Source: Carnobacterium viridans (GTDB taxonomy: Bacteria; Bacillota; Bacilli; Lactobacillales; Carnobacteriaceae). From it: 64,000 nucleotides of DNA. The stretch covers positions 1,612,001 through 1,676,000 of the forward strand of contig NZ_FNJW01000008.1 in NCBI RefSeq assembly GCF_900102725.1. The letters run 5' to 3'. Position numbers and translations under genes: made by a program. The notes beneath the pieces are model-generated. The model had not been told where the DNA came from. It did not search any database and was given only the letters and a program-made list of their open reading frames with translations. Of the stretch, positions 1 through 64,000 are shown one piece after another (positions within the stretch are counted from its first letter, which is position 1; each line of letters opens with the position of its first letter).

Positions 1-1
1 A

Positions 2-109
2 GATTATTTAGGGCATTGCAAGGAGACTGTAACTATTGATGAAGAAGGAAATGGTCATTTTCTTGTAGAAGCTGGATCCATATCTGTATGGGTTCACAGT
101 GAAGAATAA
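2..109 (+). CDS. Alpha-amylase, C-terminal end only (partial)
   Basis: The gene begins before the window; 35 codons and a TAA stop are visible. The tail ends GSISVWVHSEE, which resembles the last beta strand of the C-terminal domain of GH13 cytoplasmic-type alpha-amylases (compare GSVSIWV-type endings), preceded by an ETVTID segment also typical of that domain. In that family the enzyme cuts alpha-1,4 bonds in starch or maltodextrins. A strong terminator follows 24 bases downstream. The call rests on a short stretch only; another GH13 enzyme is possible. Confidence 0.6.
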   Translation, partial: DYLGHCKETVTIDEEGNGHFLVEAGSISVWVHSEE

Positions 110-127
110 AAAATAATGAAGTGATCA

Positions 128-166
128 AAAAAAAGAGGCTGGAAAAAATTCCAGCCTCTTTTCTAT
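128..166. terminator. Rho-independent terminator after the amylase gene
   Basis: Stem AAGAGGCTGG / CCAGCCTCTT with an AAAAAATT loop, flanked by A-rich sequence upstream and TTTTC downstream. Confidence 0.85.
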
Positions 167-169
167 ATA

Positions 170-345
170 CGACTATTCACTCTAAAACGTGTTCCAAAAA
201 GCAGACCCGAGGGCCACTTTATCATGCCTGTAGTTGCTGTAGATACGTTTGCTCCAGTTGCCCTAGCTCTTGCGGCTTTAGTCGCTTAGAGATAAGGTAT
301 GCGTTAGAAGATTCGGATTTAAACGCTTTTTTCCACACGCTCTTT
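170..345. other. Structured intergenic element with complementary ends
   Basis: This gene-free stretch is richer in GC than its flanks. Its ends can pair: GTGTTCCAAAAAGC near 190 and GCTTTTTTCCACAC near 328 form a stem with a small internal mismatch. An inner hairpin lies around the CGGCTTTAGTCG segment (CTCTTGCG / CGCTTAGAG). Long ORFs here look non-biological (runs of Cys and Ser). It may be a structured RNA, the 3' UTR of the ytxH operon, or a small non-autonomous repeat. No known family was recognised. Confidence 0.4.
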
Positions 346-729
346 TTATAATTGTCCACGTCTATCTTCAACAGATAAGTCAGGAGCATTAGATAAGTCT
401 TCAACTACAGATGTTGGTGGAACTTCCACAGCACCTACGAATTCTGAATTATCAAGTGGTTCAGAGTGTAAATTTAAGTCTGTTTCAATATCTTCAATGG
501 TTGCAGCTAATTCAGGATCAGTATAGCTGATTTCCTCTTCAACTTCTTTGTAACTTTGTTTTACTTCATCAGCAAAACTGTTTACTTGATCCATTGCTTG
601 GTCTTTCAAATCGTTTGCTTGCGTTTTGATATCTTGTCGTAATTCTTTTCCTGATTTAGGAGCGAGTAATAAAGCAGTAACTGCAGCAGCAGCTCCTACA
701 AATAAAGTTCTAGTAAAACTATTAGCCAT
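346..729 (-). CDS. YtxH domain-containing protein
   Basis: 127 residues. An N-terminal hydrophobic stretch (about residues 8-24, LFVGAAAAVTALLLAPKSGKE) followed by a charged helical segment (DIKTQANDLKDQAMDQV...) is the usual YtxH layout: a short membrane anchor with the LLxAPxSGxE motif and a coiled-coil tail. The rest is acidic and low in complexity. It lies 32 bases downstream of the DUF948 gene on the same strand, matching the Bacillus ytxGH pair, where these genes belong to the general stress response. The biochemical role is unknown; a membrane-associated stress or envelope protein is likely. Confidence 0.85.
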   Translation of the reverse strand: MANSFTRTLFVGAAAAVTALLLAPKSGKELRQDIKTQANDLKDQAMDQVNSFADEVKQSYKEVEEEISYTDPELAATIEDIETDLNLHSEPLDNSEFVGAVEVPPTSVVEDLSNAPDLSVEDRRGQL

Positions 730-761
730 AACAAAGTTCCCCTTTTCTAAATTGATTTAGT

Positions 762-1217
762 TTAGTTAAATGAAAAACGTTTTTTTGTTCTGTTTTTTCT
801 ACTCTGGTACATCTTTAAAGCAGTTTTTCCAACTTTGGTTATTCGAGGAGGAGTAACTGTTACTTTTCTCCTTGAACTAGAAAGAAAGTATGAAGCGACT
901 TTAGTGCTATTTTGTTTTAAATCGTTGATAGAATCTCCAAAATCAGCTGTTGTCTGAGTAAAATCAGAAATATAAGCTTGTTTAACAGCTACATCTTTTG
1001 TCATACTATCTACTCGAGTGGTCATATGGTCTATTTTACTTGTTATAGCATCTGTTTCTTTTGTAAAATGAGTTATTTGATCTTGAACAGTAGTCTGAGT
1101 TGAATTAATTTCTTTCATTAAACTTCCTACCTTTTTACCCATGAGTATTCCGACAATAACTAAAGCAACCAAGGCTAAAACCACGATACCAATAGCTATG
1201 ATAAATTCGATTGACAT
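762..1217 (-). CDS. DUF948 (YtxG-like) membrane protein
   Basis: 151 residues. A single N-terminal membrane helix (about residues 4-26) is followed by a long helical, heptad-like region (about 30-105) and a basic tail. This is the architecture of DUF948/YtxG proteins. The ribosome site AAAGGAG sits 11 bases upstream of the ATG. It forms a two-gene unit with the YtxH-like gene downstream. In Bacillus the pair is induced by general stress; I see no certain sigma-B promoter here, so control is open. Confidence 0.85.
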   Translation of the reverse strand: MSIEFIIAIGIVVLALVALVIVGILMGKKVGSLMKEINSTQTTVQDQITHFTKETDAITSKIDHMTTRVDSMTKDVAVKQAYISDFTQTTADFGDSINDLKQNSTKVASYFLSSSRRKVTVTPPRITKVGKTALKMYQSRKNRTKKRFSFN

Positions 1218-1547
1218 TTAGCTTTTACGCTCCTTTCATTAAAGATAGAGTTGAAATTGGTTTAACTTAATAAGAAATAGGTAAAGTAGCCACTCATTTT
1301 ATCAACGAGTATCAGTTTACCTTTATTTTCTATAAGAATACCATTAAATATGGGAATAGCCAAATAAAATGAAATCGCATTATTGTAAAGTTTGACTAAT
1401 GGATAAAAGAGAAGACAAACTTAAAGTTCTTAATTACCGTTGGATTAAATAACGAATGAATTTAGATAGATTTTTTTAAAAGATGGTCAAAGCATTTAGA
1501 ATCCGGTACAATTAAAGATAAAATAAATAATGAGGAAAGATCAAAAA
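1218..1547. promoter_or_regulatory. Divergent intergenic region between ytxG-like gene and PTS IIA gene
   Basis: About 330 gene-free bases. On the plus strand a promoter for the IIA gene is proposed: TGGTCA at 1484, a 17-base spacer, and TACAAT at 1507. On the other side an inverted repeat GGTAAA ... TTTACC (about 1279-1323) lies in the upstream region of the minus-strand unit. No clear cre site was found. Confidence 0.5.
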
Positions 1548-2105
1548 ATGAATAAAAAAGAGATAGATATTGGAGGATTTATTGGAATGGACTTATCTTC
1601 AAAAAAAGAAGCACAAAGCGAATGGCTAGGGAAGAAAAAGGCATCATTAGTAGCTGTAACAGATGGTAGTGTGATACCTGTAGAAGAAGTGCCAGATCTT
1701 GTGTTTTCTGAAAAAATGATGGGAGAAGGTTTTGCTATGATCCCTACTTCTAATGTAGTTTGTGCTCCTATTGGCGGTATATTATTCCAAGTAGCAGATG
1801 CATCTCATGCATTCGAAATCCGAACAGAAGACGGATTAGAAGTTCTCATACATGTTGGTTTAGATACCGTAATCTTAAATGGAGAAGGTTTTGAAACGCA
1901 TTTAAAAAAAGGCATGACTGTTAAACAGGGAGACACGCTGGTAAAGTTTGATAAGGAATACCTACTTAGTCACGGTTGCCGATTGTTTATACCAGTGATT
2001 GTAATAAATGGAGAAAACGAAAATTACCGTTATGTATTCAAACCAAATAATGAAGTCGAAGCTCAAGCTGGAAAAACAGTTGCATTAACTATCGAGGGTT
2101 ATTAA
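1548..2105 (+). CDS. crr: PTS glucose-type IIA component (EIIA-Glc/Crr-like)
   Basis: 185 residues from the ATG at 1548, chosen because GAGGAAAG lies 8 bases upstream; an ATG at 1530 has no ribosome site. The single domain is a PTS EIIA of the glucose superfamily. His87 and His102 match the two active-site histidines; His102, in the IHVGLDTV motif, is the expected phospho-carrier that takes phosphate from HPr and passes it to a IIB domain. It stands alone with no IIBC gene nearby, so it may serve several permeases or act as a regulatory IIA. A strong terminator follows. Confidence 0.9.
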   Translation: MNKKEIDIGGFIGMDLSSKKEAQSEWLGKKKASLVAVTDGSVIPVEEVPDLVFSEKMMGEGFAMIPTSNVVCAPIGGILFQVADASHAFEIRTEDGLEVLIHVGLDTVILNGEGFETHLKKGMTVKQGDTLVKFDKEYLLSHGCRLFIPVIVINGENENYRYVFKPNNEVEAQAGKTVALTIEGY

Positions 2106-2125
2106 AAAAATAGCCAATCAATAAT

Positions 2126-2166
2126 ACAAAATCAAGAGCGTGTATGCATGCTCTTGATTTTGTTTT
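2126..2166 (+). terminator. Terminator after the IIA gene
   Basis: Stem AAAATCAAGAGC (2128-2139) / GCTCTTGATTTT (2150-2161) followed by GTTTTTG. Its T run abuts the walR promoter. Confidence 0.9.
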
Positions 2167-2194
2167 TGCACTCTTACTGTATGTTCGGTATAAT
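2166..2194 (+). promoter_or_regulatory. Predicted sigma-A promoter of the walRK operon
   Basis: TTGCAC (2166-2171), 17-base spacer, TATAAT (2189-2194). The transcript would have a 5' leader of about 100 bases before walR. Confidence 0.7.
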
Positions 2195-2300
2195 GAAAGG
2201 TAGAATAGTTTGTTATTCTTACAGCAAATTAATTAAAAAGCAATAAACCATTAATAAAAAAAATAATCATAAAAAGTAGAAATTCCAAGGAGGTTTCATT

Positions 2301-3008
2301 TTGAAAAAAATATTAGTCGTTGATGATGAGAAACCAATTTCAGATATCGTTAAATTTAATTTAACAAAAGAAGGATATGAAGTCTTTACTGCGTATGATG
2401 GAGAAGAAGCTTTAGAAAAAGTAGAAGAAGTGATGCCAGATCTTATCATTTTAGACTTAATGCTTCCTAAAAAAGACGGACTAGAAGTTTGTCGCGAAGT
2501 GCGAAAAAATCATGATATGCCTATTATTATGGTTACAGCAAAAGACTCGGAAATCGATAAAGTACTTGGATTAGAACTTGGTGCGGATGATTATGTCACA
2601 AAACCATTTTCTAATAGAGAATTGACAGCGCGTGTAAAAGCAAACTTAAGAAGACACGACAACGCTAAGACACCTGTTGTTGAAGAAATAGAAACAAATG
2701 ATATTGAAGTAGGTGCTCTAATAATTCATCCAGATGCTTATATTGTTTCTAAAAGAGGCATTACAATTGAATTAACGCACCGTGAATTTGAATTGCTGCA
2801 TTATTTGGCTAAACATTTAGGTCAAGTAATGACCAGAGAGCATTTGTTGCAAACGGTTTGGGGTTACGATTATTTTGGTGACGTAAGAACGGTTGATGTA
2901 ACAGTTAGAAGATTAAGAGAAAAAATAGAAGACAACCCTAGCCATCCAACTTGGCTTGTAACGAGACGCGGAGTGGGCTATTATTTAAGAAATCCTGAAC
3001 AGGAGTAA
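2301..3008 (+). CDS. walR: WalR (YycF) response regulator
   Basis: 235 residues from a TTG start 7 bases after AAGGAGG. An N-terminal receiver domain has the acidic pair Asp8-Asp9, the phospho-acceptor Asp52 (LILDLMLP context) and a conserved Lys in VTKPFS. The C-terminal half is an OmpR/PhoB winged helix (about 130-230, ending in RRGVGYYL). WalR is the essential regulator of cell-wall hydrolases in Firmicutes. It is the first gene of an operon walR-walK-yycH-yycI, with only 6 bases to walK. The order and identity are very clear. Confidence 0.98.
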
Positions 3009-3014
3009 TGTTTC

Positions 3015-4859
3015 ATGAAGAAAAAAATCACTTTTTTTCAATCTATTGATTTCAAAATAATTTTCGTGTTCATTATTCTAATATTAGTGGCATTAGAATT
3101 AATTGGAACGTATTTTGTTAGACAATTAGAAACACAGCTAGTCACTAATTTCCAAGAAGAAAAAAAACTTCAAGTAGGTTTTTTAGATAATACTATTCAA
3201 CCTATTTTATTTGATGATGAGACAGCAGAAGATAGTACCGAGATTGAACGGTTAATTGAAGATTTCTCAGGAAATGGAATTTTAGAAGTTCAGATCATTG
3301 ACGCCCAACATTATTTATTAGGAACGAGCGACAGCACGCAGCAAAATAGTGTTGGTAGTAAAACAAATGACAAGGATGTTCAACAAGCATTACTGCTGGG
3401 AAATACAGTCACCAGCCAATACAGAGATCAAACGACCAACGACCGAATCTGGAAGTTGGTTTCTCCTATTATTGCAGGTGATGGCTCAAATGAAATATTG
3501 GGTGTAATAGCATTAACGACAAATATCGAAAGTGTCTACGAACAAATCAGCGAAATAACGCTCATTTTTCTTAATTCTTCCTTGATAGCAGTCGCATTAA
3601 CCGTTATTTTAGCGCTGTTTATTTCCCGGGCAATAACAAAGCCAATCACTGAAATGACACAACAAACGATTCAAATGGCGGATGGAGATTATTCAGGACA
3701 AGTTAAAGTCTATAGTAAAGATGAACTGGGTATCTTATCTATGGCAATCAATGATTTGTCAACTAAGGTTGAAGAAGCTCAAGAAACGACTGAATCTGAA
3801 CGGAGACGTTTAAATAGTGTGCTGACCCACATGACAGATGGGGTTATCGCTACAGACCGAAGAGGAGTCATTGTTATTATTAATGACAAGGCTATGGAAA
3901 TGTTGAATATTTCCCAGGAAATGGCGCTAGGTGTTTCAATTTTAAAAGTATTAAAAATAGATAAAGAATATACATTGCGCAAATTACTTGAAAATGAAGA
4001 TGATATGTATTTTGATTTTTCAAATGATGAGATGCCAGTAACTTTGAGAGGTGAGTTTACTCTTATTCAAAGAGAAACTGGGTTTATCAGTGGAATTGTT
4101 TGTGTATTGCATGATGTAACAAAGCAAGAAAAAATAGAAAATGAACGAAAAGAGTTTGTGTCAAATGTTTCTCATGAACTTAGAACACCTTTAACAAGTA
4201 TGAGAAGTTATCTGGAGGCGTTACTTGATGGTGCATGGAAAGACCCGGAAATCGCTCCGCAATTTTTACAAGTAACACAAGAAGAAACAGATCGTATGAT
4301 TCGGATGATCAAAGATTTGTTAGATTTATCTCGTATGGATTCTGGTAAAGGTTCGCTGGATTTAGAATACCTTAATGTAAATGAGTTGTTTGATCATGTC
4401 ATCAAACGTTTTGAAATGATGATACAATCCTCTGACAAATCAACAAAAGATTTTTTAATCAAACGAAACTTTACGGATAGACAATTATGGGTTGAAGTGG
4501 ACGCTGATAAAATGATTCAAGTTTTAGATAATATCATGAATAATGCTATTAAATATTCTCCAGATGGAGGAACGATCACCTGTGGACTAATGGAAACAAA
4601 TGATAGCGTCGTTTTGAGCATTAGTGATGAAGGTCTTGGTATTCCAAAAAGAGATCTTGCAAATGTATTTGATCGTTTCTTTAGAGTAGACAAAGCTAGA
4701 GCACGCTCAATGGGTGGAACTGGATTAGGTTTAGCCATTTCTAAGGAAGTGGTTCAACAACATAAAGGTAAGATATGGGCAGAAAGTACGGAGGGAAAAG
4801 GAACGACTTTTTATATTTCACTGCCTTATCTTCCGTATGAGGAGGATGATTGGGAATGA
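3015..4859 (+). CDS. walK: WalK (YycG) sensor histidine kinase
   Basis: 614 residues. Two membrane helices (about 13-33 and 182-203) enclose an extracytoplasmic sensor domain. They are followed by HAMP (about 204-255), PAS (about 260-370), HisKA with His387 in the SHELRTPL motif, and a HATPase with N, G1 (DEGLGIP) and G2 (GGTGLGLAI) boxes. It phosphorylates WalR in response to cell-wall state. Its TGA stop overlaps the ATG of yycH (ATGA), so the two are translationally coupled. Confidence 0.98.
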   Translation: MKKKITFFQSIDFKIIFVFIILILVALELIGTYFVRQLETQLVTNFQEEKKLQVGFLDNTIQPILFDDETAEDSTEIERLIEDFSGNGILEVQIIDAQHYLLGTSDSTQQNSVGSKTNDKDVQQALLLGNTVTSQYRDQTTNDRIWKLVSPIIAGDGSNEILGVIALTTNIESVYEQISEITLIFLNSSLIAVALTVILALFISRAITKPITEMTQQTIQMADGDYSGQVKVYSKDELGILSMAINDLSTKVEEAQETTESERRRLNSVLTHMTDGVIATDRRGVIVIINDKAMEMLNISQEMALGVSILKVLKIDKEYTLRKLLENEDDMYFDFSNDEMPVTLRGEFTLIQRETGFISGIVCVLHDVTKQEKIENERKEFVSNVSHELRTPLTSMRSYLEALLDGAWKDPEIAPQFLQVTQEETDRMIRMIKDLLDLSRMDSGKGSLDLEYLNVNELFDHVIKRFEMMIQSSDKSTKDFLIKRNFTDRQLWVEVDADKMIQVLDNIMNNAIKYSPDGGTITCGLMETNDSVVLSISDEGLGIPKRDLANVFDRFFRVDKARARSMGGTGLGLAISKEVVQQHKGKIWAESTEGKGTTFYISLPYLPYEEDDWE

Positions 4860-6157
4860 AGAAAGATTTAATAATAAAAGTTGTTCTAGTAGCTCTTATC
4901 GCACTTAGCCTCTTTCTAACCTTTATGATTTGGACCATGCCTAGCCAATTTAATGAAGAGACAAATGCGAGTCAAGGGACGACCTCTGCTGTGTCTATCG
5001 CACGCAATTTGTCCCAGGTATTTGGCCCAACACAAGTTGTCCTTCATGAAAATGGTGAAATAAATGTATTTACTCAAACAGAAATTGTAACGGCTATAAC
5101 TAGAGAATTTACTAAATGGAAAATAGATACTATTGAAGAACCGATTGAATTAACAAATGAAGAATACCAAGAAAAGTTGAGACAGACCAATGCACTAGAA
5201 ATGGTTTTTGTTGAAAATATTTCATTTGGTGTTTTCCCAGATTTATTTAAGGATCTTGCAGGAGAATATCAAGATCGGTCATTTAATCGTATATATTTTT
5301 CAAAAGATAATTTAAATCAGGTTTATTTCTATAATACGCATTCAAAATTATTTTACAGTGAAACAATAGAAGGAATAGATCAAAGCAAAATAGATAAACT
5401 GATAGAAGAAGAAAATGCTAAATCTTACTTGGCAAATGCTGTTTTAGATGAAGGCAAACAAATTTATACTTCAATAGAGGAAATAGAATTGCCTTATTTA
5501 AGTTATTTAGTTGAAAGGCAAACAAATCAATTATTTATTGAACGGTTGTTTGATGATACTTCAGAAGTAAGAGAAAATAATGCTAACGATGAAAACATGG
5601 TTAGTTACAATGACTATGTGAGTGAATTGCAAATAAATGAAAATACTGACATATTAACGTATTATCGTAATCGAAATGCTGAAAATAAGTTATCCATCAC
5701 AGAAACACTTAGAGTAAGTTACAATGAATTGATTCAGTATGAAAATTGGGCTTCAGATGTTCATTATTTTGACTATAACGATTCTACGAAAGAAGTTACT
5801 TATCGTCGTTATATTGCAGGATTTCCTGTGTTTAGTGAATTTTCTGACTATGGAACAACTCATATAACTGTTTTTGAAGATGGATTGTCACGGTTACAAG
5901 TTCCTTTAGTTATTGCTCAAACGCCTATTTCTGAGGTTGAAGAACAAAAAACACTACAAAGCGGTGTAAGTATCTTGGAATCTCTAACAGCAAGTGGCTA
6001 TGCTAGTGAAGAAATCGATGATCTAAAAATCGGTTATACTTGGATAAATAGTGCGGAATCTGATCGTGTGATCAACTTAGAACCTAATTGGTATGTTAAA
6101 ATCAATGGTAGATGGCAACTTGCTCAAAGCCTTCTTTTCAAAGAAGGAGGTCAGTAA
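4856..6157 (+). CDS. yycH: YycH (WalH), WalK-associated membrane protein
   Basis: 433 residues from the ATG at 4856, which overlaps the walK stop; GAGGAGG lies 10 bases upstream. A TTG at 4850 is too close to that site. One N-terminal membrane helix (about 7-25) with a large extracytoplasmic domain fits YycH. In Bacillus it binds WalK together with YycI and dampens its activity; in Staphylococcus it is reported to activate. The operon position supports the call more than sequence similarity, as this family diverges fast. Confidence 0.92.
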   Translation: MKKDLIIKVVLVALIALSLFLTFMIWTMPSQFNEETNASQGTTSAVSIARNLSQVFGPTQVVLHENGEINVFTQTEIVTAITREFTKWKIDTIEEPIELTNEEYQEKLRQTNALEMVFVENISFGVFPDLFKDLAGEYQDRSFNRIYFSKDNLNQVYFYNTHSKLFYSETIEGIDQSKIDKLIEEENAKSYLANAVLDEGKQIYTSIEEIELPYLSYLVERQTNQLFIERLFDDTSEVRENNANDENMVSYNDYVSELQINENTDILTYYRNRNAENKLSITETLRVSYNELIQYENWASDVHYFDYNDSTKEVTYRRYIAGFPVFSEFSDYGTTHITVFEDGLSRLQVPLVIAQTPISEVEEQKTLQSGVSILESLTASGYASEEIDDLKIGYTWINSAESDRVINLEPNWYVKINGRWQLAQSLLFKEGGQ

Positions 6158-6158
6158 A

Positions 6159-6998
6159 ATGGACTTTAAACGAATTCAAATTATTTTTATTATTACCTTT
6201 CTCTTTCTAAATACTTTTTTGATATTTACGTATTTAGATAAAAATAAAAATTATTATACTAGCAGTTCAAATCAGTTAATTGATTTTATAGAAGAAATGG
6301 AAAATGAAAATATTCGGTTACCAAATTTTTCAAAAACTGAAAATAAAGTGCCCTATGTTCAAGCAGAAATAAATAGTTTATTTGAAGATAATATAGATAA
6401 ATTGAAAAATCATTCTGGAACAATCGAAAAAGACGGTTCACTTTACATGAGTTTACTTTCTAATCCACTTGCTTTGTCAGAAGAGGAAGAATTGACTAAG
6501 GAAGACATTAAGTTGCTCGATGAATTTGTGATAAGTGATCAAGTTCTTTTTGGTAAACAGTATAGTTATTTTAGTTATAGCTCAACAGAGCAAAAAATAA
6601 TTTATACTCAACTAGCGAACAATATTCCAATTGCAGATGGAACATCCCAAATTGTATTTCATTTGAATAATAAGAAAGAAGTCATCTCTTATGACCAAAC
6701 CTATGCAGGTCCTGTTACTGTTCAAGGAGATAGTCGAAAACTGATTACAGATAAAAATGCTGTTGAAATTTTATATCAAAATGACGAAATACAAGCGAAT
6801 GCTACTGTAAGAAAACCAAAGTTAACGTATTCGAAAACACTTTCGCTACAGAAATTAAGCATGTATGCACCAGTGTGGTACATTGAAATTGTTAACAGTG
6901 GAAGTACCGAGATCGAACGAGTAGATGCACTGAGCGGCAGTATTATACGAACGCCAACGAGTGAGACACCAGCTGCAGAAGAATCTGCAGCACAATAG
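6159..6998 (+). CDS. yycI: YycI (WalI), WalK-associated membrane protein
   Basis: 279 residues from the ATG at 6159, which sits 8 bases after AAGGAGG and one base after the yycH stop. An upstream in-frame ATG at 6093 lies inside yycH and lacks a ribosome site. The protein has one N-terminal membrane helix (about 5-23) and an extracytoplasmic YycI-type domain, with a short acidic, Ala-rich tail. It is expected to act with YycH on WalK. A weak hairpin (about 7068-7100) with a later T run may end the operon before walJ. Confidence 0.92.
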   Translation: MDFKRIQIIFIITFLFLNTFLIFTYLDKNKNYYTSSSNQLIDFIEEMENENIRLPNFSKTENKVPYVQAEINSLFEDNIDKLKNHSGTIEKDGSLYMSLLSNPLALSEEEELTKEDIKLLDEFVISDQVLFGKQYSYFSYSSTEQKIIYTQLANNIPIADGTSQIVFHLNNKKEVISYDQTYAGPVTVQGDSRKLITDKNAVEILYQNDEIQANATVRKPKLTYSKTLSLQKLSMYAPVWYIEIVNSGSTEIERVDALSGSIIRTPTSETPAAEESAAQ

Positions 6999-7129
6999 GT
7001 TTAGAAACTGAAATGAAAGATTTGAAAAAATCGGTTTTCTTAGTTTAAAGCTAGAGCCAAAGTAAGAGGTGTGCAAGAGATGTCTTGTCACACTCCCTTT
7101 CTTTGGGTCTTTTTTTGCGTTTTGAAAAC

Positions 7130-7157
7130 TTGAATTTATATAAGTTTGATGTAAAAT
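7130..7157 (+). promoter_or_regulatory. Possible promoter upstream of walJ
   Basis: TTGAAT (7130-7135), 16-base spacer, TAAAAT (7152-7157), about 30 bases before the walJ start. It would allow walJ to be expressed apart from walRK. Confidence 0.4.
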
Positions 7158-7186
7158 GATAAAGGTAATAGAGGAGGATTTTTTAG

Positions 7187-7999
7187 ATGGTATCCAAAGA
7201 AAGTAATGGTTTAAAGGTTAGTATTCTTGCCAGCGGAAGTTCTGGAAATGTGACATATATAGAATCTGAAAAAAAGAAGATTTTAGTTGATAGTGGATTA
7301 AGCGGAAAAAAAATAACGGAATTGTTAAAAAAAATTGACCGAAATGTAGCTGACCTGGATGGGATATTAGTCACACACGAACACCGTGATCATGTACATG
7401 GTGTGGGTGTTTTAGCTAGAAAATATCATTTAGATGTTTACGCTAATGAACAGACATGGGAAGCTATGACACCCATAATCGGCACGATAAAAACAGAACA
7501 GAAGTATTTATTTGAAATGGGAAAAACAATGACCATTGGCGATATAGATGTAGAAAGTTTTGGAGTTTCACATGATGCAATCGCACCTCAGTTTTATAGT
7601 TTTCATAAAGACAATAAAAGTTTTGTCATGTTGACTGATACAGGTTATGTTAGTGATCGTATGAGAGGGATTGTTTCGAACGCAGATGCGTATTTATTTG
7701 AAAGCAATCATGATCTCGAAATGCTGCGAATGGGAAATTACCCGTGGCATTTAAAACAACGTATTTTAGGAGATAAAGGACATCTTTCAAACGAAGACGG
7801 TGCACTAGCTTTAGCTGAAATCATAGGAGATGCCACGAAAAAAGTGTATTTAGGTCATCTAAGTAAAGACAATAATTTAAAAGAATTGGCTCATTTAACT
7901 GCTGTAAATATTTTAAAAGAAAAAGAAACAGGTGTAGAGGACAAATTTTTAGTATTTGATACAGATCCAGTTGTACCTACTTCTTTATTTGTTGTTTAA
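7187..7999 (+). CDS. walJ: WalJ (YycJ) metallo-beta-lactamase-fold hydrolase
   Basis: 270 residues. The MBL-fold metal motif HxHxDH is present at His64, His66, Asp68 and His69, with a further metal Asp in the VMLTDTGY segment and His in YLGHLSKDN. This is the YycJ/WalJ family, a predicted cytosolic exonuclease (5'-3' DNA nuclease activity is reported for members) next to walRK in many Firmicutes. GAGGAGG precedes the ATG. A stem-loop terminator separates it from htrA. Confidence 0.95.
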   Translation: MVSKESNGLKVSILASGSSGNVTYIESEKKKILVDSGLSGKKITELLKKIDRNVADLDGILVTHEHRDHVHGVGVLARKYHLDVYANEQTWEAMTPIIGTIKTEQKYLFEMGKTMTIGDIDVESFGVSHDAIAPQFYSFHKDNKSFVMLTDTGYVSDRMRGIVSNADAYLFESNHDLEMLRMGNYPWHLKQRILGDKGHLSNEDGALALAEIIGDATKKVYLGHLSKDNNLKELAHLTAVNILKEKETGVEDKFLVFDTDPVVPTSLFVV

Positions 8000-8008
8000 A
8001 TTTTACAA

Positions 8009-8052
8009 AATAACCTCTCGCGACTAAAGGTCAAGAGAGGTTATTGATTTTG
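8009..8052 (+). terminator. Terminator between walJ and htrA
   Basis: Stem AATAACCTCTC (8009-8019) / GAGAGGTTATT (8035-8045), followed by GATTTTG. Confidence 0.8.
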
Positions 8053-8194
8053 TATAAGATTATTCACTATCGTGTAAAGTAGATTTAATGTTAATATAAT
8101 AATGAATAAATAAAAAGTTCCCAAAATTTTCATATAAAGTTCAAATGTAAAGATTATACTAACATCATAAAAAGACTACAAGGGGTGAATAGTT

Positions 8195-9415
8195 ATGAGT
8201 GAGGAAACAAAAAATAAAAAAAGTGGTTCTTGGAAAAATGGACTTGTCGGAGGGCTAATAGGTGGACTTGTAGTAGCGGCACTAGGTGGAGGTTACTTAG
8301 CAGCAACGGATAATGGAGTAAATACTGAAACTGGTGTAGGTATGGTCGATAAAGACACTGGAGAAGTGATCACAACCAATGTCAGCGTAGATGTGACTTC
8401 TGATGTAACAGAAGCTGTCGCTAAAGTAGAGGATTCAGTTGTTTCCGTTGTTAATATGCAATCACAGGCCGATGGAGGTTTAGGTGGCGCATTTGAGACG
8501 AATAGCATGCAAGAAGAAGATAATTTACAGACAGCTGGTGAAGGTAGTGGAGTGATTTATAAAAAAGATGGTGATACAGCTTATGTCGTAACCAATAATC
8601 ATGTTATCGATGGTTCAGATGCAATTGAAGTTATTTTAAAAGATGGCACAAAAGTTGAAGCTGAATTAATCGGAACAGATATCTGGACAGATCTAGCCGT
8701 ATTGTCTATTCCTTCTGAAAATATTACCACAGTTGCTACTTTTGGCGATTCAGATGCATTGACTGTTGGCGAACCTGCAATTGCAATCGGTTCTCCACTA
8801 GGAACAAACTTTGTTTCTTCTGTTACTCAAGGAATTATATCTGCTAAAAATCGTAGTGTTGAAACGGATATTACAGGCGATGGCGTAGTAGATTGGGAAG
8901 TTACAGCTCTTCAAACCGACGCAGCTATCAATCCAGGTAATTCTGGTGGTGCTTTGATCAATATAGCTGGTCAAGTAATTGGCATCAATTCAATGAAAAT
9001 CTCTAGTGATACTGTCGAAGGAATGGGATTTGCTATTCCAAGCAATGACGTTGTCAGCATCATTAATCAATTGGAAGCAAATGGTGAAGTTGTTCGTCCG
9101 GTATTGGGAATTAGCTTATTGGATTTAAGTGAAATATCTGAACAACAACAAGAAACAGTCTTGAAATTACCTGAAGATGTTACCTCAGGTGTTGTAGTAG
9201 CTGAAGTTCAACCAGATTCAGCAGCTGAAGTCGCTGGATTAGAGCAATACGATGTTATTGTGAAATTCAATGGTAAAGAAGTGACAGATTCAATATCATT
9301 GCGTAAAGAAATTTATGCTTCTGAACTTGGAAAAGAAATTGAAGTCGAGTACTATCGTAATGGTGAACTTCAAAAAACGACAGTCACAATGACTGCTTCA
9401 GAACCAACTCTATAA
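8195..9415 (+). CDS. htrA: HtrA/DegP-like membrane-anchored serine protease
   Basis: 406 residues. A short cytoplasmic N terminus and one Gly-rich membrane helix (about 17-36) anchor an S1C trypsin-like domain with the triad His136 (TNNHV), Asp166 (TDLAV) and Ser250 (GNSGG). A single PDZ domain follows (about 300-395). It degrades or refolds misfolded exported proteins. GGGGTG precedes the ATG. It has its own promoter region (8053-8194) and a strong terminator after it, so it is monocistronic. Confidence 0.97.
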   Translation: MSEETKNKKSGSWKNGLVGGLIGGLVVAALGGGYLAATDNGVNTETGVGMVDKDTGEVITTNVSVDVTSDVTEAVAKVEDSVVSVVNMQSQADGGLGGAFETNSMQEEDNLQTAGEGSGVIYKKDGDTAYVVTNNHVIDGSDAIEVILKDGTKVEAELIGTDIWTDLAVLSIPSENITTVATFGDSDALTVGEPAIAIGSPLGTNFVSSVTQGIISAKNRSVETDITGDGVVDWEVTALQTDAAINPGNSGGALINIAGQVIGINSMKISSDTVEGMGFAIPSNDVVSIINQLEANGEVVRPVLGISLLDLSEISEQQQETVLKLPEDVTSGVVVAEVQPDSAAEVAGLEQYDVIVKFNGKEVTDSISLRKEIYASELGKEIEVEYYRNGELQKTTVTMTASEPTL

Positions 9416-9436
9416 TAAAATAAAAATTTTAAAATG

Positions 9437-9478
9437 AAAATGGAGTCTGAGTGATAAAAACTCAGACTCCATTTTTTT
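9437..9478. terminator. Terminator after htrA (bidirectional)
   Basis: Stem TGGAGTCTGAG (9441-9451) / CTCAGACTCCA (9461-9471), then a run of T; an A run upstream lets it also end the opposing gene. Confidence 0.9.
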
Positions 9479-9482
9479 GTCA

Positions 9483-9992
9483 TTAGCTAATTGCTTTTTT
9501 CCATTTACGAATTTTGGTTCTGAAATTCGTAAATGGTGCAATTGTATTTGTATGAATCCATTTCCAAATAGGCCATTTGGCTTTTGTAGTAGCCCAATTT
9601 CGTTGTTCGGGTTCAAATAATTCAGTATCAGAGAGACTTTCCACCCACTGGCATAACTCTTCAACTAACTGAGTTAACAGTTCTTTTTGTTTTACTAATG
9701 AGTATTTCCCATATTCTTGATAGAAAGACTGATATAATCCACCTAGATTGTTCCATTTGTATTCTTCAGTAGGTGTTTGAACAGTTTTTCCTTGTTGTTC
9801 ATTTTTTTCCCATTGAAGTAAGAGATTGATCCAACCAAGCTGATAAGATAAATTTTCAGAAGGAGTTTGTTCTACTTCTATGATTCTCTTGTCTTTAAAT
9901 TCTTCAGGGATAGAATCAAATTCGGTGATGTATTTTTGGTAGTGTTCTTTAATGGTGTTTATTAATTCAGTTTTATTTTGATATTCTCTCAT
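9483..9992 (-). CDS. ClbS/DfsB family four-helix-bundle protein
   Basis: 169 residues with AGGAGG close to the ATG. All-alpha composition, an N-terminal segment of the type KTELINTIKEHYQKY, and the C-terminal pattern WKWIHTNTIAPFTNFRTKIRKW match the ClbS/DfsB (DUF1706, DinB-like) family. Characterised members act as protectants against genotoxins (colibactin resistance ClbS) or in damage response, and for most the role is unknown. It is transcribed toward htrA and shares its terminator. Confidence 0.85.
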   Translation of the reverse strand: MREYQNKTELINTIKEHYQKYITEFDSIPEEFKDKRIIEVEQTPSENLSYQLGWINLLLQWEKNEQQGKTVQTPTEEYKWNNLGGLYQSFYQEYGKYSLVKQKELLTQLVEELCQWVESLSDTELFEPEQRNWATTKAKWPIWKWIHTNTIAPFTNFRTKIRKWKKAIS

Positions 9993-10126
9993 AAAAAATT
10001 CCTCCTAATCGTTTAGTAATAAGAACAGAAGATTCTATATAAAAAGAATAAGGTGTAGAATACAAAAAGTCTAGGTCTTCGTAAAAAAATTGGAAACGAA
10101 TTCTTTAACCTGAAAAAATGATGAAA

Positions 10127-10153
10127 TAAACCAATTTTTAATTGGTTTTTTAA
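10127..10153 (+). terminator. Possible stem-loop with T run
   Basis: AACCAATT / AATTGGTT with a TTT loop, followed by TTTT. It stands between the promoter regions of the two flanking genes; what it would terminate is unclear. Confidence 0.35.
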
Positions 10154-10156
10154 ATT

Positions 10157-10497
10157 TTTGTGGACAAGTAAGTGTGAAAAGTTTTGAACATTGTGGATAA
10201 GTGCTGTAAAATAATAGAGGTAGGTATGTGGAGACGAAATAAGTTATCCACAAAATGAGGAAGGTGTTGTGGATGGATAAAATTTTAGCTTGTAAGGAAC
10301 ATGTGGAAGAAGCTTTAGATGACGCAGTTTATGGAGGTTTTGAACTGCCGGTACTAGACCAATTGTTACCTGTTGATAACTCGAAACAAAAATGTGGTTA
10401 TTGCGAGAAGGATGCAATATATGTAGTGTCGAACAAGCATTCTACCACTATATAATGATTTAAAGTTGTGGACATGTGTATAACTTTTGTGGATAAC
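10157..10497. promoter_or_regulatory. Cluster of DnaA boxes around the CxxC gene
   Basis: Three perfect TTATCCACA boxes (one direct at 10244-10252; two reverse at 10192-10200 and 10488-10496) and near matches at 10159-10167 (TGTGGACAA), 10467-10475 (TGTGGACAT) and 10475-10483 (TGTGTATAA). The sites fall in the two intergenic gaps on either side of the small CxxC protein gene. A DnaA-box cluster beside yydA, the rlmH orthologue, is something I recall for Bacillus subtilis. Confidence 0.75.
10273..10455 (+). CDS. Small CxxH/CxxC protein (BA_5709-type family)
   Basis: 60 residues from the ATG at 10273, which has AGGAAGG 9 bases upstream; an ATG at 10255 overlaps that site. Cys residues in LACKEHVEEALD (CxxH) and KCGYCEK (CxxC) form a likely zinc site. 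This small family is typically found between htrA and rlmH in Firmicutes, as here. The function is unknown. The gene is embedded between two groups of DnaA boxes. Confidence 0.85.
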   Translation: MDKILACKEHVEEALDDAVYGGFELPVLDQLLPVDNSKQKCGYCEKDAIYVVSNKHSTTI

Positions 10498-10521
10498 CTG
10501 TGATTATAGGAGGATAACTTT

Positions 10522-11001
10522 TTGAACATCAAAATAATAACTGTGGGTAAGTTAAAAGAAAAATATTTGAAAATGGGTATTGCAGAATACGCTAAGAGAT
10601 TATCAGCTTATTGTAAAATGGAATTAATTGAAGTTCCAGACGAAAAAGCACCTGAAAAATTAAGTGAAGCTGAAATGGTGCAAGTTAAAGAAAAAGAAGG
10701 CGAGCGTATTTTAGCAAAGATTCCAGATCAAGCATTTGTTTTTGCGTTAACTATTGAAGGCAAACAACGTACTTCAGAAGAATTTGCAAAAGAAATTGAA
10801 CAACTAGGTGTTCAAGGGAAAAGTACCATTGTTTTTGTGATAGGTGGGTCATTAGGGTTAAGCGATGCAGTAATGAAAAGAAGCAATACACCTATTTCCT
10901 TTGGAAAAATGACACTACCTCATCAATTGATGCGATTAGTTTTAATTGAACAGATCTATCGTGGCTTCAAAATTGTTCGGAATGAACCGTACCATAAGTA
11001 A
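10522..11001 (+). CDS. rlmH: RlmH, 23S rRNA pseudouridine1915-N3-methyltransferase
   Basis: 159 residues from a TTG start 8 bases after AGGAGG. It is a SPOUT-fold methyltransferase that methylates Psi1915 of 23S rRNA; family motifs include [10 protein letters not shown], the knot region [16 protein letters not shown] and the C-terminal [10 protein letters not shown]. It corresponds to orfX, the SCCmec target in staphylococci. Its last 18 bases (GAACCGTACCATAAGTAA) recur three times downstream, so this 3' end is an SCC-type attachment site. The encoded C terminus is intact. Confidence 0.97.
10984..11001 (+). repeat. att site A: SCC-type core at the 3' end of rlmH
   Basis: GAACCGTACCATAAGTAA, the last five codons and stop of rlmH, followed by ATGAGGTTTT. 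It is the chromosomal side of the att array and resembles the staphylococcal SCC core (GAAGC(A/G)TATCATAA). Confidence 0.85.
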
Positions 11002-11083
11002 ATGAGGTTTTAGTTGCTTATCAAAAGAATACTAATAAACTATAGTGTTTGAGGAATAAAGTTTTTTTATGAGAGGTGCGCAA

Positions 11084-12538
11084 ATGAAGAAAGAAGAAGA
11101 TATAGTTAAATTAAAAGAAATTCTATATCACAATTTTAATGATTATAATAATCTTGAAGTCATAGAAGTTGCTACTAAATTAAATAAACTGATAAGTCTC
11201 GGAAAAGACTCTTTAAAAAATAAATATAAAGGAGCTTTTATAGATACTTTAAAATTTCTATCTGAAGCAGAGTATTTACAAAAAAATTATGAATCTTGTT
11301 TAAAGCATATAAAACAACTTAAACTTAGTGAGTTTTATAAAAAGGAACCTATTAGTACAGTTAGACATGCGACTATTAGAGGATTTCAATGTGATGTTTT
11401 TTTAGGAATTTATCAAAATAACTTTGGAAAAATTAATATTGTAAAAAAAGAATTAATTGAATATGGAGATATTAACAGATCTGAGTTAGAGGTAAATTTA
11501 AAGGATGATTATGATAAGATACTTGATTTAGCTAGCTCGTTTTTAAATAATTCAATTAAAACGATAGTTAATTTTAAATTGCCATATAAAATAGATATTT
11601 CAGAAGATGAAGAAGTTATATATGAATATAAGGACATACAATTTAGTTTAAAATTTAAGACAATCAATAATATCACACAAGTACCATTTGAAGCTACTAA
11701 CGGAGTGATAGAACTTGATAGAGATAAATATGGGGTATATTCATGTAGTGATTTAATGTTGACTTTTAATAAATTCTTTGATGCGACTCATTATATTAAT
11801 GAATTATTAGCTCTATGTTCTGAATCATTTAATTATTTTTTAGATTATTATAAGACAACTACAAAATATTATTGGATAGACAATCTAAATTTATCGCAAA
11901 TTCAAGTATCAAACGTAAAGGTAATCTCAGAAAAATATGATGATATAATATCAATTCCTTTTTACTCTGGACAGAGCATTTTATTTTCTGATAAGCCAAG
12001 TTATATTACCCAAGAAAAATTTAGCGAATTAAAAGACAGTCTTATTAAAGGGCAAGAACTTCCACTATGGAAAGTATTATACCTGGATGCAAAGAATAAT
12101 ATGTTTATAGAAAAATATAAGGAAGCAGTAATATCAATAAATTCTGCGTTCGAAAATTATTTGAATATAAAATCAAGGGAGATACTTAGAAGTGGAATGA
12201 CTGATATAGAAGTTGAAGCTTACTTACAAGGAAAAGTATCCTATACAACATATTTTTTAAAAGATTTTATTAAAGAAGAAGATTTCAATAAAGCCATTGA
12301 GCAAGGAATAATAGGTTTGCATTCTCCTAGTACTTTTCAAATCATAAAAAAGTGTTTTAATTTAAACGATAACAATAGGATTACTACAAGTAAGAGTAAG
12401 ATAAATGGACTAGTCAATAATATAAGAAAAAATAGAAACGACATAATTCATGGAAATATAATACTAATAAAAGATATTGAATCCGATGCTAAAAAATCAA
12501 TAAATTCATTTGAAGAATTCATTAATGTGTTTCAGTAG
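11084..12538 (+). CDS. Large protein with C-terminal HEPN-like domain (putative defence RNase)
   Basis: 484 residues from the ATG at 11084, which has GAGAGGTG 5 bases upstream (an ATG at 11069 overlaps it). Very AT-rich. Residues 1-120 are helical and possibly TPR-like; the middle is not recognised. The C terminus (about 330-484) has a HEPN-like pattern: a helix with YLDAKNNMFIEKYKEAV, then the Rx4H motif R451-N-D-I-I-H456 followed by GN. HEPN proteins are often RNases of toxin or abortive phage defence systems. The next gene carries the same motif. It is first in an att-bounded segment. Function is inferred from the motif and the context. Confidence 0.6.
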   Translation: MKKEEDIVKLKEILYHNFNDYNNLEVIEVATKLNKLISLGKDSLKNKYKGAFIDTLKFLSEAEYLQKNYESCLKHIKQLKLSEFYKKEPISTVRHATIRGFQCDVFLGIYQNNFGKINIVKKELIEYGDINRSELEVNLKDDYDKILDLASSFLNNSIKTIVNFKLPYKIDISEDEEVIYEYKDIQFSLKFKTINNITQVPFEATNGVIELDRDKYGVYSCSDLMLTFNKFFDATHYINELLALCSESFNYFLDYYKTTTKYYWIDNLNLSQIQVSNVKVISEKYDDIISIPFYSGQSILFSDKPSYITQEKFSELKDSLIKGQELPLWKVLYLDAKNNMFIEKYKEAVISINSAFENYLNIKSREILRSGMTDIEVEAYLQGKVSYTTYFLKDFIKEEDFNKAIEQGIIGLHSPSTFQIIKKCFNLNDNNRITTSKSKINGLVNNIRKNRNDIIHGNIILIKDIESDAKKSINSFEEFINVFQ

Positions 12539-12634
12539 ATTAATTTAATAAAAATAATTACTTCTAGGAGTAGGAAACAGTATCATAAGCAATGATAAAA
12601 TTTTAATAATCTAAATTTAAAGGCTGGAGATACT

Positions 12635-14029
12635 ATGGATAAAAATAAGCTTACTGGAGAATTTGAAATTGAGGCAAAATGGTTTTCAGATGATTCTAAA
12701 AATGCAGAGTATGGAATATTAAAATATTCGCAAAATAGTATTGTTGTGGAGTTGCCAGATAGCGATATGGAATTTGATAGAAAATTTAGAACAGTAATAG
12801 GTGAAAATCAAAAAAATATAATAAGTTTATTTAATGTGCGAGTTATTAGCGAATCGAACAAATATTTAAATAAAACTAAATTACTTGCTGACTTTATGTT
12901 CATCGATAAAAAGGCAATTGATAGTTTGGAAGACTTTAAAATTGATTCAATTCAGTGGTCAACTGATAACTTACCACTTTTTCTAAATGATAGTGCTTGG
13001 GAAGGTTTAAGTGAAGGAGAAGGTGTTAAATATTCTGAAATTCCAAAGAGAGAGTACAAGATTCAAAATTTAGATGCGACCATAAGTATTAACTATTCAT
13101 ATATTACTAAGTCACAAATAACGTCGGAAGGTCTAGTTAATACATTTAAAACAATACCATACTTTAGCATTAAATATAGTAAAGTAAAAAGTATACTTGA
13201 AATTAAAGAAGATGTACAAAAAATTTGTAATTTAATTTGTATACTAAGTGGTGCTCCTCAAGTGATAAGTACGTTCAAATATAGTTCAACGGAATATGAT
13301 TTACTAGGCAAAAAAATGCCAGTAAAGAGTCAATTTTATTTTAGTCAAGGAATCCCTTCCCAAAAAAAGTATCAGAAAATTGTCTCTGCCTATAAGTTTG
13401 ATTTAATTGCGGATAATTTTGGTGATATTTTATCAAAGTATTTCGAGGAGCATGGGAAGCTACAAGCTATAATTCAACACTTAACTCTGCTAATTTCTTA
13501 TAAAAATTTACTTGAGTCTAGTTATGTAGATGCAATTACTAGTTTAGAAGCATTTCATACGGAATTGTATGGTGATGATAAAAAAATTACTCTCTTTACC
13601 CAAGATATTATTATGAAATTAAAAGCAGAGACTAAAGAAGCATATAAAGATAAAAAGGGAAATGAAAAAGATGAAGAAGCTATTCTATTAACATACATTA
13701 AAAAAGTTAAAAAGATTACGCTTAAAGAACGATTAGTTGAATTATTTGATTTAACTCCTGTTAAACTAAAACAAAATTTTAAACATCATAAAATTAACTT
13801 TCTTATAGATGAAGATAAAAATGAATTTACGCGTAAATCTGTAAAGACTAGAAATCATCTTGCACATGGAAATAGTCAAATAATATTTACTTTTGATGAA
13901 ATGTTAAGCGCCACCTATATATTATCAATGATTGCAGAATGCTGTTTGATGAAAAGAATAGGTTTGGATGAAGAATTAATAACGGAAGGTATATTTAATA
14001 CTAGAATCTATAGAAACTATATTAAGTAG
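12635..14029 (+). CDS. ApeA-like HEPN protein, putative anti-phage defence
   Basis: 464 residues; GGCTGGAG precedes the ATG. The N-terminal half is beta-rich (LTGEFEIEAKWFSDD, YGILKYSQNSIVVELP), matching the layout of the ApeA N-terminal domain. The C-terminal half has a helical segment (SSYVDAITSLEAFHTELYG) and the Rx4H motif R406-N-H-L-A-H411 followed by GN, as in ApeA-type HEPN domains. ApeA is a known single-gene phage defence protein thought to act as an RNase. It lies 96 bases after the other HEPN gene, same strand, in the SCC-like segment. Assignment to the family is likely; activity is inference. Confidence 0.7.
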   Translation: MDKNKLTGEFEIEAKWFSDDSKNAEYGILKYSQNSIVVELPDSDMEFDRKFRTVIGENQKNIISLFNVRVISESNKYLNKTKLLADFMFIDKKAIDSLEDFKIDSIQWSTDNLPLFLNDSAWEGLSEGEGVKYSEIPKREYKIQNLDATISINYSYITKSQITSEGLVNTFKTIPYFSIKYSKVKSILEIKEDVQKICNLICILSGAPQVISTFKYSSTEYDLLGKKMPVKSQFYFSQGIPSQKKYQKIVSAYKFDLIADNFGDILSKYFEEHGKLQAIIQHLTLLISYKNLLESSYVDAITSLEAFHTELYGDDKKITLFTQDIIMKLKAETKEAYKDKKGNEKDEEAILLTYIKKVKKITLKERLVELFDLTPVKLKQNFKHHKINFLIDEDKNEFTRKSVKTRNHLAHGNSQIIFTFDEMLSATYILSMIAECCLMKRIGLDEELITEGIFNTRIYRNYIK

Positions 14030-14145
14030 CTTTATAATTCTGAACAAATAAGCTTTCAAAAAATGAAAATTATTGGTTAATTAGTTATCTACAGAGAAAC
14101 ACTTATTAAATATAAAAAAGGCAAATAATAGTAAAAAATAGATGT

Positions 14146-14151
14146 TATAAT
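14146..14151 (+). promoter_or_regulatory. Extended -10 promoter for the lipoprotein gene
   Basis: TGTTATAAT gives a TGn-extended -10 (TATAAT at 14146-14151), about 85 bases before the lipoprotein start; no good -35 is visible. Confidence 0.45.
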
Positions 14152-14236
14152 ATATTTATTAAAACCTAAACAATTCAAATCTATTTTAAGAGCGGTTACA
14201 ACATGAAATTCGTATAGAAAAAAGGGGGAAAAATTA

Positions 14237-15241
14237 ATGAATAAAGTTTTTTGGTTGGTTTTGAGTGTTGCAAGTGTGTTGGGTGCTTGCTCTACCGATA
14301 AGGTTGATAATGATGGTCAAAATAGCAGTTCAAATGCTGTTGCAACGGAAGAAGTATCAACAACTGAAACAAACAGCGTGGATGAAAATTATAAAGTATA
14401 TTCTATAAATAGTTTGGAGTATTCAATTCCTGAAAGTTGGACGGAAGAAGTATCTGATGAAAACCTGAAATACTATTACCCTGAAGATGGTATGCTAATG
14501 GTTAGTTATTCGGAGACAGATGGAACTATTTCCAATAGTGTATCAAGAGCGAGTTTCGTAGAGGGCTTTACTTCTAATCTTGAATCATTCGATATAATTT
14601 CGGAGACAGAAATAACCGTAGGAGGTAAAACAGCATACCAGTACAATTTGAATAATGAAGTATCCAACGAAGAGTATGAAACTTCTGTAGTTATTTTTGA
14701 TTATTATGATGGAATAATTAGCTTAGTTATGACAAAGGCATCAAATTCAGACGAAGATTATAGCAATGAATTTGAAAACATACTTAGTTCAATAGAACTT
14801 ACAGATGAAGTTGATGAAGAGGTAGAGGAAATAGTTGAGGAGTCTGCTGGAAAAGAGATTGTCTTAGGAGAACCTATAGAATTAGGAGAATACACATTAA
14901 CCATTCAAAAATATAGCCTTGGTGTAGATTATGAAGGAGATAGTGCTTTAATCATTGAATATGACTGGGTCAATAATTCGGAAGATTCAACTTCCCCGTT
15001 CATGACATTCATGTTAAAAGGGTTTCAAGATGATGTTGAAACTGATGATGCAATTATGGTTGAGGGTGTAGATTTAGGAGTTGGACAAAAAGAAGTAAGA
15101 CCTAGTGGGGTAATCGAAGGTGCTCAGAGCACGGTTGGTATATCTGATACAACTAAGCCGCTAGAATTGGAATTAGATGAACTATTCTCATTAGATAGTA
15201 ACCCTTATATAGCGGAAATTGATCTATCCACGTTAGAATAA
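14237..15241 (+). CDS. Lipoprotein with PsbP-like and DUF5067-like domains
   Basis: 334 residues. A signal peptide ends in the lipobox LGAC (Cys near residue 19), then an acidic Ser/Thr/Glu linker. Residues about 50-190 resemble PsbP/DUF1795-type folds (SLEYSIPESWTEE... KTAYQYNLNN...). After an acidic bridge, residues about 210-334 resemble DUF5067 (IELGEYTLTIQKYSLGVDYEG...ALIIEYDWVNNSE). It should be anchored on the outer face of the membrane. The role is unknown. It is the last gene of the first SCC-like segment and has its own promoter and terminator. Confidence 0.75.
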   Translation: MNKVFWLVLSVASVLGACSTDKVDNDGQNSSSNAVATEEVSTTETNSVDENYKVYSINSLEYSIPESWTEEVSDENLKYYYPEDGMLMVSYSETDGTISNSVSRASFVEGFTSNLESFDIISETEITVGGKTAYQYNLNNEVSNEEYETSVVIFDYYDGIISLVMTKASNSDEDYSNEFENILSSIELTDEVDEEVEEIVEESAGKEIVLGEPIELGEYTLTIQKYSLGVDYEGDSALIIEYDWVNNSEDSTSPFMTFMLKGFQDDVETDDAIMVEGVDLGVGQKEVRPSGVIEGAQSTVGISDTTKPLELELDELFSLDSNPYIAEIDLSTLE

Positions 15242-15302
15242 CTTAAATAAAAAAGCCCCACTCCCTACCAACAAATAAGAAGTGTCAAGCAAAAATAACA
15301 CC

Positions 15303-15347
15303 CCAATAATAAGGCTATTTATGTATCCTATTATTGGTTTTTTTTTG
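15303..15347 (+). terminator. Terminator after the lipoprotein gene
   Basis: Stem CCAATAATA (15303-15311) / TATTATTGG (15329-15337), followed by nine T. Confidence 0.85.
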
Positions 15348-15470
15348 CATGTGTTAATAGAATGAATTGAGTATGGATAGTCTCCCTTAATTAGACAGCT
15401 CCGTTAAGATCATATAAACATTATCAAACAAAGGCAATTATTAAAAAACCTCACTTAGGTATAACACGGA

Positions 15471-15488
15471 GAACCGTACCATAAGTAA
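15471..15488 (+). repeat. att site B: copy of the rlmH end
   Basis: GAACCGTACCATAAGTAA, identical over 18 bases to the end of rlmH although no rlmH-coding sequence precedes it. AACCTCACTTA 24 bases upstream is complementary to the flank after the core. Confidence 0.85.
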
Positions 15489-15576
15489 AGGAGGTTTTCC
15501 TAGAAACCACAGCTTGTTATGTTGGGGGCATTTTTAATAATTGATAAAAATTATATTTTTCTTGGGAGGATTATAT

Positions 15577-16725
15577 TTGAATAGATTAGACTTATATAAG
15601 AAGCCTATTTTATTACGTACTTTTATTACGAATGATGATGAACACAGTGACGAAGAATATAAAACTTATTCACGTGCAGTAGAAGATGTTGAAATTAATA
15701 ATGATAAATTTAAAAAAGATTCTGAGTTTTATGAAATTATCAAAGAAATGATTTTTGAGGTTGATGAAGAAGATAGACCGTTTCTTTATATTATCTGTTA
15801 TACATTTAATAGTTCATATAATAGCCTCGAGGTAGCAGCTCTAATGAAGACATCAGTTGAAGGATCAAAAAATGAAATAGACAGAACAATACTTCATGAA
15901 TTAGCTATGTCGGTTATTTACAATATACCTATCTTTCCTAATCACGAGAATTTGGAAGAGGAACTGGGTCTTTATTATAACGAATTATATAAACATGGTT
16001 TTGAATTAATAGATAAAAACGAAAAGGTAAAAAAATATAAACTTGCTGATATTTTAATTCCAAATTTTGAAAATCAAAAGGATGATTTGTCAGAAGAAAA
16101 AATACCACGGATATATTCATATAGCGAAGTAAATTTTTATAAGAATAAATTAATGGAAAAATTAAAGAATTTTGATAATGCACAATATATAATAAATAAC
16201 TTGAAAGATGGAATTGAAAAGTTATCAGATCAGTTAAACAGCCCTGAAAGAAATGAGAATAAGATTCAAAAAATATTAACAAACTATCCAATTCTATTTG
16301 GAACAGAATATACTGAAGTATTAGATAAGCAGAGTTTTGGATCAGAATATGAAGCTGATTATGTTTTGAAAAGGTATAATGGACTTTATGATATTGTTGA
16401 AATCGAAGCAAGCACATTAAATATTTATACTAAACAAGGTAATCCGTCTAGCCAACTGGTGCACGCAGAGCAACAAATAATGGACTGGTTAGAGTGGATT
16501 GAACATAATAGCTCATACGCACGAGAAAAAATTAAAAAACTATACTCACCAAAGGGCTATGTTGTCATTGGAAGGTCGAATACTTTAACAAGAAGTAATA
16601 AAGAAAAGCTAAGAAGAAGAAACTTAGTTTTTAGAGATAAAATCGAAATAATTACATATGACGACTTATTAGAAAACGCTAAATTATTATTAGATTTTTT
16701 AAGTGGTAACAAAATAAAAAAATGA
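15577..16725 (+). CDS. Shedu-like (SduA/DUF4263) nuclease, anti-phage defence
   Basis: 382 residues from the TTG at 15577, which has GGGAGGA 6 bases upstream; an earlier TTG at 15541 has no such site. The C-terminal third is a PD-(D/E)xK-like nuclease of the DUF4263/Shedu family: Asp261 in EADYVL, E275-I-E277 in DIVEIEAS, then GNPSSQLVHAEQQIMDWLEWIE, the Q-bearing helix. The N-terminal half is not recognised and probably senses or oligomerises. Shedu is a single-gene phage defence system. It is the only gene in the second SCC-like segment. The EIE in place of the classic ExK occurs in this subfamily as I recall it. Confidence 0.8.
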   Translation: MNRLDLYKKPILLRTFITNDDEHSDEEYKTYSRAVEDVEINNDKFKKDSEFYEIIKEMIFEVDEEDRPFLYIICYTFNSSYNSLEVAALMKTSVEGSKNEIDRTILHELAMSVIYNIPIFPNHENLEEELGLYYNELYKHGFELIDKNEKVKKYKLADILIPNFENQKDDLSEEKIPRIYSYSEVNFYKNKLMEKLKNFDNAQYIINNLKDGIEKLSDQLNSPERNENKIQKILTNYPILFGTEYTEVLDKQSFGSEYEADYVLKRYNGLYDIVEIEASTLNIYTKQGNPSSQLVHAEQQIMDWLEWIEHNSSYAREKIKKLYSPKGYVVIGRSNTLTRSNKEKLRRRNLVFRDKIEIITYDDLLENAKLLLDFLSGNKIKK

Positions 16726-16732
16726 TTAAATT

Positions 16733-16766
16733 TACTGAATATATTGTCATAATATATTTCAGTGTA
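16733..16766 (+). terminator. Hairpin after the Shedu-like gene
   Basis: ACTGAATATATT / AATATATTTCAGT around a GTCAT loop. It has no long T run after it, so termination is uncertain. Confidence 0.4.
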
Positions 16767-16936
16767 TCGTTGCAATAGACAAAGGAGTTAGTAATTTCCT
16801 GTAAAGGGTGGACGCGAGTTTTACGATCGAGAAATTGCATACCCCTGACAAGGAGTTTCAATATCGCTTACATATTTTAATTGAGCAATATCTAAGTGTC
16901 TAAACACTGAAAAACCTCATTTAGATGAAGTTCGGA

Positions 16937-16954
16937 GAACCGTACCATAAGTAA
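16937..16954 (+). repeat. att site C: copy of the rlmH end
   Basis: GAACCGTACCATAAGTAA again, with AACCTCATTTA upstream and ATGAGTTTTTTT downstream as imperfect inverted repeats. Confidence 0.85.
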
Positions 16955-17014
16955 ATGAGTTTTTTTAAACATAGTTAAATCTGGGGTGAATGACCTAAAG
17001 GATGAGGTGAATTA

Positions 17015-17308
17015 ATGAAATTTAATAAAACAAAAGATTCTTTAATTATCACAAAAAAACATATCCCTTTTTTACCAACGAAAATTGGGAATGAACTTCC
17101 GTCAGAAATTATTGCGCGCTTTGAACTTTATCCAGAAAATATACGACGACCTGTCAACAAGACTTTGTTTAGAAATGAGTACTTTGAATTAAGATATAAT
17201 ATGAAGACAAAAGATTTAGCTATATCATCCAGAGGAGATATTGTCTATTCAGCTATCCCATATGATACAGCTAGAAACTACATCCAACGTGCAGCTATTC
17301 AGTACTGA
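17015..17308 (+). CDS. Short ORF, probably the 5' part of the metallophosphoesterase gene
   Basis: 97 residues with GATGAGGTG before the ATG; no family recognised. It ends at a TGA (17306-17308), but the same frame stays open for 11 more sense codons straight into the ATG of the next gene (17342). The joining codons read as ordinary protein (LHPEEVREYIK). The simplest view is one gene of about 570 codons broken by an in-frame TGA; a two-protein operon is the alternative. Confidence 0.55.
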   Translation: MKFNKTKDSLIITKKHIPFLPTKIGNELPSEIIARFELYPENIRRPVNKTLFRNEYFELRYNMKTKDLAISSRGDIVYSAIPYDTARNYIQRAAIQY

Positions 17309-17341
17309 CTCCATCCAGAAGAGGTACGTGAGTATATTAAA

Positions 17342-18730
17342 ATGCATAAAGGTAATTTAGAAAAATACATTAAATTGAGTATGTTTCAAGTTACTAATAA
17401 AAGGATGGGTAAAAACAATAGTGAAGTTAAACAAGCTTATAATGCAATATTTCAAAATACATTATTTGAGATTCAAATTCTTGGGCGACTTCTGCAGCAT
17501 GACGAAACTGGACCGATTTCTGCAAATATTGCAGGTAAATTCTTATTTAGTGAGAATGTAAACACAGGAATTTCTGAGTATGTTTTCGAATACCTTAAAT
17601 TTGTCGTTCAACTCGCTAATTCGTTACCCATAACAACGGATGGAAAAAGAGTTGAATTGTTAGAAAAAAATCAGTTAAAGAAAGTTTTTTCTAATAATAG
17701 AAATAAAGATGAGTTTTTAACCTATAGATCAGACATTAAACCAGCATTGAGTTTCATGCCTCAAGAATTAAAGATAAGTTTAGAAAATTCAATTATCATT
17801 GCAAAACAATCTCAGTCTGTAAAATTAAAACCTATTTTACGATCAAAATCAGAGAAGAAAATTTCTAATCTTAGAAAAAATTATATTCCGCATAGTGTTC
17901 ATCCTAAAGATACAGAAGAACACTTTGAAAATGTTCTTTCTACAGAGAATACAAATTTATTGAATGTTATCTCTGATGTTCACTCTAATGACGGAAAGCT
18001 GCCATTCTTCAACAAAAATTTCAATATAATGGTAGGAGATATCTCGGACTCTAAAGTAACAAACGGAGATATTAAAGGGCTCTACGTTATTGGAAATCAT
18101 GAATTAGTAGATGTATTGCCGAGTAGTAGACAAGAACTTCAAGAAAAAAAGTGGAAACCATTTCTGAGAACCAAATGGTTTAAACAGCTTTTAGAAAATC
18201 CCGATGAGTCGTGGTACATGTTGCCTGTGGGCAATCATACATTTTATGAGGTAGTGAAGGATGAGCTTGAACAACGATTCCCACGAATAAACATATTGCA
18301 TAATAGTCATATAGTTCATGAAGGAATACGATATATCGGGATCACAGTACCAGTTGTTTTAGTTAAGAGAAAGAAAGAGCAACAAAAATTTATTCTCAAA
18401 ACTTTAAAAAATTTACTGAACAACGATTATGATATTCCAACGGTAATCGTTTCACATGCACCACTGTTTAACGAATTGAATATGGTCTCAATGAAGAGCA
18501 AAGTATATAACAATGAATATAATTGTTCAGAACCTAATATTGAAGAATTATTTAAGGAATATAACATAATTGGAGCTATACATGGTCATCATCATATACC
18601 AGCATCGTCTGGACGAAGCAAAGTTGTGCACTTTGCAGGCAAAGAGCTCTTTGTGGTTTGCTCAATTTATTCTAAAATGAATACAGGATTTGAGTTAATG
18701 AATCTGATAAGATCTAAGCAATCAAACTAA
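17342..18730 (+). CDS. Calcineurin-like metallophosphoesterase (5' end interrupted)
   Basis: 462 residues. The C-terminal half has the full metal site of the metallophosphoesterase fold: SDVH, MVGDISD, IGNHE, VSHAP and IHGHHH, with spacing typical of the family. The first 200 residues are helical and unrecognised. The ATG at 17342 lacks a clear ribosome site, and the frame continues upstream through a single TGA into the 97-residue ORF. It could be a phosphodiesterase or nuclease. Such enzymes occur in phage defence loci, and its place in an SCC-like segment beside a Shedu-like gene fits that, but this is inference. Confidence 0.75.
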   Translation: MHKGNLEKYIKLSMFQVTNKRMGKNNSEVKQAYNAIFQNTLFEIQILGRLLQHDETGPISANIAGKFLFSENVNTGISEYVFEYLKFVVQLANSLPITTDGKRVELLEKNQLKKVFSNNRNKDEFLTYRSDIKPALSFMPQELKISLENSIIIAKQSQSVKLKPILRSKSEKKISNLRKNYIPHSVHPKDTEEHFENVLSTENTNLLNVISDVHSNDGKLPFFNKNFNIMVGDISDSKVTNGDIKGLYVIGNHELVDVLPSSRQELQEKKWKPFLRTKWFKQLLENPDESWYMLPVGNHTFYEVVKDELEQRFPRINILHNSHIVHEGIRYIGITVPVVLVKRKKEQQKFILKTLKNLLNNDYDIPTVIVSHAPLFNELNMVSMKSKVYNNEYNCSEPNIEELFKEYNIIGAIHGHHHIPASSGRSKVVHFAGKELFVVCSIYSKMNTGFELMNLIRSKQSN

Positions 18731-18759
18731 AAAAAGAATTTATTGAAATTTCATACAGA

Positions 18760-18942
18760 ATAGTGCTTGTTTTTTGTTGTCGAGAATGTAATAGTATTTT
18801 AAATAAAAACATTGGAAAACTACCTAAAATTAGGGACGAACACGATTGAAGCCTGGTGAAATTATTTAAACGAAATGGGAGTCTATCAAATAAATGGATT
18901 CGGTACTTATGAGATGATTTAAGATGTTTGTTAATCAATTAA
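18760..18942 (+). pseudogene. Degenerate coding remnant with Cys cluster
   Basis: One frame reads CCRECNSILNKNIGKLPKIRDEHD, a stop, then SLVKLFKRNGSLSNKWIRYL, a stop, then DDLRCLLIN before TAA. The residue composition is protein-like despite two in-frame stops, which suggests a decayed gene. No family was recognised; the Cys spacing hints at a zinc ribbon. Confidence 0.3.
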
Positions 18943-18966
18943 ATGCGAATGATGATTTGAAGGAAT

Positions 18967-19014
18967 AAAAAAATATAAGCATGTTGGCAACAGCCAACAT
19001 GCTTATATTTAAAA
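18967..19014. terminator. Long bidirectional terminator
   Basis: An 18-bp perfect stem (18971-18988 / 18993-19010) around AACA, with A and T runs on both sides. It ends the minus-strand VOC gene. Confidence 0.9.
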
Positions 19015-19025
19015 TAGTAGAAAAA

Positions 19026-19406
19026 TTATTTTGCGCGTTTTACTTCAATCCGATAGCCATCAGGGTCCGTCACAAAGAAATAAGAGGGTGTGCCTCCTGA
19101 AAGCCCTCTTAAATCACCTGTTTGGTAAGCAGAAGATTTACAAACTTCATGCATTTTTTCTAAGTCACTAACAGTCACACCTAAATGACTGAAGCCGTCT
19201 CCTACATTGTATGGCTCAGCATCGTAATTGTAAGTGAGTTCAATTTGTACAGAAGAACCAGGAGAATTCAGATAAACTAAATCAAATTTATCTTCAGGGA
19301 ATTCTCTGCGACTGGCAATTTCAAAATCAAATAGATTAGTATAAAAGTCTAAAGTAGCTTCAATATCTCTAACACGCAGGCAAATCTCAACAAGTTCTTG
19401 TTTCAT
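19026..19406 (-). CDS. VOC-family protein, glyoxalase I-like
   Basis: 126 residues from the ATG at 19406; GGAGG lies 11 bases upstream, while the ATG at 19424 directly abuts that site. The vicinal oxygen chelate fold is clear: ICLRVRDIEATLDFYTNLF, the metal ligand region FSHLGVTVSDLEKM, and a C-terminal YFFVTDPDGYRIEVKRA. It matches lactoylglutathione lyase-type proteins that detoxify methylglyoxal, though other VOC roles such as antibiotic binding remain possible. It is inside the third att-bounded segment, opposite in direction to its neighbours. Confidence 0.85.
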   Translation of the reverse strand: MKQELVEICLRVRDIEATLDFYTNLFDFEIASRREFPEDKFDLVYLNSPGSSVQIELTYNYDAEPYNVGDGFSHLGVTVSDLEKMHEVCKSSAYQTGDLRGLSGGTPSYFFVTDPDGYRIEVKRAK

Positions 19407-19632
19407 AATAATATCATCCTCCAATAGTTTCTTATTTTATTCTAGCATGAATAGGTCATATAGGCACGCCCATGTTATTTTCTATAGTGCTTTCTATTAC
19501 CTCGATAGGCAAAAAGAACAGAGTTTAATCTGATAATAGGAGCATTCATTGACAAAAATATATTCTACAAAGAAATAGTTGGTAAACTAAATGAATTAAC
19601 GAAATAAACAAAGTTTGTTAAAGGTGTTGAGA

Positions 19633-19650
19633 GAACCATATCATAAGTAA
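19633..19650 (+). repeat. att site D: diverged copy of the rlmH end
   Basis: GAACCATATCATAAGTAA differs from sites A-C at two positions and is closer to the staphylococcal core (GAAGCATATCATAA). It would be the outer right end of the island. Confidence 0.75.
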
Positions 19651-19689
19651 AAATAAAAATTTAGTTAGTTAAATAGGAGGAAAAATAAA

Positions 19690-20439
19690 ATGAGGATGAA
19701 ATTTGACCCAAGTAATCCTATTATCCAGCTCTGTATGAAAGGGATGGCTCTAGAAGAAAGTGGAAATTTGGATGATGCCATCGAAGCTTTTATTGAAGCA
19801 TGGAACCAAACAAGTGACGACTATGAAAGATTTATTGCAGCTTATCATTTAGGATTAAGACAAAATAATGTCGACGATAAGTTAAAATGGATGGAAAAAT
19901 CATTGGCCCTGGCTCTAAAAATTAATGATGATGATGTTAAGAGTGCTTATCCAACTTTATATTTAACTATCGCTAAATGTTATGAAGCAATGAATGATAC
20001 TACAAATGCTAGAAAAAATAGTGAATTGTTTCATTCATGTCAAGGTAGACCGACTGACGCTGGTCCTTTTTATCATGGGTCAAAGGCAGATTTGCAAGTT
20101 GGCGATTTGCTAACAGCGGGTAAGAAATCAAATTACGAAAAAGATCTTAAAATGAACCACATCTATTTCACAGCAAATATCAATGGTGCGGGACTTGCTG
20201 CAGCATTATCAAAAGGTGAAGGAATAGAACATGTTTATATCATAGAACCTACCGGTGAATTTGAAAACGACCCTAATGTAACTGACAAGAAATTCCCTGG
20301 TAACCTAACACGTTCTTATCGCTCCCAAAACCCTCTAAAAGTTTTGGGAGAAGTAACAGATTGGGAAAAACTGACTCATTCAGAACGACAGGAATGGGAT
20401 GAAAGATTAGCTAAGAATAAAGGGGAGATTATTAACTAA
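19690..20439 (+). CDS. arr: Rifampin ADP-ribosyltransferase (Arr) with N-terminal TPR-like domain
   Basis: 249 residues; AGGAGG precedes the ATG. Residues 1-115 form TPR-like helices (GMALEESGNLDDAIEAFIEAW; AYHLGL). Residues about 125-230 match Arr closely: FYHGSKADLQVGDLL, NHIYFTAN, IEPTGEFENDPNVTDKKFPG, RSYRSQNPL and GEVTDW. His129, Tyr159 and Asp199 line up with the catalytic residues known in Arr. Arr uses NAD to ADP-ribosylate rifamycins and so inactivates them. Classic Arr is about 140 residues, so the N-terminal repeat domain is an addition. It starts 40 bases past att site D. Confidence 0.9.
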   Translation: MRMKFDPSNPIIQLCMKGMALEESGNLDDAIEAFIEAWNQTSDDYERFIAAYHLGLRQNNVDDKLKWMEKSLALALKINDDDVKSAYPTLYLTIAKCYEAMNDTTNARKNSELFHSCQGRPTDAGPFYHGSKADLQVGDLLTAGKKSNYEKDLKMNHIYFTANINGAGLAAALSKGEGIEHVYIIEPTGEFENDPNVTDKKFPGNLTRSYRSQNPLKVLGEVTDWEKLTHSERQEWDERLAKNKGEIIN

Positions 20440-20518
20440 AATTAACTATCATAGCAGTGCAACGGATGAGTAGTTATTTAGCATTCACGATTTTTACACT
20501 GTAATGAAAACTAATAAA

Positions 20519-20565
20519 GACGGAGATAATCCATTGTTAAATGATGGCTTATCTCCGACTTTTTC
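20519..20565 (+). terminator. Terminator after arr
   Basis: Stem CGGAGATAA (20521-20529) / TTATCTCCG (20549-20557) then ACTTTTT. The rest of 20566-20773 is gene-free and AT-rich with nothing else recognised. Confidence 0.85.
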
Positions 20566-20773
20566 TGCTGTTATTGATATAAATCATTTAGGATTTTAGT
20601 ACAATAATGCATATATACGGTATAAATATTGAGAATAATTAAAGTAAATTATACTTGTGAACAGAGTTTTGCAGATACCCTAGAAATATAATTAAGTTTA
20701 GTGATAAACTAACAGTCAATTGTAATTATTAAGTATGATATTTTTGATTTACTATTTTAGGGGGAGAAAGAGA

Positions 20774-21412
20774 ATGGGATTTATTGTTAATAAATTGATA
20801 TTAATTGTATCGTTAGGGTTGGTGCTAGGTGCTTGTTCTGCAGCAACTGACATGGAAGAAAGCTCAGAGAATACAACAGATGAGGCTGTAGAGGCAGTTG
20901 AAGAAACTGAAGAAAAAAGTATTGTAGCCGATGAAATGACAACAACTTTTTATCCAGAAGTAACTAGATTAAGACATCTTACCGAAGAAGACCTGGAGTG
21001 GTACGATATCATTATAACTAGATTAAATGCTATAGATGATTTCTCAGGTGATCGGGAGACTGTATACGAGATAGCTGAAGAATACGGAGAAGATCCTGAA
21101 GAGTTATATTTTGATTGGTTAGAGATTTGGGATGCAAAAGTGCATGGTGATAATGGGAATTATGCTATTTTGTCAGAGGCTTATAGTAAATTAACTACTG
21201 AGATTATTGAAAAAAACATCGTGGGGGAAAAAATCGAACATTCTAGCAGTAGATCTAGTTTAGATGAGGGAAATTTAACTACCTTTGTACAGCACGAGCT
21301 AGACGTAGATGGAGAACTTTATGAAGTTGCTTACGTGATTGAACACAGAGATGATTATAAAATTGCGGAAATAATTGAGTTTAGTGTTAATGGAGAAAAG
21401 ACAGATTTATAG
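20774..21412 (+). CDS. Lipoprotein of unknown function
   Basis: 212 residues from the ATG at 20774, which follows GGGGAG; an in-frame ATG upstream (20735) would spoil the signal peptide. The lipobox is LGAC, followed by a strongly acidic linker (about 25-60). The rest has no recognised domain. Its signal peptide and acidic linker resemble those of the lipoprotein at 14237, so both may belong to the same type of accessory surface protein. No function is proposed. Confidence 0.65.
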   Translation: MGFIVNKLILIVSLGLVLGACSAATDMEESSENTTDEAVEAVEETEEKSIVADEMTTTFYPEVTRLRHLTEEDLEWYDIIITRLNAIDDFSGDRETVYEIAEEYGEDPEELYFDWLEIWDAKVHGDNGNYAILSEAYSKLTTEIIEKNIVGEKIEHSSSRSSLDEGNLTTFVQHELDVDGELYEVAYVIEHRDDYKIAEIIEFSVNGEKTDL

Positions 21413-21560
21413 ATAGAGTATGTTTAGTTATGTTCGTTGTAGCTGTTTTAATGCATCAATAAGAATTTTAGTATAAGTAAATGCAAAGGCTAAAATTTGG
21501 GCATATTGGTGCATGAGTAGTATGATGAAGTTACGAATAAATTTTATGAGGAGTGGTAAG

Positions 21561-22349
21561 ATGACAGCATATGAATTACCAAAAGTGTGGCAGTGGGAAG
21601 AAGAGAATTCAAAAAAAGGTGGCAATCGTCCAACAGCTGGGAGTCGTTTCGAACAAAAATTACCAGTTGGAGATGCTCCGTTTCAACTCTATTCATTAGG
21701 AACACCGAATGGCATTAAAGTTACAATTATGTTCGAAGAGCTGAAAGAGTTGGGTGCGGAAGGCGCAGATTATGACTTATATACTATCAATATTGGCGAA
21801 GGGGACCAATTTGGTTCAGATTTTGTTGAGATCAATCCTAATTCTAAAATTCCAGCTCTTGTTGATCAAAGTCAAAGTCCTCGTTTGGATATTTTTGAAT
21901 CAGGTTCTATTCTTCTTTACTTAGCGGAGAAATTTAACCAACTCATTCCGACAACTATTCACGGTCGGACTGAAACTCTTAATTGGTTATTCTGGCAAAT
22001 GGGAGCAGGTCCTTATGTTGGTGGAGGATTTGGCCACTTTTTCGCTTATGCTCCTGAGTTTATGAAATACCCGATTGATCGCTTCACGATGGAAACGAAA
22101 CGTCAGTTAGATTTATTAGATAAAACTTTAGCACAACGACCTTATATAGCAGGTAATACCTATACCATCGCAGACATTGCTATCTGGTCTTGGTACGGAC
22201 GTTTAGCTTTAGGAAAATTATATGAAGGATCATATGAATTTTTGAATCTAGATGAATATACCCATCTCTTAGAATGGTCTCAGCGCATTGCAGAACGACC
22301 AGGTGTTCAAAAAGGTCTGGCAGCAGAGTCTCAATCAATTAAAGAATAG
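21561..22349 (+). CDS. Glutathione S-transferase family protein, YghU-like
   Basis: 262 residues from the ATG at 21561, 7 bases after GAGGAG. A YghU-type start (YELPKVWQWEEENSKKGG, SRFEQKLPVGDAPFQLYSLGTPNG) leads into a thioredoxin-like domain with NPNSKIPALVD and ESGSILLYLAEK, and a helical C-terminal GST domain (NWLFWQMGAGPYVGGGFGHF). E. coli YghU is a glutathione-dependent disulfide reductase. The enzyme may use glutathione or another thiol. It is monocistronic as far as can be seen. Confidence 0.92.
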   Translation: MTAYELPKVWQWEEENSKKGGNRPTAGSRFEQKLPVGDAPFQLYSLGTPNGIKVTIMFEELKELGAEGADYDLYTINIGEGDQFGSDFVEINPNSKIPALVDQSQSPRLDIFESGSILLYLAEKFNQLIPTTIHGRTETLNWLFWQMGAGPYVGGGFGHFFAYAPEFMKYPIDRFTMETKRQLDLLDKTLAQRPYIAGNTYTIADIAIWSWYGRLALGKLYEGSYEFLNLDEYTHLLEWSQRIAERPGVQKGLAAESQSIKE

Positions 22350-22543
22350 TTTGTATCATATTTTATTACTTTAGGGTTTTAACAATCTATTTTGATTAAA
22401 AAGAAATAAACAATCAGCACTGTATTATAATAAACAAGACAACAATAAATTATCACCAATACTAGGATTCTCTATAAATACCTTGCAAAAATAATTTATT
22501 ATAGGTAGATTTAAGTTACACTTGAGGTATGTAATAGATAAAA

Positions 22544-23287
22544 ATGTTTATGATAGTAGGGTTTGTATTGAGAAAAAAAGCACTAAAGATTCAGTTAACG
22601 AGTTGGATTTTCCTCTTAACTGCAACTGCAGGATTTATGAACGTTGTAACGATTATTTTATTTTCAGCTACTAGCTCCCATCATACGGGGAGTTTATCAA
22701 ACAGTATGATTCATTTAGTAAAAGGGGATTTCGAGGGTTTTATTCGTTTGATAATCGTTATACTAGCCTTTTTCTTAGGAACGATGTTGAGTGGATTCCT
22801 ATTTCCAGAACAGGTCTTTAAATTGAAACGTCGGTATGGTTATATTCAACTCTTATCCGGTTTAGCGATTTTAGTGGGAAGCATTATGCTTAAGGATCCT
22901 TGGTGGCGTTTGCTAGAGACAACCCTGATTTTAGGTCTGCAAAATGGTATGTTTGTCTATTATAAAGGGATGATTGTTCGTACGACACATATGTCTGGAA
23001 ACCTAACTGATGCTGGTTTGGCTTTAGGTAGAAGTTTAGCAGGACGAAAATCCGAGTTATGGAAGGCCCGTTTCCAACTACTAAATCTCAGCTTCTTTCT
23101 ATTAGGTAGCATAGTTGGTGCCGGCTTATTGCTATATACTAACGTTGATATTTGGCTTGTAGCAAGTAGCTTATACCTCTTTCTTGGTCTCTTATATTTC
23201 TCATTGTATCATCACGTCAATTACGTAAAATCAACCCATGATGAATTTGAAATAAACGGAAAAAACTTATTTGATTATTTAAAATAG
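22544..23287 (+). CDS. DUF1275 (YoaK-like) membrane protein
   Basis: 247 residues at most. The DUF1275 signature TATAGFMNVVTIILF...HHTGSLSN and later RTTHMSGNLTDAGLALG are present, with about six membrane helices. The function of the family is not settled; it is sometimes annotated as a permease. The start is uncertain: the ATGs at 22544 and 22550 have only a distant GAGG, and a TTG at 22568 is possible. A small inverted repeat (GGACTAC ... GTAGTCC, 23331-23367) follows. Confidence 0.85.
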   Translation: MFMIVGFVLRKKALKIQLTSWIFLLTATAGFMNVVTIILFSATSSHHTGSLSNSMIHLVKGDFEGFIRLIIVILAFFLGTMLSGFLFPEQVFKLKRRYGYIQLLSGLAILVGSIMLKDPWWRLLETTLILGLQNGMFVYYKGMIVRTTHMSGNLTDAGLALGRSLAGRKSELWKARFQLLNLSFFLLGSIVGAGLLLYTNVDIWLVASSLYLFLGLLYFSLYHHVNYVKSTHDEFEINGKNLFDYLK

Positions 23288-23373
23288 ACTTAGATTGGAT
23301 TGTCTACACTAAACTGTACAAAATTTATATGGACTACGACCTGAAGTCAAAAGGACTCTTGTAGTCCATCCAA

Positions 23374-23414
23374 ACAAAGAACCCCTCGCATTTTACTGTG
23401 AGGGGTTCTTTGTT
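23374..23414. terminator. Bidirectional terminator before fabV
   Basis: Stem AAGAACCCCTCGCA / TGTGAGGGGTTCTT with flanking A and T runs; it can end both converging genes. Confidence 0.9.
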
Positions 23415-23435
23415 TATTTATAGAGTCACAACTGC

Positions 23436-24632
23436 TTAATAGTGTAGTGCTTTTAATTCTTCTATAGTAACATCTTGATCAACATAGCCATCAACCATAA
23501 AGCCACTTAAATTTGAAAATTCTTTATAAAAGATGTCGTAAGCTGTCAGATTAGAATTGAAATTTTCTTCATTTAATTTTAGGATAAGTTCCTTCGTTTT
23601 AGCCTGAGTATCGCTGTCAAGTTCCCAGTTATCAGGTCTAAGACGGCCCACTTCATCGTATTCAGGCTTGTTGCCATAAATCATTTCTCTATAAATGCGG
23701 TCTTGATGCATAATTGGTGTTTCATGGGTGCCTTTATCTGCCATCACTTTGTAAAGACCGATACAATAAACAGGGAAAAAAGGAATAACTGAACTTGCTT
23801 TAGTGGTAACTGCAGTAGCGACTACAATCTGAGCTTTGCCGTTTATGTCAGCTAGTAACTCATTAATATTGTTTGTCTTTTCATCACAATCTGCTTTAGC
23901 CAGGCCAAGTGTACCACCACCATAGTAAGAATGGTTAAGCTCTGTTCCTAAATAAGAATAATTAGTTGTTAAGACGCCATCAGCTAATACGTCTGCTTCT
24001 TTTAGTGCTTGCATCCATAGTTCCCAGTCTTCTCCGCCCATTACCTTTACAGTATTAGCGATTTCCTGTTCAGTTGCAGGTTCCAGAGTTTCAGTATAGT
24101 AAGTCTGGTTTTGCATATTAATATTAGGTCCAACTACGGGCTCTCCAATGGCTTTAATCGAAGAAGTATATGTTTCTCCAGTAGTAGGATCTGTTCTTCG
24201 ACCACTTGCCAGACTGTAAACGACTAAGTCTACTTTACCGCCAAATTCGTTCTTTATATAATCGATGACTTCTTGCTTGCTTTCGTGGCTGAAAGCGTCT
24301 TGAACAAAGTTTTTAGCAATCAGACCTTCTTTTTCAGCGGCTTCTCGAAAAGCAATATTATTGTACCAGCCAGCTGTACCTAAATTCTTTTCGTTCTTTG
24401 GACCCTTTTCAAAAGAAACGCCAATTGTATCTGCTCCAGTACCGAAAGCTAAGCTGATTCGGGTAGCTAAGCCGTAGCTTGATGATGCGCCAATGATCAA
24501 TACTTTTTTTGGACCTTCATAAGTTCCTTTGCCTTTTACATAGTCAATTTGATTCAATACTTCCTGTTTGCATCCAAGTGGATTTATACCTAAAGCTACA
24601 TTTCCACGAATATTTTGTTTGAATTCCATCAT
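23436..24632 (-). CDS. fabV: FabV, trans-2-enoyl-ACP/CoA reductase (NADH)
   Basis: 398 residues, close to the usual FabV length of about 400. The nucleotide-binding loop is GASSSYGLATR and the catalytic Tyr237-x8-Lys246 motif is present (SYYGGGTLGLAK), as are SLASGRRTDP and NPLGCKQ. It reduces the enoyl group in the last step of fatty acid elongation; FabV is known for insensitivity to triclosan. ATGGAGGA precedes the start. It sits apart from any other fab gene here, so it may be an extra or substitute enoyl reductase. Confidence 0.96.
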   Translation of the reverse strand: MMEFKQNIRGNVALGINPLGCKQEVLNQIDYVKGKGTYEGPKKVLIIGASSSYGLATRISLAFGTGADTIGVSFEKGPKNEKNLGTAGWYNNIAFREAAEKEGLIAKNFVQDAFSHESKQEVIDYIKNEFGGKVDLVVYSLASGRRTDPTTGETYTSSIKAIGEPVVGPNINMQNQTYYTETLEPATEQEIANTVKVMGGEDWELWMQALKEADVLADGVLTTNYSYLGTELNHSYYGGGTLGLAKADCDEKTNNINELLADINGKAQIVVATAVTTKASSVIPFFPVYCIGLYKVMADKGTHETPIMHQDRIYREMIYGNKPEYDEVGRLRPDNWELDSDTQAKTKELILKLNEENFNSNLTAYDIFYKEFSNLSGFMVDGYVDQDVTIEELKALHY

Positions 24633-24843
24633 AATTAATTTTCCTCCATTAAATCGTTATAAGAATATCATATCAGAAAAAGCTTCTTATGAGAAATTAC
24701 TTATCAAAATTTCACATCAAAGTTACGTACCTGTGTTCATCACTCAATAGGTAAAATGGAATGGTTGTATAGTATTACTAAAAATAAAAAAGATTTGGTA
24801 GTAAGATAGTGATTATGGTAACTACTAGATAAATGTAAGTTTC

Positions 24844-24852
24844 TGGTATAAT
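24844..24852 (+). promoter_or_regulatory. Extended -10 promoter for gloB
   Basis: TGGTATAAT (TATAAT 24847-24852), about 65 bases before the gloB start; the -35 region is poor, as is common for extended -10 promoters. Confidence 0.55.
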
Positions 24853-24917
24853 TAATAATATATTAAAAATCACATTTTAACTATGGATACTAAAATTTAA
24901 ATTGAGGAGACAGAATT

Positions 24918-25619
24918 ATGGACATTAATCTCGTAAAAGCATTTTCTGATAATTATATTTGGATTATTGAAGAAGGTACAGAGGCAGTGGTAGTCGATCC
25001 AGGAGAAGCTGAACAAGTAATGGACTACTTAGCGGAAAAGCAGCTACAGTTAAACTCCATCCTTTTAACGCATAATCACGACGACCATATCGGAGGAGTT
25101 CAGCAAATTTCAGCAAAATACCCAGATGCCTCAATTTATGGCCCGAAAGAAACAGAGGACATAGCAGATCATATCGTAGTGGACGGGGACTCTTTTAGTT
25201 TGTTAGGTCAAAATTTCCAAGTATTAAAAACGGGCGGACACACCGAGGGACATATCAGCTTCTTAATGGATAATGTTCTCTTTTGCGGGGATGCTTTATT
25301 CTCAGCAGGCTGTGGCCGAGTTTTTACAAAAGATTATCAAGCTCAATATGATGCCTTACAGAAATTCAAACAATTAGACGATGAGGTACAAGTATATGCC
25401 GCTCATGAATATACGCAAACCAATTTACGTTTTGCGCATTCTATGCAGCCATCGAACACAGCCATTTCTGAAGCCTTAAACCAAGTCAATGAAATGCGCG
25501 CAAAAGGAAAACCAACTTTACCTACAACAATTGGTAAAGAGAAAAAAATCAATCTGTTTCTGCAAGCAGAGAAGATGGAGGACTTTAAAGAGTTGCGTGA
25601 TGCTCGTGATAAGTTTTAG
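24918..25619 (+). CDS. gloB: GloB, hydroxyacylglutathione hydrolase (glyoxalase II)
   Basis: 233 residues. Metal ligands His52, His54, Asp56 and His57 in THNHDDH, then GGHTEGHI, CGDALFSAGCGRVF and YAAHEYTQTNLRFA, the full glyoxalase II pattern. The C-terminal NEMRAKGKPTLPTTIGKEKKIN and the ending LRDARDKF are also typical. It hydrolyses S-lactoylglutathione to lactate and glutathione. It complements the glyoxalase I-like VOC gene 5.5 kb upstream, though the two are not in one operon. GAGGAG precedes the ATG. Confidence 0.95.
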   Translation: MDINLVKAFSDNYIWIIEEGTEAVVVDPGEAEQVMDYLAEKQLQLNSILLTHNHDDHIGGVQQISAKYPDASIYGPKETEDIADHIVVDGDSFSLLGQNFQVLKTGGHTEGHISFLMDNVLFCGDALFSAGCGRVFTKDYQAQYDALQKFKQLDDEVQVYAAHEYTQTNLRFAHSMQPSNTAISEALNQVNEMRAKGKPTLPTTIGKEKKINLFLQAEKMEDFKELRDARDKF

Positions 25620-25681
25620 GTATTCTTTCAAATCCTGACACTAAGTTTTTACTAAATTAAGTAAGGAGATACAAAACAATT

Positions 25682-26389
25682 ATGAATTTTGAAACAGTTA
25701 TGCAGGAGCTTGAAGACTTAAGTAAGCCAAGAATGAAGAAAATATATCTATCCAATGGTGCACAAGAGCCGCTTTTTGGTGTAACCACGGGTGAAATGAA
25801 ACCTATGTCAAAGAAGATAAAAAAAAATCAACCTTTAGCGGAAGAGCTTTATGCTACAGGTAATTATGATGCTATGTATTTTGCTGGTGTTATTTCGGAC
25901 CCCAAAATTATGACGGAGTCTGATTTTGATCGCTGGATGGATGCAGCTTATTTCTATATGTTGTCTGATTTTGTTGTAGCTGTAACATTATCTGAATCAG
26001 ATATTGCACAAGACGTTGCGGATAAATGGATTGCAAGTGGTCAAGAATTGAGAATGTCTGCGGGTTGGAGTTGTTATTGTTGGCTTTTAGGAAATCGTTC
26101 AGACAATGAATTTTCTGAAAGTAAAATTTCTGACATGCTTGATCATGTAAAAAAGACGATTCATGATGCGCCAGAACGCACAAAAGCGTCCATGAACAAT
26201 TTCCTATCCACGGTTGGGATTTCATTTTCTCCTTTACATGAAAAGGCACTCGAGACAGCAATGGAAGTAGGTACAGTAGAAGTCAAACGTGAAAACAAAA
26301 AAAACAGTACCTTAAATGCTTATGAGAGTATTCAAAAACAAGTAGAAAAAGGAAGAATCGGCTTTAAACGTAAATATGTAAGGTGTTAA
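25682..26389 (+). CDS. DNA alkylation repair (AlkD-like HEAT) protein
   Basis: 235 residues; AAGGAG lies 12 bases before the ATG. The helical HEAT-like fold with FGVTTGEMKPMSKKIKKNQPLAEELYATGNYDAMYFAGVI-type N-terminal repeats matches the COG4912-like DNA alkylation repair family. AlkD glycosylases remove bulky or positively charged alkylated bases without base flipping. Whether this divergent member is an active glycosylase cannot be told from the sequence. It could be co-transcribed with gloB (62-base gap) and with the hydrolase that follows. Confidence 0.85.
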   Translation: MNFETVMQELEDLSKPRMKKIYLSNGAQEPLFGVTTGEMKPMSKKIKKNQPLAEELYATGNYDAMYFAGVISDPKIMTESDFDRWMDAAYFYMLSDFVVAVTLSESDIAQDVADKWIASGQELRMSAGWSCYCWLLGNRSDNEFSESKISDMLDHVKKTIHDAPERTKASMNNFLSTVGISFSPLHEKALETAMEVGTVEVKRENKKNSTLNAYESIQKQVEKGRIGFKRKYVRC

Positions 26390-26418
26390 GATTAGCTTCA
26401 CACAGGAGGTTCTAAGAT

Positions 26419-27294
26419 ATGGGAATACAAGAGCATAAGTATATTGAGACGAATGGAATCAAGCTGCATGTTGTTCAACAAGGACCTGAAAATGGACAGT
26501 TAGTGATTTTACTGCATGGGTTTCCTGAATTTTGGTATGGTTGGAGCAATCAGATGTCTGAACTGGCAAATAAAGGATTTAGAGTATGGGCGCCAGATCA
26601 AAGAGGCTATAATCTTAGCGATAAACCTAAAAAAGTAAGTGATTACCGAACGGATCATTTAGCTGCAGATGTTGCTGGTTTAATTAAAGCTTCCGGTAAA
26701 GAAAAAGTAGTTTTAGTAGGTCATGACTGGGGTGGAATCGTGGCTTGGAGAGTCGCAAGAGAATATCCTGAGCTGCTAAATAAGTTGATTATTCTTAACG
26801 CTCCACACGAAATGGCTATGAGTAACCAACTCTTAACACACCCATTACAAATTCTGAAAAGTTCGTATATTGCTTTCTTTCAATTGCGAGGATTGCCGGA
26901 AAAATTATTTGGCATGTCTAATTGGAAAGTTGTGGAGAAGGCATTAGTGACCAGCAGCCGAAAAGGAACCTTCAGTGAAGAAGACTTACAAAAATATCGA
27001 ACTGCGTGGTCTCAGCCAGGTGCTATGCGCTCAATGATCAATTGGTACCGTGCTTTGGTATCCAACTATACTAGTTCAGATGTTCCATCTCGAGTGATTG
27101 TCCCAACGTTCTTGATCTGGGGAGCTAAAGATCAATTTTTAGGTCCTGAATTGGCCAGTAAAAGTCTCGAATTTTGTGATGATGGTCGAGGAGTATTGCT
27201 GGGAGAAGCTACTCACTGGGTACACCATGAAGAACCCGAACGTGTCAATAAGCTGATTCTTGATTTTATTATTAGTGAAGAGCCCCCTTTGTAG
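26419..27294 (+). CDS. Alpha/beta hydrolase, epoxide hydrolase-like
   Basis: 291 residues; AGGAGG precedes the ATG. The oxyanion region HGFPEFWYGW, nucleophile elbow VGHDWGG (Asp nucleophile), cap region rich in Trp, acid in LIWGAKDQFL and catalytic His in EATHWVHHEEPE are all present. The Asp nucleophile and HGFPE motif point to a soluble epoxide hydrolase or related dehalogenase. The natural substrate is unknown. Probably last of a small operon with the alkylation repair gene (29-base gap). Confidence 0.9.
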   Translation: MGIQEHKYIETNGIKLHVVQQGPENGQLVILLHGFPEFWYGWSNQMSELANKGFRVWAPDQRGYNLSDKPKKVSDYRTDHLAADVAGLIKASGKEKVVLVGHDWGGIVAWRVAREYPELLNKLIILNAPHEMAMSNQLLTHPLQILKSSYIAFFQLRGLPEKLFGMSNWKVVEKALVTSSRKGTFSEEDLQKYRTAWSQPGAMRSMINWYRALVSNYTSSDVPSRVIVPTFLIWGAKDQFLGPELASKSLEFCDDGRGVLLGEATHWVHHEEPERVNKLILDFIISEEPPL

Positions 27295-27351
27295 TTCTCC
27301 CTGAGCGTATTTAACTGTAACTAACGGTAACCAGAATAATAAACTCATATA

Positions 27352-27396
27352 AAAAGGCACAACATCCATTTATTACTGGACGGTGTGCCTTTACTA
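27352..27396. terminator. Bidirectional terminator between hydrolase and acetate transporter
   Basis: Stem AAAGGCACA (27353-27361) / TGTGCCTTT (27384-27392) with a larger loop; A run before, T-rich sequence after. Confidence 0.8.
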
Positions 27397-27403
27397 ATTT
27401 TTA

Positions 27404-28000
27404 TTATTTCACTTCGCCAATTGGCATAATAACTTTTCCATAAAGTTCATTCAAAACTTGTGCCATTGCAGCATAAATTGCTGAGAATCCACAAATGATT
27501 CCCTCGTAACCAGCAATGGTTAAAATAAGTGAAGAGTCTGTAAAATGACCTAAAGATAATAATAGGAATAAAAGTGCTAATGATCCAAATACAACTTGTA
27601 AAGCTTTATTGATTCTAAGTGTTCCAATAAACATAGCAAATGTAAAGATAGCCCACATGAATAAGTAAGCTCCCATAGATTGACTAGAAGGCGTTTCGCC
27701 TAAACCCATAGTAGGTAAAATGTTTATTGCAATCAATGATAGCCAAAAGAATCCATATGATGTAAATGCTGTAGCACCAAATGTATTATCCTTTTTCCAT
27801 TCCATAATGCCTGCAATAACTTGTGCAAATCCGCCATAAAAAATACCCATTGCAAAAATCATTGAATCCATTGGGAAAAATCCAGCGTTATGAAGATTTA
27901 ACAATACAGTAGTCATTCCGAAACCCAAAAGCCCAAGCGGAGCAGGGTTTGCAGTTATTTCTTTAAAAGTAACTGTTTTACCTAATTTATCTTTATCCAA
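27404..28000 (-). CDS. Acetate uptake transporter (SatP/GPR1/YaaH family)
   Basis: 198 residues from the TTG at 28000, which is preceded by AGAGGAG; an ATG 132 bases further upstream would lie in front of the promoter and is not credible. The family signature [14 protein letters not shown] is near residue 20, followed by six membrane helices including the GxFYGGFAQ segment and [11 protein letters not shown]. Members carry acetate or succinate with protons. The gene has a near-consensus promoter with a perfect palindrome at the transcript start. Confidence 0.93.
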
Positions 28001-28036
28001 TTTGTAAATCTCCTCTAAATATAATAGTCGCAAAAA

Positions 28037-28081
28037 AATCGCGCGATTCTTATTATACAGAAGGCGGTCTATACAAGTCAA
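28037..28081 (-). promoter_or_regulatory. Promoter and palindromic operator of the acetate transporter gene
   Basis: On the minus strand: TTGACT (28081-28076), 18-base spacer, TATAAT (28057-28052), then a perfect 12-bp palindrome AATCGCGCGATT (28048-28037) right at the expected transcript start. The palindrome position suits a repressor. Confidence 0.65.
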
Positions 28082-28130
28082 ATAAAAGTCTGAATTAAAT
28101 ACTTTGAAGCTATTAATCGTATTTTTATGC

Positions 28131-28162
28131 AAAAAAACCCTAAAAATTAGATTTTTAGGGAA
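28131..28162 (-). terminator. Terminator after the CofE-like gene
   Basis: Read on the minus strand: CCCTAAAAAT / ATTTTTAGGG followed by TTTTTTTG. Confidence 0.85.
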
Positions 28163-28198
28163 TGACTTATTTTGAAATTCGTCTTTTTTGTATTAAAC

Positions 28199-29389
28199 TT
28201 ATTTTGTATAGTTGTCGAAGTAACCTTGAATATAAACAATAGGTGTCCCTTTGTCTCCGCTACCAGAGGTTAAGTCAGATAATGAACCGATTAAGTCTGT
28301 TAATCTACGTGGAGTAGTACCTTGCGCTTCCATCGTGCCAACTAAATCTTCCTTTTTATTCAGGATGTATTCAGAAATAGATTGTTTTAGATCTTCTCCA
28401 CGAAGATGAGAGAAGTTATTGTCGGCTAAATATTTTAATTTCACTTCATTTGGAGTGCCTTCAAGTCCTACGGTGTATGCAGGTGAAACAACTGGATCTG
28501 CAAGTTCCCAAATTTTACCAACTGGGTCTTTGAATGCCCCATCGCCATATACCATAACTTCAATTGTTTTACCTGTCAGTTCTTTTAATTTGGCTTGAAT
28601 ACCATCAACAATTGGTTGGCAATTGTTTGGAAAGAGCTTCAGGGTATCTTCTGTTGCTTTATTGGATCCAAGCAGGCCATAAGTTTCGTTAAAGCCGCTA
28701 CCATTGATTGACGCCGTTAAGATATCATCAAGGCCGTATACTGTTTCAGCTCCATTAGCTGATAAAATACGTTTTGTTCTAAAGCGTGAATGTATATCAC
28801 TCGCCAGGACATGTTTAGTATACGTCAAAATAGTTTTGGGATTGTTTGAGAAAATGACTTCGCAAGTTGCGCCTTCAGCTTCAATCAACTCTCGATAGTA
28901 ATCGATATAATCGATCCCAGTAAAGCGGTGTTTTTTGTAACCAAAATGCTCACGAAATTCAGCTTCCGTTAAAACATCTGTCCATGGATTTACACCTTTG
29001 ACATCCAATTCATCAATCTCAACAAGTTGATTCCCTACTTCATCAGAAGGATAACTCAACATTAAGATGATACTATTTGCACCTTTTGCAATACCACGTA
29101 AAATATTTGCAAAGCGATTACGACTTAATATTGGGAAAATGACGCCAATTGTTTCATCACCGAATTTTGCTTTGATATCTTCAGCAATAGCATCAATTGA
29201 TGCGTAGTTTCCTTGTGCGCGTGCTACAATTGACTCGGTTATAGTAACAATATCTCGATCTTCAAAAGAAAAATCTTTATTCTTAGCTGCATTTAAGACA
29301 GTCTCCACTACAATTTGTTCAATATCGTCACCTTTATTGATGATTGGACCGCGAAGACCGCGTACTACTGTTCCTACTGTGTTTTCCAA
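28199..29389 (-). CDS. CofE-like F420-0:gamma-glutamyl ligase domain protein
   Basis: 396 residues from a TTG start (29389) after AGGAGA. N-terminal TVVRGLRGPIINKGDDI, the ESIVARAQGNY motif and later MVYGDGAFKDPVGKIWELADP and GLEGTPNE match the CofE-type amidoligase family found in many Lactobacillales. CofE adds glutamate to coenzyme F420, but no other F420 genes are seen and these bacteria are not known to make it. The true acceptor may be another molecule. The gene is monocistronic with a strong terminator. Confidence 0.8.
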   Translation of the reverse strand: MENTVGTVVRGLRGPIINKGDDIEQIVVETVLNAAKNKDFSFEDRDIVTITESIVARAQGNYASIDAIAEDIKAKFGDETIGVIFPILSRNRFANILRGIAKGANSIILMLSYPSDEVGNQLVEIDELDVKGVNPWTDVLTEAEFREHFGYKKHRFTGIDYIDYYRELIEAEGATCEVIFSNNPKTILTYTKHVLASDIHSRFRTKRILSANGAETVYGLDDILTASINGSGFNETYGLLGSNKATEDTLKLFPNNCQPIVDGIQAKLKELTGKTIEVMVYGDGAFKDPVGKIWELADPVVSPAYTVGLEGTPNEVKLKYLADNNFSHLRGEDLKQSISEYILNKKEDLVGTMEAQGTTPRRLTDLIGSLSDLTSGSGDKGTPIVYIQGYFDNYTK

Positions 29390-29584
29390 TATGATCTCTC
29401 CTAATAAATTGCTTTATAAAAATAGGCATAACTATTTACACACTATATCCTTATTATACCTTTTTGAATGGCTAGAAGTAAAATAGAATAATATACTAGG
29501 TGACTATAGTGCGTTATTGAAAAGAGTATTTCTCTTATATCTCTATTTTAAATAAAATTGTCTCCTACTCCGTTAGTGAAGTAT

Positions 29585-29880
29585 GGATTTAAACTCATTT
29601 GTACTCAAAAGGAGTTTGTGTACAATAAGGATAGAGAATTAAACTCATTAAGGTACTCAAAAGTGTTTTGCATACCTTACCGCTAGAGAAATAAACTTGT
29701 TAGGGTACTTAAAAGTGTTTTGCGTACCTTACCGCTAGAGAATTAAACTCATTAAGGTACTCAAAAGTGTTTTGCATACCTTAACGTTAGAAAATTAAAC
29801 TCATTAAGGTACTCAAACAGGAATTGCGTACCTTATCATTAGAAATTCAAACTCTTTATGGTACTCAAAAATAAGAAAAG
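29585..29880 (+). repeat. Tandem array of six 51-52 bp hairpin units
   Basis: Units start near 29590, 29641, 29693, 29745, 29797 and 29849. The best units contain AAGGTA-ct-CAAAA-gtg-TTTTG-ca-TACCTT, an imperfect hairpin of 29 bases, followed by about 23 bases ending TTAAACTCATT. The array runs right up to the DUF488 gene. Copies differ at several positions, with changes in one arm sometimes matched in the other. The region 29390-29584 upstream is AT-rich with nothing recognised. Confidence 0.8.
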
Positions 29881-29891
29881 GTAGGATTAAA

Positions 29892-30440
29892 ATGGACATT
29901 TATTCTATTGGACATTCAACTCATAGTAGCGAGGAATTTATTGATTTGCTTAAAGCTTATAAAATAGAGACATTAGTTGATATTCGTTCTTATCCAGGCA
30001 GCAAGCATGTGCCGCAGTTTAATAAGGAAAATATTGAAAAATGGGTGCCTGATAGTGGTATTCGCTATCTACATATGCCTGAATTAGGTGGTAGAAGAAA
30101 GAAAAACCGTGAAATAGAGGAGTCGTTGATTGATGGATGGAGAAATACATCCTTTCGCAATTATGCTGCGTATAGTTTAACAAAAGACTATGAAGAAGGA
30201 ATCAGCGACTTAATAACAATCGAAGATAAAGAACGGGTTTGTTATATGTGTTCTGAAAGTGTTCCATGGAGATGCCACCGGTTGATTGTTTCAAATACCT
30301 TGGCATTAAAAGGACTGACTGTTCACCATATTATGACAGAGAAAAAAACAATTTTGCATGAAATCGGAATGTACGGGGCAAAAGCTGTCATTGAAGGTTC
30401 AACAATCATTTATCCTAAGCAGCAAGCAGACACTGAATAA
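29892..30440 (+). CDS. DUF488 family protein
   Basis: 182 residues. The start IYSIGHSTHSSEEFIDLL, the motif LVDIRSYPGSKHVPQFN and the C-terminal CSESVPWRCHR are hallmarks of DUF488. The conserved Cys and Arg residues suggest an enzymatic or nucleic-acid role; some members sit in repair or defence contexts, but the function is unknown. It is a lone gene bracketed on both sides by arrays of 52-bp hairpin repeats. The ribosome site AAGGTAGG is weak. Confidence 0.9.
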   Translation: MDIYSIGHSTHSSEEFIDLLKAYKIETLVDIRSYPGSKHVPQFNKENIEKWVPDSGIRYLHMPELGGRRKKNREIEESLIDGWRNTSFRNYAAYSLTKDYEEGISDLITIEDKERVCYMCSESVPWRCHRLIVSNTLALKGLTVHHIMTEKKTILHEIGMYGAKAVIEGSTIIYPKQQADTE

Positions 30441-30520
30441 TGCTGAAATTTTTGTAGGAATAGATTAAAGAGCTGTTGCTAATGGTTTAATGAACAGTAA
30501 AAACGCTAAAGAGCCCTTAC

Positions 30521-30543
30521 AAAAAACATTTAAATGTTTTTTT
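30521..30543 (+). terminator. Terminator after DUF488
   Basis: AAAAAACATTTAAATGTTTTTTT, a self-complementary stem ending in T. Confidence 0.6.
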
Positions 30544-30579
30544 GAGTAAAGATAGGTGATACGAGCATAAAATATAGAG

Positions 30580-30775
30580 GGATAGGGTGCTTAAACCTGT
30601 TTAAATACCTTAAGGCCTTTAAATTTCTATCGATATGGTAGATAAACTCCTTTTGAGTACCATAAGGTTTTTAAATGCCTATTGATAAGGTAGACAAAGC
30701 CATCTTGCGTGCCATATGTGCGAAAAAGCCTATCACATAAGGTACTTAAACTCTTTTTTAAGAATTTTAAAGTAG
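30580..30775 (+). repeat. Second array of 51-52 bp hairpin units (about four copies)
   Basis: Units start near 30582, 30633, 30685 and 30737. Each begins ATA(a/g/t)GGT and contains a short hairpin such as GGTGCTTAAACCTGTTTAAATACC. They share period, orientation and parts of the sequence (AAGGTACT(C/T)AAA; TTGCGT(A/G)CC) with the array on the other side of DUF488, but are more diverged. Confidence 0.65.
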
Positions 30776-30867
30776 ACTTAAAAGGACCTATTTAATTATA
30801 GAAAATAAAATTAGTAAATGGTCGAATGGTTCAATGTTATAGAGAATTTATCAAAGGAGAATCTTAG

Positions 30868-31428
30868 ATGAACTTAAGAGAACAAATTAGCCACTACATA
30901 CCTTATACTACTCAAGAAGCTAAAGAACAAGAAGTGATCCTACAGTATATGGATACTTTTGACAATTTGTTGATACGCGAAAATGAGTTTGCGCATTTTA
31001 CGGCTTCTGCTTGGATTGTTAATTCAGAACGGACCAAAGTTTTAATGGCCTATCACAACATCTATCAATCATGGTCATGGATTGGTGGACATGCAGATGG
31101 CAACGCAAATTTATTAGAAGTGGCTCTGAAAGAAACAACAGAAGAAACCGGTTTGTTGCATATCAGTCCTTTAGCAAATACAATCTATTCATTAGAGATT
31201 CTAGGCGTTCCAAGTCACATGAAAAAAGGATTTCCTATTGCAACACATCTGCACTTAAACGTAACTTATTTGATTGAAGCAAATGAAAACGAACAAACAA
31301 GAGTAAATCAGGATGAAAATAGTGCAATAAAATGGATGGAACTAGAGGAAGCTGTTGAAGCCTGTACTGAGCCAGAAATGAAAATTGTTTACGAGAAATT
31401 GAATGAAAAATTAAAAAACTACAAATAA
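30868..31428 (+). CDS. Nudix hydrolase
   Basis: 186 residues; AAAGGAG precedes the ATG. The Nudix box is GGHADGNANLLEVALKETTEE followed by TG, near residues 74-97. The first conserved Glu of the textbook box is Ala and the Arg of REx2EE is Lys, while the metal-binding EExxEE core is kept. A GGHADG variant is common in one Nudix subfamily. It should hydrolyse a nucleoside diphosphate linked to another group; the substrate is unknown. It stands alone. Confidence 0.9.
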   Translation: MNLREQISHYIPYTTQEAKEQEVILQYMDTFDNLLIRENEFAHFTASAWIVNSERTKVLMAYHNIYQSWSWIGGHADGNANLLEVALKETTEETGLLHISPLANTIYSLEILGVPSHMKKGFPIATHLHLNVTYLIEANENEQTRVNQDENSAIKWMELEEAVEACTEPEMKIVYEKLNEKLKNYK

Positions 31429-31492
31429 AAAGCTGAGTTACGATTTCTTCTATTTAGTAATAATAGAGAGAAATGTAACTCAGCTTTTTTTA
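31427..31492. terminator. Bidirectional terminator between the Nudix gene and pyrP
   Basis: Stem AAAGCTGAGTTAC / GTAACTCAGCTTT with a long loop, A run before and T run after. Confidence 0.85.
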
Positions 31493-31499
31493 GTTGTAT

Positions 31500-32774
31500 T
31501 TAGTCTTCGTCTGATTCGTTCATTATGCCGGCTTTTTCAAATAAATAAAAGGCGATACTTAGAATAATTCCGACTACACTCGCAAGAATCATCCCTTTTA
31601 ATTCGATTCCCGCAAAATTAACCGTTAATCCGCTTAAACCAGCAACAAGAACGATAGAAGTTAAAATTAAATTTTTTGATTTGCTATAATCTACTTTAGA
31701 TTCCACTAATAAGCGCAATCCACTTGTTCCGATCATTCCGTAAAGCAGGAAGGTTACTCCACCAATGACATTTCCTGGAATCGTCGAGATAAACGCTGCT
31801 AAAGGTCCAATGAAAGCCATACAGATTGAAAAGATGGCTGCTCCAGCGATTACTCGAACACTGTAAACACGTGTGATCGCCATGACGCCAATATTTTCTC
31901 CATAAGTTGTTGTTGGAACCCCACCAATTAGACCAGATAAAGCAGTTCCCAAATTGTCGGCGAATAAAGAGCGATGCAACCCAGGATCTTTTATCAGATC
32001 ATGGCCGACAACATTTGAAGTGACGACCTGATGTCCGATGTGTTCAGAAGTTAAGACAAGAAGAACCGGCAGCATCGTTAATATGGCATTCACATCGAAT
32101 TTTGCCCATTGAAAATGGGGCAAGGTAAACAATGACGTTTCCATTAAAGGTGTAAAGTCCACCATTCCGAAAGCGGCAGCAGAGATATAACCGACAACGA
32201 TTGAGATTAAAATTGGGATAGTGGATAAAAATCCTTTAAACAGTACCGAACCTAAAATCGCTACACCTAAAGTAATGAAAAAGACAATGAAGTCTTGCGA
32301 TGAGGCCGTTTCGGTCATCAAGTTTGCACCGATTGCACCGCCTTGAACGGTGTTTCCAGCTAGTTCCAAACCAATCAAAGCAACGACTGCGCCCATTGCT
32401 GCTGGTGGAAGAACGATGTTGATCCATGCTGTACCTACACGTCGAATGAATAAGGCTAAGAGACAACCAATGATCCCTAAGACGACAAAACCTCCTTGAG
32501 CATAAGCAAATCCTTGATTCGCAATAATAATACTTGCAGGTCCAATGAAGGCAAAACTTGAACCAAGATAAGCAGGAGCTTTTCCTTTGGTGATAAGAAT
32601 AAATAATAACGTAGAAATTCCGTTCATTAATAAAACAATACTAGGATCAATACCAAAGATAATGGGTACTAATACCGAAGCTCCGAACATAGCAAATGTA
32701 TGCTGTAAACTTAAAGGGACCAGTAATTTTCCTGGGACTTTTTCATCTACTTGAATAATTTTCTTGCTTGACAT
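31500..32774 (-). CDS. pyrP: Uracil permease (NCS2/UraA family)
   Basis: 424 residues with about 12-14 membrane helices, after AGGAGG and ATG. The N-terminal PGKLLVPLSLQHTFAMFGASVLVP, central TSEHIGHQVVTSNVVGHDLIKDPG and GGVPTTTYGENIGVMAITRVYS are the conserved NCS2 uracil-transporter motifs. It imports uracil with protons. The 5' leader has a PyrR-binding loop and attenuator, so expression should fall when UMP is plentiful. Confidence 0.95.
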   Translation of the reverse strand: MSSKKIIQVDEKVPGKLLVPLSLQHTFAMFGASVLVPIIFGIDPSIVLLMNGISTLLFILITKGKAPAYLGSSFAFIGPASIIIANQGFAYAQGGFVVLGIIGCLLALFIRRVGTAWINIVLPPAAMGAVVALIGLELAGNTVQGGAIGANLMTETASSQDFIVFFITLGVAILGSVLFKGFLSTIPILISIVVGYISAAAFGMVDFTPLMETSLFTLPHFQWAKFDVNAILTMLPVLLVLTSEHIGHQVVTSNVVGHDLIKDPGLHRSLFADNLGTALSGLIGGVPTTTYGENIGVMAITRVYSVRVIAGAAIFSICMAFIGPLAAFISTIPGNVIGGVTFLLYGMIGTSGLRLLVESKVDYSKSKNLILTSIVLVAGLSGLTVNFAGIELKGMILASVVGIILSIAFYLFEKAGIMNESDED

Positions 32775-32794
32775 ATACGATTCCTCCTATTTTT

Positions 32795-32925
32795 GGGCAC
32801 AAAAAATGCCCTTTATGAATGGTGTATTCGCAAAAGGACCTCAGGTATCGTATCATAAATTGACTTGTTACCCTTTTTAATCTCTCTGGATTAATTTAAA
32901 AGGACTTTGCTTTGATTTATTCTAG
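32795..32925 (-). promoter_or_regulatory. PyrR-binding attenuator in the pyrP leader
   Basis: On the minus strand: a stem CCTTTTAAATTAAT / ATTAAAAAGG with loop CCAGAGAG (the PyrR recognition loop), about 60 bases later a terminator TCCTTTTGCGAAT-acacc-ATTCATAAAGGG with a T run, all upstream of the start codon. Established PyrR attenuation lets UMP-bound PyrR hold the first stem and so favour termination. Confidence 0.8.
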
Positions 32926-33107
32926 CAGTAAAGGATAGGAATTACAATAAGCTATTGTTATTTAGATAGAAGAATGAGATTTATGAGTACACCCTTTAGT
33001 AAGGTGAAGCGGGAGAGTGTTTTATTGAAAAATTTAAAATACTTAACGATTGTAGTAACTGATTTAAGAAAGACTCATGTATACTATTATTAGTAAACAG
33101 ACAAAGA

Positions 33108-33160
33108 AGAGTAGGATTGGATTTTAATTGAAAATTAGACTGAATCCTATTTTCTGACAA
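33108..33160. terminator. Imperfect hairpin upstream of the DUF1456 gene
   Basis: TAGGATT (33112-33118) / GAATCCTA (33142-33149) with further weak pairing, then TTTTC. The rest of 32926-33236 is AT-rich with nothing recognised. Confidence 0.35.
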
Positions 33161-33236
33161 AGAGTGCAATACAGCCAATAAAGCTTTATACTAATGGAAG
33201 ATAATAATTTGAAAAAGCTTGTGGAGGGTTAATAAG

Positions 33237-33761
33237 ATGAACAATAATGATCGATTAGTAAGATTAAGATATGCTTTAGATATTAAAGATACCGAGATGG
33301 TAGAGATTTTTAAATTAGGCGGATTAGAGTTAACAAAAGAAGATGTAAAGAAAATGCTGACTAAATCAAAAAATGAAAATTCTGATACTATAAAAAAAGA
33401 GGAATTTCAAAAAAATGATTACGTAAAAGACTGTTCTAACCAAACGTTGGAATCTTTTTTAAATGGCTTAATTATTTTTAAAAGAGGTAGACAAGAGTCT
33501 GCAGTAAATGAGCCAGAAAAGCTAGTTCCAATGGTGATAAATGATAAAAACGTAAATAATATGTTGCTTAAAAAAATTAAAATTGCTCTGTCTCTTACAA
33601 GTGAAGATATGTTAGGTGTTTTAGGAAATGCTGGAGTACAGATTTCAAAAAGTGAATTGAGTGCGGTCCTTAGAAAAGAAGGGCACCGAAACTACAAAGA
33701 ATGTGGCGATCGATACGCCCGAAACTTTTTAAAGGGTCTAGCTATAGCTTGGCGCGAATAG
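33237..33761 (+). CDS. DUF1456 family protein (YehS-like)
   Basis: 174 residues from the ATG at 33237, 8 bases after GGAGGG. Two copies of a helical DUF1456 unit are seen: NDRLVRLRYALDIKDTEMVEIFKLGG and LLKKIKIALSLTSEDMLGVLGNAG, each followed by a helix-rich half with a FLNGLIIFKRG- or FLKGLAIAWR-type end. The function of the family is unknown. Lone gene with a terminator after it. Confidence 0.93.
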   Translation: MNNNDRLVRLRYALDIKDTEMVEIFKLGGLELTKEDVKKMLTKSKNENSDTIKKEEFQKNDYVKDCSNQTLESFLNGLIIFKRGRQESAVNEPEKLVPMVINDKNVNNMLLKKIKIALSLTSEDMLGVLGNAGVQISKSELSAVLRKEGHRNYKECGDRYARNFLKGLAIAWRE

Positions 33762-33785
33762 TCAGTTGATTGCAAAAAGCAAATA

Positions 33786-33840
33786 AAAAAATCAGTCTTA
33801 ATTTCTGTACTCAAAAGCAGAAGTTCAGATGGTTTTTTTT
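33786..33840 (+). terminator. Terminator after the DUF1456 gene
   Basis: Imperfect stem between AATCAGTCTTAATTTCTG (from 33797) and CAGAAGTTCAGATGGTT, followed by eight T. Confidence 0.6.
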
Positions 33841-33983
33841 AATACGATTAATACATTCATAGAGAAAATACATTGATTATAAATAATAAACCACTATAAT
33901 TGAAAAGGATGTAAAAATAGGACGTTAGTTTCGAGCAAGATGTAATTGAACTTATTTATTCTTAATAGTAGTTAAAAAATAAA

Positions 33984-34021
33984 AACCGTTAGTACGACAA
34001 AAATCGTCTAACTTTTTTTTG
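33984..34021 (+). terminator. Hairpin with T run upstream of the DUF1846 gene
   Basis: GTTAG-ta-CGA / TCG-t-CTAAC followed by eight T. It is 50 bases before the DUF1846 start with no gene ending before it, so it may be a leader attenuator or end an unseen small transcript. Confidence 0.55.
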
Positions 34022-34070
34022 TTTAAAAAGGCAGCTGCTAAAATCCAGCAATAATACAGGAGGAAAGCAT

Positions 34071-35579
34071 ATGAAAAAAACAGGATTTGATCCACAGAAG
34101 TACATTGAAGAACAATCAAAATATATCCTAGAACGAGTAAATGACTACGATAAATTATACCTTGAATTTGGTGGCAAACTGATTGGTGACAAACATGCTA
34201 AACGTGTATTACCAGGGTTTGATGAAGATGCAAAGATTAAGTTGCTGCAAAAATTAAAAGATCAAGCTGAAATCATTATCTGTGTCTATGCTGGAGATAT
34301 CGAACGCAATAAAATTCGTGGCGATTACGGGATTACTTATGATATGGATGTATTAAGATTAATAGACGAACTAAGAGGATATGGCTTAGAAGTTAACAGT
34401 GTAGTTATTACTCGCTATAACGGTCAACCTTCTACAAAACTTTTCATTAATAAGCTAGAAAGAAGAGACATCAAAGTCTTCACACATGCTGCAATTGAAG
34501 GGTATCCATCTGATATCGAAAATATTGTAAGCGACGAAGGATTTGCAAAAAATGACTATATTCCAACAACTAAACCAATTGTAGTCGTTACCGCTCCTGG
34601 TCCAGGAAGTGGAAAGTTAGCAACCTGCTTAAATCAGCTTTATCATGAACGTCACCAAGGGAATACAGCTGGATATTCAAAATTTGAAACATTTCCAGTT
34701 TGGAATGTTCCATTAAAGCATCCGCTTAACATTGCTTATGAAGCAGCTACTGTAGACTTGAAAGATGTAAATATGATGGATAATTTTCATTTTGAAAAAT
34801 ACAACCAAGTGGCGGTTAATTATAATCGTGATCTTGAAACGTTCCCTGTTATTAAACGAATTATTGAAAAAATTACTGGTAAAGAATCGGTATACCAATC
34901 TCCAACAGATATGGGTGTTAACCGTGTGGGATTTGGTATCATTGATGATGAAGTGGTTAAAGATGCTTCAAAACAAGAAATTATTCGTAGAAGTTTTTCA
35001 ACAGAATGTGATTTTAAAAAAGGTTTGATCGATGAAGAAATTCTTAATCATATGAAATTGATTATGGAAGAAGTCGAATTGAAAAAAGAAGATAGAGTTC
35101 CTGTGGCACCTGCCCGTAAATATGCTGAAAAGATAAGAGAACATTCTGAAGTTACAGATATGCCTGCAGTTATCGCATTTGAATTACCAGACGGCCAAAT
35201 TGTGACTGGGAGAACGACTGAGTTAATGGATTCATGCTCTACAGCTATTTTAAATTCGATTAAAGTTTTGGCTAAGATCTCAGATGAAATCCATTTGTTA
35301 TCTCCAAACATCTTAGAAACGATTCAAAAATTAAAAGTAAATGATCTTCATAGTAAAATGACGGCTTTGAATGCCAATGAAGTTTTGATTGCTCTTGCAA
35401 TTAGTGCAGTAACGAATCCAACAGCTCAATTAGCTTACAATAAACTAGCTGAGTTGCAAGACGTTCAAGCACATTCAACTGTAATGTTGAATAAAGATGA
35501 TGAACAAACACTTCGTAAATTAGGATTGGATATCACATGTGATCCATTCTATCCATCAGAAAATTTGTATTATATTTAA
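34071..35579 (+). CDS. DUF1846 family protein
   Basis: 502 residues, the usual family length; CAGGAGGA precedes the [63 protein letters not shown] and [14 protein letters not shown] are strong family motifs. The family is widespread in Firmicutes; a GxGSGKxxT phosphate-loop-like element suggests nucleotide binding but the reaction is unknown. The stop codon directly abuts the broken MFS gene, in the same frame. Confidence 0.95.
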
Positions 35580-36284
35580 CTAAATGTTCTTGGTGGAGCT
35601 TTACTGCTTAGAGATAAACCTGAAGATTTAGGAGCAGTAGCGTATGGTAAAGAAGAATCAACTGTCAAAGAACCGAACGCAGCAATGGTAACCAATGAAT
35701 CAGAAGAAGCTGTACCTGAAGGATTAACTTTTGCTGAAGCAATCCGTTCACCTATCTTTTACTTTGCAGCAATTGCCTTTATCTCATTTGTAATGGTTAG
35801 TACATTTACCCAACAATTACAAGTATTCTTAGTTTCAACTGGAATTAATATCGTTCAAGTTGGTGCTATGATGTCTATGGCTTCAATTGCTATGATCATA
35901 TCTAAGATTGCAATGGGATCTATAAGTGATAAAATTGGTTCGAAAACGACGTATATAGGCTTAGCGATTATCTTTACTACAGCCTTCATCATTTTCTTTT
36001 CAACAAGTTCGCCAATCATTTTATTCGTAGCGTTACTGATGTATTACATGTGTGCAGGTACTCCAAATGTTTTACATCAATTGATTACCTTAGATTTATT
36101 TGGGAAAAAAGACTTTACTGCAATTTGGGGAATGCTAGCCGTTGCAGCAAATATCGGTTTAGCCATTGGAAATCCAATTTTAGGTCTAATGTATGACTTA
36201 ACTGAAACTTACCAATTAACCATTACTGTATGTATTGTATTGATGATCATCTGTATGGTATCGTTCTTCCTTGCAAATCATTAA
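35580..36284 (+). pseudogene. MFS transporter lacking its N-terminal half (OFA-like)
   Basis: An open frame begins right after the TAA of the DUF1846 gene and reads LNVLGGALLLRDKPEDLGAVAYG, the central loop typical of oxalate/formate-antiporter-like MFS proteins, then six membrane helices (membrane helices 7-12). The first ATG (35685) has no ribosome site. The first half of the gene is missing, so a deletion has fused the remainder to the end of the neighbour. It is almost surely non-functional. Confidence 0.85.
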
Positions 36285-36336
36285 AAAAAAAAAGAGGTCA
36301 AATTCGTTAAAAAATACGCATAATAAATTATAAGTA

Positions 36337-36384
36337 GAAAAAGTAGCCAACACTCAATTATTTTGAGTAATGGCTACTTTTTTT
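36337..36384 (+). terminator. Terminator after the MFS remnant
   Basis: Stem AAAAAGTAGCCA / TGGCTACTTTTTTT with an inner CTCAA / TTGAG pairing. Confidence 0.9.
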
Positions 36385-36556
36385 ATGCTCTGCATTTTTT
36401 AGAGTATTAAAAATAAAGGCAGATAGTGTACCTGACATGAGAGCGTTACAATTATGTTGTGGTAAACAAAGGAATTCTATATAATTAATTTTAAGTAACA
36501 AATATATGAGTTTTTGGTGTGAGATAGTTTAGGATTTAAAAGAAATGAGGGTGAAG

Positions 36557-37348
36557 ATGGACTGGAATAAGGAAATACAAGGCTTAGAAACTGATTTTTC
36601 TTCTTATATGGAAAGCGGAATTTACATCCATGATGGAATGAAACTGTTATTTAGCAAAAACAAAGAAGAGTTGTTTCCTTCAGCAAGCATTATTAAGCTT
36701 CCTATTTACCTCTACTATTATGAACAAGCAATTCAAGGCAGACTCAATTTAATGGATAGAGTGAATGTATCAAACAAAGGGCGTGCTAATGGCTCTGGAG
36801 TAATGCACGTTTTGACCTCCATTGAAGACTGGAGTGTTGAAGAACTCTTACAATTAATGATTGCTGTTTCAGACAATGAAGCGACAAATCAGTTGATTTC
36901 TTATGTAGGGTTAGAGAATTTACAAGCATGGATAAAAGAAAAAACATGGAATGAAGAAATAGCTTTAAGACGATACTTAATGGATTATGAGTCTGGTTTA
37001 GTCAATGAAGTGACACCACAAGGAGCTGTATCAGTTTTAAAAGAAATCATGGAACTTGGAAGTAATCATCCATTATGGGAAAAACAGATAGAAAAACCAT
37101 TTTTATTGCAGCAGTTTCGAACAGGCCTTCCAGGATATTTAGATGAGAGAGAGATTCCTATTCTAGAGATGTTAAATAAGACTGGCGAAGATAATGAAAT
37201 TCGTCATGATGTTGCTTTATTTCGGTATAACAATCAAATAGTATATATCGCTGCTTTAAATAAAAATGTAAAAGAAGAAGCAAAGGCAATTGAATGGATG
37301 CAAGAATTAGGAAAATTAGCGTTTAAATTTTTAACGAATGCGGTCTAA
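36557..37348 (+). CDS. Class A beta-lactamase-fold serine hydrolase
   Basis: 263 residues from the ATG at 36557, 5 bases after GAGGG; the ATG at 36545 overlaps that site. The SxxK motif is SIIK in PSASIIKLP, the SDN motif is in AVSDNEATN, and KTG is in LNKTGED. All three belong to class A beta-lactamases and penicillin-interacting hydrolases. There is no signal peptide, which argues against a secreted antibiotic-degrading enzyme. It begins a three-gene cluster with an NlpC/P60 peptidase and an oligopeptide-binding protein, so a role on cell-wall peptides is likely. Confidence 0.88.
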   Translation: MDWNKEIQGLETDFSSYMESGIYIHDGMKLLFSKNKEELFPSASIIKLPIYLYYYEQAIQGRLNLMDRVNVSNKGRANGSGVMHVLTSIEDWSVEELLQLMIAVSDNEATNQLISYVGLENLQAWIKEKTWNEEIALRRYLMDYESGLVNEVTPQGAVSVLKEIMELGSNHPLWEKQIEKPFLLQQFRTGLPGYLDEREIPILEMLNKTGEDNEIRHDVALFRYNNQIVYIAALNKNVKEEAKAIEWMQELGKLAFKFLTNAV

Positions 37349-37402
37349 CCAATATTTTTGCTAATAGAATTGGAACTTTGGCAGTAAGGGGAGAAGAACT
37401 AA

Positions 37403-38290
37403 ATGAAAAAAATGGTTAACGTTGCTACAACTTTTTTATGGTCAAAAAATAAGGAACATCCGGTTCAGGAAAAAATAAAAAAACAACAGACAAAAAGACA
37501 GTTTTATACATTATCCGATGAGGAGGTTTTAAGCCTTTATAAGGATCGCTTGGTAGATTCAGAATTGCTTTATGGGGATATTGTTGAAGTCTCTGAAATT
37601 GTAGGAGAATACGCAAAGGTAACCGTTCTAAAACAAGCTTTTAAAAATGAACCTAAGGGATATCCCGGTTGGGTGATAGCTAAAGACCTTGTTCCTGTGC
37701 CACAGGAATGGTCAGAAGACTTAGAACAAATTGCTATCAATCAACCTACAGCAAAAATTCTATTTACTGAGGATAAACAAAGTTTTCAATTCGTTTCGAT
37801 AGGGACGACGTTATCGTTACTGGAAGAGACACCTAGTCAGTACAAAGTTATTACACCAGATGGGATTGGATTTGTAGCAAAAGAAGATGCTCATTTAATT
37901 GAAAACTCTTCAATCAATGCTGCTGAACAACTCATTAGTCTCGCAAAATCATTTTTAGATTTGAGATATGTTTGGGCGGGGACAAGTGCTGCTGGATTTG
38001 ATTGCTCCGGATTTGTCTATACCTTGTTTCGAACGTTTAATGTTTGGTTAAGCAGAGATGCTCAAGAACAAGTTTTTGAAGGAGAAGCTCATTCATATGA
38101 AGAAGCAATACCTGGAGATTTGTTGTTTTTTGCCTACCAAGAAGGTAATGGAGAAGTTCATCATGTAGGTATTTATCTAGGAGAGGATCAAATGATCCAT
38201 TCACAAACTCCCGGATCAAAAGTAATCATAACAAAGCTTGAAGGAACTAATTACCAAAAAGAATTATGCGCAGTCAGGCGTTTTTTTTAA
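37403..38290 (+). CDS. NlpC/P60 cysteine peptidase, YkfC-like
   Basis: 295 residues, with no classical signal peptide. SH3-like segments (about 45-170: LLYGDIVEVSEIVGEYAKV, GYPGWVIAKDLVPV) precede an NlpC/P60 domain with the Cys in FDCSGFVYTLFR, His in VHHVGIYLG and a third polar residue in MIHSQTPGSK. The match is to YkfC-type gamma-D-glutamyl-diamino acid peptidases, which cut peptidoglycan peptides in the cytoplasm. GGGGAG precedes the ATG; the operon partners suggest murein peptide recycling. Confidence 0.92.
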   Translation: MKKMVNVATTFLWSKNKEHPVQEKIKKQQTKRQFYTLSDEEVLSLYKDRLVDSELLYGDIVEVSEIVGEYAKVTVLKQAFKNEPKGYPGWVIAKDLVPVPQEWSEDLEQIAINQPTAKILFTEDKQSFQFVSIGTTLSLLEETPSQYKVITPDGIGFVAKEDAHLIENSSINAAEQLISLAKSFLDLRYVWAGTSAAGFDCSGFVYTLFRTFNVWLSRDAQEQVFEGEAHSYEEAIPGDLLFFAYQEGNGEVHHVGIYLGEDQMIHSQTPGSKVIITKLEGTNYQKELCAVRRFF

Positions 38291-38329
38291 AGGAGAAAAA
38301 ATAAAAAGAAGAGGAAAGGGTGAAAATAA

Positions 38330-40003
38330 ATGAACAATCAAATAAAAGGTTTGGGAATACTTAGTTTAGCGGTTTTATTATCTGCATGCGGAAGTACAGA
38401 AACAAATGGATCATCAACAGAAAGCAATTCAGCTGATGGAGAAAAAAACTTAGCAGACACTCAAGAACTGCGGTTAACCGCTGCGTCAGAGATTCCCTCT
38501 ATGGATACAGCTTTAGCAACTGATTTAACCAGTTTTACGGTTATGAACAATGTCTTCGAAGGATTATATGTTTTAGGACCAGATGCTGAGCCTGTTTTAG
38601 GGGTAGCGGCTGAAGAACCTACTATCAGTGAAGATGGAAAAACGTACACTTTTAAGCTACGAGAAGATGCTTTTTGGTCCAATGGAGAACCTGTAACAGC
38701 GGATGATTTTGTCTATGCCTGGCAAAAAGTTGCGGCACCTGAAACAGCCAGTGGATATGCGTATATGTTTGATGGGTTAATTCAAAATGCTACTGAGATT
38801 ATCAATGACGAAATGGATCCAACTGAATTAGGTATCAAAGCGCTAAGCGATACCGAGTTAGAGATTACATTGATGCAGCCCACATCGTATTTTGATCAAT
38901 TATTGACTTTGCCGTTTTTCTTTCCTCAAAATAGAGCATTTGCACAAGAACAAGGGGATGAATATGGGAGTACAAATGAAACGCTCGTTTATAATGGACC
39001 TTTTGTATTAGAAGGATGGAATCAAGCAAGCAGTGTTGGATGGACATTTGAAAAAAATGAAGATTATTGGGATGCTGACTCAGTTGTTTTAGACACAGTA
39101 ACAGTTGATGTAATCAAAGAAGTAACAACTGAATTGAATTTATTTGAAAACGGCGAAACAGATATTGCCTTTTTATCTGGAAACTTTGTGTCGCAATATA
39201 GTGAAGATCCTAATTTTCACTCCTCACTAAATGCGACAACATTCTATATTGAAATGAATCATTTAAACAACGAAGAAACTACGGAACTAAGCAATGCAAA
39301 TATTCGTTTAGCGATTGCATCTGCAATTGATAAAGATGGCTATGTTGATAATGTCTTACAAGATGGATCTGCTTCTATCGATGGATTTGTTCCAGCTGGT
39401 TTAGCCAGTAATCCTACAACAAAATCAGATTTCCGTGAAGATGCTGGAAATTTATTACCCTATGACTTAGAAAAAGCTACAGAAGCTTGGAATGCGGGGT
39501 TATCTGAATTAGGAACAGAGAGTATTGAATTAGAGTTGATTACCTCAGATACAGAAGATTCAAAACGTTTAGCTGAATATTTACAGGATCAATTGCAAAA
39601 GAATTTACCAGGACTGACGGTTACATTGAGAAGTATGCCTTTCAGTATGAAATTAGAAACAGTACGGGAAGGAAACTATGATATGGCTGTCAACTCGTGG
39701 ATCGCTGACTTTGCAGACCCCATTAATTATGTAGAACGTTTTGATACAGACATCAATCGTATGAATTATTCGAATCCAGATGTAGATGCTTTAGTAGATA
39801 TAGCAAAGGCGATATTCGATGATGACGAAGCACGTTGGGAAACGTTAGTAGAGATTGAGAAGGTTTCTTTAGGTGAAGATGCAGCTTTAGCACCGTTATA
39901 CCAGTCAGCTGATTCTTACTTATTGAATCCAAAAGTTAAAGATTATTATAAAAGGGTTTTTGGTCCAGATAGTTACAAATGGACATGGATAGAAGCGGAA
40001 TAA
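38330..40003 (+). CDS. Oligopeptide ABC transporter substrate-binding lipoprotein (OppA family)
   Basis: 557 residues. The lipobox is LSACG. Full SBP_bac_5 domain: LRLTAASEIPSMDTALATD, FTFKLREDAFWSNGEPVTADDFVYAWQ-type region, and the C-terminal SWIADFADPINYVERF. Membrane and ATPase subunits are not encoded here, so it must share a permease elsewhere. It follows the NlpC/P60 gene by 39 bases, and may bring murein tripeptide or free peptides to those hydrolases, as MppA does in E. coli; that ligand is inference. Confidence 0.93.
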   Translation: MNNQIKGLGILSLAVLLSACGSTETNGSSTESNSADGEKNLADTQELRLTAASEIPSMDTALATDLTSFTVMNNVFEGLYVLGPDAEPVLGVAAEEPTISEDGKTYTFKLREDAFWSNGEPVTADDFVYAWQKVAAPETASGYAYMFDGLIQNATEIINDEMDPTELGIKALSDTELEITLMQPTSYFDQLLTLPFFFPQNRAFAQEQGDEYGSTNETLVYNGPFVLEGWNQASSVGWTFEKNEDYWDADSVVLDTVTVDVIKEVTTELNLFENGETDIAFLSGNFVSQYSEDPNFHSSLNATTFYIEMNHLNNEETTELSNANIRLAIASAIDKDGYVDNVLQDGSASIDGFVPAGLASNPTTKSDFREDAGNLLPYDLEKATEAWNAGLSELGTESIELELITSDTEDSKRLAEYLQDQLQKNLPGLTVTLRSMPFSMKLETVREGNYDMAVNSWIADFADPINYVERFDTDINRMNYSNPDVDALVDIAKAIFDDDEARWETLVEIEKVSLGEDAALAPLYQSADSYLLNPKVKDYYKRVFGPDSYKWTWIEAE

Positions 40004-40085
40004 GTAAAAATAAGTCGGCCTATTTTTTAAACAAGATGCTGACCCCTAAAAGTTAGAGTTTTTATTGTATAGCTGATTGGCTGGT

Positions 40086-40220
40086 TTAAGTTCGGTATTC
40101 GACCAGACTCAAACCAGTCAGTTTTTCTTTTGACCGTACTTGAATAGACCCAATCGATGTATTTTTTAATTCTTCACAAAGAACAAGTTTTACCCCGTGA
40201 TAGAGTTCTTGATTAAGGAA
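40086..40220 (-). pseudogene. IS3-family transposase C-terminal remnant
   Basis: On the minus strand one frame reads FLNQELYHGVKLVLCEELKN, then KEKLTGLSLVEYRT and a stop, the typical C-terminal end of IS3/IS150-type transposases (LKxELYYG, KEKLxGLSPVEYR). Internal bases are lost and no intact ends are seen. The remaining 40004-40341 has the promoter region of the Rrf2 gene. Confidence 0.7.
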
Positions 40221-40341
40221 ACCAACAGATTCTTTTTTCGGACTTCCATCATATCTTAACAAAAATAGGTTGACTTTAAGTTAGACTTACCTTATATTCA
40301 ATTATAGACAAAATGAATCTGTAATTAAAAGGAAGAGCGAT

Positions 40342-40755
40342 ATGAAGTACTCAAAAGCAACAAATTATGCCTTACATTCTATGGTACATTTAGCAATGGA
40401 ATCTACCTCTGGAGCAGTAAGGGTAGAAGATTTAGCTAAACGTCAAAAAATATCGCCCACTTATTTGTCAAAAATACTGACAAAATTAGCAAAAGCTGGA
40501 TTGATCGCATCAACTCCGGGAGTAAAAGGTGGATACCGGTTACTGCGTTCACCAGAAGAATGTACATTTCTTGATATCATTCAAGCGATAGAAGGATATG
40601 AATCATTACTGAACTGTACGATGTCTCATGATGGTAAGTGGAATAGACACTGTTTAATCGAACGTGCAGTAGCTGATGCAGAAGATAAGCTGAAAGATGA
40701 ACTTGCACATAAGACAATTGCGGATATTTTGAATCAAAGGCAAGAAAAAAATTAG
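40342..40755 (+). CDS. Rrf2-family transcriptional regulator
   Basis: 137 residues; AAGGAAGAG precedes the ATG. A winged helix-turn-helix (KATNYALHSMVHLAM, KISPTYLSKILTKLAKAGLI, PGVKGGYRL) is followed by the Rrf2 dimer helix. Two Cys in the C-terminal part (LNC and RHC) resemble the sensory Cys of this family, but the third of the IscR-type cluster is not in the usual place. It precedes a thioredoxin-reductase-like gene and a methyltransferase in the same direction and probably controls them in answer to redox or electrophile stress. Confidence 0.93.
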   Translation: MKYSKATNYALHSMVHLAMESTSGAVRVEDLAKRQKISPTYLSKILTKLAKAGLIASTPGVKGGYRLLRSPEECTFLDIIQAIEGYESLLNCTMSHDGKWNRHCLIERAVADAEDKLKDELAHKTIADILNQRQEKN

Positions 40756-40824
40756 TGTTCAGCTAATTTTTATTCTAATTATAGATATTAAAGGTCTTTA
40801 ATAGAGTTTATAGGAGGAGTAAAG

Positions 40825-41727
40825 ATGATAGACGTTGTTGTAATCGGTGGAGGACCAGCAGGAATGAGTGCAGCTTTAGTAGCTGGAAGAGGGAGAAAAC
40901 AAGTGCTTCTTATCGATGAAGAAAAGCCAAGAAATGCTGTGACGAATGCAACGCATGCATTCTTAACGAGAGATGGCATTAAACCAGAAGCTTTCAGAGA
41001 AAAAGGTAGAAGAGATTTACTTAAATATCCAACCATTTCTATCAAAAAAGGTAAAATTCTATCCATTGAAAAAACGTTGGAAAGTTCATTTGAATTAACT
41101 ACCGAGTCAGAGGAAATAATCAACACTAAAAATATCATTTTAGCTACAGGAGTGAAAGAGACACTTCCAGATGTTAGAGGAATTGAAACCTACTATGGAA
41201 GCAGTATTTTCTCTTGTCCTTTCTGTGACGGTTGGGAAATGAAAGATAGACCCCTAGTACTCATAGCAGAATCAGTTCAAGCTTTACATGTTACTAAATT
41301 ATTGAAAAATTGGACGGATGATCTGATTGTGGCAACTAACGGAAATACAGTTTTTGATGATGACCAGAAAAGAGTTCTGGAAACAAACCATATTCGTCTA
41401 ATAGAAGAAAGGATTGTTGAGTTAAAAGGTATAGGTGGAGAACTTCAAAGCATTGTCTTCGAAAGCGGAGAAGAAATCAAAAGAGCAGGTGGTTTCTGTA
41501 CTACAGTATTGGAGAATAACTTTCCGTTCCTTGAGCAATTAGGGATAGAAGTCAACGAAGCAGGATTTATTATGACGGATATCATGGGACACACGAACAT
41601 AAAAGGTATTTATGCTGCAGGAGAAATAACAGGACCCTCTCAATTGATTGTTTCTGCCAGCCAAGGTCATATGGCAGGTGCAGGGATTATAGCCGAATCT
41701 TGTGATGCAGCTTTTCAAGGCATATAA
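40825..41727 (+). CDS. FAD/NAD(P)-dependent oxidoreductase, thioredoxin reductase-like
   Basis: 300 residues; AGGAGG precedes the ATG. The FAD loop is GGGPAGMSA, the redox pair is CPFC in FSCPFCDGWE, and the end has IYAAGEITGPSQL...ASQGHMAGAGI. The length matches TrxB-type disulfide reductases. The redox partner is unknown and the second pyridine-nucleotide loop is weak, so substrate preference cannot be stated. It is the second gene of an Rrf2-linked cluster. Confidence 0.92.
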   Translation: MIDVVVIGGGPAGMSAALVAGRGRKQVLLIDEEKPRNAVTNATHAFLTRDGIKPEAFREKGRRDLLKYPTISIKKGKILSIEKTLESSFELTTESEEIINTKNIILATGVKETLPDVRGIETYYGSSIFSCPFCDGWEMKDRPLVLIAESVQALHVTKLLKNWTDDLIVATNGNTVFDDDQKRVLETNHIRLIEERIVELKGIGGELQSIVFESGEEIKRAGGFCTTVLENNFPFLEQLGIEVNEAGFIMTDIMGHTNIKGIYAAGEITGPSQLIVSASQGHMAGAGIIAESCDAAFQGI

Positions 41728-41760
41728 AAGGATTCAGAAAAAAAGAACGGAGTGGAAGCA

Positions 41761-42363
41761 ATGGGACATATAAATCAATTCAATCAGCTAGCAGCAAATT
41801 ATGATACGCCAAAGAATAGGGATATGGCGAAACGTTCTACCGATGCTATACGCAGTTTATTGGACAAAAATCATACGAAGACAGCTATAGATTTAGGTTG
41901 CGGTACAGGAAATGTAGGACTAGACTTGTTAGAGGAATTTGAATCTATGCTGTTTGTAGATGCATCTACAAACATGATCGAACAGGTAGAAAAAAAATTA
42001 GTAGATATAGATACAAAAAAAGCGACAGTACTATGTCTGGATATTGAAAAAGACGTTCAGTTTCCCTATAAAGTGGATACGATTATACTCTCTCTAGTAT
42101 TACATCATATTTCAGATAGTCACCAGTTATTATTAAAACTTTATGAAGCTTTAAATGAAGGCGGACAATTGCTGATCATTGAGATGGAAAAACAAGAAGA
42201 AAATTCAAGCAACCACCACCATGGAATTGACAGATTAGTATTAGCTGCTACTTTAACAGAAGTAGGCTTTCAGAATATCCAGTCAGACATCTTTTATAAT
42301 GCAAAAAAAGAGAGTGATGAACAAGGACTATCGAGATTTATCCTAAGTGCTAGAAAAAATTAA
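41761..42363 (+). CDS. Class I SAM-dependent methyltransferase
   Basis: 200 residues from the ATG at 41761, 8 bases after GGAG; a GTG at 41752 overlaps that site. Motif I is AIDLGCGTGNVGLDL, then a conserved acidic turn (FVDASTNMIEQ) and the hydrophobic ILSLVLHHI. It belongs to the Methyltransf_11/UbiE-like group; the substrate is unknown. A His-rich NHHHG stretch is present in the later loop. It follows the reductase gene by 33 bases. Confidence 0.9.
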   Translation: MGHINQFNQLAANYDTPKNRDMAKRSTDAIRSLLDKNHTKTAIDLGCGTGNVGLDLLEEFESMLFVDASTNMIEQVEKKLVDIDTKKATVLCLDIEKDVQFPYKVDTIILSLVLHHISDSHQLLLKLYEALNEGGQLLIIEMEKQEENSSNHHHGIDRLVLAATLTEVGFQNIQSDIFYNAKKESDEQGLSRFILSARKN

Positions 42364-42448
42364 AATAAAGGGTGTTAATTCTTCAGATACAAAAATAATT
42401 CACTTTAAAAATTAACAGTAAATTCCATAAAATCAAGTATTGATAAAA

Positions 42449-42482
42449 CAGGCCACAAGGATACAAATATCCTTGTGGCCTA
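42449..42482. terminator. Strong hairpin after the methyltransferase gene
   Basis: AGGCCACAAGGATA (42450-42463) / TATCCTTGTGGCCT (42468-42481). No long T run follows. The rest of 42364-42884 is AT-rich; a short reading frame at 42551-42628 (FLDETGLYKVTEN...) may be a gene remnant, with nothing else recognised. Confidence 0.65.
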
Positions 42483-42884
42483 AAACACATTATTTACATA
42501 GAATCATGTGTTTAGAAACTTGATAGTTTAAGCTTATTTTTGTTAAGTAGAATTACTTTTTGGATGAAACAGGTTTATACAAAGTGACGGAAAATAAAGA
42601 GGATAAGAGAATCGAAAAGATTAAATAGAAGTTGAAAAAAAAAGCTATTGGTTGTGATATATTTTCCTGAATGCTGATAATGGCACAAAAATAGATCTAT
42701 ACTATGAAGAATACGATTGAATCCGATGCAGTTCTTTTTATTAAAAAGACCTAAAATCTTCTTCTTTGTTATATGATGATGTAAGAAACGGATACTTTTT
42801 TTACGAAAACAAACTAAAAAAAATAAATATAGTAAATTTCTTTATAAAATTTAACCAAATCTGACATTTTGGAAAGGGAAGAAA

Positions 42885-43748
42885 ATGATGGAAGAATCTA
42901 TTTTTTTGTTGAAAAAGCTTAATAATGTTTATACGGATTATTATTTCTCTTATTGCGGTTTTGCTAAAACGGAGTCTAAACATAGTTTCGGACCAGCAAT
43001 TCGTGATCAATATTTAATTCATATCATTCTAGAAGGAGAAGGCTATTATTCTATCAAAAATCAAAAATATTATCTAAGTAAAGGGCAAGGTTTCGTTATC
43101 CCGCCTAATGTCTCAACGTTCTATCAAGCAGATGAAAAAAATCCATGGAGCTACGTTTGGATGGGGATAGGCGGTAAAAATGTGGATCATTATTTAGAAT
43201 ATCTAGGCATCAATAATGATCATTTAGCATTTGATGTTATAAATTCAAACGATTTTAAAGCTACAGTATTCGAATGTTTTGCTTACGAACAGGATGATTT
43301 AATTAACGAAATCGTATTACAAAAACAAGCCTACAAATTTTTAGAATTACTTGTAAAGTCTTTAGCTATTCCTAAACAGGAAATTATCACAAAGAAAATG
43401 AACCCATATGTTAGCCAAGCATTAGAAATCATTAGTAAACAGGCACATAAAAATATCTCAATCGGAAGTCTCTCGGAACAATTATCTATCAACCCCAGCT
43501 ATTTATCTCGTTTATTTAAAGCTGATATTGGAAGCTCAATCAAGGAATATATCAACGAAATCCGTCTTAATATAGGAAATGATTTATTATCTTCAACGGA
43601 TTATTCAATACATGAAATAAGTGAACTCACTGGGTTTACTAGCTCTCAAACTTTTTCAAAAGCCTTTAAACAATCCCGCGGGGTTACTCCAAGTGCTTAT
43701 CGAAAAAACAGAATAGGGATAGGAAAAATGAGACTGAAAAACCGGTAA
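42885..43748 (+). CDS. AraC-family regulator of the alpha-galactoside cluster
   Basis: 287 residues (the start could also be the next ATG codon). An N-terminal cupin sensor (HIILEGEGYYSIKNQKYYLSKGQGFVIPP) is followed by two HTH units (ISIGSLSEQLSINPSYLSRLFK; SIHEISELTGFTSSQTFSKAFK) ending GVTPSAYRK. It resembles MsmR-type activators of raffinose and melibiose genes. It lies directly upstream of the alpha-galactosidase gene, so it likely activates it when a galactoside is bound. Confidence 0.92.
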   Translation: MMEESIFLLKKLNNVYTDYYFSYCGFAKTESKHSFGPAIRDQYLIHIILEGEGYYSIKNQKYYLSKGQGFVIPPNVSTFYQADEKNPWSYVWMGIGGKNVDHYLEYLGINNDHLAFDVINSNDFKATVFECFAYEQDDLINEIVLQKQAYKFLELLVKSLAIPKQEIITKKMNPYVSQALEIISKQAHKNISIGSLSEQLSINPSYLSRLFKADIGSSIKEYINEIRLNIGNDLLSSTDYSIHEISELTGFTSSQTFSKAFKQSRGVTPSAYRKNRIGIGKMRLKNR

Positions 43749-43787
43749 TCTAATATAAAAAAAGTCGCATTTGGCTTACTTTTGTTT

Positions 43788-43827
43788 GTGAAAAGCGCTT
43801 ACTATATTGGTAAGCGCTTTTTATAAT
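43788..43827 (+). promoter_or_regulatory. Inverted-repeat operator and -10 upstream of alpha-galactosidase
   Basis: AAAAGCGCTTAC (43791-43802) and GTAAGCGCTTTT (43810-43821) form a perfect 12-bp inverted repeat just ahead of TATAAT (43822-43827). Each arm holds the AAGCGCTT core of cre sites but neither matches the full CcpA consensus well. It may be an AraC-type operator, a cre-like site or a terminator for the preceding gene. Confidence 0.6.
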
Positions 43828-43857
43828 GGAGATAGTTAAAGAGGAGGAATATTAAGA

Positions 43858-46104
43858 ATGGTAAAAAAACAACAAGCAACAATCACTTATCAATCTGAAA
43901 TGAATCAATTTCATTTAAGCAATGGAGAAATCAGCTATTTATTTCAAGTTTCTTCAGATGAAAAGCTTTTACATTTGTATTACGGGAAAGCGCTACCGGA
44001 AAAGGATTACAGTTATTTAGTTGAAATGCACCATCGACCAATGACAACCTACCGACAAGAAAATGATCTCCTTTATTCTTTAGAACATTTAAAACAAGAA
44101 TTTCCTGAATATGGTTCTACAGATTTTCGTCATCCAGCCATTTCTTTACGACAAGAAAACGGCTCAAAAATTAGTGATTTTACTTACCATAGTCACAAAA
44201 TAACGAGTGGGAAACCAAGCTTAGAGAATTTACCTGCTACATATGTAGAGGATGAGAATGAAAGCAAGACATTAACGGTTACACTAAAAGATTCATTGAC
44301 GGGTGTTGAAGTTGAATTACTCTATACTATTTTTAGCGAGTTGCCTATTATTACTCGAAGCGTTCGTGTTGTTAATAAGGGAAATCAAACACAAGCGATC
44401 GAACAAATTGCAAGTTTATCATTAGATCTGCCTGATGCTGAGTATGATTGGATGCAATTATCAGGTGCATGGGGTCGAGAAAGAACCATTAAAGAACGTC
44501 CATTACAACAAGGTATTCAATCAATTGAGTCTACAAGAGGAATCTCAAGTCACCAACATAACCCTTTTGTAGCGTTAAAAAGAAAAAATGCAGATGAATT
44601 TCAAGGAGAAGTTATTGGAGCATCTTTTGTCTATTCAGGGAACTTCTTAATTCAAGCAGAGGTTGATACATGGGATGTAACTCGTTTGCAGGTAGGAATT
44701 AATCCATTTGGTTTTGAATGGAAATTATTGCCTAATGAATCGTTCACTAGTCCAGAAGTAGTACTTGTCTATTCAGACACAGGTTTAAATGGAATGAGTC
44801 AAGCCTTTCATCAACTATTTAGAAAGCGCTTAGCTCGAGGCAATTGGAGAGAAAAAGATCGTCCTGTGTTGATTAATAATTGGGAAGCAACCTATTTTGA
44901 TTTTGATGAAGAAAAATTGGTTAGCATAGCAGAGAAAGCTCATGATGTAGGCGTAGAATTATTTGTACTTGATGACGGATGGTTTGGAGAGAGAAACGAC
45001 GATCGTGCTGGCTTAGGTGACTGGTTTGTTAATGAGAAAAGATTACCTAAGGGGATTGGCAGTTTAGCAGAAAAAGTACGTGACTTAGGACTGAAATTTG
45101 GATTATGGTTTGAACCGGAAATGGTTAATAAAGATAGTAAACTTTACAGAGAGCATCCAGATTGGTTGATTCATACACCTAACCGCAAAGAGAATCATGG
45201 TCGTAATCAATTTGTATTGAATTTCGGATTTGATGAAGTTGTAGATAATATTTTCAATCAAATGTGTAAAATTATCGATGAATCTAAATTAGACTATATC
45301 AAGTGGGATATGAACCGCCCATTGACAGATGTATATGATCATCGATTGGATATTAGACAGCAAGGAGAAGTTTTCCACCGTTATGTTCTGGGAGTGTACC
45401 GATTATACGAAATGTTAGTAACCAGATACCCGAATGTATTATTCGAATCTTGTTCTTCTGGTGGTGGTCGATTTGACCCGGGTATGTTGTATTATGCCCC
45501 TCAAACGTGGACAAGCGATGACTCAGATGCTATTGAAAGGTTGAAAATTCAATATGGTACAAGTTTATTGTATCCAATCTCATCTATAGGCGCACATGTT
45601 TCAATGGTTCCTAATCATCAAACTAATCGTATCACACCTATCGAAACACGAGGGAACGTTGCATTTTTCGGAGCGTTTGGTTATGAATTAGATTTAAATC
45701 AATTGACTCCACAAGAGTTAATAATTGTAGAAGAACAAATTAAATTTTATAAGAAACACCGTTCAACTATTCATAATGGTTCCTTTTATCGATTGCTTTC
45801 GCCATTTGACAATGATAATCAAACTGCCTGGATGGTCGTTAGCAAAGACCAAAAAACGGCGATTGTAGCTCACTATAAAGGTTTAAACGAAGTGAATCGT
45901 GCTTTCCAAAGAATGCAGCTGAAAGGATTGAATTCTCAATTTGATTACCAAATTAAGCAACAATCCTATTCTGGTACAGAATTGATGAACGCAGGATTAG
46001 TAATTACAGATTCTTCAAGCGGACAAATTATTGATCAAAATGATCAAACAGAAACACATGATTTTGATTCTAGGATATGGGTTCTTACTAAAGAGGAGAG
46101 ATAG
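43858..46104 (+). CDS. Alpha-galactosidase, GH36
   Basis: 748 residues, the usual length for GH36 enzymes. The catalytic nucleophile lies in YIKWDMNRPLTD and the acid/base in TWTSDDSDAIERL; FVLDDGWFGERNDDRAGLGDW and CSSGGGRFDPG are other family hallmarks. It removes terminal alpha-1,6-galactose from melibiose, raffinose and stachyose. There is no signal peptide, so the sugars enter first. GAGGAGG is 10 bases before the ATG. It is transcribed with the MFS gene only 3 bases downstream. Confidence 0.97.
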   Translation: MVKKQQATITYQSEMNQFHLSNGEISYLFQVSSDEKLLHLYYGKALPEKDYSYLVEMHHRPMTTYRQENDLLYSLEHLKQEFPEYGSTDFRHPAISLRQENGSKISDFTYHSHKITSGKPSLENLPATYVEDENESKTLTVTLKDSLTGVEVELLYTIFSELPIITRSVRVVNKGNQTQAIEQIASLSLDLPDAEYDWMQLSGAWGRERTIKERPLQQGIQSIESTRGISSHQHNPFVALKRKNADEFQGEVIGASFVYSGNFLIQAEVDTWDVTRLQVGINPFGFEWKLLPNESFTSPEVVLVYSDTGLNGMSQAFHQLFRKRLARGNWREKDRPVLINNWEATYFDFDEEKLVSIAEKAHDVGVELFVLDDGWFGERNDDRAGLGDWFVNEKRLPKGIGSLAEKVRDLGLKFGLWFEPEMVNKDSKLYREHPDWLIHTPNRKENHGRNQFVLNFGFDEVVDNIFNQMCKIIDESKLDYIKWDMNRPLTDVYDHRLDIRQQGEVFHRYVLGVYRLYEMLVTRYPNVLFESCSSGGGRFDPGMLYYAPQTWTSDDSDAIERLKIQYGTSLLYPISSIGAHVSMVPNHQTNRITPIETRGNVAFFGAFGYELDLNQLTPQELIIVEEQIKFYKKHRSTIHNGSFYRLLSPFDNDNQTAWMVVSKDQKTAIVAHYKGLNEVNRAFQRMQLKGLNSQFDYQIKQQSYSGTELMNAGLVITDSSSGQIIDQNDQTETHDFDSRIWVLTKEER

Positions 46105-46107
46105 TAA

Positions 46108-47277
46108 ATGAAAAATCCGAATAACGTACTACAAACAGTAGGAGTGCTAAGCATTTCGTTAATGCTTCCCAGCTCCCAAGCTATTAACGGTGTGATTCCT
46201 CAAATGAAAGAGGCTTTAAATATTTCGCAAAGTCAAAGCGAATTACTAGGAACAGCTCCTAGTATCACCGTTATTTTGTTTATCTTGTTATCTAGTTATG
46301 TTGCTGATAAGCTCGGTATGAGAAAGACAATTATTATTGGTTTATTATTAGCTGGTATAGGAGGAATTCTACCTGTCTTTGTAGCGAACTTTCCAATCGT
46401 ATTAATTAGCAGAATTATTTTAGGAGCTGGGCTAGGATTATACAATTCTTTAGCAGTTACTTATATTAGCGCTTTATATACTGGAAACGCACGAGCATCA
46501 TTATTAGGTATGAGAAGCTCTATGGAAGCAATTGGTCAAACTGTGTTGATTTTCTTAGCAGGTATATTAGTCAATATTAGTTGGACTGCTTCATTTAGTG
46601 TATATGCATTAGCCTTTCCGATAGCGCTTCTGTTTGCTTTAAGAGTTCCTGAAGTAAAAATTGAAAAGTCTGAAAGCGGTTCAGTTAAAGAAAAAATGAA
46701 TCCAGCGGTATACGCGCTTGTATTGTTTGCGATCTTACTTGTAATGAATAGCATTGCAATATCTGTACGATTTTCTTCTATAGTCACAGAAATTAATGGT
46801 TCAGCATTTAACGCTAGTAATTATTTAGCTTTAATGCCGATATTAGGTATTGCTGCCGGATTTATCTTTGGTGCTGTTAATCGAACCTTCGGAAATAAAA
46901 CAATGTATTTAGGAATTGGCTTCTTTATTCTATCAAACGTATTCATTGCTATGTCGAGTGGAAATATGGTCTTGCTGTTGCTAGGGTTATTTTTATCAAG
47001 TATTCCAGGCGCATGGTATTTTCCATTTATATTTAGTAATCTAGATAGAATTACGACAAAAAATACTGTGAATCTTGCTACATCGCTCATTTTTATTGGG
47101 TGTAACATAGGAAACTTTATTGCTCCGATCGCTATGAGTTTTACTCAAATGATTACGGGAAGCAACGAATTAACTGCTCCATTTTATGTTTTTGCTGTTT
47201 TGTTTATTCTCGTTCTTTTAGTAACGATTTTCGCTAATCAAAAGAGACCTCAAGAAAGAATTAAACAAGATATTTAA
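46108..47277 (+). CDS. MFS transporter, probable alpha-galactoside permease
   Basis: 389 residues with 12 predicted membrane helices; AGAGGAGAG precedes the ATG, 3 bases after the galactosidase stop. MFS loops such as VADKLGMRKT (between helices 2 and 3) and GLGLYNSLAVTYIS are evident. The operon position suggests it imports the galactosidase substrate, or exports a product; the substrate is not fixed by sequence. Confidence 0.88.
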   Translation: MKNPNNVLQTVGVLSISLMLPSSQAINGVIPQMKEALNISQSQSELLGTAPSITVILFILLSSYVADKLGMRKTIIIGLLLAGIGGILPVFVANFPIVLISRIILGAGLGLYNSLAVTYISALYTGNARASLLGMRSSMEAIGQTVLIFLAGILVNISWTASFSVYALAFPIALLFALRVPEVKIEKSESGSVKEKMNPAVYALVLFAILLVMNSIAISVRFSSIVTEINGSAFNASNYLALMPILGIAAGFIFGAVNRTFGNKTMYLGIGFFILSNVFIAMSSGNMVLLLLGLFLSSIPGAWYFPFIFSNLDRITTKNTVNLATSLIFIGCNIGNFIAPIAMSFTQMITGSNELTAPFYVFAVLFILVLLVTIFANQKRPQERIKQDI

Positions 47278-47426
47278 GGTTTTATGAATTATAGAATAAG
47301 CAAGTAAGATAAAAGGTTGTGTAAAGTATTTCAATCTACTCTATTATTTTGAAATCGCTATTTAAAGCATGTTGAAAAATAGTTAGAAGAGTGAGGCTCA
47401 CTGCTTTTCTGGGTAAAAAGAGAGTT

Positions 47427-47459
47427 GGAGAATCCTATGTAAATAGGGTTCTTTTTTTC
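47427..47459 (+). terminator. Terminator downstream of the galactoside operon
   Basis: GAGAATCCTAT / ATAGGGTTCTT followed by T. It is 150 bases past the MFS gene. Confidence 0.75.
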
Positions 47460-47610
47460 ATCTTAAAAGCAAAGGAATTTAGAGATAGTTACCAATACGA
47501 CACACACTATTGATAAAAAACTGAAAATAGACAAAATCCACTACATCTTATTGAAGTCGAATGAATGATTCGAGATTATCAAGCTATTGGTGCGTTATCC
47601 CTGAAAAGTT

Positions 47611-47766
47611 GTACTTATTCTCGATAATCCACGAATCAATCATGCTAAGCTAATTCAACTTCTTCTCGAAGAAAACAAACTCAAATCAAACTCCTTTATT
47701 AAACAAAAGAGTATCTTTTCAATCAGTGTCATTGTCATGTTGATTGTATTTAAACTACTGTTATAA
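47611..47766 (+). pseudogene. IS630-type transposase remnant
   Basis: The frame reads VLILDNPRINHAKLIQLLLEENK and then leaves family sequence. The VLxLDNxRxxHAKL pattern is the DDE region with the second catalytic Asp of IS630-like transposases. No intact ORF or ends are present. The rest of 47278-47840 is AT-rich and unrecognised. Confidence 0.6.
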
Positions 47767-47841
47767 ATGGTGATTAAATAAAAAATTTCAGTTTAAGTTA
47801 AATTTTATGGACTCATTGTGAAAAAAATACGCGAAATGACA

Positions 47842-47855
47842 AGAAATCGATTACA
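47842..47855 (+). promoter_or_regulatory. cre site upstream of glpK
   Basis: AGAAATCGATTACA matches the CcpA consensus TGWAANCGNTNWCA at all but the first position, about 105 bases before the glpK start. Confidence 0.7.
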
Positions 47856-47863
47856 TTCTTTGA

Positions 47864-49477
<1,614 letters not shown>

Positions 49478-49499
49478 AATCCAGCGAAAATAAATCGTT

Positions 49500-49620
49500 T
49501 CGCGAATAAGTGATATGGAAAATCAGTCCACTTTTCCGTGAAACGGCTCTACACGAATAAATGAGGAATCAAACTATTGCCACTTTTCCATAAAAGTTGA
49601 TTCCTTGGAAAAGTGGAGCA
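49500..49620 (+). repeat. 52-bp hairpin repeat array after glpK
   Basis: Units start near 49504, 49555 and 49607. Sequences such as CCACTTTTCCGTGAAACGGCTCT followed by ACGAATAAATG recur in altered form with 51-52 base spacing and weak arms (AATAAGTG / CACTTTTCC). Closely related units occur at 60.6 kb. Confidence 0.6.
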
Positions 49621-49665
49621 AAAAAACTTGCCATTTCCTGAAAAAGGAGATGGCAAGTTTTTTTA
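49621..49665. terminator. Bidirectional terminator
   Basis: AAAAAACTTGCCAT / ATGGCAAGTTTTTT with an inner TTCCT / AGGAG pairing. Confidence 0.9.
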
Positions 49666-49687
49666 GGTTCGTTTGAATGGTAAGATC

Positions 49688-50188
49688 TTAGTCAAAATCT
49701 ATAGAAGAGTTGTCTTCTGTAATCGTGCTGTTTTCTTGACGTTCATGCAGTTTTTTCATAACAAAACGTGCAGGTGGTTGAGCAATCAAAAGCTCACAGA
49801 ATAAAGCAATTGAAAAGTTTCTAGGCCAATGTGATAAGGTTTCAAATAAAGATAAGTTGAAACCTTTTCCAATCATAGTGCCAATGAATGTCATAATCAA
49901 TGACATCCCAATAACAGTAAAAAAGATGGTGAATAATATTCTTGCATTAAATCCATCGGTATCATCGGAAAAAGTGTGCACTAATTTTTCTGCAATTCGT
50001 CCAATAACGAGTACTTCTAGCAACATGGCAATGATCAAGATAATGGGAAAAGACTTTAGAATAATCATGAATACTTCTGTATCAAGCTTTCCAAATTCTA
50101 GTCCAATGTTTACTGTGCTCATAATAAGAACAGTTATCGTACAAATAATAAGACCGTATAACATTCCTTCTTTAGCATTGTGCGGCAA
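49688..50188 (-). CDS. DUF2798-type membrane protein
   Basis: 166 residues from a TTG (50188). Four membrane helices; two units, each with a segment like WPRNFSIALFCELLIAQPPARFVMKKL, match the DUF2798 family. Function unknown. The start is doubtful: a clear AAGGAG is followed 9 bases later by an ATC codon (50212-50210) in frame, eight codons upstream of the TTG, and the extra residues IKEVKENR look natural. A rare ATC start or a base change in an ATG could explain it. Confidence 0.75.
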   Translation of the reverse strand: MPHNAKEGMLYGLIICTITVLIMSTVNIGLEFGKLDTEVFMIILKSFPIILIIAMLLEVLVIGRIAEKLVHTFSDDTDGFNARILFTIFFTVIGMSLIMTFIGTMIGKGFNLSLFETLSHWPRNFSIALFCELLIAQPPARFVMKKLHERQENSTITEDNSSIDFD

Positions 50189-50373
50189 TCTGTTTTCTTT
50201 AACTTCTTTGATAGTGAAGAACTCCTTTTTTGTGTATCTATAAAAAGTGTATCAGAAAGTATACCTCTTTCGTAAGTAAAACTTTCATGAAAATTACATG
50301 AAAGTTTCAATATATTTTAACCAAATTAAAGAACCGCTCTTCATTATAGAAAGCGGTTCTCAATTAAATAATA

Positions 50374-50748
50374 TTATTTTATTTTTAAGGTGTTCAATTG
50401 TTCTTCAATAGCATCTAATGGAGCTTCCGCTTGCAATAAAGCAGCTGCAGTATAGGCACTTTCGATTAACGCAGTGTCGTATAAGTTAACGGTCTTATCA
50501 GAGGTTTCAATTGCTAGTTCTAAATTCATTTTAGCGCTACCTAGATCATAAAAAGCCAGAACCGTTTCTTCTTCAAATGAAGATAAAGCTTCTTCAATTC
50601 GATCAAAGCTAGTTCCAATTCCGCCTTCTGGAGTTCCACCAGCACTTTTAACAGTGACATCTTTAGCAACTTCACTAATTAATTTAGCTAAACCGTCCGC
50701 AATTTCGTTTACATGAGAAACTAACAAGACACCGTATTCTTTACTCAT
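50374..50748 (-). CDS. dhaM: DhaM, PTS phosphotransferase subunit of dihydroxyacetone kinase
   Basis: 124 residues from the ATG at 50748, which has AGGTG 8 bases upstream and overlaps the dhaL stop by 8 bases. It has an EIIA-Man-like fold with the phospho-His12 in VLLVSHV and TPEGGIGTSFDRI. It takes phosphate from HPr and passes it to the ADP bound in DhaL. Gram-positive DhaM is this short single-domain form. Confidence 0.95.
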   Translation of the reverse strand: MSKEYGVLLVSHVNEIADGLAKLISEVAKDVTVKSAGGTPEGGIGTSFDRIEEALSSFEEETVLAFYDLGSAKMNLELAIETSDKTVNLYDTALIESAYTAAALLQAEAPLDAIEEQLNTLKIK

Positions 50749-51328
50749 CGTAGACACCTGCTTCCATCATTGTTTTAAATAAATAACTGCTTGACATAGC
50801 ACCCGGGTCAATATGACCGATAGAGCGATCGCCTAAATAAGAGGCACGACCTTTAGTAGCTTTTATGTCTTTCGTTTTCTCAACAGTTTCTTCAATAAAA
50901 GCACTCGTTAACGTTTTTGATTTTACAGCTTCAACAACCGGTATCCATTCATCGACCATAGTTTTTTCTCCTGCTACGGCTTTTCCACGTTTTTGGATGC
51001 CTTCTAATCCGGCTTCTAAGACGGTTGCTAGGTCATCGTTGTCTTGGCTAGCCTTGGCCATGCCAATAAAAGCAGAGCCTAGTAGTGGGCCTGAAGCGCC
51101 TCCTACTTTACTAACTAAAGTCATTCCAGTTACTTTAAGAAGATCGGGTAACGTTTCAGGATTTTTAGTTTGCAATGCTTCAGTTAATGCATTAGCTCCG
51201 CGAGCAAGGTTGTTTCCGTGGTCACCATCACCAATAGCCGTATCTAGTTCGCTAAGATAATCTTTGTTTTCTAAAATTTGTTCAATAAAAAGATCAATCC
51301 ACTTTCTTGCTGTTTCTTGAGTTAACAT
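50741..51328 (-). CDS. dhaL: DhaL, ADP-binding subunit of dihydroxyacetone kinase
   Basis: 195 residues from the ATG at 51328, with an AGGGGA site upstream; longer starts overlap dhaK. Asp29, Asp34 and Asp36 in the ELDTAIGDGDHG motif hold Mg-ADP. KVGGASGPLLGSAF is another DhaL signature. It phosphorylates dihydroxyacetone bound in DhaK. It lies between dhaK (20-base gap) and dhaM (overlap). Confidence 0.97.
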   Translation of the reverse strand: MLTQETARKWIDLFIEQILENKDYLSELDTAIGDGDHGNNLARGANALTEALQTKNPETLPDLLKVTGMTLVSKVGGASGPLLGSAFIGMAKASQDNDDLATVLEAGLEGIQKRGKAVAGEKTMVDEWIPVVEAVKSKTLTSAFIEETVEKTKDIKATKGRASYLGDRSIGHIDPGAMSSSYLFKTMMEAGVYDE

Positions 51329-51348
51329 AAGTTTTTTTTCCCCTTTCT

Positions 51349-52338
51349 TTACCAAGCAATGGTTGTTACGGGTGTATTTAAATACTCTAACCAACTAGAA
51401 TCTTCCAGTTTGACTAAGGTTAAAGAAAGACCTTCCATATCGATAGAAGTCATGTAGTCGCCAACTTTTCTGAAGGCTAACGTTAATCCTTCGTCCGATA
51501 ATAACTGTTTCACATCATTCATAAAAATAAATTGTTCCATTAATGGAGTTCCACCCATACCATTTACTAAAACGGCAAAAGAATCTCCTTTTTCCCATTG
51601 AAATTCTTTTTTTAATTGATTCACAAGTTCTTTAGCTAATGCAGCAGAAGGTTGAAGTTTTTCTCTACGGTAACCTGGTTCGCCGTGAATTCCTACGCCA
51701 AATTCAATTTCGTCAGCTTCTAATTCAAATCCTGGTTTGCCAACTTCTGGCACAGTAGCAGGATTTAATGCAACACCTAAAGATTTTACAGTGGGGATAA
51801 GTTTGTCTGCTAATGTTTTAATTTCTGTTAAAGATAAGCCTTTTTCGGCAGCGGCACCTAAAATTTTATGGACCAAAACAGTACCAGCAATACCACGTTT
51901 TCCAGCAGTATACGTACTGTCTTCAACGGCGATATCATCATCTACTACAATATAATCAACTTCAATATCTTCCATTTCCGCTAACTCTTTAGCCATATCA
52001 AAGTTCATAACGTCTCCAGAATAATTTTTAATAATTAAAAAGACACCTTTACCTTCATCGCTAGCTTTAATACCTTCTAATATTTGGTCAGGAGTTGGAG
52101 AGGTGAAAACCTCACCACAAACGGCAGCCGACAACATTCCTTTTCCGACAAAACCAGCATGAGAAGGTTCATGTCCACTTCCGCCACCACTCACTAAACC
52201 AACTTTTCCAGTGTGTTCAACTTTACGGTGAATGACAGATGTTTCAGGTAAGCGTTCAACTAAATCTTCATAGGCAAAAGCTAAGCCATTCAGCATTTCA
52301 TCTAAAATATTTGATGGATCATTGATGATTTTTTTCAT
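51349..52338 (-). CDS. dhaK: DhaK, dihydroxyacetone-binding kinase subunit
   Basis: 329 residues from the ATG at 52338; AGGGGG lies upstream and a longer in-frame start would overlap the promoter. GGGSGHEPSHAGFVG is the DhaK signature. His218 in GVGIHGEPG is the residue that binds dihydroxyacetone covalently. With DhaL and DhaM it makes dihydroxyacetone phosphate, using phosphoenolpyruvate through the PTS. It starts the dhaKLM operon with a cre-like site in its promoter region; glpK is 3 kb away. Confidence 0.97.
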   Translation of the reverse strand: MKKIINDPSNILDEMLNGLAFAYEDLVERLPETSVIHRKVEHTGKVGLVSGGGSGHEPSHAGFVGKGMLSAAVCGEVFTSPTPDQILEGIKASDEGKGVFLIIKNYSGDVMNFDMAKELAEMEDIEVDYIVVDDDIAVEDSTYTAGKRGIAGTVLVHKILGAAAEKGLSLTEIKTLADKLIPTVKSLGVALNPATVPEVGKPGFELEADEIEFGVGIHGEPGYRREKLQPSAALAKELVNQLKKEFQWEKGDSFAVLVNGMGGTPLMEQFIFMNDVKQLLSDEGLTLAFRKVGDYMTSIDMEGLSLTLVKLEDSSWLEYLNTPVTTIAW

Positions 52339-52383
52339 TTTTTCCAGACCCCCTGAGAGTTTTCTAATTGACTTCATTATTAT

Positions 52384-52397
52384 TGTAACCGTTATTA
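52384..52397. promoter_or_regulatory. cre site upstream of dhaK
   Basis: TGTAACCGTTATTA matches the CcpA consensus TGWAANCGNTNWCA at 13 of 14 positions, 46 bases before the dhaK start. It overlaps a possible -10 (TACAAT on the minus strand). Confidence 0.7.
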
Positions 52398-52436
52398 ACG
52401 CAAAGAACAAAGCAAACGATTAGTGGAGATGACTAA

Positions 52437-52628
52437 ATAGCCGATGAAAAAAAAGGGCTGGTTTCAAGCTGTTTTGGTATACTAGTAATAGATGCAAATC
52501 GTTATGTTAAAATTGCAACGTATTTAGAAATCAGGTTAACGACATTAGATATCGAATTGGTGCCAATTCAAAAACTGCCTTTATTATCCGTTGTTAAAGA
52601 AGACATGTTAGAATATTTTAAAGAGTAA
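52437..52628 (+). pseudogene. Short unrecognised coding remnant
   Basis: A frame open from 52437 reads protein-like sequence ending PIQKLPLLSVVKEDMLEYFKE and TAA. No good start or ribosome site is seen and it overlaps the dhaK promoter region. It looks like the surviving C-terminal end of a lost gene. Confidence 0.3.
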
Positions 52629-52658
52629 TTTTTAATCAATCAAAAATGGAGGCCAATA

Positions 52659-53351
52659 ATGAAAACTCTAGTGATCCTATCTCATCCTGAAATTAAGGAG
52701 TCAGGAAGTCAGCAGTATTTGCTGAGTTCGATTCCTGAAAATAAAAATATTACCGTTCATCATTTGGAATCCATTTATCCTGATTTCAACATAGACGTAG
52801 AAAAAGAACAAGAGCTATTAAAAAGACACGATCGAATCATTTTTCAGTTTCCTTTTTACTGGTATACAGCTCCTGCATTATTGAAAAAATGGCAAGATGA
52901 TGTACTGGCAGATGGTTTTGCTTATGGTAAGAAAGGGAAAGCATTAATCGGAAAAGAATTTGGGTTAGTATTGAGTATTGGTGTGAAAAAAGAAGAATAC
53001 CAAGCTGGAGGACGTGAAGGATTCAGTATTGATGAGTTGACAAAACCCTTTCAAGCGATGGCATTGAAGACTGGAATGACGTTTCTTAAAACATTGCCTA
53101 TTTTTCAATTTAGTTATTTAACAGAAAATCAAAAAATGAGTCTATTGATTCGCTATCAACAATATTTAACTCGTGAAAAAGATGATAGTTTAGAAGCTCG
53201 AGAAAGATGGTTCATCCAAGAATTATCAGAGACGGATGTGACTAAATTAAATAATGGCGATCAATTCGTTCTAGACCAAGCAATTGAATTTATAGAAGAA
53301 AATAGAGATACAATAGATGAATTGAAGATTGTTTTAGATCAAATGAAATAG
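52659..53351 (+). CDS. NAD(P)H:quinone oxidoreductase, flavodoxin-like (KefF/MdaB type)
   Basis: 230 residues; ATGGAGG precedes the ATG. MKTLVILSHPEIKESGSQQYL, then IIFQFPFYWYTAPALLKKWQDDVL and GREGFSIDELTKPFQAMA, is the flavodoxin_2 pattern. Members reduce quinones or electrophiles with NAD(P)H and FMN or FAD. The C-terminal tail (about 175-230) is longer than usual and helical. A short ORF follows 25 bases later. Confidence 0.9.
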   Translation: MKTLVILSHPEIKESGSQQYLLSSIPENKNITVHHLESIYPDFNIDVEKEQELLKRHDRIIFQFPFYWYTAPALLKKWQDDVLADGFAYGKKGKALIGKEFGLVLSIGVKKEEYQAGGREGFSIDELTKPFQAMALKTGMTFLKTLPIFQFSYLTENQKMSLLIRYQQYLTREKDDSLEARERWFIQELSETDVTKLNNGDQFVLDQAIEFIEENRDTIDELKIVLDQMK

Positions 53352-53376
53352 CTTGTTAAGGAGGTCGGTAAATGAA

Positions 53377-53559
53377 ATGGAACAAAAAGAGTGGTTGATT
53401 CAAGAATTGGAACGATTAATCCAAACAAGTCGCGATTACAAGCAAAAAGCTTTATTAAAAGCTGTAATTGCTTTAATTGATGAGCAAGTTGAACGAATTA
53501 GACAAATGGAAGGCGAATTGGATGGAACCTTATGGAGTCCACGCAATTGGAATGAGTAA
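53377..53559 (+). CDS. Small helical protein of unknown function
   Basis: 60 residues from the ATG at 53377, 12 bases after AAGGAGG. Heptad-like helices (EWLIQELERLIQTSRDYKQKALLKAVIALIDEQVERIRQME) end in a Trp-rich tail (WSPRNWNE). No family recognised. It probably forms an operon with the quinone reductase. Confidence 0.65.
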   Translation: MEQKEWLIQELERLIQTSRDYKQKALLKAVIALIDEQVERIRQMEGELDGTLWSPRNWNE

Positions 53560-53562
53560 GAC

Positions 53563-53602
53563 AAAAAAAAGGCAACCTTAAACAGGGTTGCCTTTTTTTT
53601 TA
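53563..53602 (+). terminator. Terminator after the small gene
   Basis: AAAGGCAACC / GGGTTGCCTTT then T, with an A run upstream. Confidence 0.9.
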
Positions 53603-53706
53603 TAGAAAGAACTGAGTTTTACTGTTGGGCTAATTCTCAAACTTTTGTACAAATAGAATCTATAAAGAAGCGGTCATGAGAAACGATAATAAATAAAGGA
53701 ACCATT

Positions 53707-55326
53707 CTATTCTTTCAGTTTTGATCGGACATAAGAATAGTTTCCTAGATATCTTACAAGGTGCTCATTTTGTAAAAGATAGGTTGTATCAAAAAATTTA
53801 TCTAAAAAATAGCGGTCATGTGAAACAGCAATAATCGTTCCTTTAAACTGACTTAAGGCTTCTTCAATCATTTCTTTAGAATCAATATCCAAATGGTTAG
53901 TAGGTTCATCTAATATAAGAACGTTATGATTTAAATGAACGAGCTGTGCCCATCTTAAACGCATTCTTTCCCCACCAGATAGTTGATTCATTTTTTTAAA
54001 GACATCTTGTCCGTAAAATAAAAACTTTGCTAAAATATGCCTAGCTTCACCTTCTGAAACGGAAATTTTATCACGAAACTCTTCAATCACTGTAAATTGA
54101 GAAGACATTTCAAAGGCATGTTGGGAAAGATAGCCGATAGATAGAGAAGAACCTACTTCAACGCTTCCAGTATCCGGTTGGATTTTTCCGAGTAATAGAT
54201 TTAATAAAGTACTTTTCCCAGTTCCGTTTGCCCCAACAATGGCGATACGATCTTGATAGTGAACGTGAAGTTCAAGATTTTCAAATAATTTCTTCTCTCC
54301 ATAGTGTTTACTGACTCCATTTAGCTGAAAAAGATTTTTACTAGAGCGCTTTTTAGTCGTTAATTGGACCTCCATTTTATGTTGTTCAAGAAGTGGTTTT
54401 TTGACTAACTCAATTCTAGCTAAAGCCTTTTCCATATTTTTTGCACGGCGGTGCATTGCATCGCTGGGTGGATTAGAACGGTTTGCCCATTCTTTTAAGC
54501 GTTTGATGGATTCTTTCATTTTTTTTATTTTTTTCTGTTGATCTTGATACTCTTGAAATTCGTTTAATAGTCGTTTCTCTCGTTCCTTAACATAATCAGA
54601 ATAATTCCCAAAATAATAATGTAGTTCTCCTTGTTCGATCTCAACGATTTCTTGTACAACATCATCTAAAAAGTAGCGATCATGTGAAACGATGATGATT
54701 GCTCCATCATAGTTCTTCACGAACTGAGTCAACCATTCAATAGCTAGAATATCTAAATGATTTGTGGGTTCATCCAGCAAAAGTAAATCAGGGTGTTCCA
54801 GTAAAATTTTTGCTAAACCAACTTTTGTTCGTTCTCCGCCACTCAAAGTTTTCCACTCTTCTTCCAGTAGAGCATCAATATGCAAACCACTTGTTACGCG
54901 ACGAATGGAAGCATCTACCTCATATCCGCCAAGTTCTTCAAAATCTTGCTGCAATTGTCCATATTGATCTAAAAGCTTTTCTAAAGGAGCGTTAGGGTCT
55001 GCCATTTTTAAACTGAGTTGCTCCATTTTATTCTCTAAAAGAAAAATATCAGCGAAGCTTTTTGCTAAAATTTTATAGACTAACAAATGATCGTCTTGTT
55101 TTGGAAGTTGAGCAAGCATGCCAACGGTTAAGTTTTTTTGCCAAGAGATCATGCCATTACTAGGTTGCTCAATACCAGCAATAAGCTTGAGTAAGGTTGT
55201 TTTTCCTTCACCATTTTGTCCAATCAAACCAATTTTTTTTGAAGTAGTGATATCTAGACTTAAATCGCTAAAAATCGTGTTAGCTCCATAAGATTGTGTT
55301 ACATTTTTCATATTAAAAAGACTCAT
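53707..55326 (-). CDS. ABC-F ATPase, probable ribosome-protection type
   Basis: 539 residues with two ABC domains and no membrane helices. Walker A: GQNGEGKTT and GANGTGKST. Signatures: LSGGERTKVGL and LSGGERMRLRW. Walker B: LLLLDEPTNHLD and VLILDEPTNHLD. A helical linker lies between the halves (about 240-315). ABC-F proteins act on ribosomes; some give resistance to lincosamides, streptogramins or pleuromutilins. The upstream 27-codon leader and terminator are typical of antibiotic-induced members. Which drug, if any, is not set by the sequence. Confidence 0.93.
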   Translation of the reverse strand: MSLFNMKNVTQSYGANTIFSDLSLDITTSKKIGLIGQNGEGKTTLLKLIAGIEQPSNGMISWQKNLTVGMLAQLPKQDDHLLVYKILAKSFADIFLLENKMEQLSLKMADPNAPLEKLLDQYGQLQQDFEELGGYEVDASIRRVTSGLHIDALLEEEWKTLSGGERTKVGLAKILLEHPDLLLLDEPTNHLDILAIEWLTQFVKNYDGAIIIVSHDRYFLDDVVQEIVEIEQGELHYYFGNYSDYVKEREKRLLNEFQEYQDQQKKIKKMKESIKRLKEWANRSNPPSDAMHRRAKNMEKALARIELVKKPLLEQHKMEVQLTTKKRSSKNLFQLNGVSKHYGEKKLFENLELHVHYQDRIAIVGANGTGKSTLLNLLLGKIQPDTGSVEVGSSLSIGYLSQHAFEMSSQFTVIEEFRDKISVSEGEARHILAKFLFYGQDVFKKMNQLSGGERMRLRWAQLVHLNHNVLILDEPTNHLDIDSKEMIEEALSQFKGTIIAVSHDRYFLDKFFDTTYLLQNEHLVRYLGNYSYVRSKLKE

Positions 55327-55355
55327 TTTTCATTCCTCCGTTTACCGGAAACAGC

Positions 55356-55390
55356 AAAAAAAGAGAGGGAAAAAGACCTCTCTTTTTAGA
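55356..55390 (-). terminator. Attenuator terminator in the ABC-F leader
   Basis: On the minus strand: AAAAAGAGAGG-tctttttcc-CCTCTCTTTTTTT-type hairpin just before the ABC-F start (55326), between the leader ORF and the gene. It would end transcripts unless another fold forms. Confidence 0.8.
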
Positions 55391-55504
55391 AACAACGGTG
55401 TATAAAAAGACTCCTTAAAGAAGTTCCACGTGTCGTAAAAAGATGCTTTTTCTGGCTTTTCCATTTTAATTTAGTTAAAAAAGGGCATACTTCACCAATT
55501 TTTA

Positions 55505-55588
55505 CTAAAAAGCGGAAAATTCGGCACGGATAACATACAAAAATACTATTTCTTTATTTGTTATCACGTTCCAACCAGTCATTAACAT
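55505..55588 (-). CDS. 27-residue leader peptide of the ABC-F gene
   Basis: ATG at 55588, 5 bases after GGAGGTG, then 27 codons (MLMTGWNVITNKEIVF...RAEFSAF) and TAG. It precedes the attenuator and the ABC-F gene. The strong ribosome site, short length and position match leader ORFs where a drug-stalled ribosome prevents the terminator from folding. The peptide has no known homologue that I can name. Confidence 0.7.
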   Translation of the reverse strand: MLMTGWNVITNKEIVFLYVIRAEFSAF

Positions 55589-55801
55589 CTCTTCACCTCC
55601 TTAAATTCTAATCATTTATTCATTATAGTATACTATAGAATTGGCATTAGTAAAAGAAGTTGTGAAAAATTAACTTAATAATGATAAAACCAATAGAAAA
55701 CTAGTTTTTATTTTTTTGCTACTAGGTAAATCTTTGTGAATTTTGGTATCGATTGTTTGTAAAAAACAGGTATAATAGGAAAAAAAGGAGGAGTAGAGAG
55801 A

Positions 55802-58150
55802 ATGAAAAGAGAAAGTACAGCAGACTATGACATAAAAATGGAAAATGTCCGTTATTCTGCTCCTCAACGGTATTATGGAACAAGAATCTTATTTGTTATT
55901 AAAGGATCTGCAACCATTTCATTTGGAGGACGTAATTTTGAAATGGAAGAAAATGATATTTTAATTGTTAATCGTACCAATAACTATTCCGTAATGGGAA
56001 GTGAAGATAATTGCATTATTTCACTAAGCATTTCTAGTCATTTTTTTGTGACTCATTATAAGGAATACTTTCATTACAATTTTTTCTGTTTTTCAAAGGA
56101 ATTAGATCCTGGCAGAGAAGGAATGATTGCTCAATTAAGACGATGGTTATCTGAAATCATGATTGCAGATTCTAGAAAAGATGAGAGCAATACGCTAGAA
56201 ATTCGAAGCAACTTGTATCAGATTATGTTACTGATGACTCGCTTTTTTAAAAAAGAAGCTCCACATTGGAAAGGTGTAGATACAAGTGATGAACGGATCG
56301 CACGAATTATTCAATTAATTGAACAGAGGTATGCAGAACCGTTGACGCTTTCTGAGTTAGCAGAACATGAAAATCTATCTTCTTCTTATCTATCTCGTTA
56401 TTTTAAGCAAATGACAGGTATGGGATTTTTAAATTACCTAAATCAAGTTCGTCTAAAACATAGCCTAGACGACTTATTGTATACTTCGGATAATTTATTT
56501 CAAATAGCGATGAAAAATGGTTTCTCGACTGCAAAAAACTACACAGTTGTTTTTAAAACGATTTATAATCAAACACCTGCTCAATATAGAAAAGAACACC
56601 AACATGAACAATTAGAACAGCATGAAGCGTTGATTAATACAGTTGAAGCTCACACCGTTCTTGATTCTCCCGCTATTTTAGATAGACTGGCTAGTTATTT
56701 AGATGAAGGAATAGATCAAAGTTATACGATAGATGAAGAACACCTTGAAGAACGTAGAATTGTTCTAAATAGTGAAGGTGAGCAAGAGTTAAAACATGAA
56801 AAGCACATCATATTTATTGGTGAATTAAAGGAACTACTAAATGAAAATGTTAAAAGACAGTTGATTTTAATAAAAAAACAAATGCGTGTAGACTTTGTAG
56901 GAATCCAAAAACTCTTTGAAGAGACCATACCCTTAACTGAAACGGATCTATCTGAAGGGGCAAATAATTCAACTATATATGCGAATTCTGATATTGTCCT
57001 ACAGTTTTTAAAAGAACAAGGAATCCATTTATTCTTAAAATTAGAGTATAAGCAAATTAGTCAGAACGAAGAGTATTACTTTAAAAAGATTGATCAATTC
57101 ATTCAGCATGCTTTGCAAGGTTTTGGGCGTGATTTTGTAGAAAAATGGCAAATTCTATTTTATAGTAAAGAAGATTCATCAATAGAATCAACGGAGTTAG
57201 AACGCGTTTATTTAAAAGTTTGGCAAGTGATCAAAAATAAATCTAGCAAAATGAAAGTGGGAGCATTTTTCCCATTTGATGAACAAAAAGAAGAGCTTCC
57301 AGAAAATCAACAATGGCAAATCGAGCATGCAAATAAAATTGAATTTATCGGTTATGAAGCAGATCAAAACGACGTTATTAATTTTCATGATATTAATGTA
57401 GAAGAGTTTTCTAAGAGTCATCGTTACATTATCGATAAAACGAAAAAAATTAAATCATTTATGCAGCAAAAGCAAATCGATCGACCAATGTTTTTGACTA
57501 ACTGGAACATGTTATCTGGAAATACTCGATATATCAATGGGAATTTCTTTAGAGGAGCGCTAATTTTAAAAAAGGTTTTAGAATTAGAAAATGACGTAGC
57601 AGGAATCGGTTTCTGGATCAATAGTGAAATTCATGAGCGATTACAAGATTGTTCTAATAATCTAATCGATAGTTTAGATTTGTTTCATTTCTTTAATGAA
57701 AAAAGACCGACCTTTTATACTATGCGTTTTAAAGAAAGATTAAGAGGAATGGTCACTGCACGGGGATCAGACTATCTAATGACTGAAAATGAAGACGGCT
57801 ATCAACTGATTATTTTCAATGAGCGACAATTTAGTCCCCGTTACTCAATTGATGAACTATTTGTAAAAAATCGAAGCAAAGAATTACACATTCATCTCAA
57901 AGGGATTAAGCCAGGTAATTATCAAATCCGTACGTTTAAATTCGATCGAGATAACGGAGGTTTATACTCTAAGTGGTGGAATCTGAATAGTAAGTACGGT
58001 ATTGATCATGAAATGATGGATCATATTGTTCAATCTCTTAGTCCAGCACTGGATATCAAAGATGAATATTTAAATGAAGAATGGTCTTTTTATTCTTTAC
58101 TAACAACTAACGCGATTCACTTTATTGAGTTCCGTAAGGCCATTGAATAA
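55802..58150 (+). CDS. Large AraC-family regulator with GH39-like C-terminal domain
   Basis: 782 residues; AAGGAGGAG precedes the ATG. An N-terminal cupin-like region (about 20-90) and two HTH units (LTLSELAEHENLSSSYLSRYFKQ near 180-200; NLFQIAMKNGFSTAKNYTVVFK near 230-255) are followed by about 500 residues resembling a GH39-type TIM barrel (MFLTNWNMLSGNTRYINGNFF; WINSEIHERL). Similar HTH-GH39 fusions occur in Enterococcus and Listeria. The barrel probably senses a sugar or has lost catalysis. No sugar gene is next to it, so the target is unknown. Confidence 0.82.
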   Translation: MKRESTADYDIKMENVRYSAPQRYYGTRILFVIKGSATISFGGRNFEMEENDILIVNRTNNYSVMGSEDNCIISLSISSHFFVTHYKEYFHYNFFCFSKELDPGREGMIAQLRRWLSEIMIADSRKDESNTLEIRSNLYQIMLLMTRFFKKEAPHWKGVDTSDERIARIIQLIEQRYAEPLTLSELAEHENLSSSYLSRYFKQMTGMGFLNYLNQVRLKHSLDDLLYTSDNLFQIAMKNGFSTAKNYTVVFKTIYNQTPAQYRKEHQHEQLEQHEALINTVEAHTVLDSPAILDRLASYLDEGIDQSYTIDEEHLEERRIVLNSEGEQELKHEKHIIFIGELKELLNENVKRQLILIKKQMRVDFVGIQKLFEETIPLTETDLSEGANNSTIYANSDIVLQFLKEQGIHLFLKLEYKQISQNEEYYFKKIDQFIQHALQGFGRDFVEKWQILFYSKEDSSIESTELERVYLKVWQVIKNKSSKMKVGAFFPFDEQKEELPENQQWQIEHANKIEFIGYEADQNDVINFHDINVEEFSKSHRYIIDKTKKIKSFMQQKQIDRPMFLTNWNMLSGNTRYINGNFFRGALILKKVLELENDVAGIGFWINSEIHERLQDCSNNLIDSLDLFHFFNEKRPTFYTMRFKERLRGMVTARGSDYLMTENEDGYQLIIFNERQFSPRYSIDELFVKNRSKELHIHLKGIKPGNYQIRTFKFDRDNGGLYSKWWNLNSKYGIDHEMMDHIVQSLSPALDIKDEYLNEEWSFYSLLTTNAIHFIEFRKAIE

Positions 58151-58215
58151 GTGAACGAGATTACTTTACAAAGTACAACCCAATGGCTATACTGTAATTT
58201 GGTAGGAGGTAGACC

Positions 58216-58473
58216 ATGAAAAAAATAATTATTGCTAGCATTAAAGGCTATCAAAAAGGCATTTCTCCTTTATTTCAACCAAGTTGCCGCTATTATCCAA
58301 CCTGCTCGCAGTATGCAATCGAAGCGATTGAGAAACACGGTGCAATCAAAGGTACAGTAATGGGAACAGCTCGCATTTTAAGGTGTCACCCTTTTATTAA
58401 AGGCGGATATGATCCGGTCCCGAAAAAATTCACGTTAAGAAAAAATAGAGAAATTAAAACGATAAAAAATTAA
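58216..58473 (+). CDS. yidD: YidD, membrane protein insertion efficiency factor
   Basis: 85 residues; AGGAGG precedes the [41 protein letters not shown] and [14 protein letters not shown] are the YidD signature. It is a small membrane-attached protein that helps YidC-type insertion. Lone gene with its own terminator. Confidence 0.97.
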
Positions 58474-58475
58474 CG

Positions 58476-58511
58476 ATAAGCTGACAAATTTACTATTTGT
58501 CAGCTTATTTA
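58476..58511 (+). terminator. Terminator after yidD
   Basis: ATAAGCTGACAAAT / ATTTGTCAGCTTAT then TTAAT. Confidence 0.85.
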
Positions 58512-58589
58512 ATGCGTTCAAATCGTTTGTTTAAAAGTAGAGAAGAAGCAAACTATTTTAAGGCTTTTCATAAAAAGGTATGAATAACT

Positions 58590-58618
58590 TTGACAAACTT
58601 TTTAATATAGTGTAAATT
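58590..58618 (+). promoter_or_regulatory. Promoter of guaC
   Basis: TTGACA (58590-58595), 17-base spacer, TAAATT (58613-58618). A 5' leader of about 115 bases follows, with a GTTCG at 58659 and a CGAAT at 58692 that only weakly resemble PurR boxes. Confidence 0.75.
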
Positions 58619-58739
58619 GTCTTAGGGACGAAATATGAATAAAACATAAAGAAATAATGTTCGTGTTTTTGATTACCTATAAAAAAAATAACGAATAGCC
58701 TAAAAAATAGCGTCATAACAGAAAGAGGTTAAGGGAAAA

Positions 58740-59714
58740 ATGAAAGTATTTGACTATGAAGATGTTCAACTTATTCCTAATAAAAGTATTGTAAGCAGCA
58801 GATCAGAATGTGATACAACAATTGAATTTGGCGGTAGAACATTTAATTTGCCAGTCGTACCGGCTAATATGCAAACGGTTATTGATGAAACATTAGCTAT
58901 TTGGTTAGCAGAAAATAACTTTTTCTATGTGATGCACCGTTTTGATGAAGAAGACAGAATCCCTTTTATCCAACGAATGAATGAAAAAGGACTATATTCT
59001 TCGATTAGTGTAGGCGTAAAAGCAGCAGAATACACATTTATTGAAACTTTAGCAAAAGAAAATTTAGTACCAGAATACATTACGATCGATATTGCTCATG
59101 GACACTCTGACTTAGTGATTAATATGATTCACCATATCAAGAAGTACTTACCCGGAACATTTTTGATTGCAGGGAATGTTGGTACTCCAGAAGCTGTTCG
59201 CGAATTAGAAAATGCTGGGGCTGATGCGACTAAAGTAGGTATTGGACCAGGAAAAGTATGTATCACAAAACTAAAAACAGGATTTGGTACTGGTGGCTGG
59301 CAATTAGCTGCATTGCGTTTATGTGCTAAAGCTGCAAGAAAGCCATTGATTGCTGATGGAGGAGTACGAGATCACGGCGATATCGCTAAATCGATTCGTT
59401 TCGGAGCATCTATGGTCATGATGGGTTCTTTATTCTCTGGACATGATCAATCTCCAGGAGAAACGATTGAAAAAGATGGCAAAATGTACAAAGAATACTT
59501 TGGTAGTGCATCAGAATACCAAAAAGGTGAACATAAGAACGTTGAAGGCAAGAAAATTCTTGTAGAATACAAAGGCGATATCGCTGAAACATTATTGGAA
59601 ATGAAACAAGATTTACAATCATCTATTTCATATGCTGGTGGAAATGACGTAGAGTCGATTCGCAAAGTTGACTATGTTATTGTTAAAAATTCAATATTTA
59701 ACGGAGATCGTTAG
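58740..59714 (+). CDS. guaC: GMP reductase
   Basis: 324 residues, the length of the class found in Firmicutes. [25 protein letters not shown], then [13 protein letters not shown] and the catalytic Cys174 in [25 protein letters not shown] define GMP reductase of the IMPDH fold without a CBS insert. It reduces GMP to IMP with NADPH for purine salvage. AAAGAGGTT lies upstream of the ATG. Confidence 0.97.
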
Positions 59715-59718
59715 ATAA

Positions 59719-59752
59719 AAGAGAAAAGGTCCTGTAAAGGATCTTTTTTTGC
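59719..59752 (+). terminator. Terminator after guaC
   Basis: GAAAAGGTCC / GGATCTTTTTTT. Confidence 0.85.
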
Positions 59753-59830
59753 TGTGATGCAAATGATTTGTATCCTCTGGTTTCTTTGTTACACTTAACG
59801 GGTAAACTGAAATGAGAGGGGTTATGAGTC

Positions 59831-60478
59831 ATGAAAGTATTAGTAGTAGGTGCAAATGGACAAATTGGTAAAATGATCGTAGATAAATTACAGGATAGTG
59901 ACAAGCATTCAGTACGAGCAATGGTCCGAAAACCAGAACAAGCTAATGCATTAGACATGAAAGATGTTGAAGCGTGTTTAACGGATTTAGAAGGACCAAT
60001 TGAAGCGATTCAAAAAGCTCTTGAAGGTATGGATGCGGTGGTTTTCTCTGCTGGTTCAGGTGGGAAAACGGGATACGACAAAACGATGTCCATTGATTTA
60101 GATGGAGCTGTGAAAGTTATGGATGCAGCAAAAGAAGTTGGTATCGATCGTTTTATTATGGTCAGTGCAATGAACTCAGATGATCGTGCAGCTTGGGATA
60201 ATGAAGAAATGAAGCCTTACAATATTGCTAAGTATTATGCCGATCGCTGCTTGAAACAAAGTGGATTGACTTACACAATTTTACGTCCAGGTTTGTTAAA
60301 AAATGATCCAGCTACAGGGAAAATCGAAGTAGCGGAGAACTTGCCAGGTGGCGCCATCTCTCGTGAAGACGTGGCAGAAGTGGTAGTTGCAAGTTTAGAT
60401 AATGAATCAACTTTTAATAAAGCCTTTGATCTTTTAAATGGTGATTCGCCAATCGATGAAGCATTAAAAAATCTATAA
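59831..60478 (+). CDS. Atypical SDR, NAD(P)-binding protein (YhfK-like)
   Basis: 215 residues. The nucleotide loop is VVGANGQIGKMIV. PYNIAKYYADRCLKQSGLTYTILRPGLL contains the Tyr...Lys-like catalytic segment and the RPG motif of atypical SDRs (NmrA/YhfK type). Substrate unknown; some relatives sense redox state. Monocistronic. Confidence 0.92.
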   Translation: MKVLVVGANGQIGKMIVDKLQDSDKHSVRAMVRKPEQANALDMKDVEACLTDLEGPIEAIQKALEGMDAVVFSAGSGGKTGYDKTMSIDLDGAVKVMDAAKEVGIDRFIMVSAMNSDDRAAWDNEEMKPYNIAKYYADRCLKQSGLTYTILRPGLLKNDPATGKIEVAENLPGGAISREDVAEVVVASLDNESTFNKAFDLLNGDSPIDEALKNL

Positions 60479-60493
60479 GACTGTTAACTAACT

Positions 60494-60541
60494 AAAAAGC
60501 TTCAAGGTCTCTCAATAGAAGAGACCTTGAAGCTTTTTTTA
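60494..60541 (+). terminator. Terminator after the SDR gene
   Basis: AAAAAGCTTCAAGGTCTCT / AGAGACCTTGAAGCTTTTT, a near-perfect 18-bp stem, with flanking A and T. Confidence 0.95.
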
Positions 60542-60629
60542 TAGATTCTTTTACAAATTTTAGAACATAGCGTCCAAAACAGACTCAAAAAACGTTATTT
60601 TACAAGTAGTCCTACAATGAAATAACCTT

Positions 60630-60780
60630 TAATGGAAGAGTGAAGCAGAAAAGTAGTCCAACTCTTCCGTGAAACGACTCTTCATGGATAAGTTGTGTCC
60701 AAAAAGTTGTTCACTCATCCATGAAACAGTCCTTCATGGATGAGTTGCACCAAAAAAGTTCGTCACTCCTCCATGAACAG
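60630..60780. repeat. 52-bp hairpin repeat array between the SDR and ADH genes
   Basis: Three units start near 60632, 60683 and 60735. Each is a hairpin such as CATGGATAAGT / ACTCATCCATG around an 18-19 base loop containing CAAAAAGTT, joined by GAAACGACTC-type linkers. Arm changes are partly compensatory between units (GGAAGAGT/ACTCTTCC; CATGGATGAGT/ACTCCTCCATG). Confidence 0.75.
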
Positions 60781-60839
60781 AATAAAATGAGCATTTGCAT
60801 AAACTAGAACGCTTATTTTACGTTTCTCATCTTACTTTT

Positions 60840-61988
60840 CTAAACCATTCCTGGTTTTAGGATGACTTTTATATTTTGATCTGCTTTTTTATCAAAAATG
60901 TCATAAGCTTGTGCAGCTTGCTCCAACGGCATCGTGTGTGTAATGATGTCTGTCGGATCAAAAACGTTTTTCTCAATCATGTCATACAATTTTGGCATAA
61001 GGTGAATAACAGGCGCTTGCCCTGTTTTTAGAATAACATTTCGGTTAAAGAAATCATTTATTGGGAAACTAGCAGAAGGAGTCATATACACTCCAGTAAC
61101 TTGAACCGTACCAAACTTCTTAACACTTTCTGAAGCTGTAACAAGCGGACTAATTGTTCCACTTTGTACGCTTAAAAGAGTCTTAGCTTTTTCTCTGGTA
61201 GGAGTCACTCCGTCCATCCCTACGCAATCAATAACGACATCTGCTCCACCATTAGTGGTGTCATAAAGAAATTTTCCAACTTCAGTAACGTCTTTAAAAT
61301 TAACGGTTTCAACATTATTGGTTTTTTGAGCATGATCTAAACGGTGTTTTACATTATCAACTGCAATAACTCGTTTAGCACCTTTCATTTTAGCAAATTT
61401 TTGAGCAAAAAGCCCAACTGGACCAGAGCCAAGAATGATAACGGTATCGCCTTCTTTAACACCGCTACTTTCTACACTCCAGTAAGCAGTAGGAACAATA
61501 TCGGATAAGAAAAGTACTTTTTCATCTGGTAAATCATTTTCTGGAACAATAAAAGAGGTGAAATCAGCAAAAGGTACACGTAAGAACTCTGCCTGGCCTC
61601 CTGGATAGTTGCCGTGCATTTTACCAAAACCAAATAGCCCACCATTATCAAAAGCAGGATTTGGATTGGAGTTGTCACATTGACTTTCCATTTCGTGTGT
61701 ACAGAAATGACATTCGCCACATCCGATGTTAAATGGAATAACCACACGATCGCCTTTTTTTACTTTTTTAACGCCAGGACCGACTTCTTCAACAATTCCC
61801 ATTGGTTCGTGACCTACTACATAATCTTCTTCCATTACCGGTTTTCCATTATGATACAAATGTAAATCAGAACCGCAAATAGCCGTTGCTGTAATGCGGA
61901 CAATCATATCAGTAGGTTCTTGAATCGTTGGATCTGGAACATTTCGAACTTCCATTTTTTCATTTCCTTGCCATGTTACTGCACGCAT
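60840..61988 (-). CDS. Zinc-dependent alcohol dehydrogenase (formaldehyde dehydrogenase-like)
   Basis: 382 residues; AAAGGAG precedes the ATG. Catalytic zinc ligands are in AICGSDLHLYH, VGHEPMG and later; the structural zinc set is CGECHFCTHEMESQC. The Rossmann loop is LGSGPVGLFAQ. Residues 280-310 and the length fit the glutathione-independent formaldehyde dehydrogenase/sorbitol-type MDR group. Substrate not certain. Monocistronic. Confidence 0.93.
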   Translation of the reverse strand: MRAVTWQGNEKMEVRNVPDPTIQEPTDMIVRITATAICGSDLHLYHNGKPVMEEDYVVGHEPMGIVEEVGPGVKKVKKGDRVVIPFNIGCGECHFCTHEMESQCDNSNPNPAFDNGGLFGFGKMHGNYPGGQAEFLRVPFADFTSFIVPENDLPDEKVLFLSDIVPTAYWSVESSGVKEGDTVIILGSGPVGLFAQKFAKMKGAKRVIAVDNVKHRLDHAQKTNNVETVNFKDVTEVGKFLYDTTNGGADVVIDCVGMDGVTPTREKAKTLLSVQSGTISPLVTASESVKKFGTVQVTGVYMTPSASFPINDFFNRNVILKTGQAPVIHLMPKLYDMIEKNVFDPTDIITHTMPLEQAAQAYDIFDKKADQNIKVILKPGMV

Positions 61989-62069
61989 AAAATCGCTCCT
62001 TTATTTTGTATTTAACACCTAAATTCTAGCACTGTCAGTGAAAATAGTACAATGATATCGCTTAACTTA

Positions 62070-62470
62070 TTGATGTTAGAATGCAAAAAAAAAGACTCTT
62101 CTTCAGATGGTGTTGATAGAAGAAAATAAAATTTCTTCTGGAATAGACTGTTTTGCTTGTGGAGAGCCATTGAATCCAATGCAAGCTACAAGCAAAACCT
62201 ATTCCTCCAGAAATATCCTGTAACCAATTTAACTGGTTCTTCATTTTCTGGCTTTGATAAAGAAATTTCCTCCGGATTACGGGATAGCTTGCGGAGAGCA
62301 ATGGGACCATTTTGAGCCGAAGAACGCGTCTCAAAACTTGCAAGCGTCAAACTTAACGTAGCGGCTAAAGCCGAACGATAAGTAATTCTCAATGCATCCT
62401 CTTTCATGGCTGCAAGCTCCTCCTATTCCTCCGAAAATTTCTGGAATGTGTTAAAAAAAACTCAATTAAT
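62070..62470 (-). ncRNA. Highly structured non-coding RNA candidate of about 400 nt
   Basis: No convincing protein gene lies in this stretch, and its base content differs from the flanks. Read on the minus strand it has a long stem-loop (arms 62214-62188 and 62160-62131, with an inner CATTG/CAATG hairpin), a two-part stem (GCAAGC/GCTTGC at 62345-62340 and 62292-62287 enclosing CTCAAAA/TTTTGAG), GGCTTTAGCC, and AACCA/TGGTT near 62230. A T run after a TTCTTC / GAAGAA hairpin near 62080-62120 could be its terminator. Small ORFs in it look incidental. No known RNA family was recognised. Confidence 0.5.
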
Positions 62471-62533
62471 TACTGACCAACGTCAAATGTTGCTGAACCA
62501 TTTAACTAAGCTATCAACACTAAGAAGTATAGA

Positions 62534-62582
62534 GCTTAAATAGAGCTTTAATTACTAAGGACCTAGCAAATAAAGCTCTTAC
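62534..62582 (-). terminator. Possible terminator after tyrS
   Basis: Stem AGAGCTTTAT / ATTAAAGCTCT on the minus strand, weak T tract. Confidence 0.4.
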
Positions 62583-62587
62583 TACTT

Positions 62588-63853
62588 TTAAACTAATTTA
62601 ATTAAGAAATATTTTTTCTTTCCTTTACGAATCAGGATAAAGCGTTCATCAAATGAGTTTTCAGGTGTCACAATAGATTCAACGTCTGTAATTTTTTCGC
62701 CGTTCATGGATAGAGCACCATTTTTGATGTCTTCGCGAGCTTGGCGTCTAGAAGGTTCAATACCAACTACATCAACTAACCATTCAACAATATTTCGTTC
62801 TTCTTTTGAAGATTCGAAAGTAGGCATGTTTTTAAATCCTTCTTCGATTTGGTCAGCCGTTAAGCTTTTTACATCACCGGAAAAAAGAGCTGCAGTAATC
62901 TTTTCAGCATCTTTTAAAGCTTGCTCGCCATGGACAAATAGAGTCATTTCGCTGGCTAACGTTTTTTGTGCTTCCCGTTTGTGCGGTTCAGTTGCTATTT
63001 TTTCACCTAAAACTTCAATTTTTTCTTTAGTTAAAAAAGTAAAATACTTCAAGTATTTAACCACATCACGGTCATCTTGATTTAACCAGAATTGGTAAAA
63101 TTCATAAGGAGTGGTTTTTTCTGGATCTAACCAAATAGCCCCACCAGCAGTTTTTCCAAATTTAGTTCCGTCCGCTTTTAACATTAATGGAATAGTCAAT
63201 CCATAGGCTTCAGCCTCAGAACCTTCTTGTTTACGAATGTATTCTAAACCAGCCGTAATATTTCCCCATTGGTCTGCGCCACCAATTTGTAATTGAACAT
63301 CTTCATGTTGGTACAAGTGTAAGAAATCGATTGATTGCAGAATTTGATAAGTAAATTCAGTAAATGAAATACCGGTTTCCAAACGACTAGCAACGATGTC
63401 TTTAGACAACATCGTGTTGACGTTGAAACTTTTCCCAATATTGCGTAAGAAATCGAGTAAAGAGATCTCTTTTGTCCAATCCAAATTGTTAACCATACGA
63501 ATAGATTTTTCATTTTTGCCTGCATCAAATAGTTTTTCCATTTGACGAGTTAATTTATCGACATTATGTTGAACTTGTTCGCTAGTCTGTAAAACACGTT
63601 CTTCAGATTTTCCACTTGGATCGCCGATTGAACCAGTTGCTCCACCAATAACGATGACGGGACGGTGACCGGCTAATTGAAATCTTTTCAAGATCATAAA
63701 TGGAATCAAGTGACCAATATGCATGCTATCACCAGTTGGGTCAACCCCACAGTATAATCCTACCTTTTTTTGATCAATTAATTTTTTTAAACCTGCTTCA
63801 TCTGTTTGTTGATTAATGGCATCGCGCCATTCTAGTTCATCAATAATGTTCAT
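62588..63853 (-). CDS. tyrS: Tyrosyl-tRNA synthetase
   Basis: 421 residues; AAGGAG precedes the ATG. YCGVDPTGDSMHIGHLIP has the HIGH-type motif; TKFGKTAGG is the KFGKT form of KMSKS typical of bacterial TyrRS; QIGGADQWGNITAGLEYI is the tyrosine pocket. A C-terminal S4 RNA-binding domain ends the protein. It charges tRNA-Tyr. A T-box leader lies upstream. Confidence 0.98.
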   Translation of the reverse strand: MNIIDELEWRDAINQQTDEAGLKKLIDQKKVGLYCGVDPTGDSMHIGHLIPFMILKRFQLAGHRPVIVIGGATGSIGDPSGKSEERVLQTSEQVQHNVDKLTRQMEKLFDAGKNEKSIRMVNNLDWTKEISLLDFLRNIGKSFNVNTMLSKDIVASRLETGISFTEFTYQILQSIDFLHLYQHEDVQLQIGGADQWGNITAGLEYIRKQEGSEAEAYGLTIPLMLKADGTKFGKTAGGAIWLDPEKTTPYEFYQFWLNQDDRDVVKYLKYFTFLTKEKIEVLGEKIATEPHKREAQKTLASEMTLFVHGEQALKDAEKITAALFSGDVKSLTADQIEEGFKNMPTFESSKEERNIVEWLVDVVGIEPSRRQAREDIKNGALSMNGEKITDVESIVTPENSFDERFILIRKGKKKYFLIKLV

Positions 63854-63884
63854 TGTTCCAGCTCCTTATATATGTATTTTGTGC

Positions 63885-64000
63885 ATAAAAAAAGCCCGAT
63901 AAAAAAGAGTTATCTCTTTTTTATCGGGACGAAATTTTCCGTGTTACCACCCAAATTGCAGTCTGTTTTAAAGCAAAACAAGCCTACCACTCATTTACTG
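63885..64000 (-). promoter_or_regulatory. T-box leader of tyrS (runs off the window)
   Basis: On the minus strand the T-box sequence GGGTGGTAACACGG (63955-63942) is followed by a strong terminator CCCGATAAAAAAGAG / CTCTTTTTTATCGGG (63928-63894) and T run. The specifier loop lies beyond the window; uncharged tRNA-Tyr is expected to stop termination. Confidence 0.92.

Follow-up and report, generated by a model that had tools for sequence, protein, structure and literature searches.

An array of five small units follows the 3′ end of rlmH in Carnobacterium viridans. It is very probably an SCC-like composite (positions 10984-21481 of the 64,000-nucleotide stretch analysed here, which we call the window), made up of ccr-less cassettes placed by recombinases of the Ccr family that acted in trans or have since been lost. 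The array is a real, well-delimited member of an element family that has already been described, not a new kind of element. A match to rlmH was present in 18 of 18 genomes of the family. A pattern search of the window and of the 2.76-Mb genome found three exact copies of the 19-mer at the end of this gene (GAACCGTACCATAAGTAAA), at 10984, 15471 and 16937, and one copy with two changes, at 19633, all of them where an earlier note on this DNA had also placed the copies. The window thus holds four matches at up to three mismatches, against 0.04 expected; in the whole genome only these four occur at up to two mismatches, none of them beyond the array, and two isolated matches are added at three. 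The existence of the repeats and their rarity in the genome both argue for an SCC-like composite. As the earlier note had also described, the flanks of the two inner exact copies are inverted, with 0.67 (att 1) and 0.70 (att 2) of mirrored positions complementary, compared with only 0.30 at 19633 (att 3). The repeats look like SCC-type attachment sites: they repeat the RlmH tail in direct orientation, and their inverted arms, which are imperfect, have the GA of GAACC as their centre. The features of the region are as follows.

10522-11001, plus strand: rlmH, an intact open frame of 159 aa whose 3′ end is the target site.
10984-11002, plus strand: att 0, the rlmH copy, attL-like, without a clear dyad (sequence match, dyad test).
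11003-15470, plus strand: unit 1, with a 489-aa protein (weak PADLOC match to PD-T4-5), an ApeA-like HEPN protein (12635-14029) and a DUF5067 lipoprotein (14237-15241); Pfam PF18862 (8e-19), PF18739 (2e-15) and PF16729 (3e-14), and PADLOC.
15471-15489, plus strand: att 1, an exact repeat copy with inverted arms (sequence match, dyad test).
15490-16936, plus strand: unit 2, Shedu SduA alone (gene 15577-16725; PADLOC SduA 1e-164, PF14082 6e-19).
16937-16955, plus strand: att 2, an exact repeat copy with inverted arms (sequence match, dyad test).
16956-18730, plus strand: unit 3, a calcineurin-like phosphoesterase (metallophosphatase; PF00149 7e-7), with its right-hand site missing.
18731-19632, minus strand: unit 4, a glyoxalase (gene 19026-19424; PF00903 6e-20).
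19633-19651, plus strand: att 3, a copy with two changes and no dyad (sequence match, dyad test).
19652-21462, plus strand: unit 5, a TPR-Arr protein, rifampin ADP-ribosyltransferase-like (19690-20439), and a lipoprotein (20735-21412); PF12120 1e-43.
21463-21481, plus strand: att 4, the decayed right end of the array, with five mismatches (congener comparison: site in G005, empty site in G010).
21513-22349, plus strand: gst-like core gene bordering the array, found after rlmH in 11 genomes.

The extent of the array emerged from relatives, among them five congeners compared over 20 kb each, starting just upstream of rlmH. Over the 11 genomes, the distance from rlmH to gst ranges from 60 to 10,539 bp. 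At the lower end stands G010, which carries another genus label in the same family and in which the position 60 bp past rlmH is the tenth codon of the gst-like gene. Because this empty site is matched by the junction before gst, better kept in G005 and present in decayed form at 21463-21481 of the window, the array ends at about 21480. The earlier note had closed the array at 19650 and divided it into three segments; neither statement holds. Beyond 19650 lies another unit, with the TPR-Arr and lipoprotein genes, which extends to the decayed site beside the core gene, and the segment from 16955 to 19632 consists of a metallophosphatase unit and a glyoxalase unit, the site between which is missing from the window and kept in the relative G012. 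A single cassette reaching 19650 was also considered and was ruled out by the congener alignments. Comparing the rlmH regions of relatives, as the same note had proposed, yielded both an empty site (G010) and differing fillings; this combination, observed between the same core genes across the 11 genomes, favours the SCC-like composite. The glyoxalase gene lies 161 and 200 bp after rlmH in G004 and G005 and is absent from the G010 stretch. Given this absence and the sites on both of its sides, it is best seen as a unit of the array.

The units are very small (about 1.4 to 4.5 kb), and some of them carry anti-phage genes. Insertion is at the att site in the rlmH end and the array is flanked by direct repeats, of which the outer right copy is decayed; units 1 and 2 have rlmH-site repeats on both sides and contain no ccr detectable with PF07508 or by tblastn. 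We take the units of the window to be what are termed pseudo-SCC, or ccr-less, units of a composite island. That several such units are stacked at one rlmH end, the central proposal of the earlier note, is supported by the SCC-type sites and by the relatives with an empty or differently filled site. In unit 3 the gene is in two pieces (17015-17308 and 17342-18730) with an in-frame stop between them, and its counterpart in G012 (L137) is an open 571-aa frame between two sites. The cargo scan applied PADLOC and Pfam to 121 of 124 ORFs from 24 arrays, covering the top 25 families and using no control set, and we claim no enrichment of defence genes from it.

The symmetry of the sites was examined in 36 copies from 20 loci, picked by the 18-base core alone. 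The best dyad centre lies between the G and the A of GAACC, where 0.50 of mirrored positions are complementary versus 0.32 at the next best centre, and this agreement on one centre is a further argument for the SCC-like composite. A complementarity of 0.5 was reached by 17 of the 36 sites; the site at +3488 in G012 reached 0.89, and the rlmH copies themselves gave 0.27 at the GA centre (23 loci). For the tests on inner sites below, ten of the 54 matches to a site profile, mostly weak ones, were removed by hand, leaving 44; because all 54 give 0.49 at the GA centre and the 36 core-chosen sites 0.50, the dyad result is independent of this selection. The position of the centre suggests that crossover probably also occurs at the GA of GAACC, and if so, the rlmH codons after GA come from the cassette. 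Consistent with a cassette-supplied RlmH tail, the inner copies differ from their own rlmH end 3, 5 and 42 times at codon positions 1, 2 and 3, respectively (codons 2-5, 36 sites; nominal p 2e-13, the sites being not fully independent), and EPYHK-stop is still encoded in 32 of the 44 inner sites. This concentration of differences at third positions favours the SCC-like composite and supports, rather than proves, a tail supplied by the cassette, because the same pattern would result if the recombinase itself were selective at codon positions 1 and 2; a half-site comparison of these copies is biased, the sites having been selected by their right half. A third-position pattern inside such arrays may nevertheless serve as a sequence-only hint at repeated use of a site.

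No ccr gene was found in the host, as the earlier note had surmised, within the limits of PF07508 over the genome, the CcrB model and tblastn over the window. The two PF07508 matches of the genome are one 462-aa recombinase in two copies, neither in the array, which are separated from each other by about 34 kb and from rlmH, on the same contig, by some 790 kb. This recombinase scores 173 bits with the CcrB model, versus 475 bits for the true homologue in the congener G003, and tblastn with the CcrA and CcrB proteins of G003 gave nothing over 50 bits in the window. Since it holds neither ccrAB nor ccrC, the array is not SCC sensu stricto. The host copies, at G000:C8:2416750 and 2450939 (L001 and L002), are large serine recombinases with the same score; the genes around them look prophage-like, and the pair is perhaps a doubled or tandem prophage.

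The earlier note had also suggested looking for ccr genes elsewhere in Carnobacterium genomes, and the congener G003 (taken to be C. jeotgali MS3) carries such an element at the same site. In this 17.4-kb element, cch, ccrA and ccrB homologues stand in a row between rlmH-end repeats at +86 and +17440, an arrangement of the SCC/ECC type that again favours a Ccr-family origin for the window array. Its best NCBIfam matches are CcrA (3e-72), CcrB (2e-142) and Cch1 (4e-95), all under the curated cut-offs of the staphylococcal models. Proteins annotated as recombinase family protein in three Staphylococcus plasmid records share 41% identity with the CcrB of the element along 99% of the CcrB length. 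The element also holds a BstXI-like endonuclease and an N6/N4 methylase. Among the 18 family genomes, 17 have a CcrB-model match of some kind, mostly small resolvases; only that of G003 is both strong and near rlmH, and the next best (G012, 214 bits) lies far from rlmH.

Sites of this kind extend well beyond the family. Searching 88 loci, each for the rlmH 18-mer of its own genome and with up to three mismatches allowed (854 kb downstream and 695 kb upstream), we found 36 direct copies within 10 kb downstream, spread over 20 loci, one inverted copy in the same span, and two direct and no inverted copies upstream; 68 of the 88 loci had no downstream copy in the 10-kb span. Five of 93 loci were left out because the rlmH end was missing or under 3 kb was available downstream, and L022 and L139, which appear to be one genome, are both among the 88 (no match in either), one being dropped later. 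A 60-base profile at 16 bits gave 48 direct matches downstream in 27 of 87 loci, with eight more on the opposite strand; 685 kb of upstream sequence held no match. Because 24 of the sites that this profile finds had also been used to train it, the own-18-mer count carries the claim of spread. The loci with copies of their own 18-mer include Viridibacillus, Lysinibacillus, Caryophanon, Domibacillus, Metabacillus, Neobacillus, Ammoniphilus and a Clostridia MAG. Copies that are direct and downstream, as here, are those expected of the SCC-like composite, as is the position of the recombinases: at E<=1e-75 the CcrB model matched 46 of 398 sampled genomes of the class, and where the match shares a contig with rlmH (38 genomes), it lies within 40 kb downstream in 35 and within 40 kb upstream in none. 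These 35 genomes represent 21 genera and 14 families, and 28 are outside family label f17, which we take as the staphylococci because all nine genomes above the curated cut-off carry it. When the G003 proteins served as tblastn queries, two further loci, Bacillus sp. J37 and Domibacillus sp. PGB-M46, showed a strong CcrB-like gene close to rlmH, and Enterococcus lactis showed a weaker one.

Several observations count against the SCC-like composite: no such enzyme was found in the host, only the 17 sites reach 0.5, two sites of the window (att 3 and att 4) have decayed, the scores of the G003 proteins fall under the cut-offs, the metallophosphatase is no more alike between genera than gst, a tract shared with G002 runs over the array end, and Shedu relatives show no site at up to four mismatches. 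The strongest alternative, which we consider doubtful though it deserves weight, is that the row is what remains of one or two full ccr-bearing elements after deletion of ccr, so that the units were never separate ccr-less cassettes. The site missing between units 3 and 4, the two decayed sites, the interrupted gene of unit 3 and the existence of a full element in G003 would all fit such a history. However, an exact site bounds each of units 1 and 2 at either end, neither ccr nor cch has left a trace in them, and the sole scoring of remnants, tblastn of the window with the G003 proteins, stayed at or below 50 bits.

It is improbable that an integrase of another type that uses the rlmH end made the row. 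Recombinases opposite in orientation to rlmH and within about 310 bp of it (59-307 bp) do occur in 14 of the 35 genomes (for example, G600, G706 and G694), and they may be other element types at the same site; the congener enzyme, however, is of the CcrA plus CcrB type. Because these recombinases, too, reach E 1e-75 or better with the CcrB model, this alternative shades into placement by Ccr-family enzymes.

A slightly less probable alternative still is that one insertion made the repeats and that the content later changed through homologous exchange involving repeats or core genes, not through site-specific recombination. Homologous recombination does act here, because window positions 18911-24763 are 98.3% identical to G002, a different species whose rlmH is 92.9% identical, and the tract ignores the right end of the array; the tract suggests a recent homologous exchange and, crossing that end, was rejected as proof of cassette exchange. 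Against this alternative as an account of the row stand the empty site, the exact repeat borders, the dyad at most kept sites and the direct, downstream-only pattern in many genera. Finally, it is very improbable that the copies are dispersed transcription terminators, or rlmH-end DNA with some other function, and not attachment sites: their arms are inverted repeats ending in T runs, but some 30 bases separate these arms, part of the rlmH coding sequence lies within the repeat, and the copies coincide with changes in gene content and adjoin ccr elements.

Two units bear on movement between genera. The metallophosphatase unit also stands between two sites in G012, under another genus label, and is absent from the 91 other loci searched, and the glyoxalase gene beside rlmH in Amphibacillus is more alike at the DNA level (83.7%) than rlmH itself (68.7%); both observations speak for the SCC-like composite. 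The identity of the metallophosphatase unit with that of G012 (89.3%) was considered as proof of transfer and set aside, the core gene gst being about as alike (88.1%).

Under the favoured reading, a large serine recombinase of the Ccr family would insert units at the rlmH 3′ end through the dyad site, whose centre, and probably crossover, would be the GA of GAACC. Insertion would swap the last rlmH codons, from within the Glu codon, for the equivalent tail of the cassette, and each insertion would push older units outward and leave direct repeats. The enzyme may have come in trans from a ccr-bearing element like the one in C. jeotgali, or may have been lost later, and the cargo (Shedu, the ApeA-like HEPN protein and others) would ride as a passenger on units that may or may not be mobile at present. 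Work cited in PMC3783163 is described there as showing that CcrA/CcrB recombine attP with attP too, which would ease stacking.

The relation to known systems is close. The definition given in PMC7029136 lists, as criteria ii-iv of SCC sensu stricto, insertion at att in the rlmH end, flanking direct repeats, and ccrAB and/or ccrC, and its account of staphylococcal composite islands has 18-nt direct repeats (GAANNNTATCATAAGTRA) between stacked islands, several without their own ccr. With SCC, composite islands and pseudo-SCC, the window array shares the rlmH 3′ end as target (the kind of insertion site that also serves the resistance cassette of MRSA), the direct repeats and the inverted arms, but it differs in its Carnobacterium host, in the Tyr codon TAC in three of four copies, in its very small units, and in the lack of mec and of any ccr found in the genome. 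The Enterococcus cassette chromosome (ECC), as outlined in PMC6222049, comprises ccrAB elements at rlmH averaging 42 kb, with att sites of about 50 bp, inverted repeats in attR and the circle, and demonstrated circular forms; the rlmH target in Lactobacillales and inverted repeats at att sites recur in the window, whereas ECC carries ccrAB at an average of 42 kb and the window array carries none. In other Bacillota, the text of PMC10061031 describes rlmH islands with polymerase-SSB primases, tandem composites with conflict genes as cargo, whose second ends were located through their match to the final ~12 bp of rlmH; its table includes Trichococcus and Planococcus and its main text does not name Carnobacterium. 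These islands also lie downstream of rlmH in tandem, but that study follows elements with polymerase, helicase and recombinase. The novelty implied in the earlier note is accordingly smaller, with rlmH elements already described in print for Enterococcus (PMC6222049) and tandem rlmH islands for other Bacillota (PMC10061031); what stands is that a literature search reaching few subscription papers returned no report of a cassette chromosome recombinase, rlmH insertion or genomic island of this kind in Carnobacterium.

The present results extend ccrAB cassette chromosomes to Carnobacterium and add counts to the view, partly in print, of SCCmec as a branch of a Bacillota-wide rlmH system. Judged from sequence, the case that passenger cassettes are moved in trans is a fair one, and such movement becomes testable outside staphylococci because a candidate helper is found in one species and ccr-less units in another. 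A wider proposal, which we hold tentatively and would not yet favour over its negation, is that across Bacilli the rlmH end is an integron-like docking point, at which recombinase-less cassettes of one to three genes, a part of them carrying defence genes, travel among species and genera, moved in trans by the Ccr of visiting elements, each bringing a spare RlmH coding tail that is under constraint even when buried.

Individual cargo genes have their own distributions. Shedu matched in two of 395 genomes of the order, one being that of the window and the other G153, and at up to four mismatches no att site was present in the sequence examined around the two closest relatives (G153 and a Planococcus record); the best sites at the G153 locus have five mismatches, at 2839, beside the right end of Shedu, and at 3604, farther away. 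The Planococcus sp. MB-3u-03 record (L174, NZ_CP025133.1), a 1,329-bp linear 'plasmid', holds little beyond a Shedu gene that shares 81% identity with the window gene. The idea that this record is unit 2 excised as a circle was rejected, the record being linear and having a best att-core match of six mismatches, joined ends included. TPR repeats fused to a rifampin ADP-ribosyltransferase (Arr) domain, as at 19690-20439, are themselves cassette cargo. The gene is also present in G002 and G005, in the latter together with the lipoprotein gene and beyond the glyoxalase, and at 61% in G004, elsewhere near rlmH. Downstream of rlmH in Desemzia incerta (L138) there are two glyoxalase copies, the first matched over residues 27-132 only.
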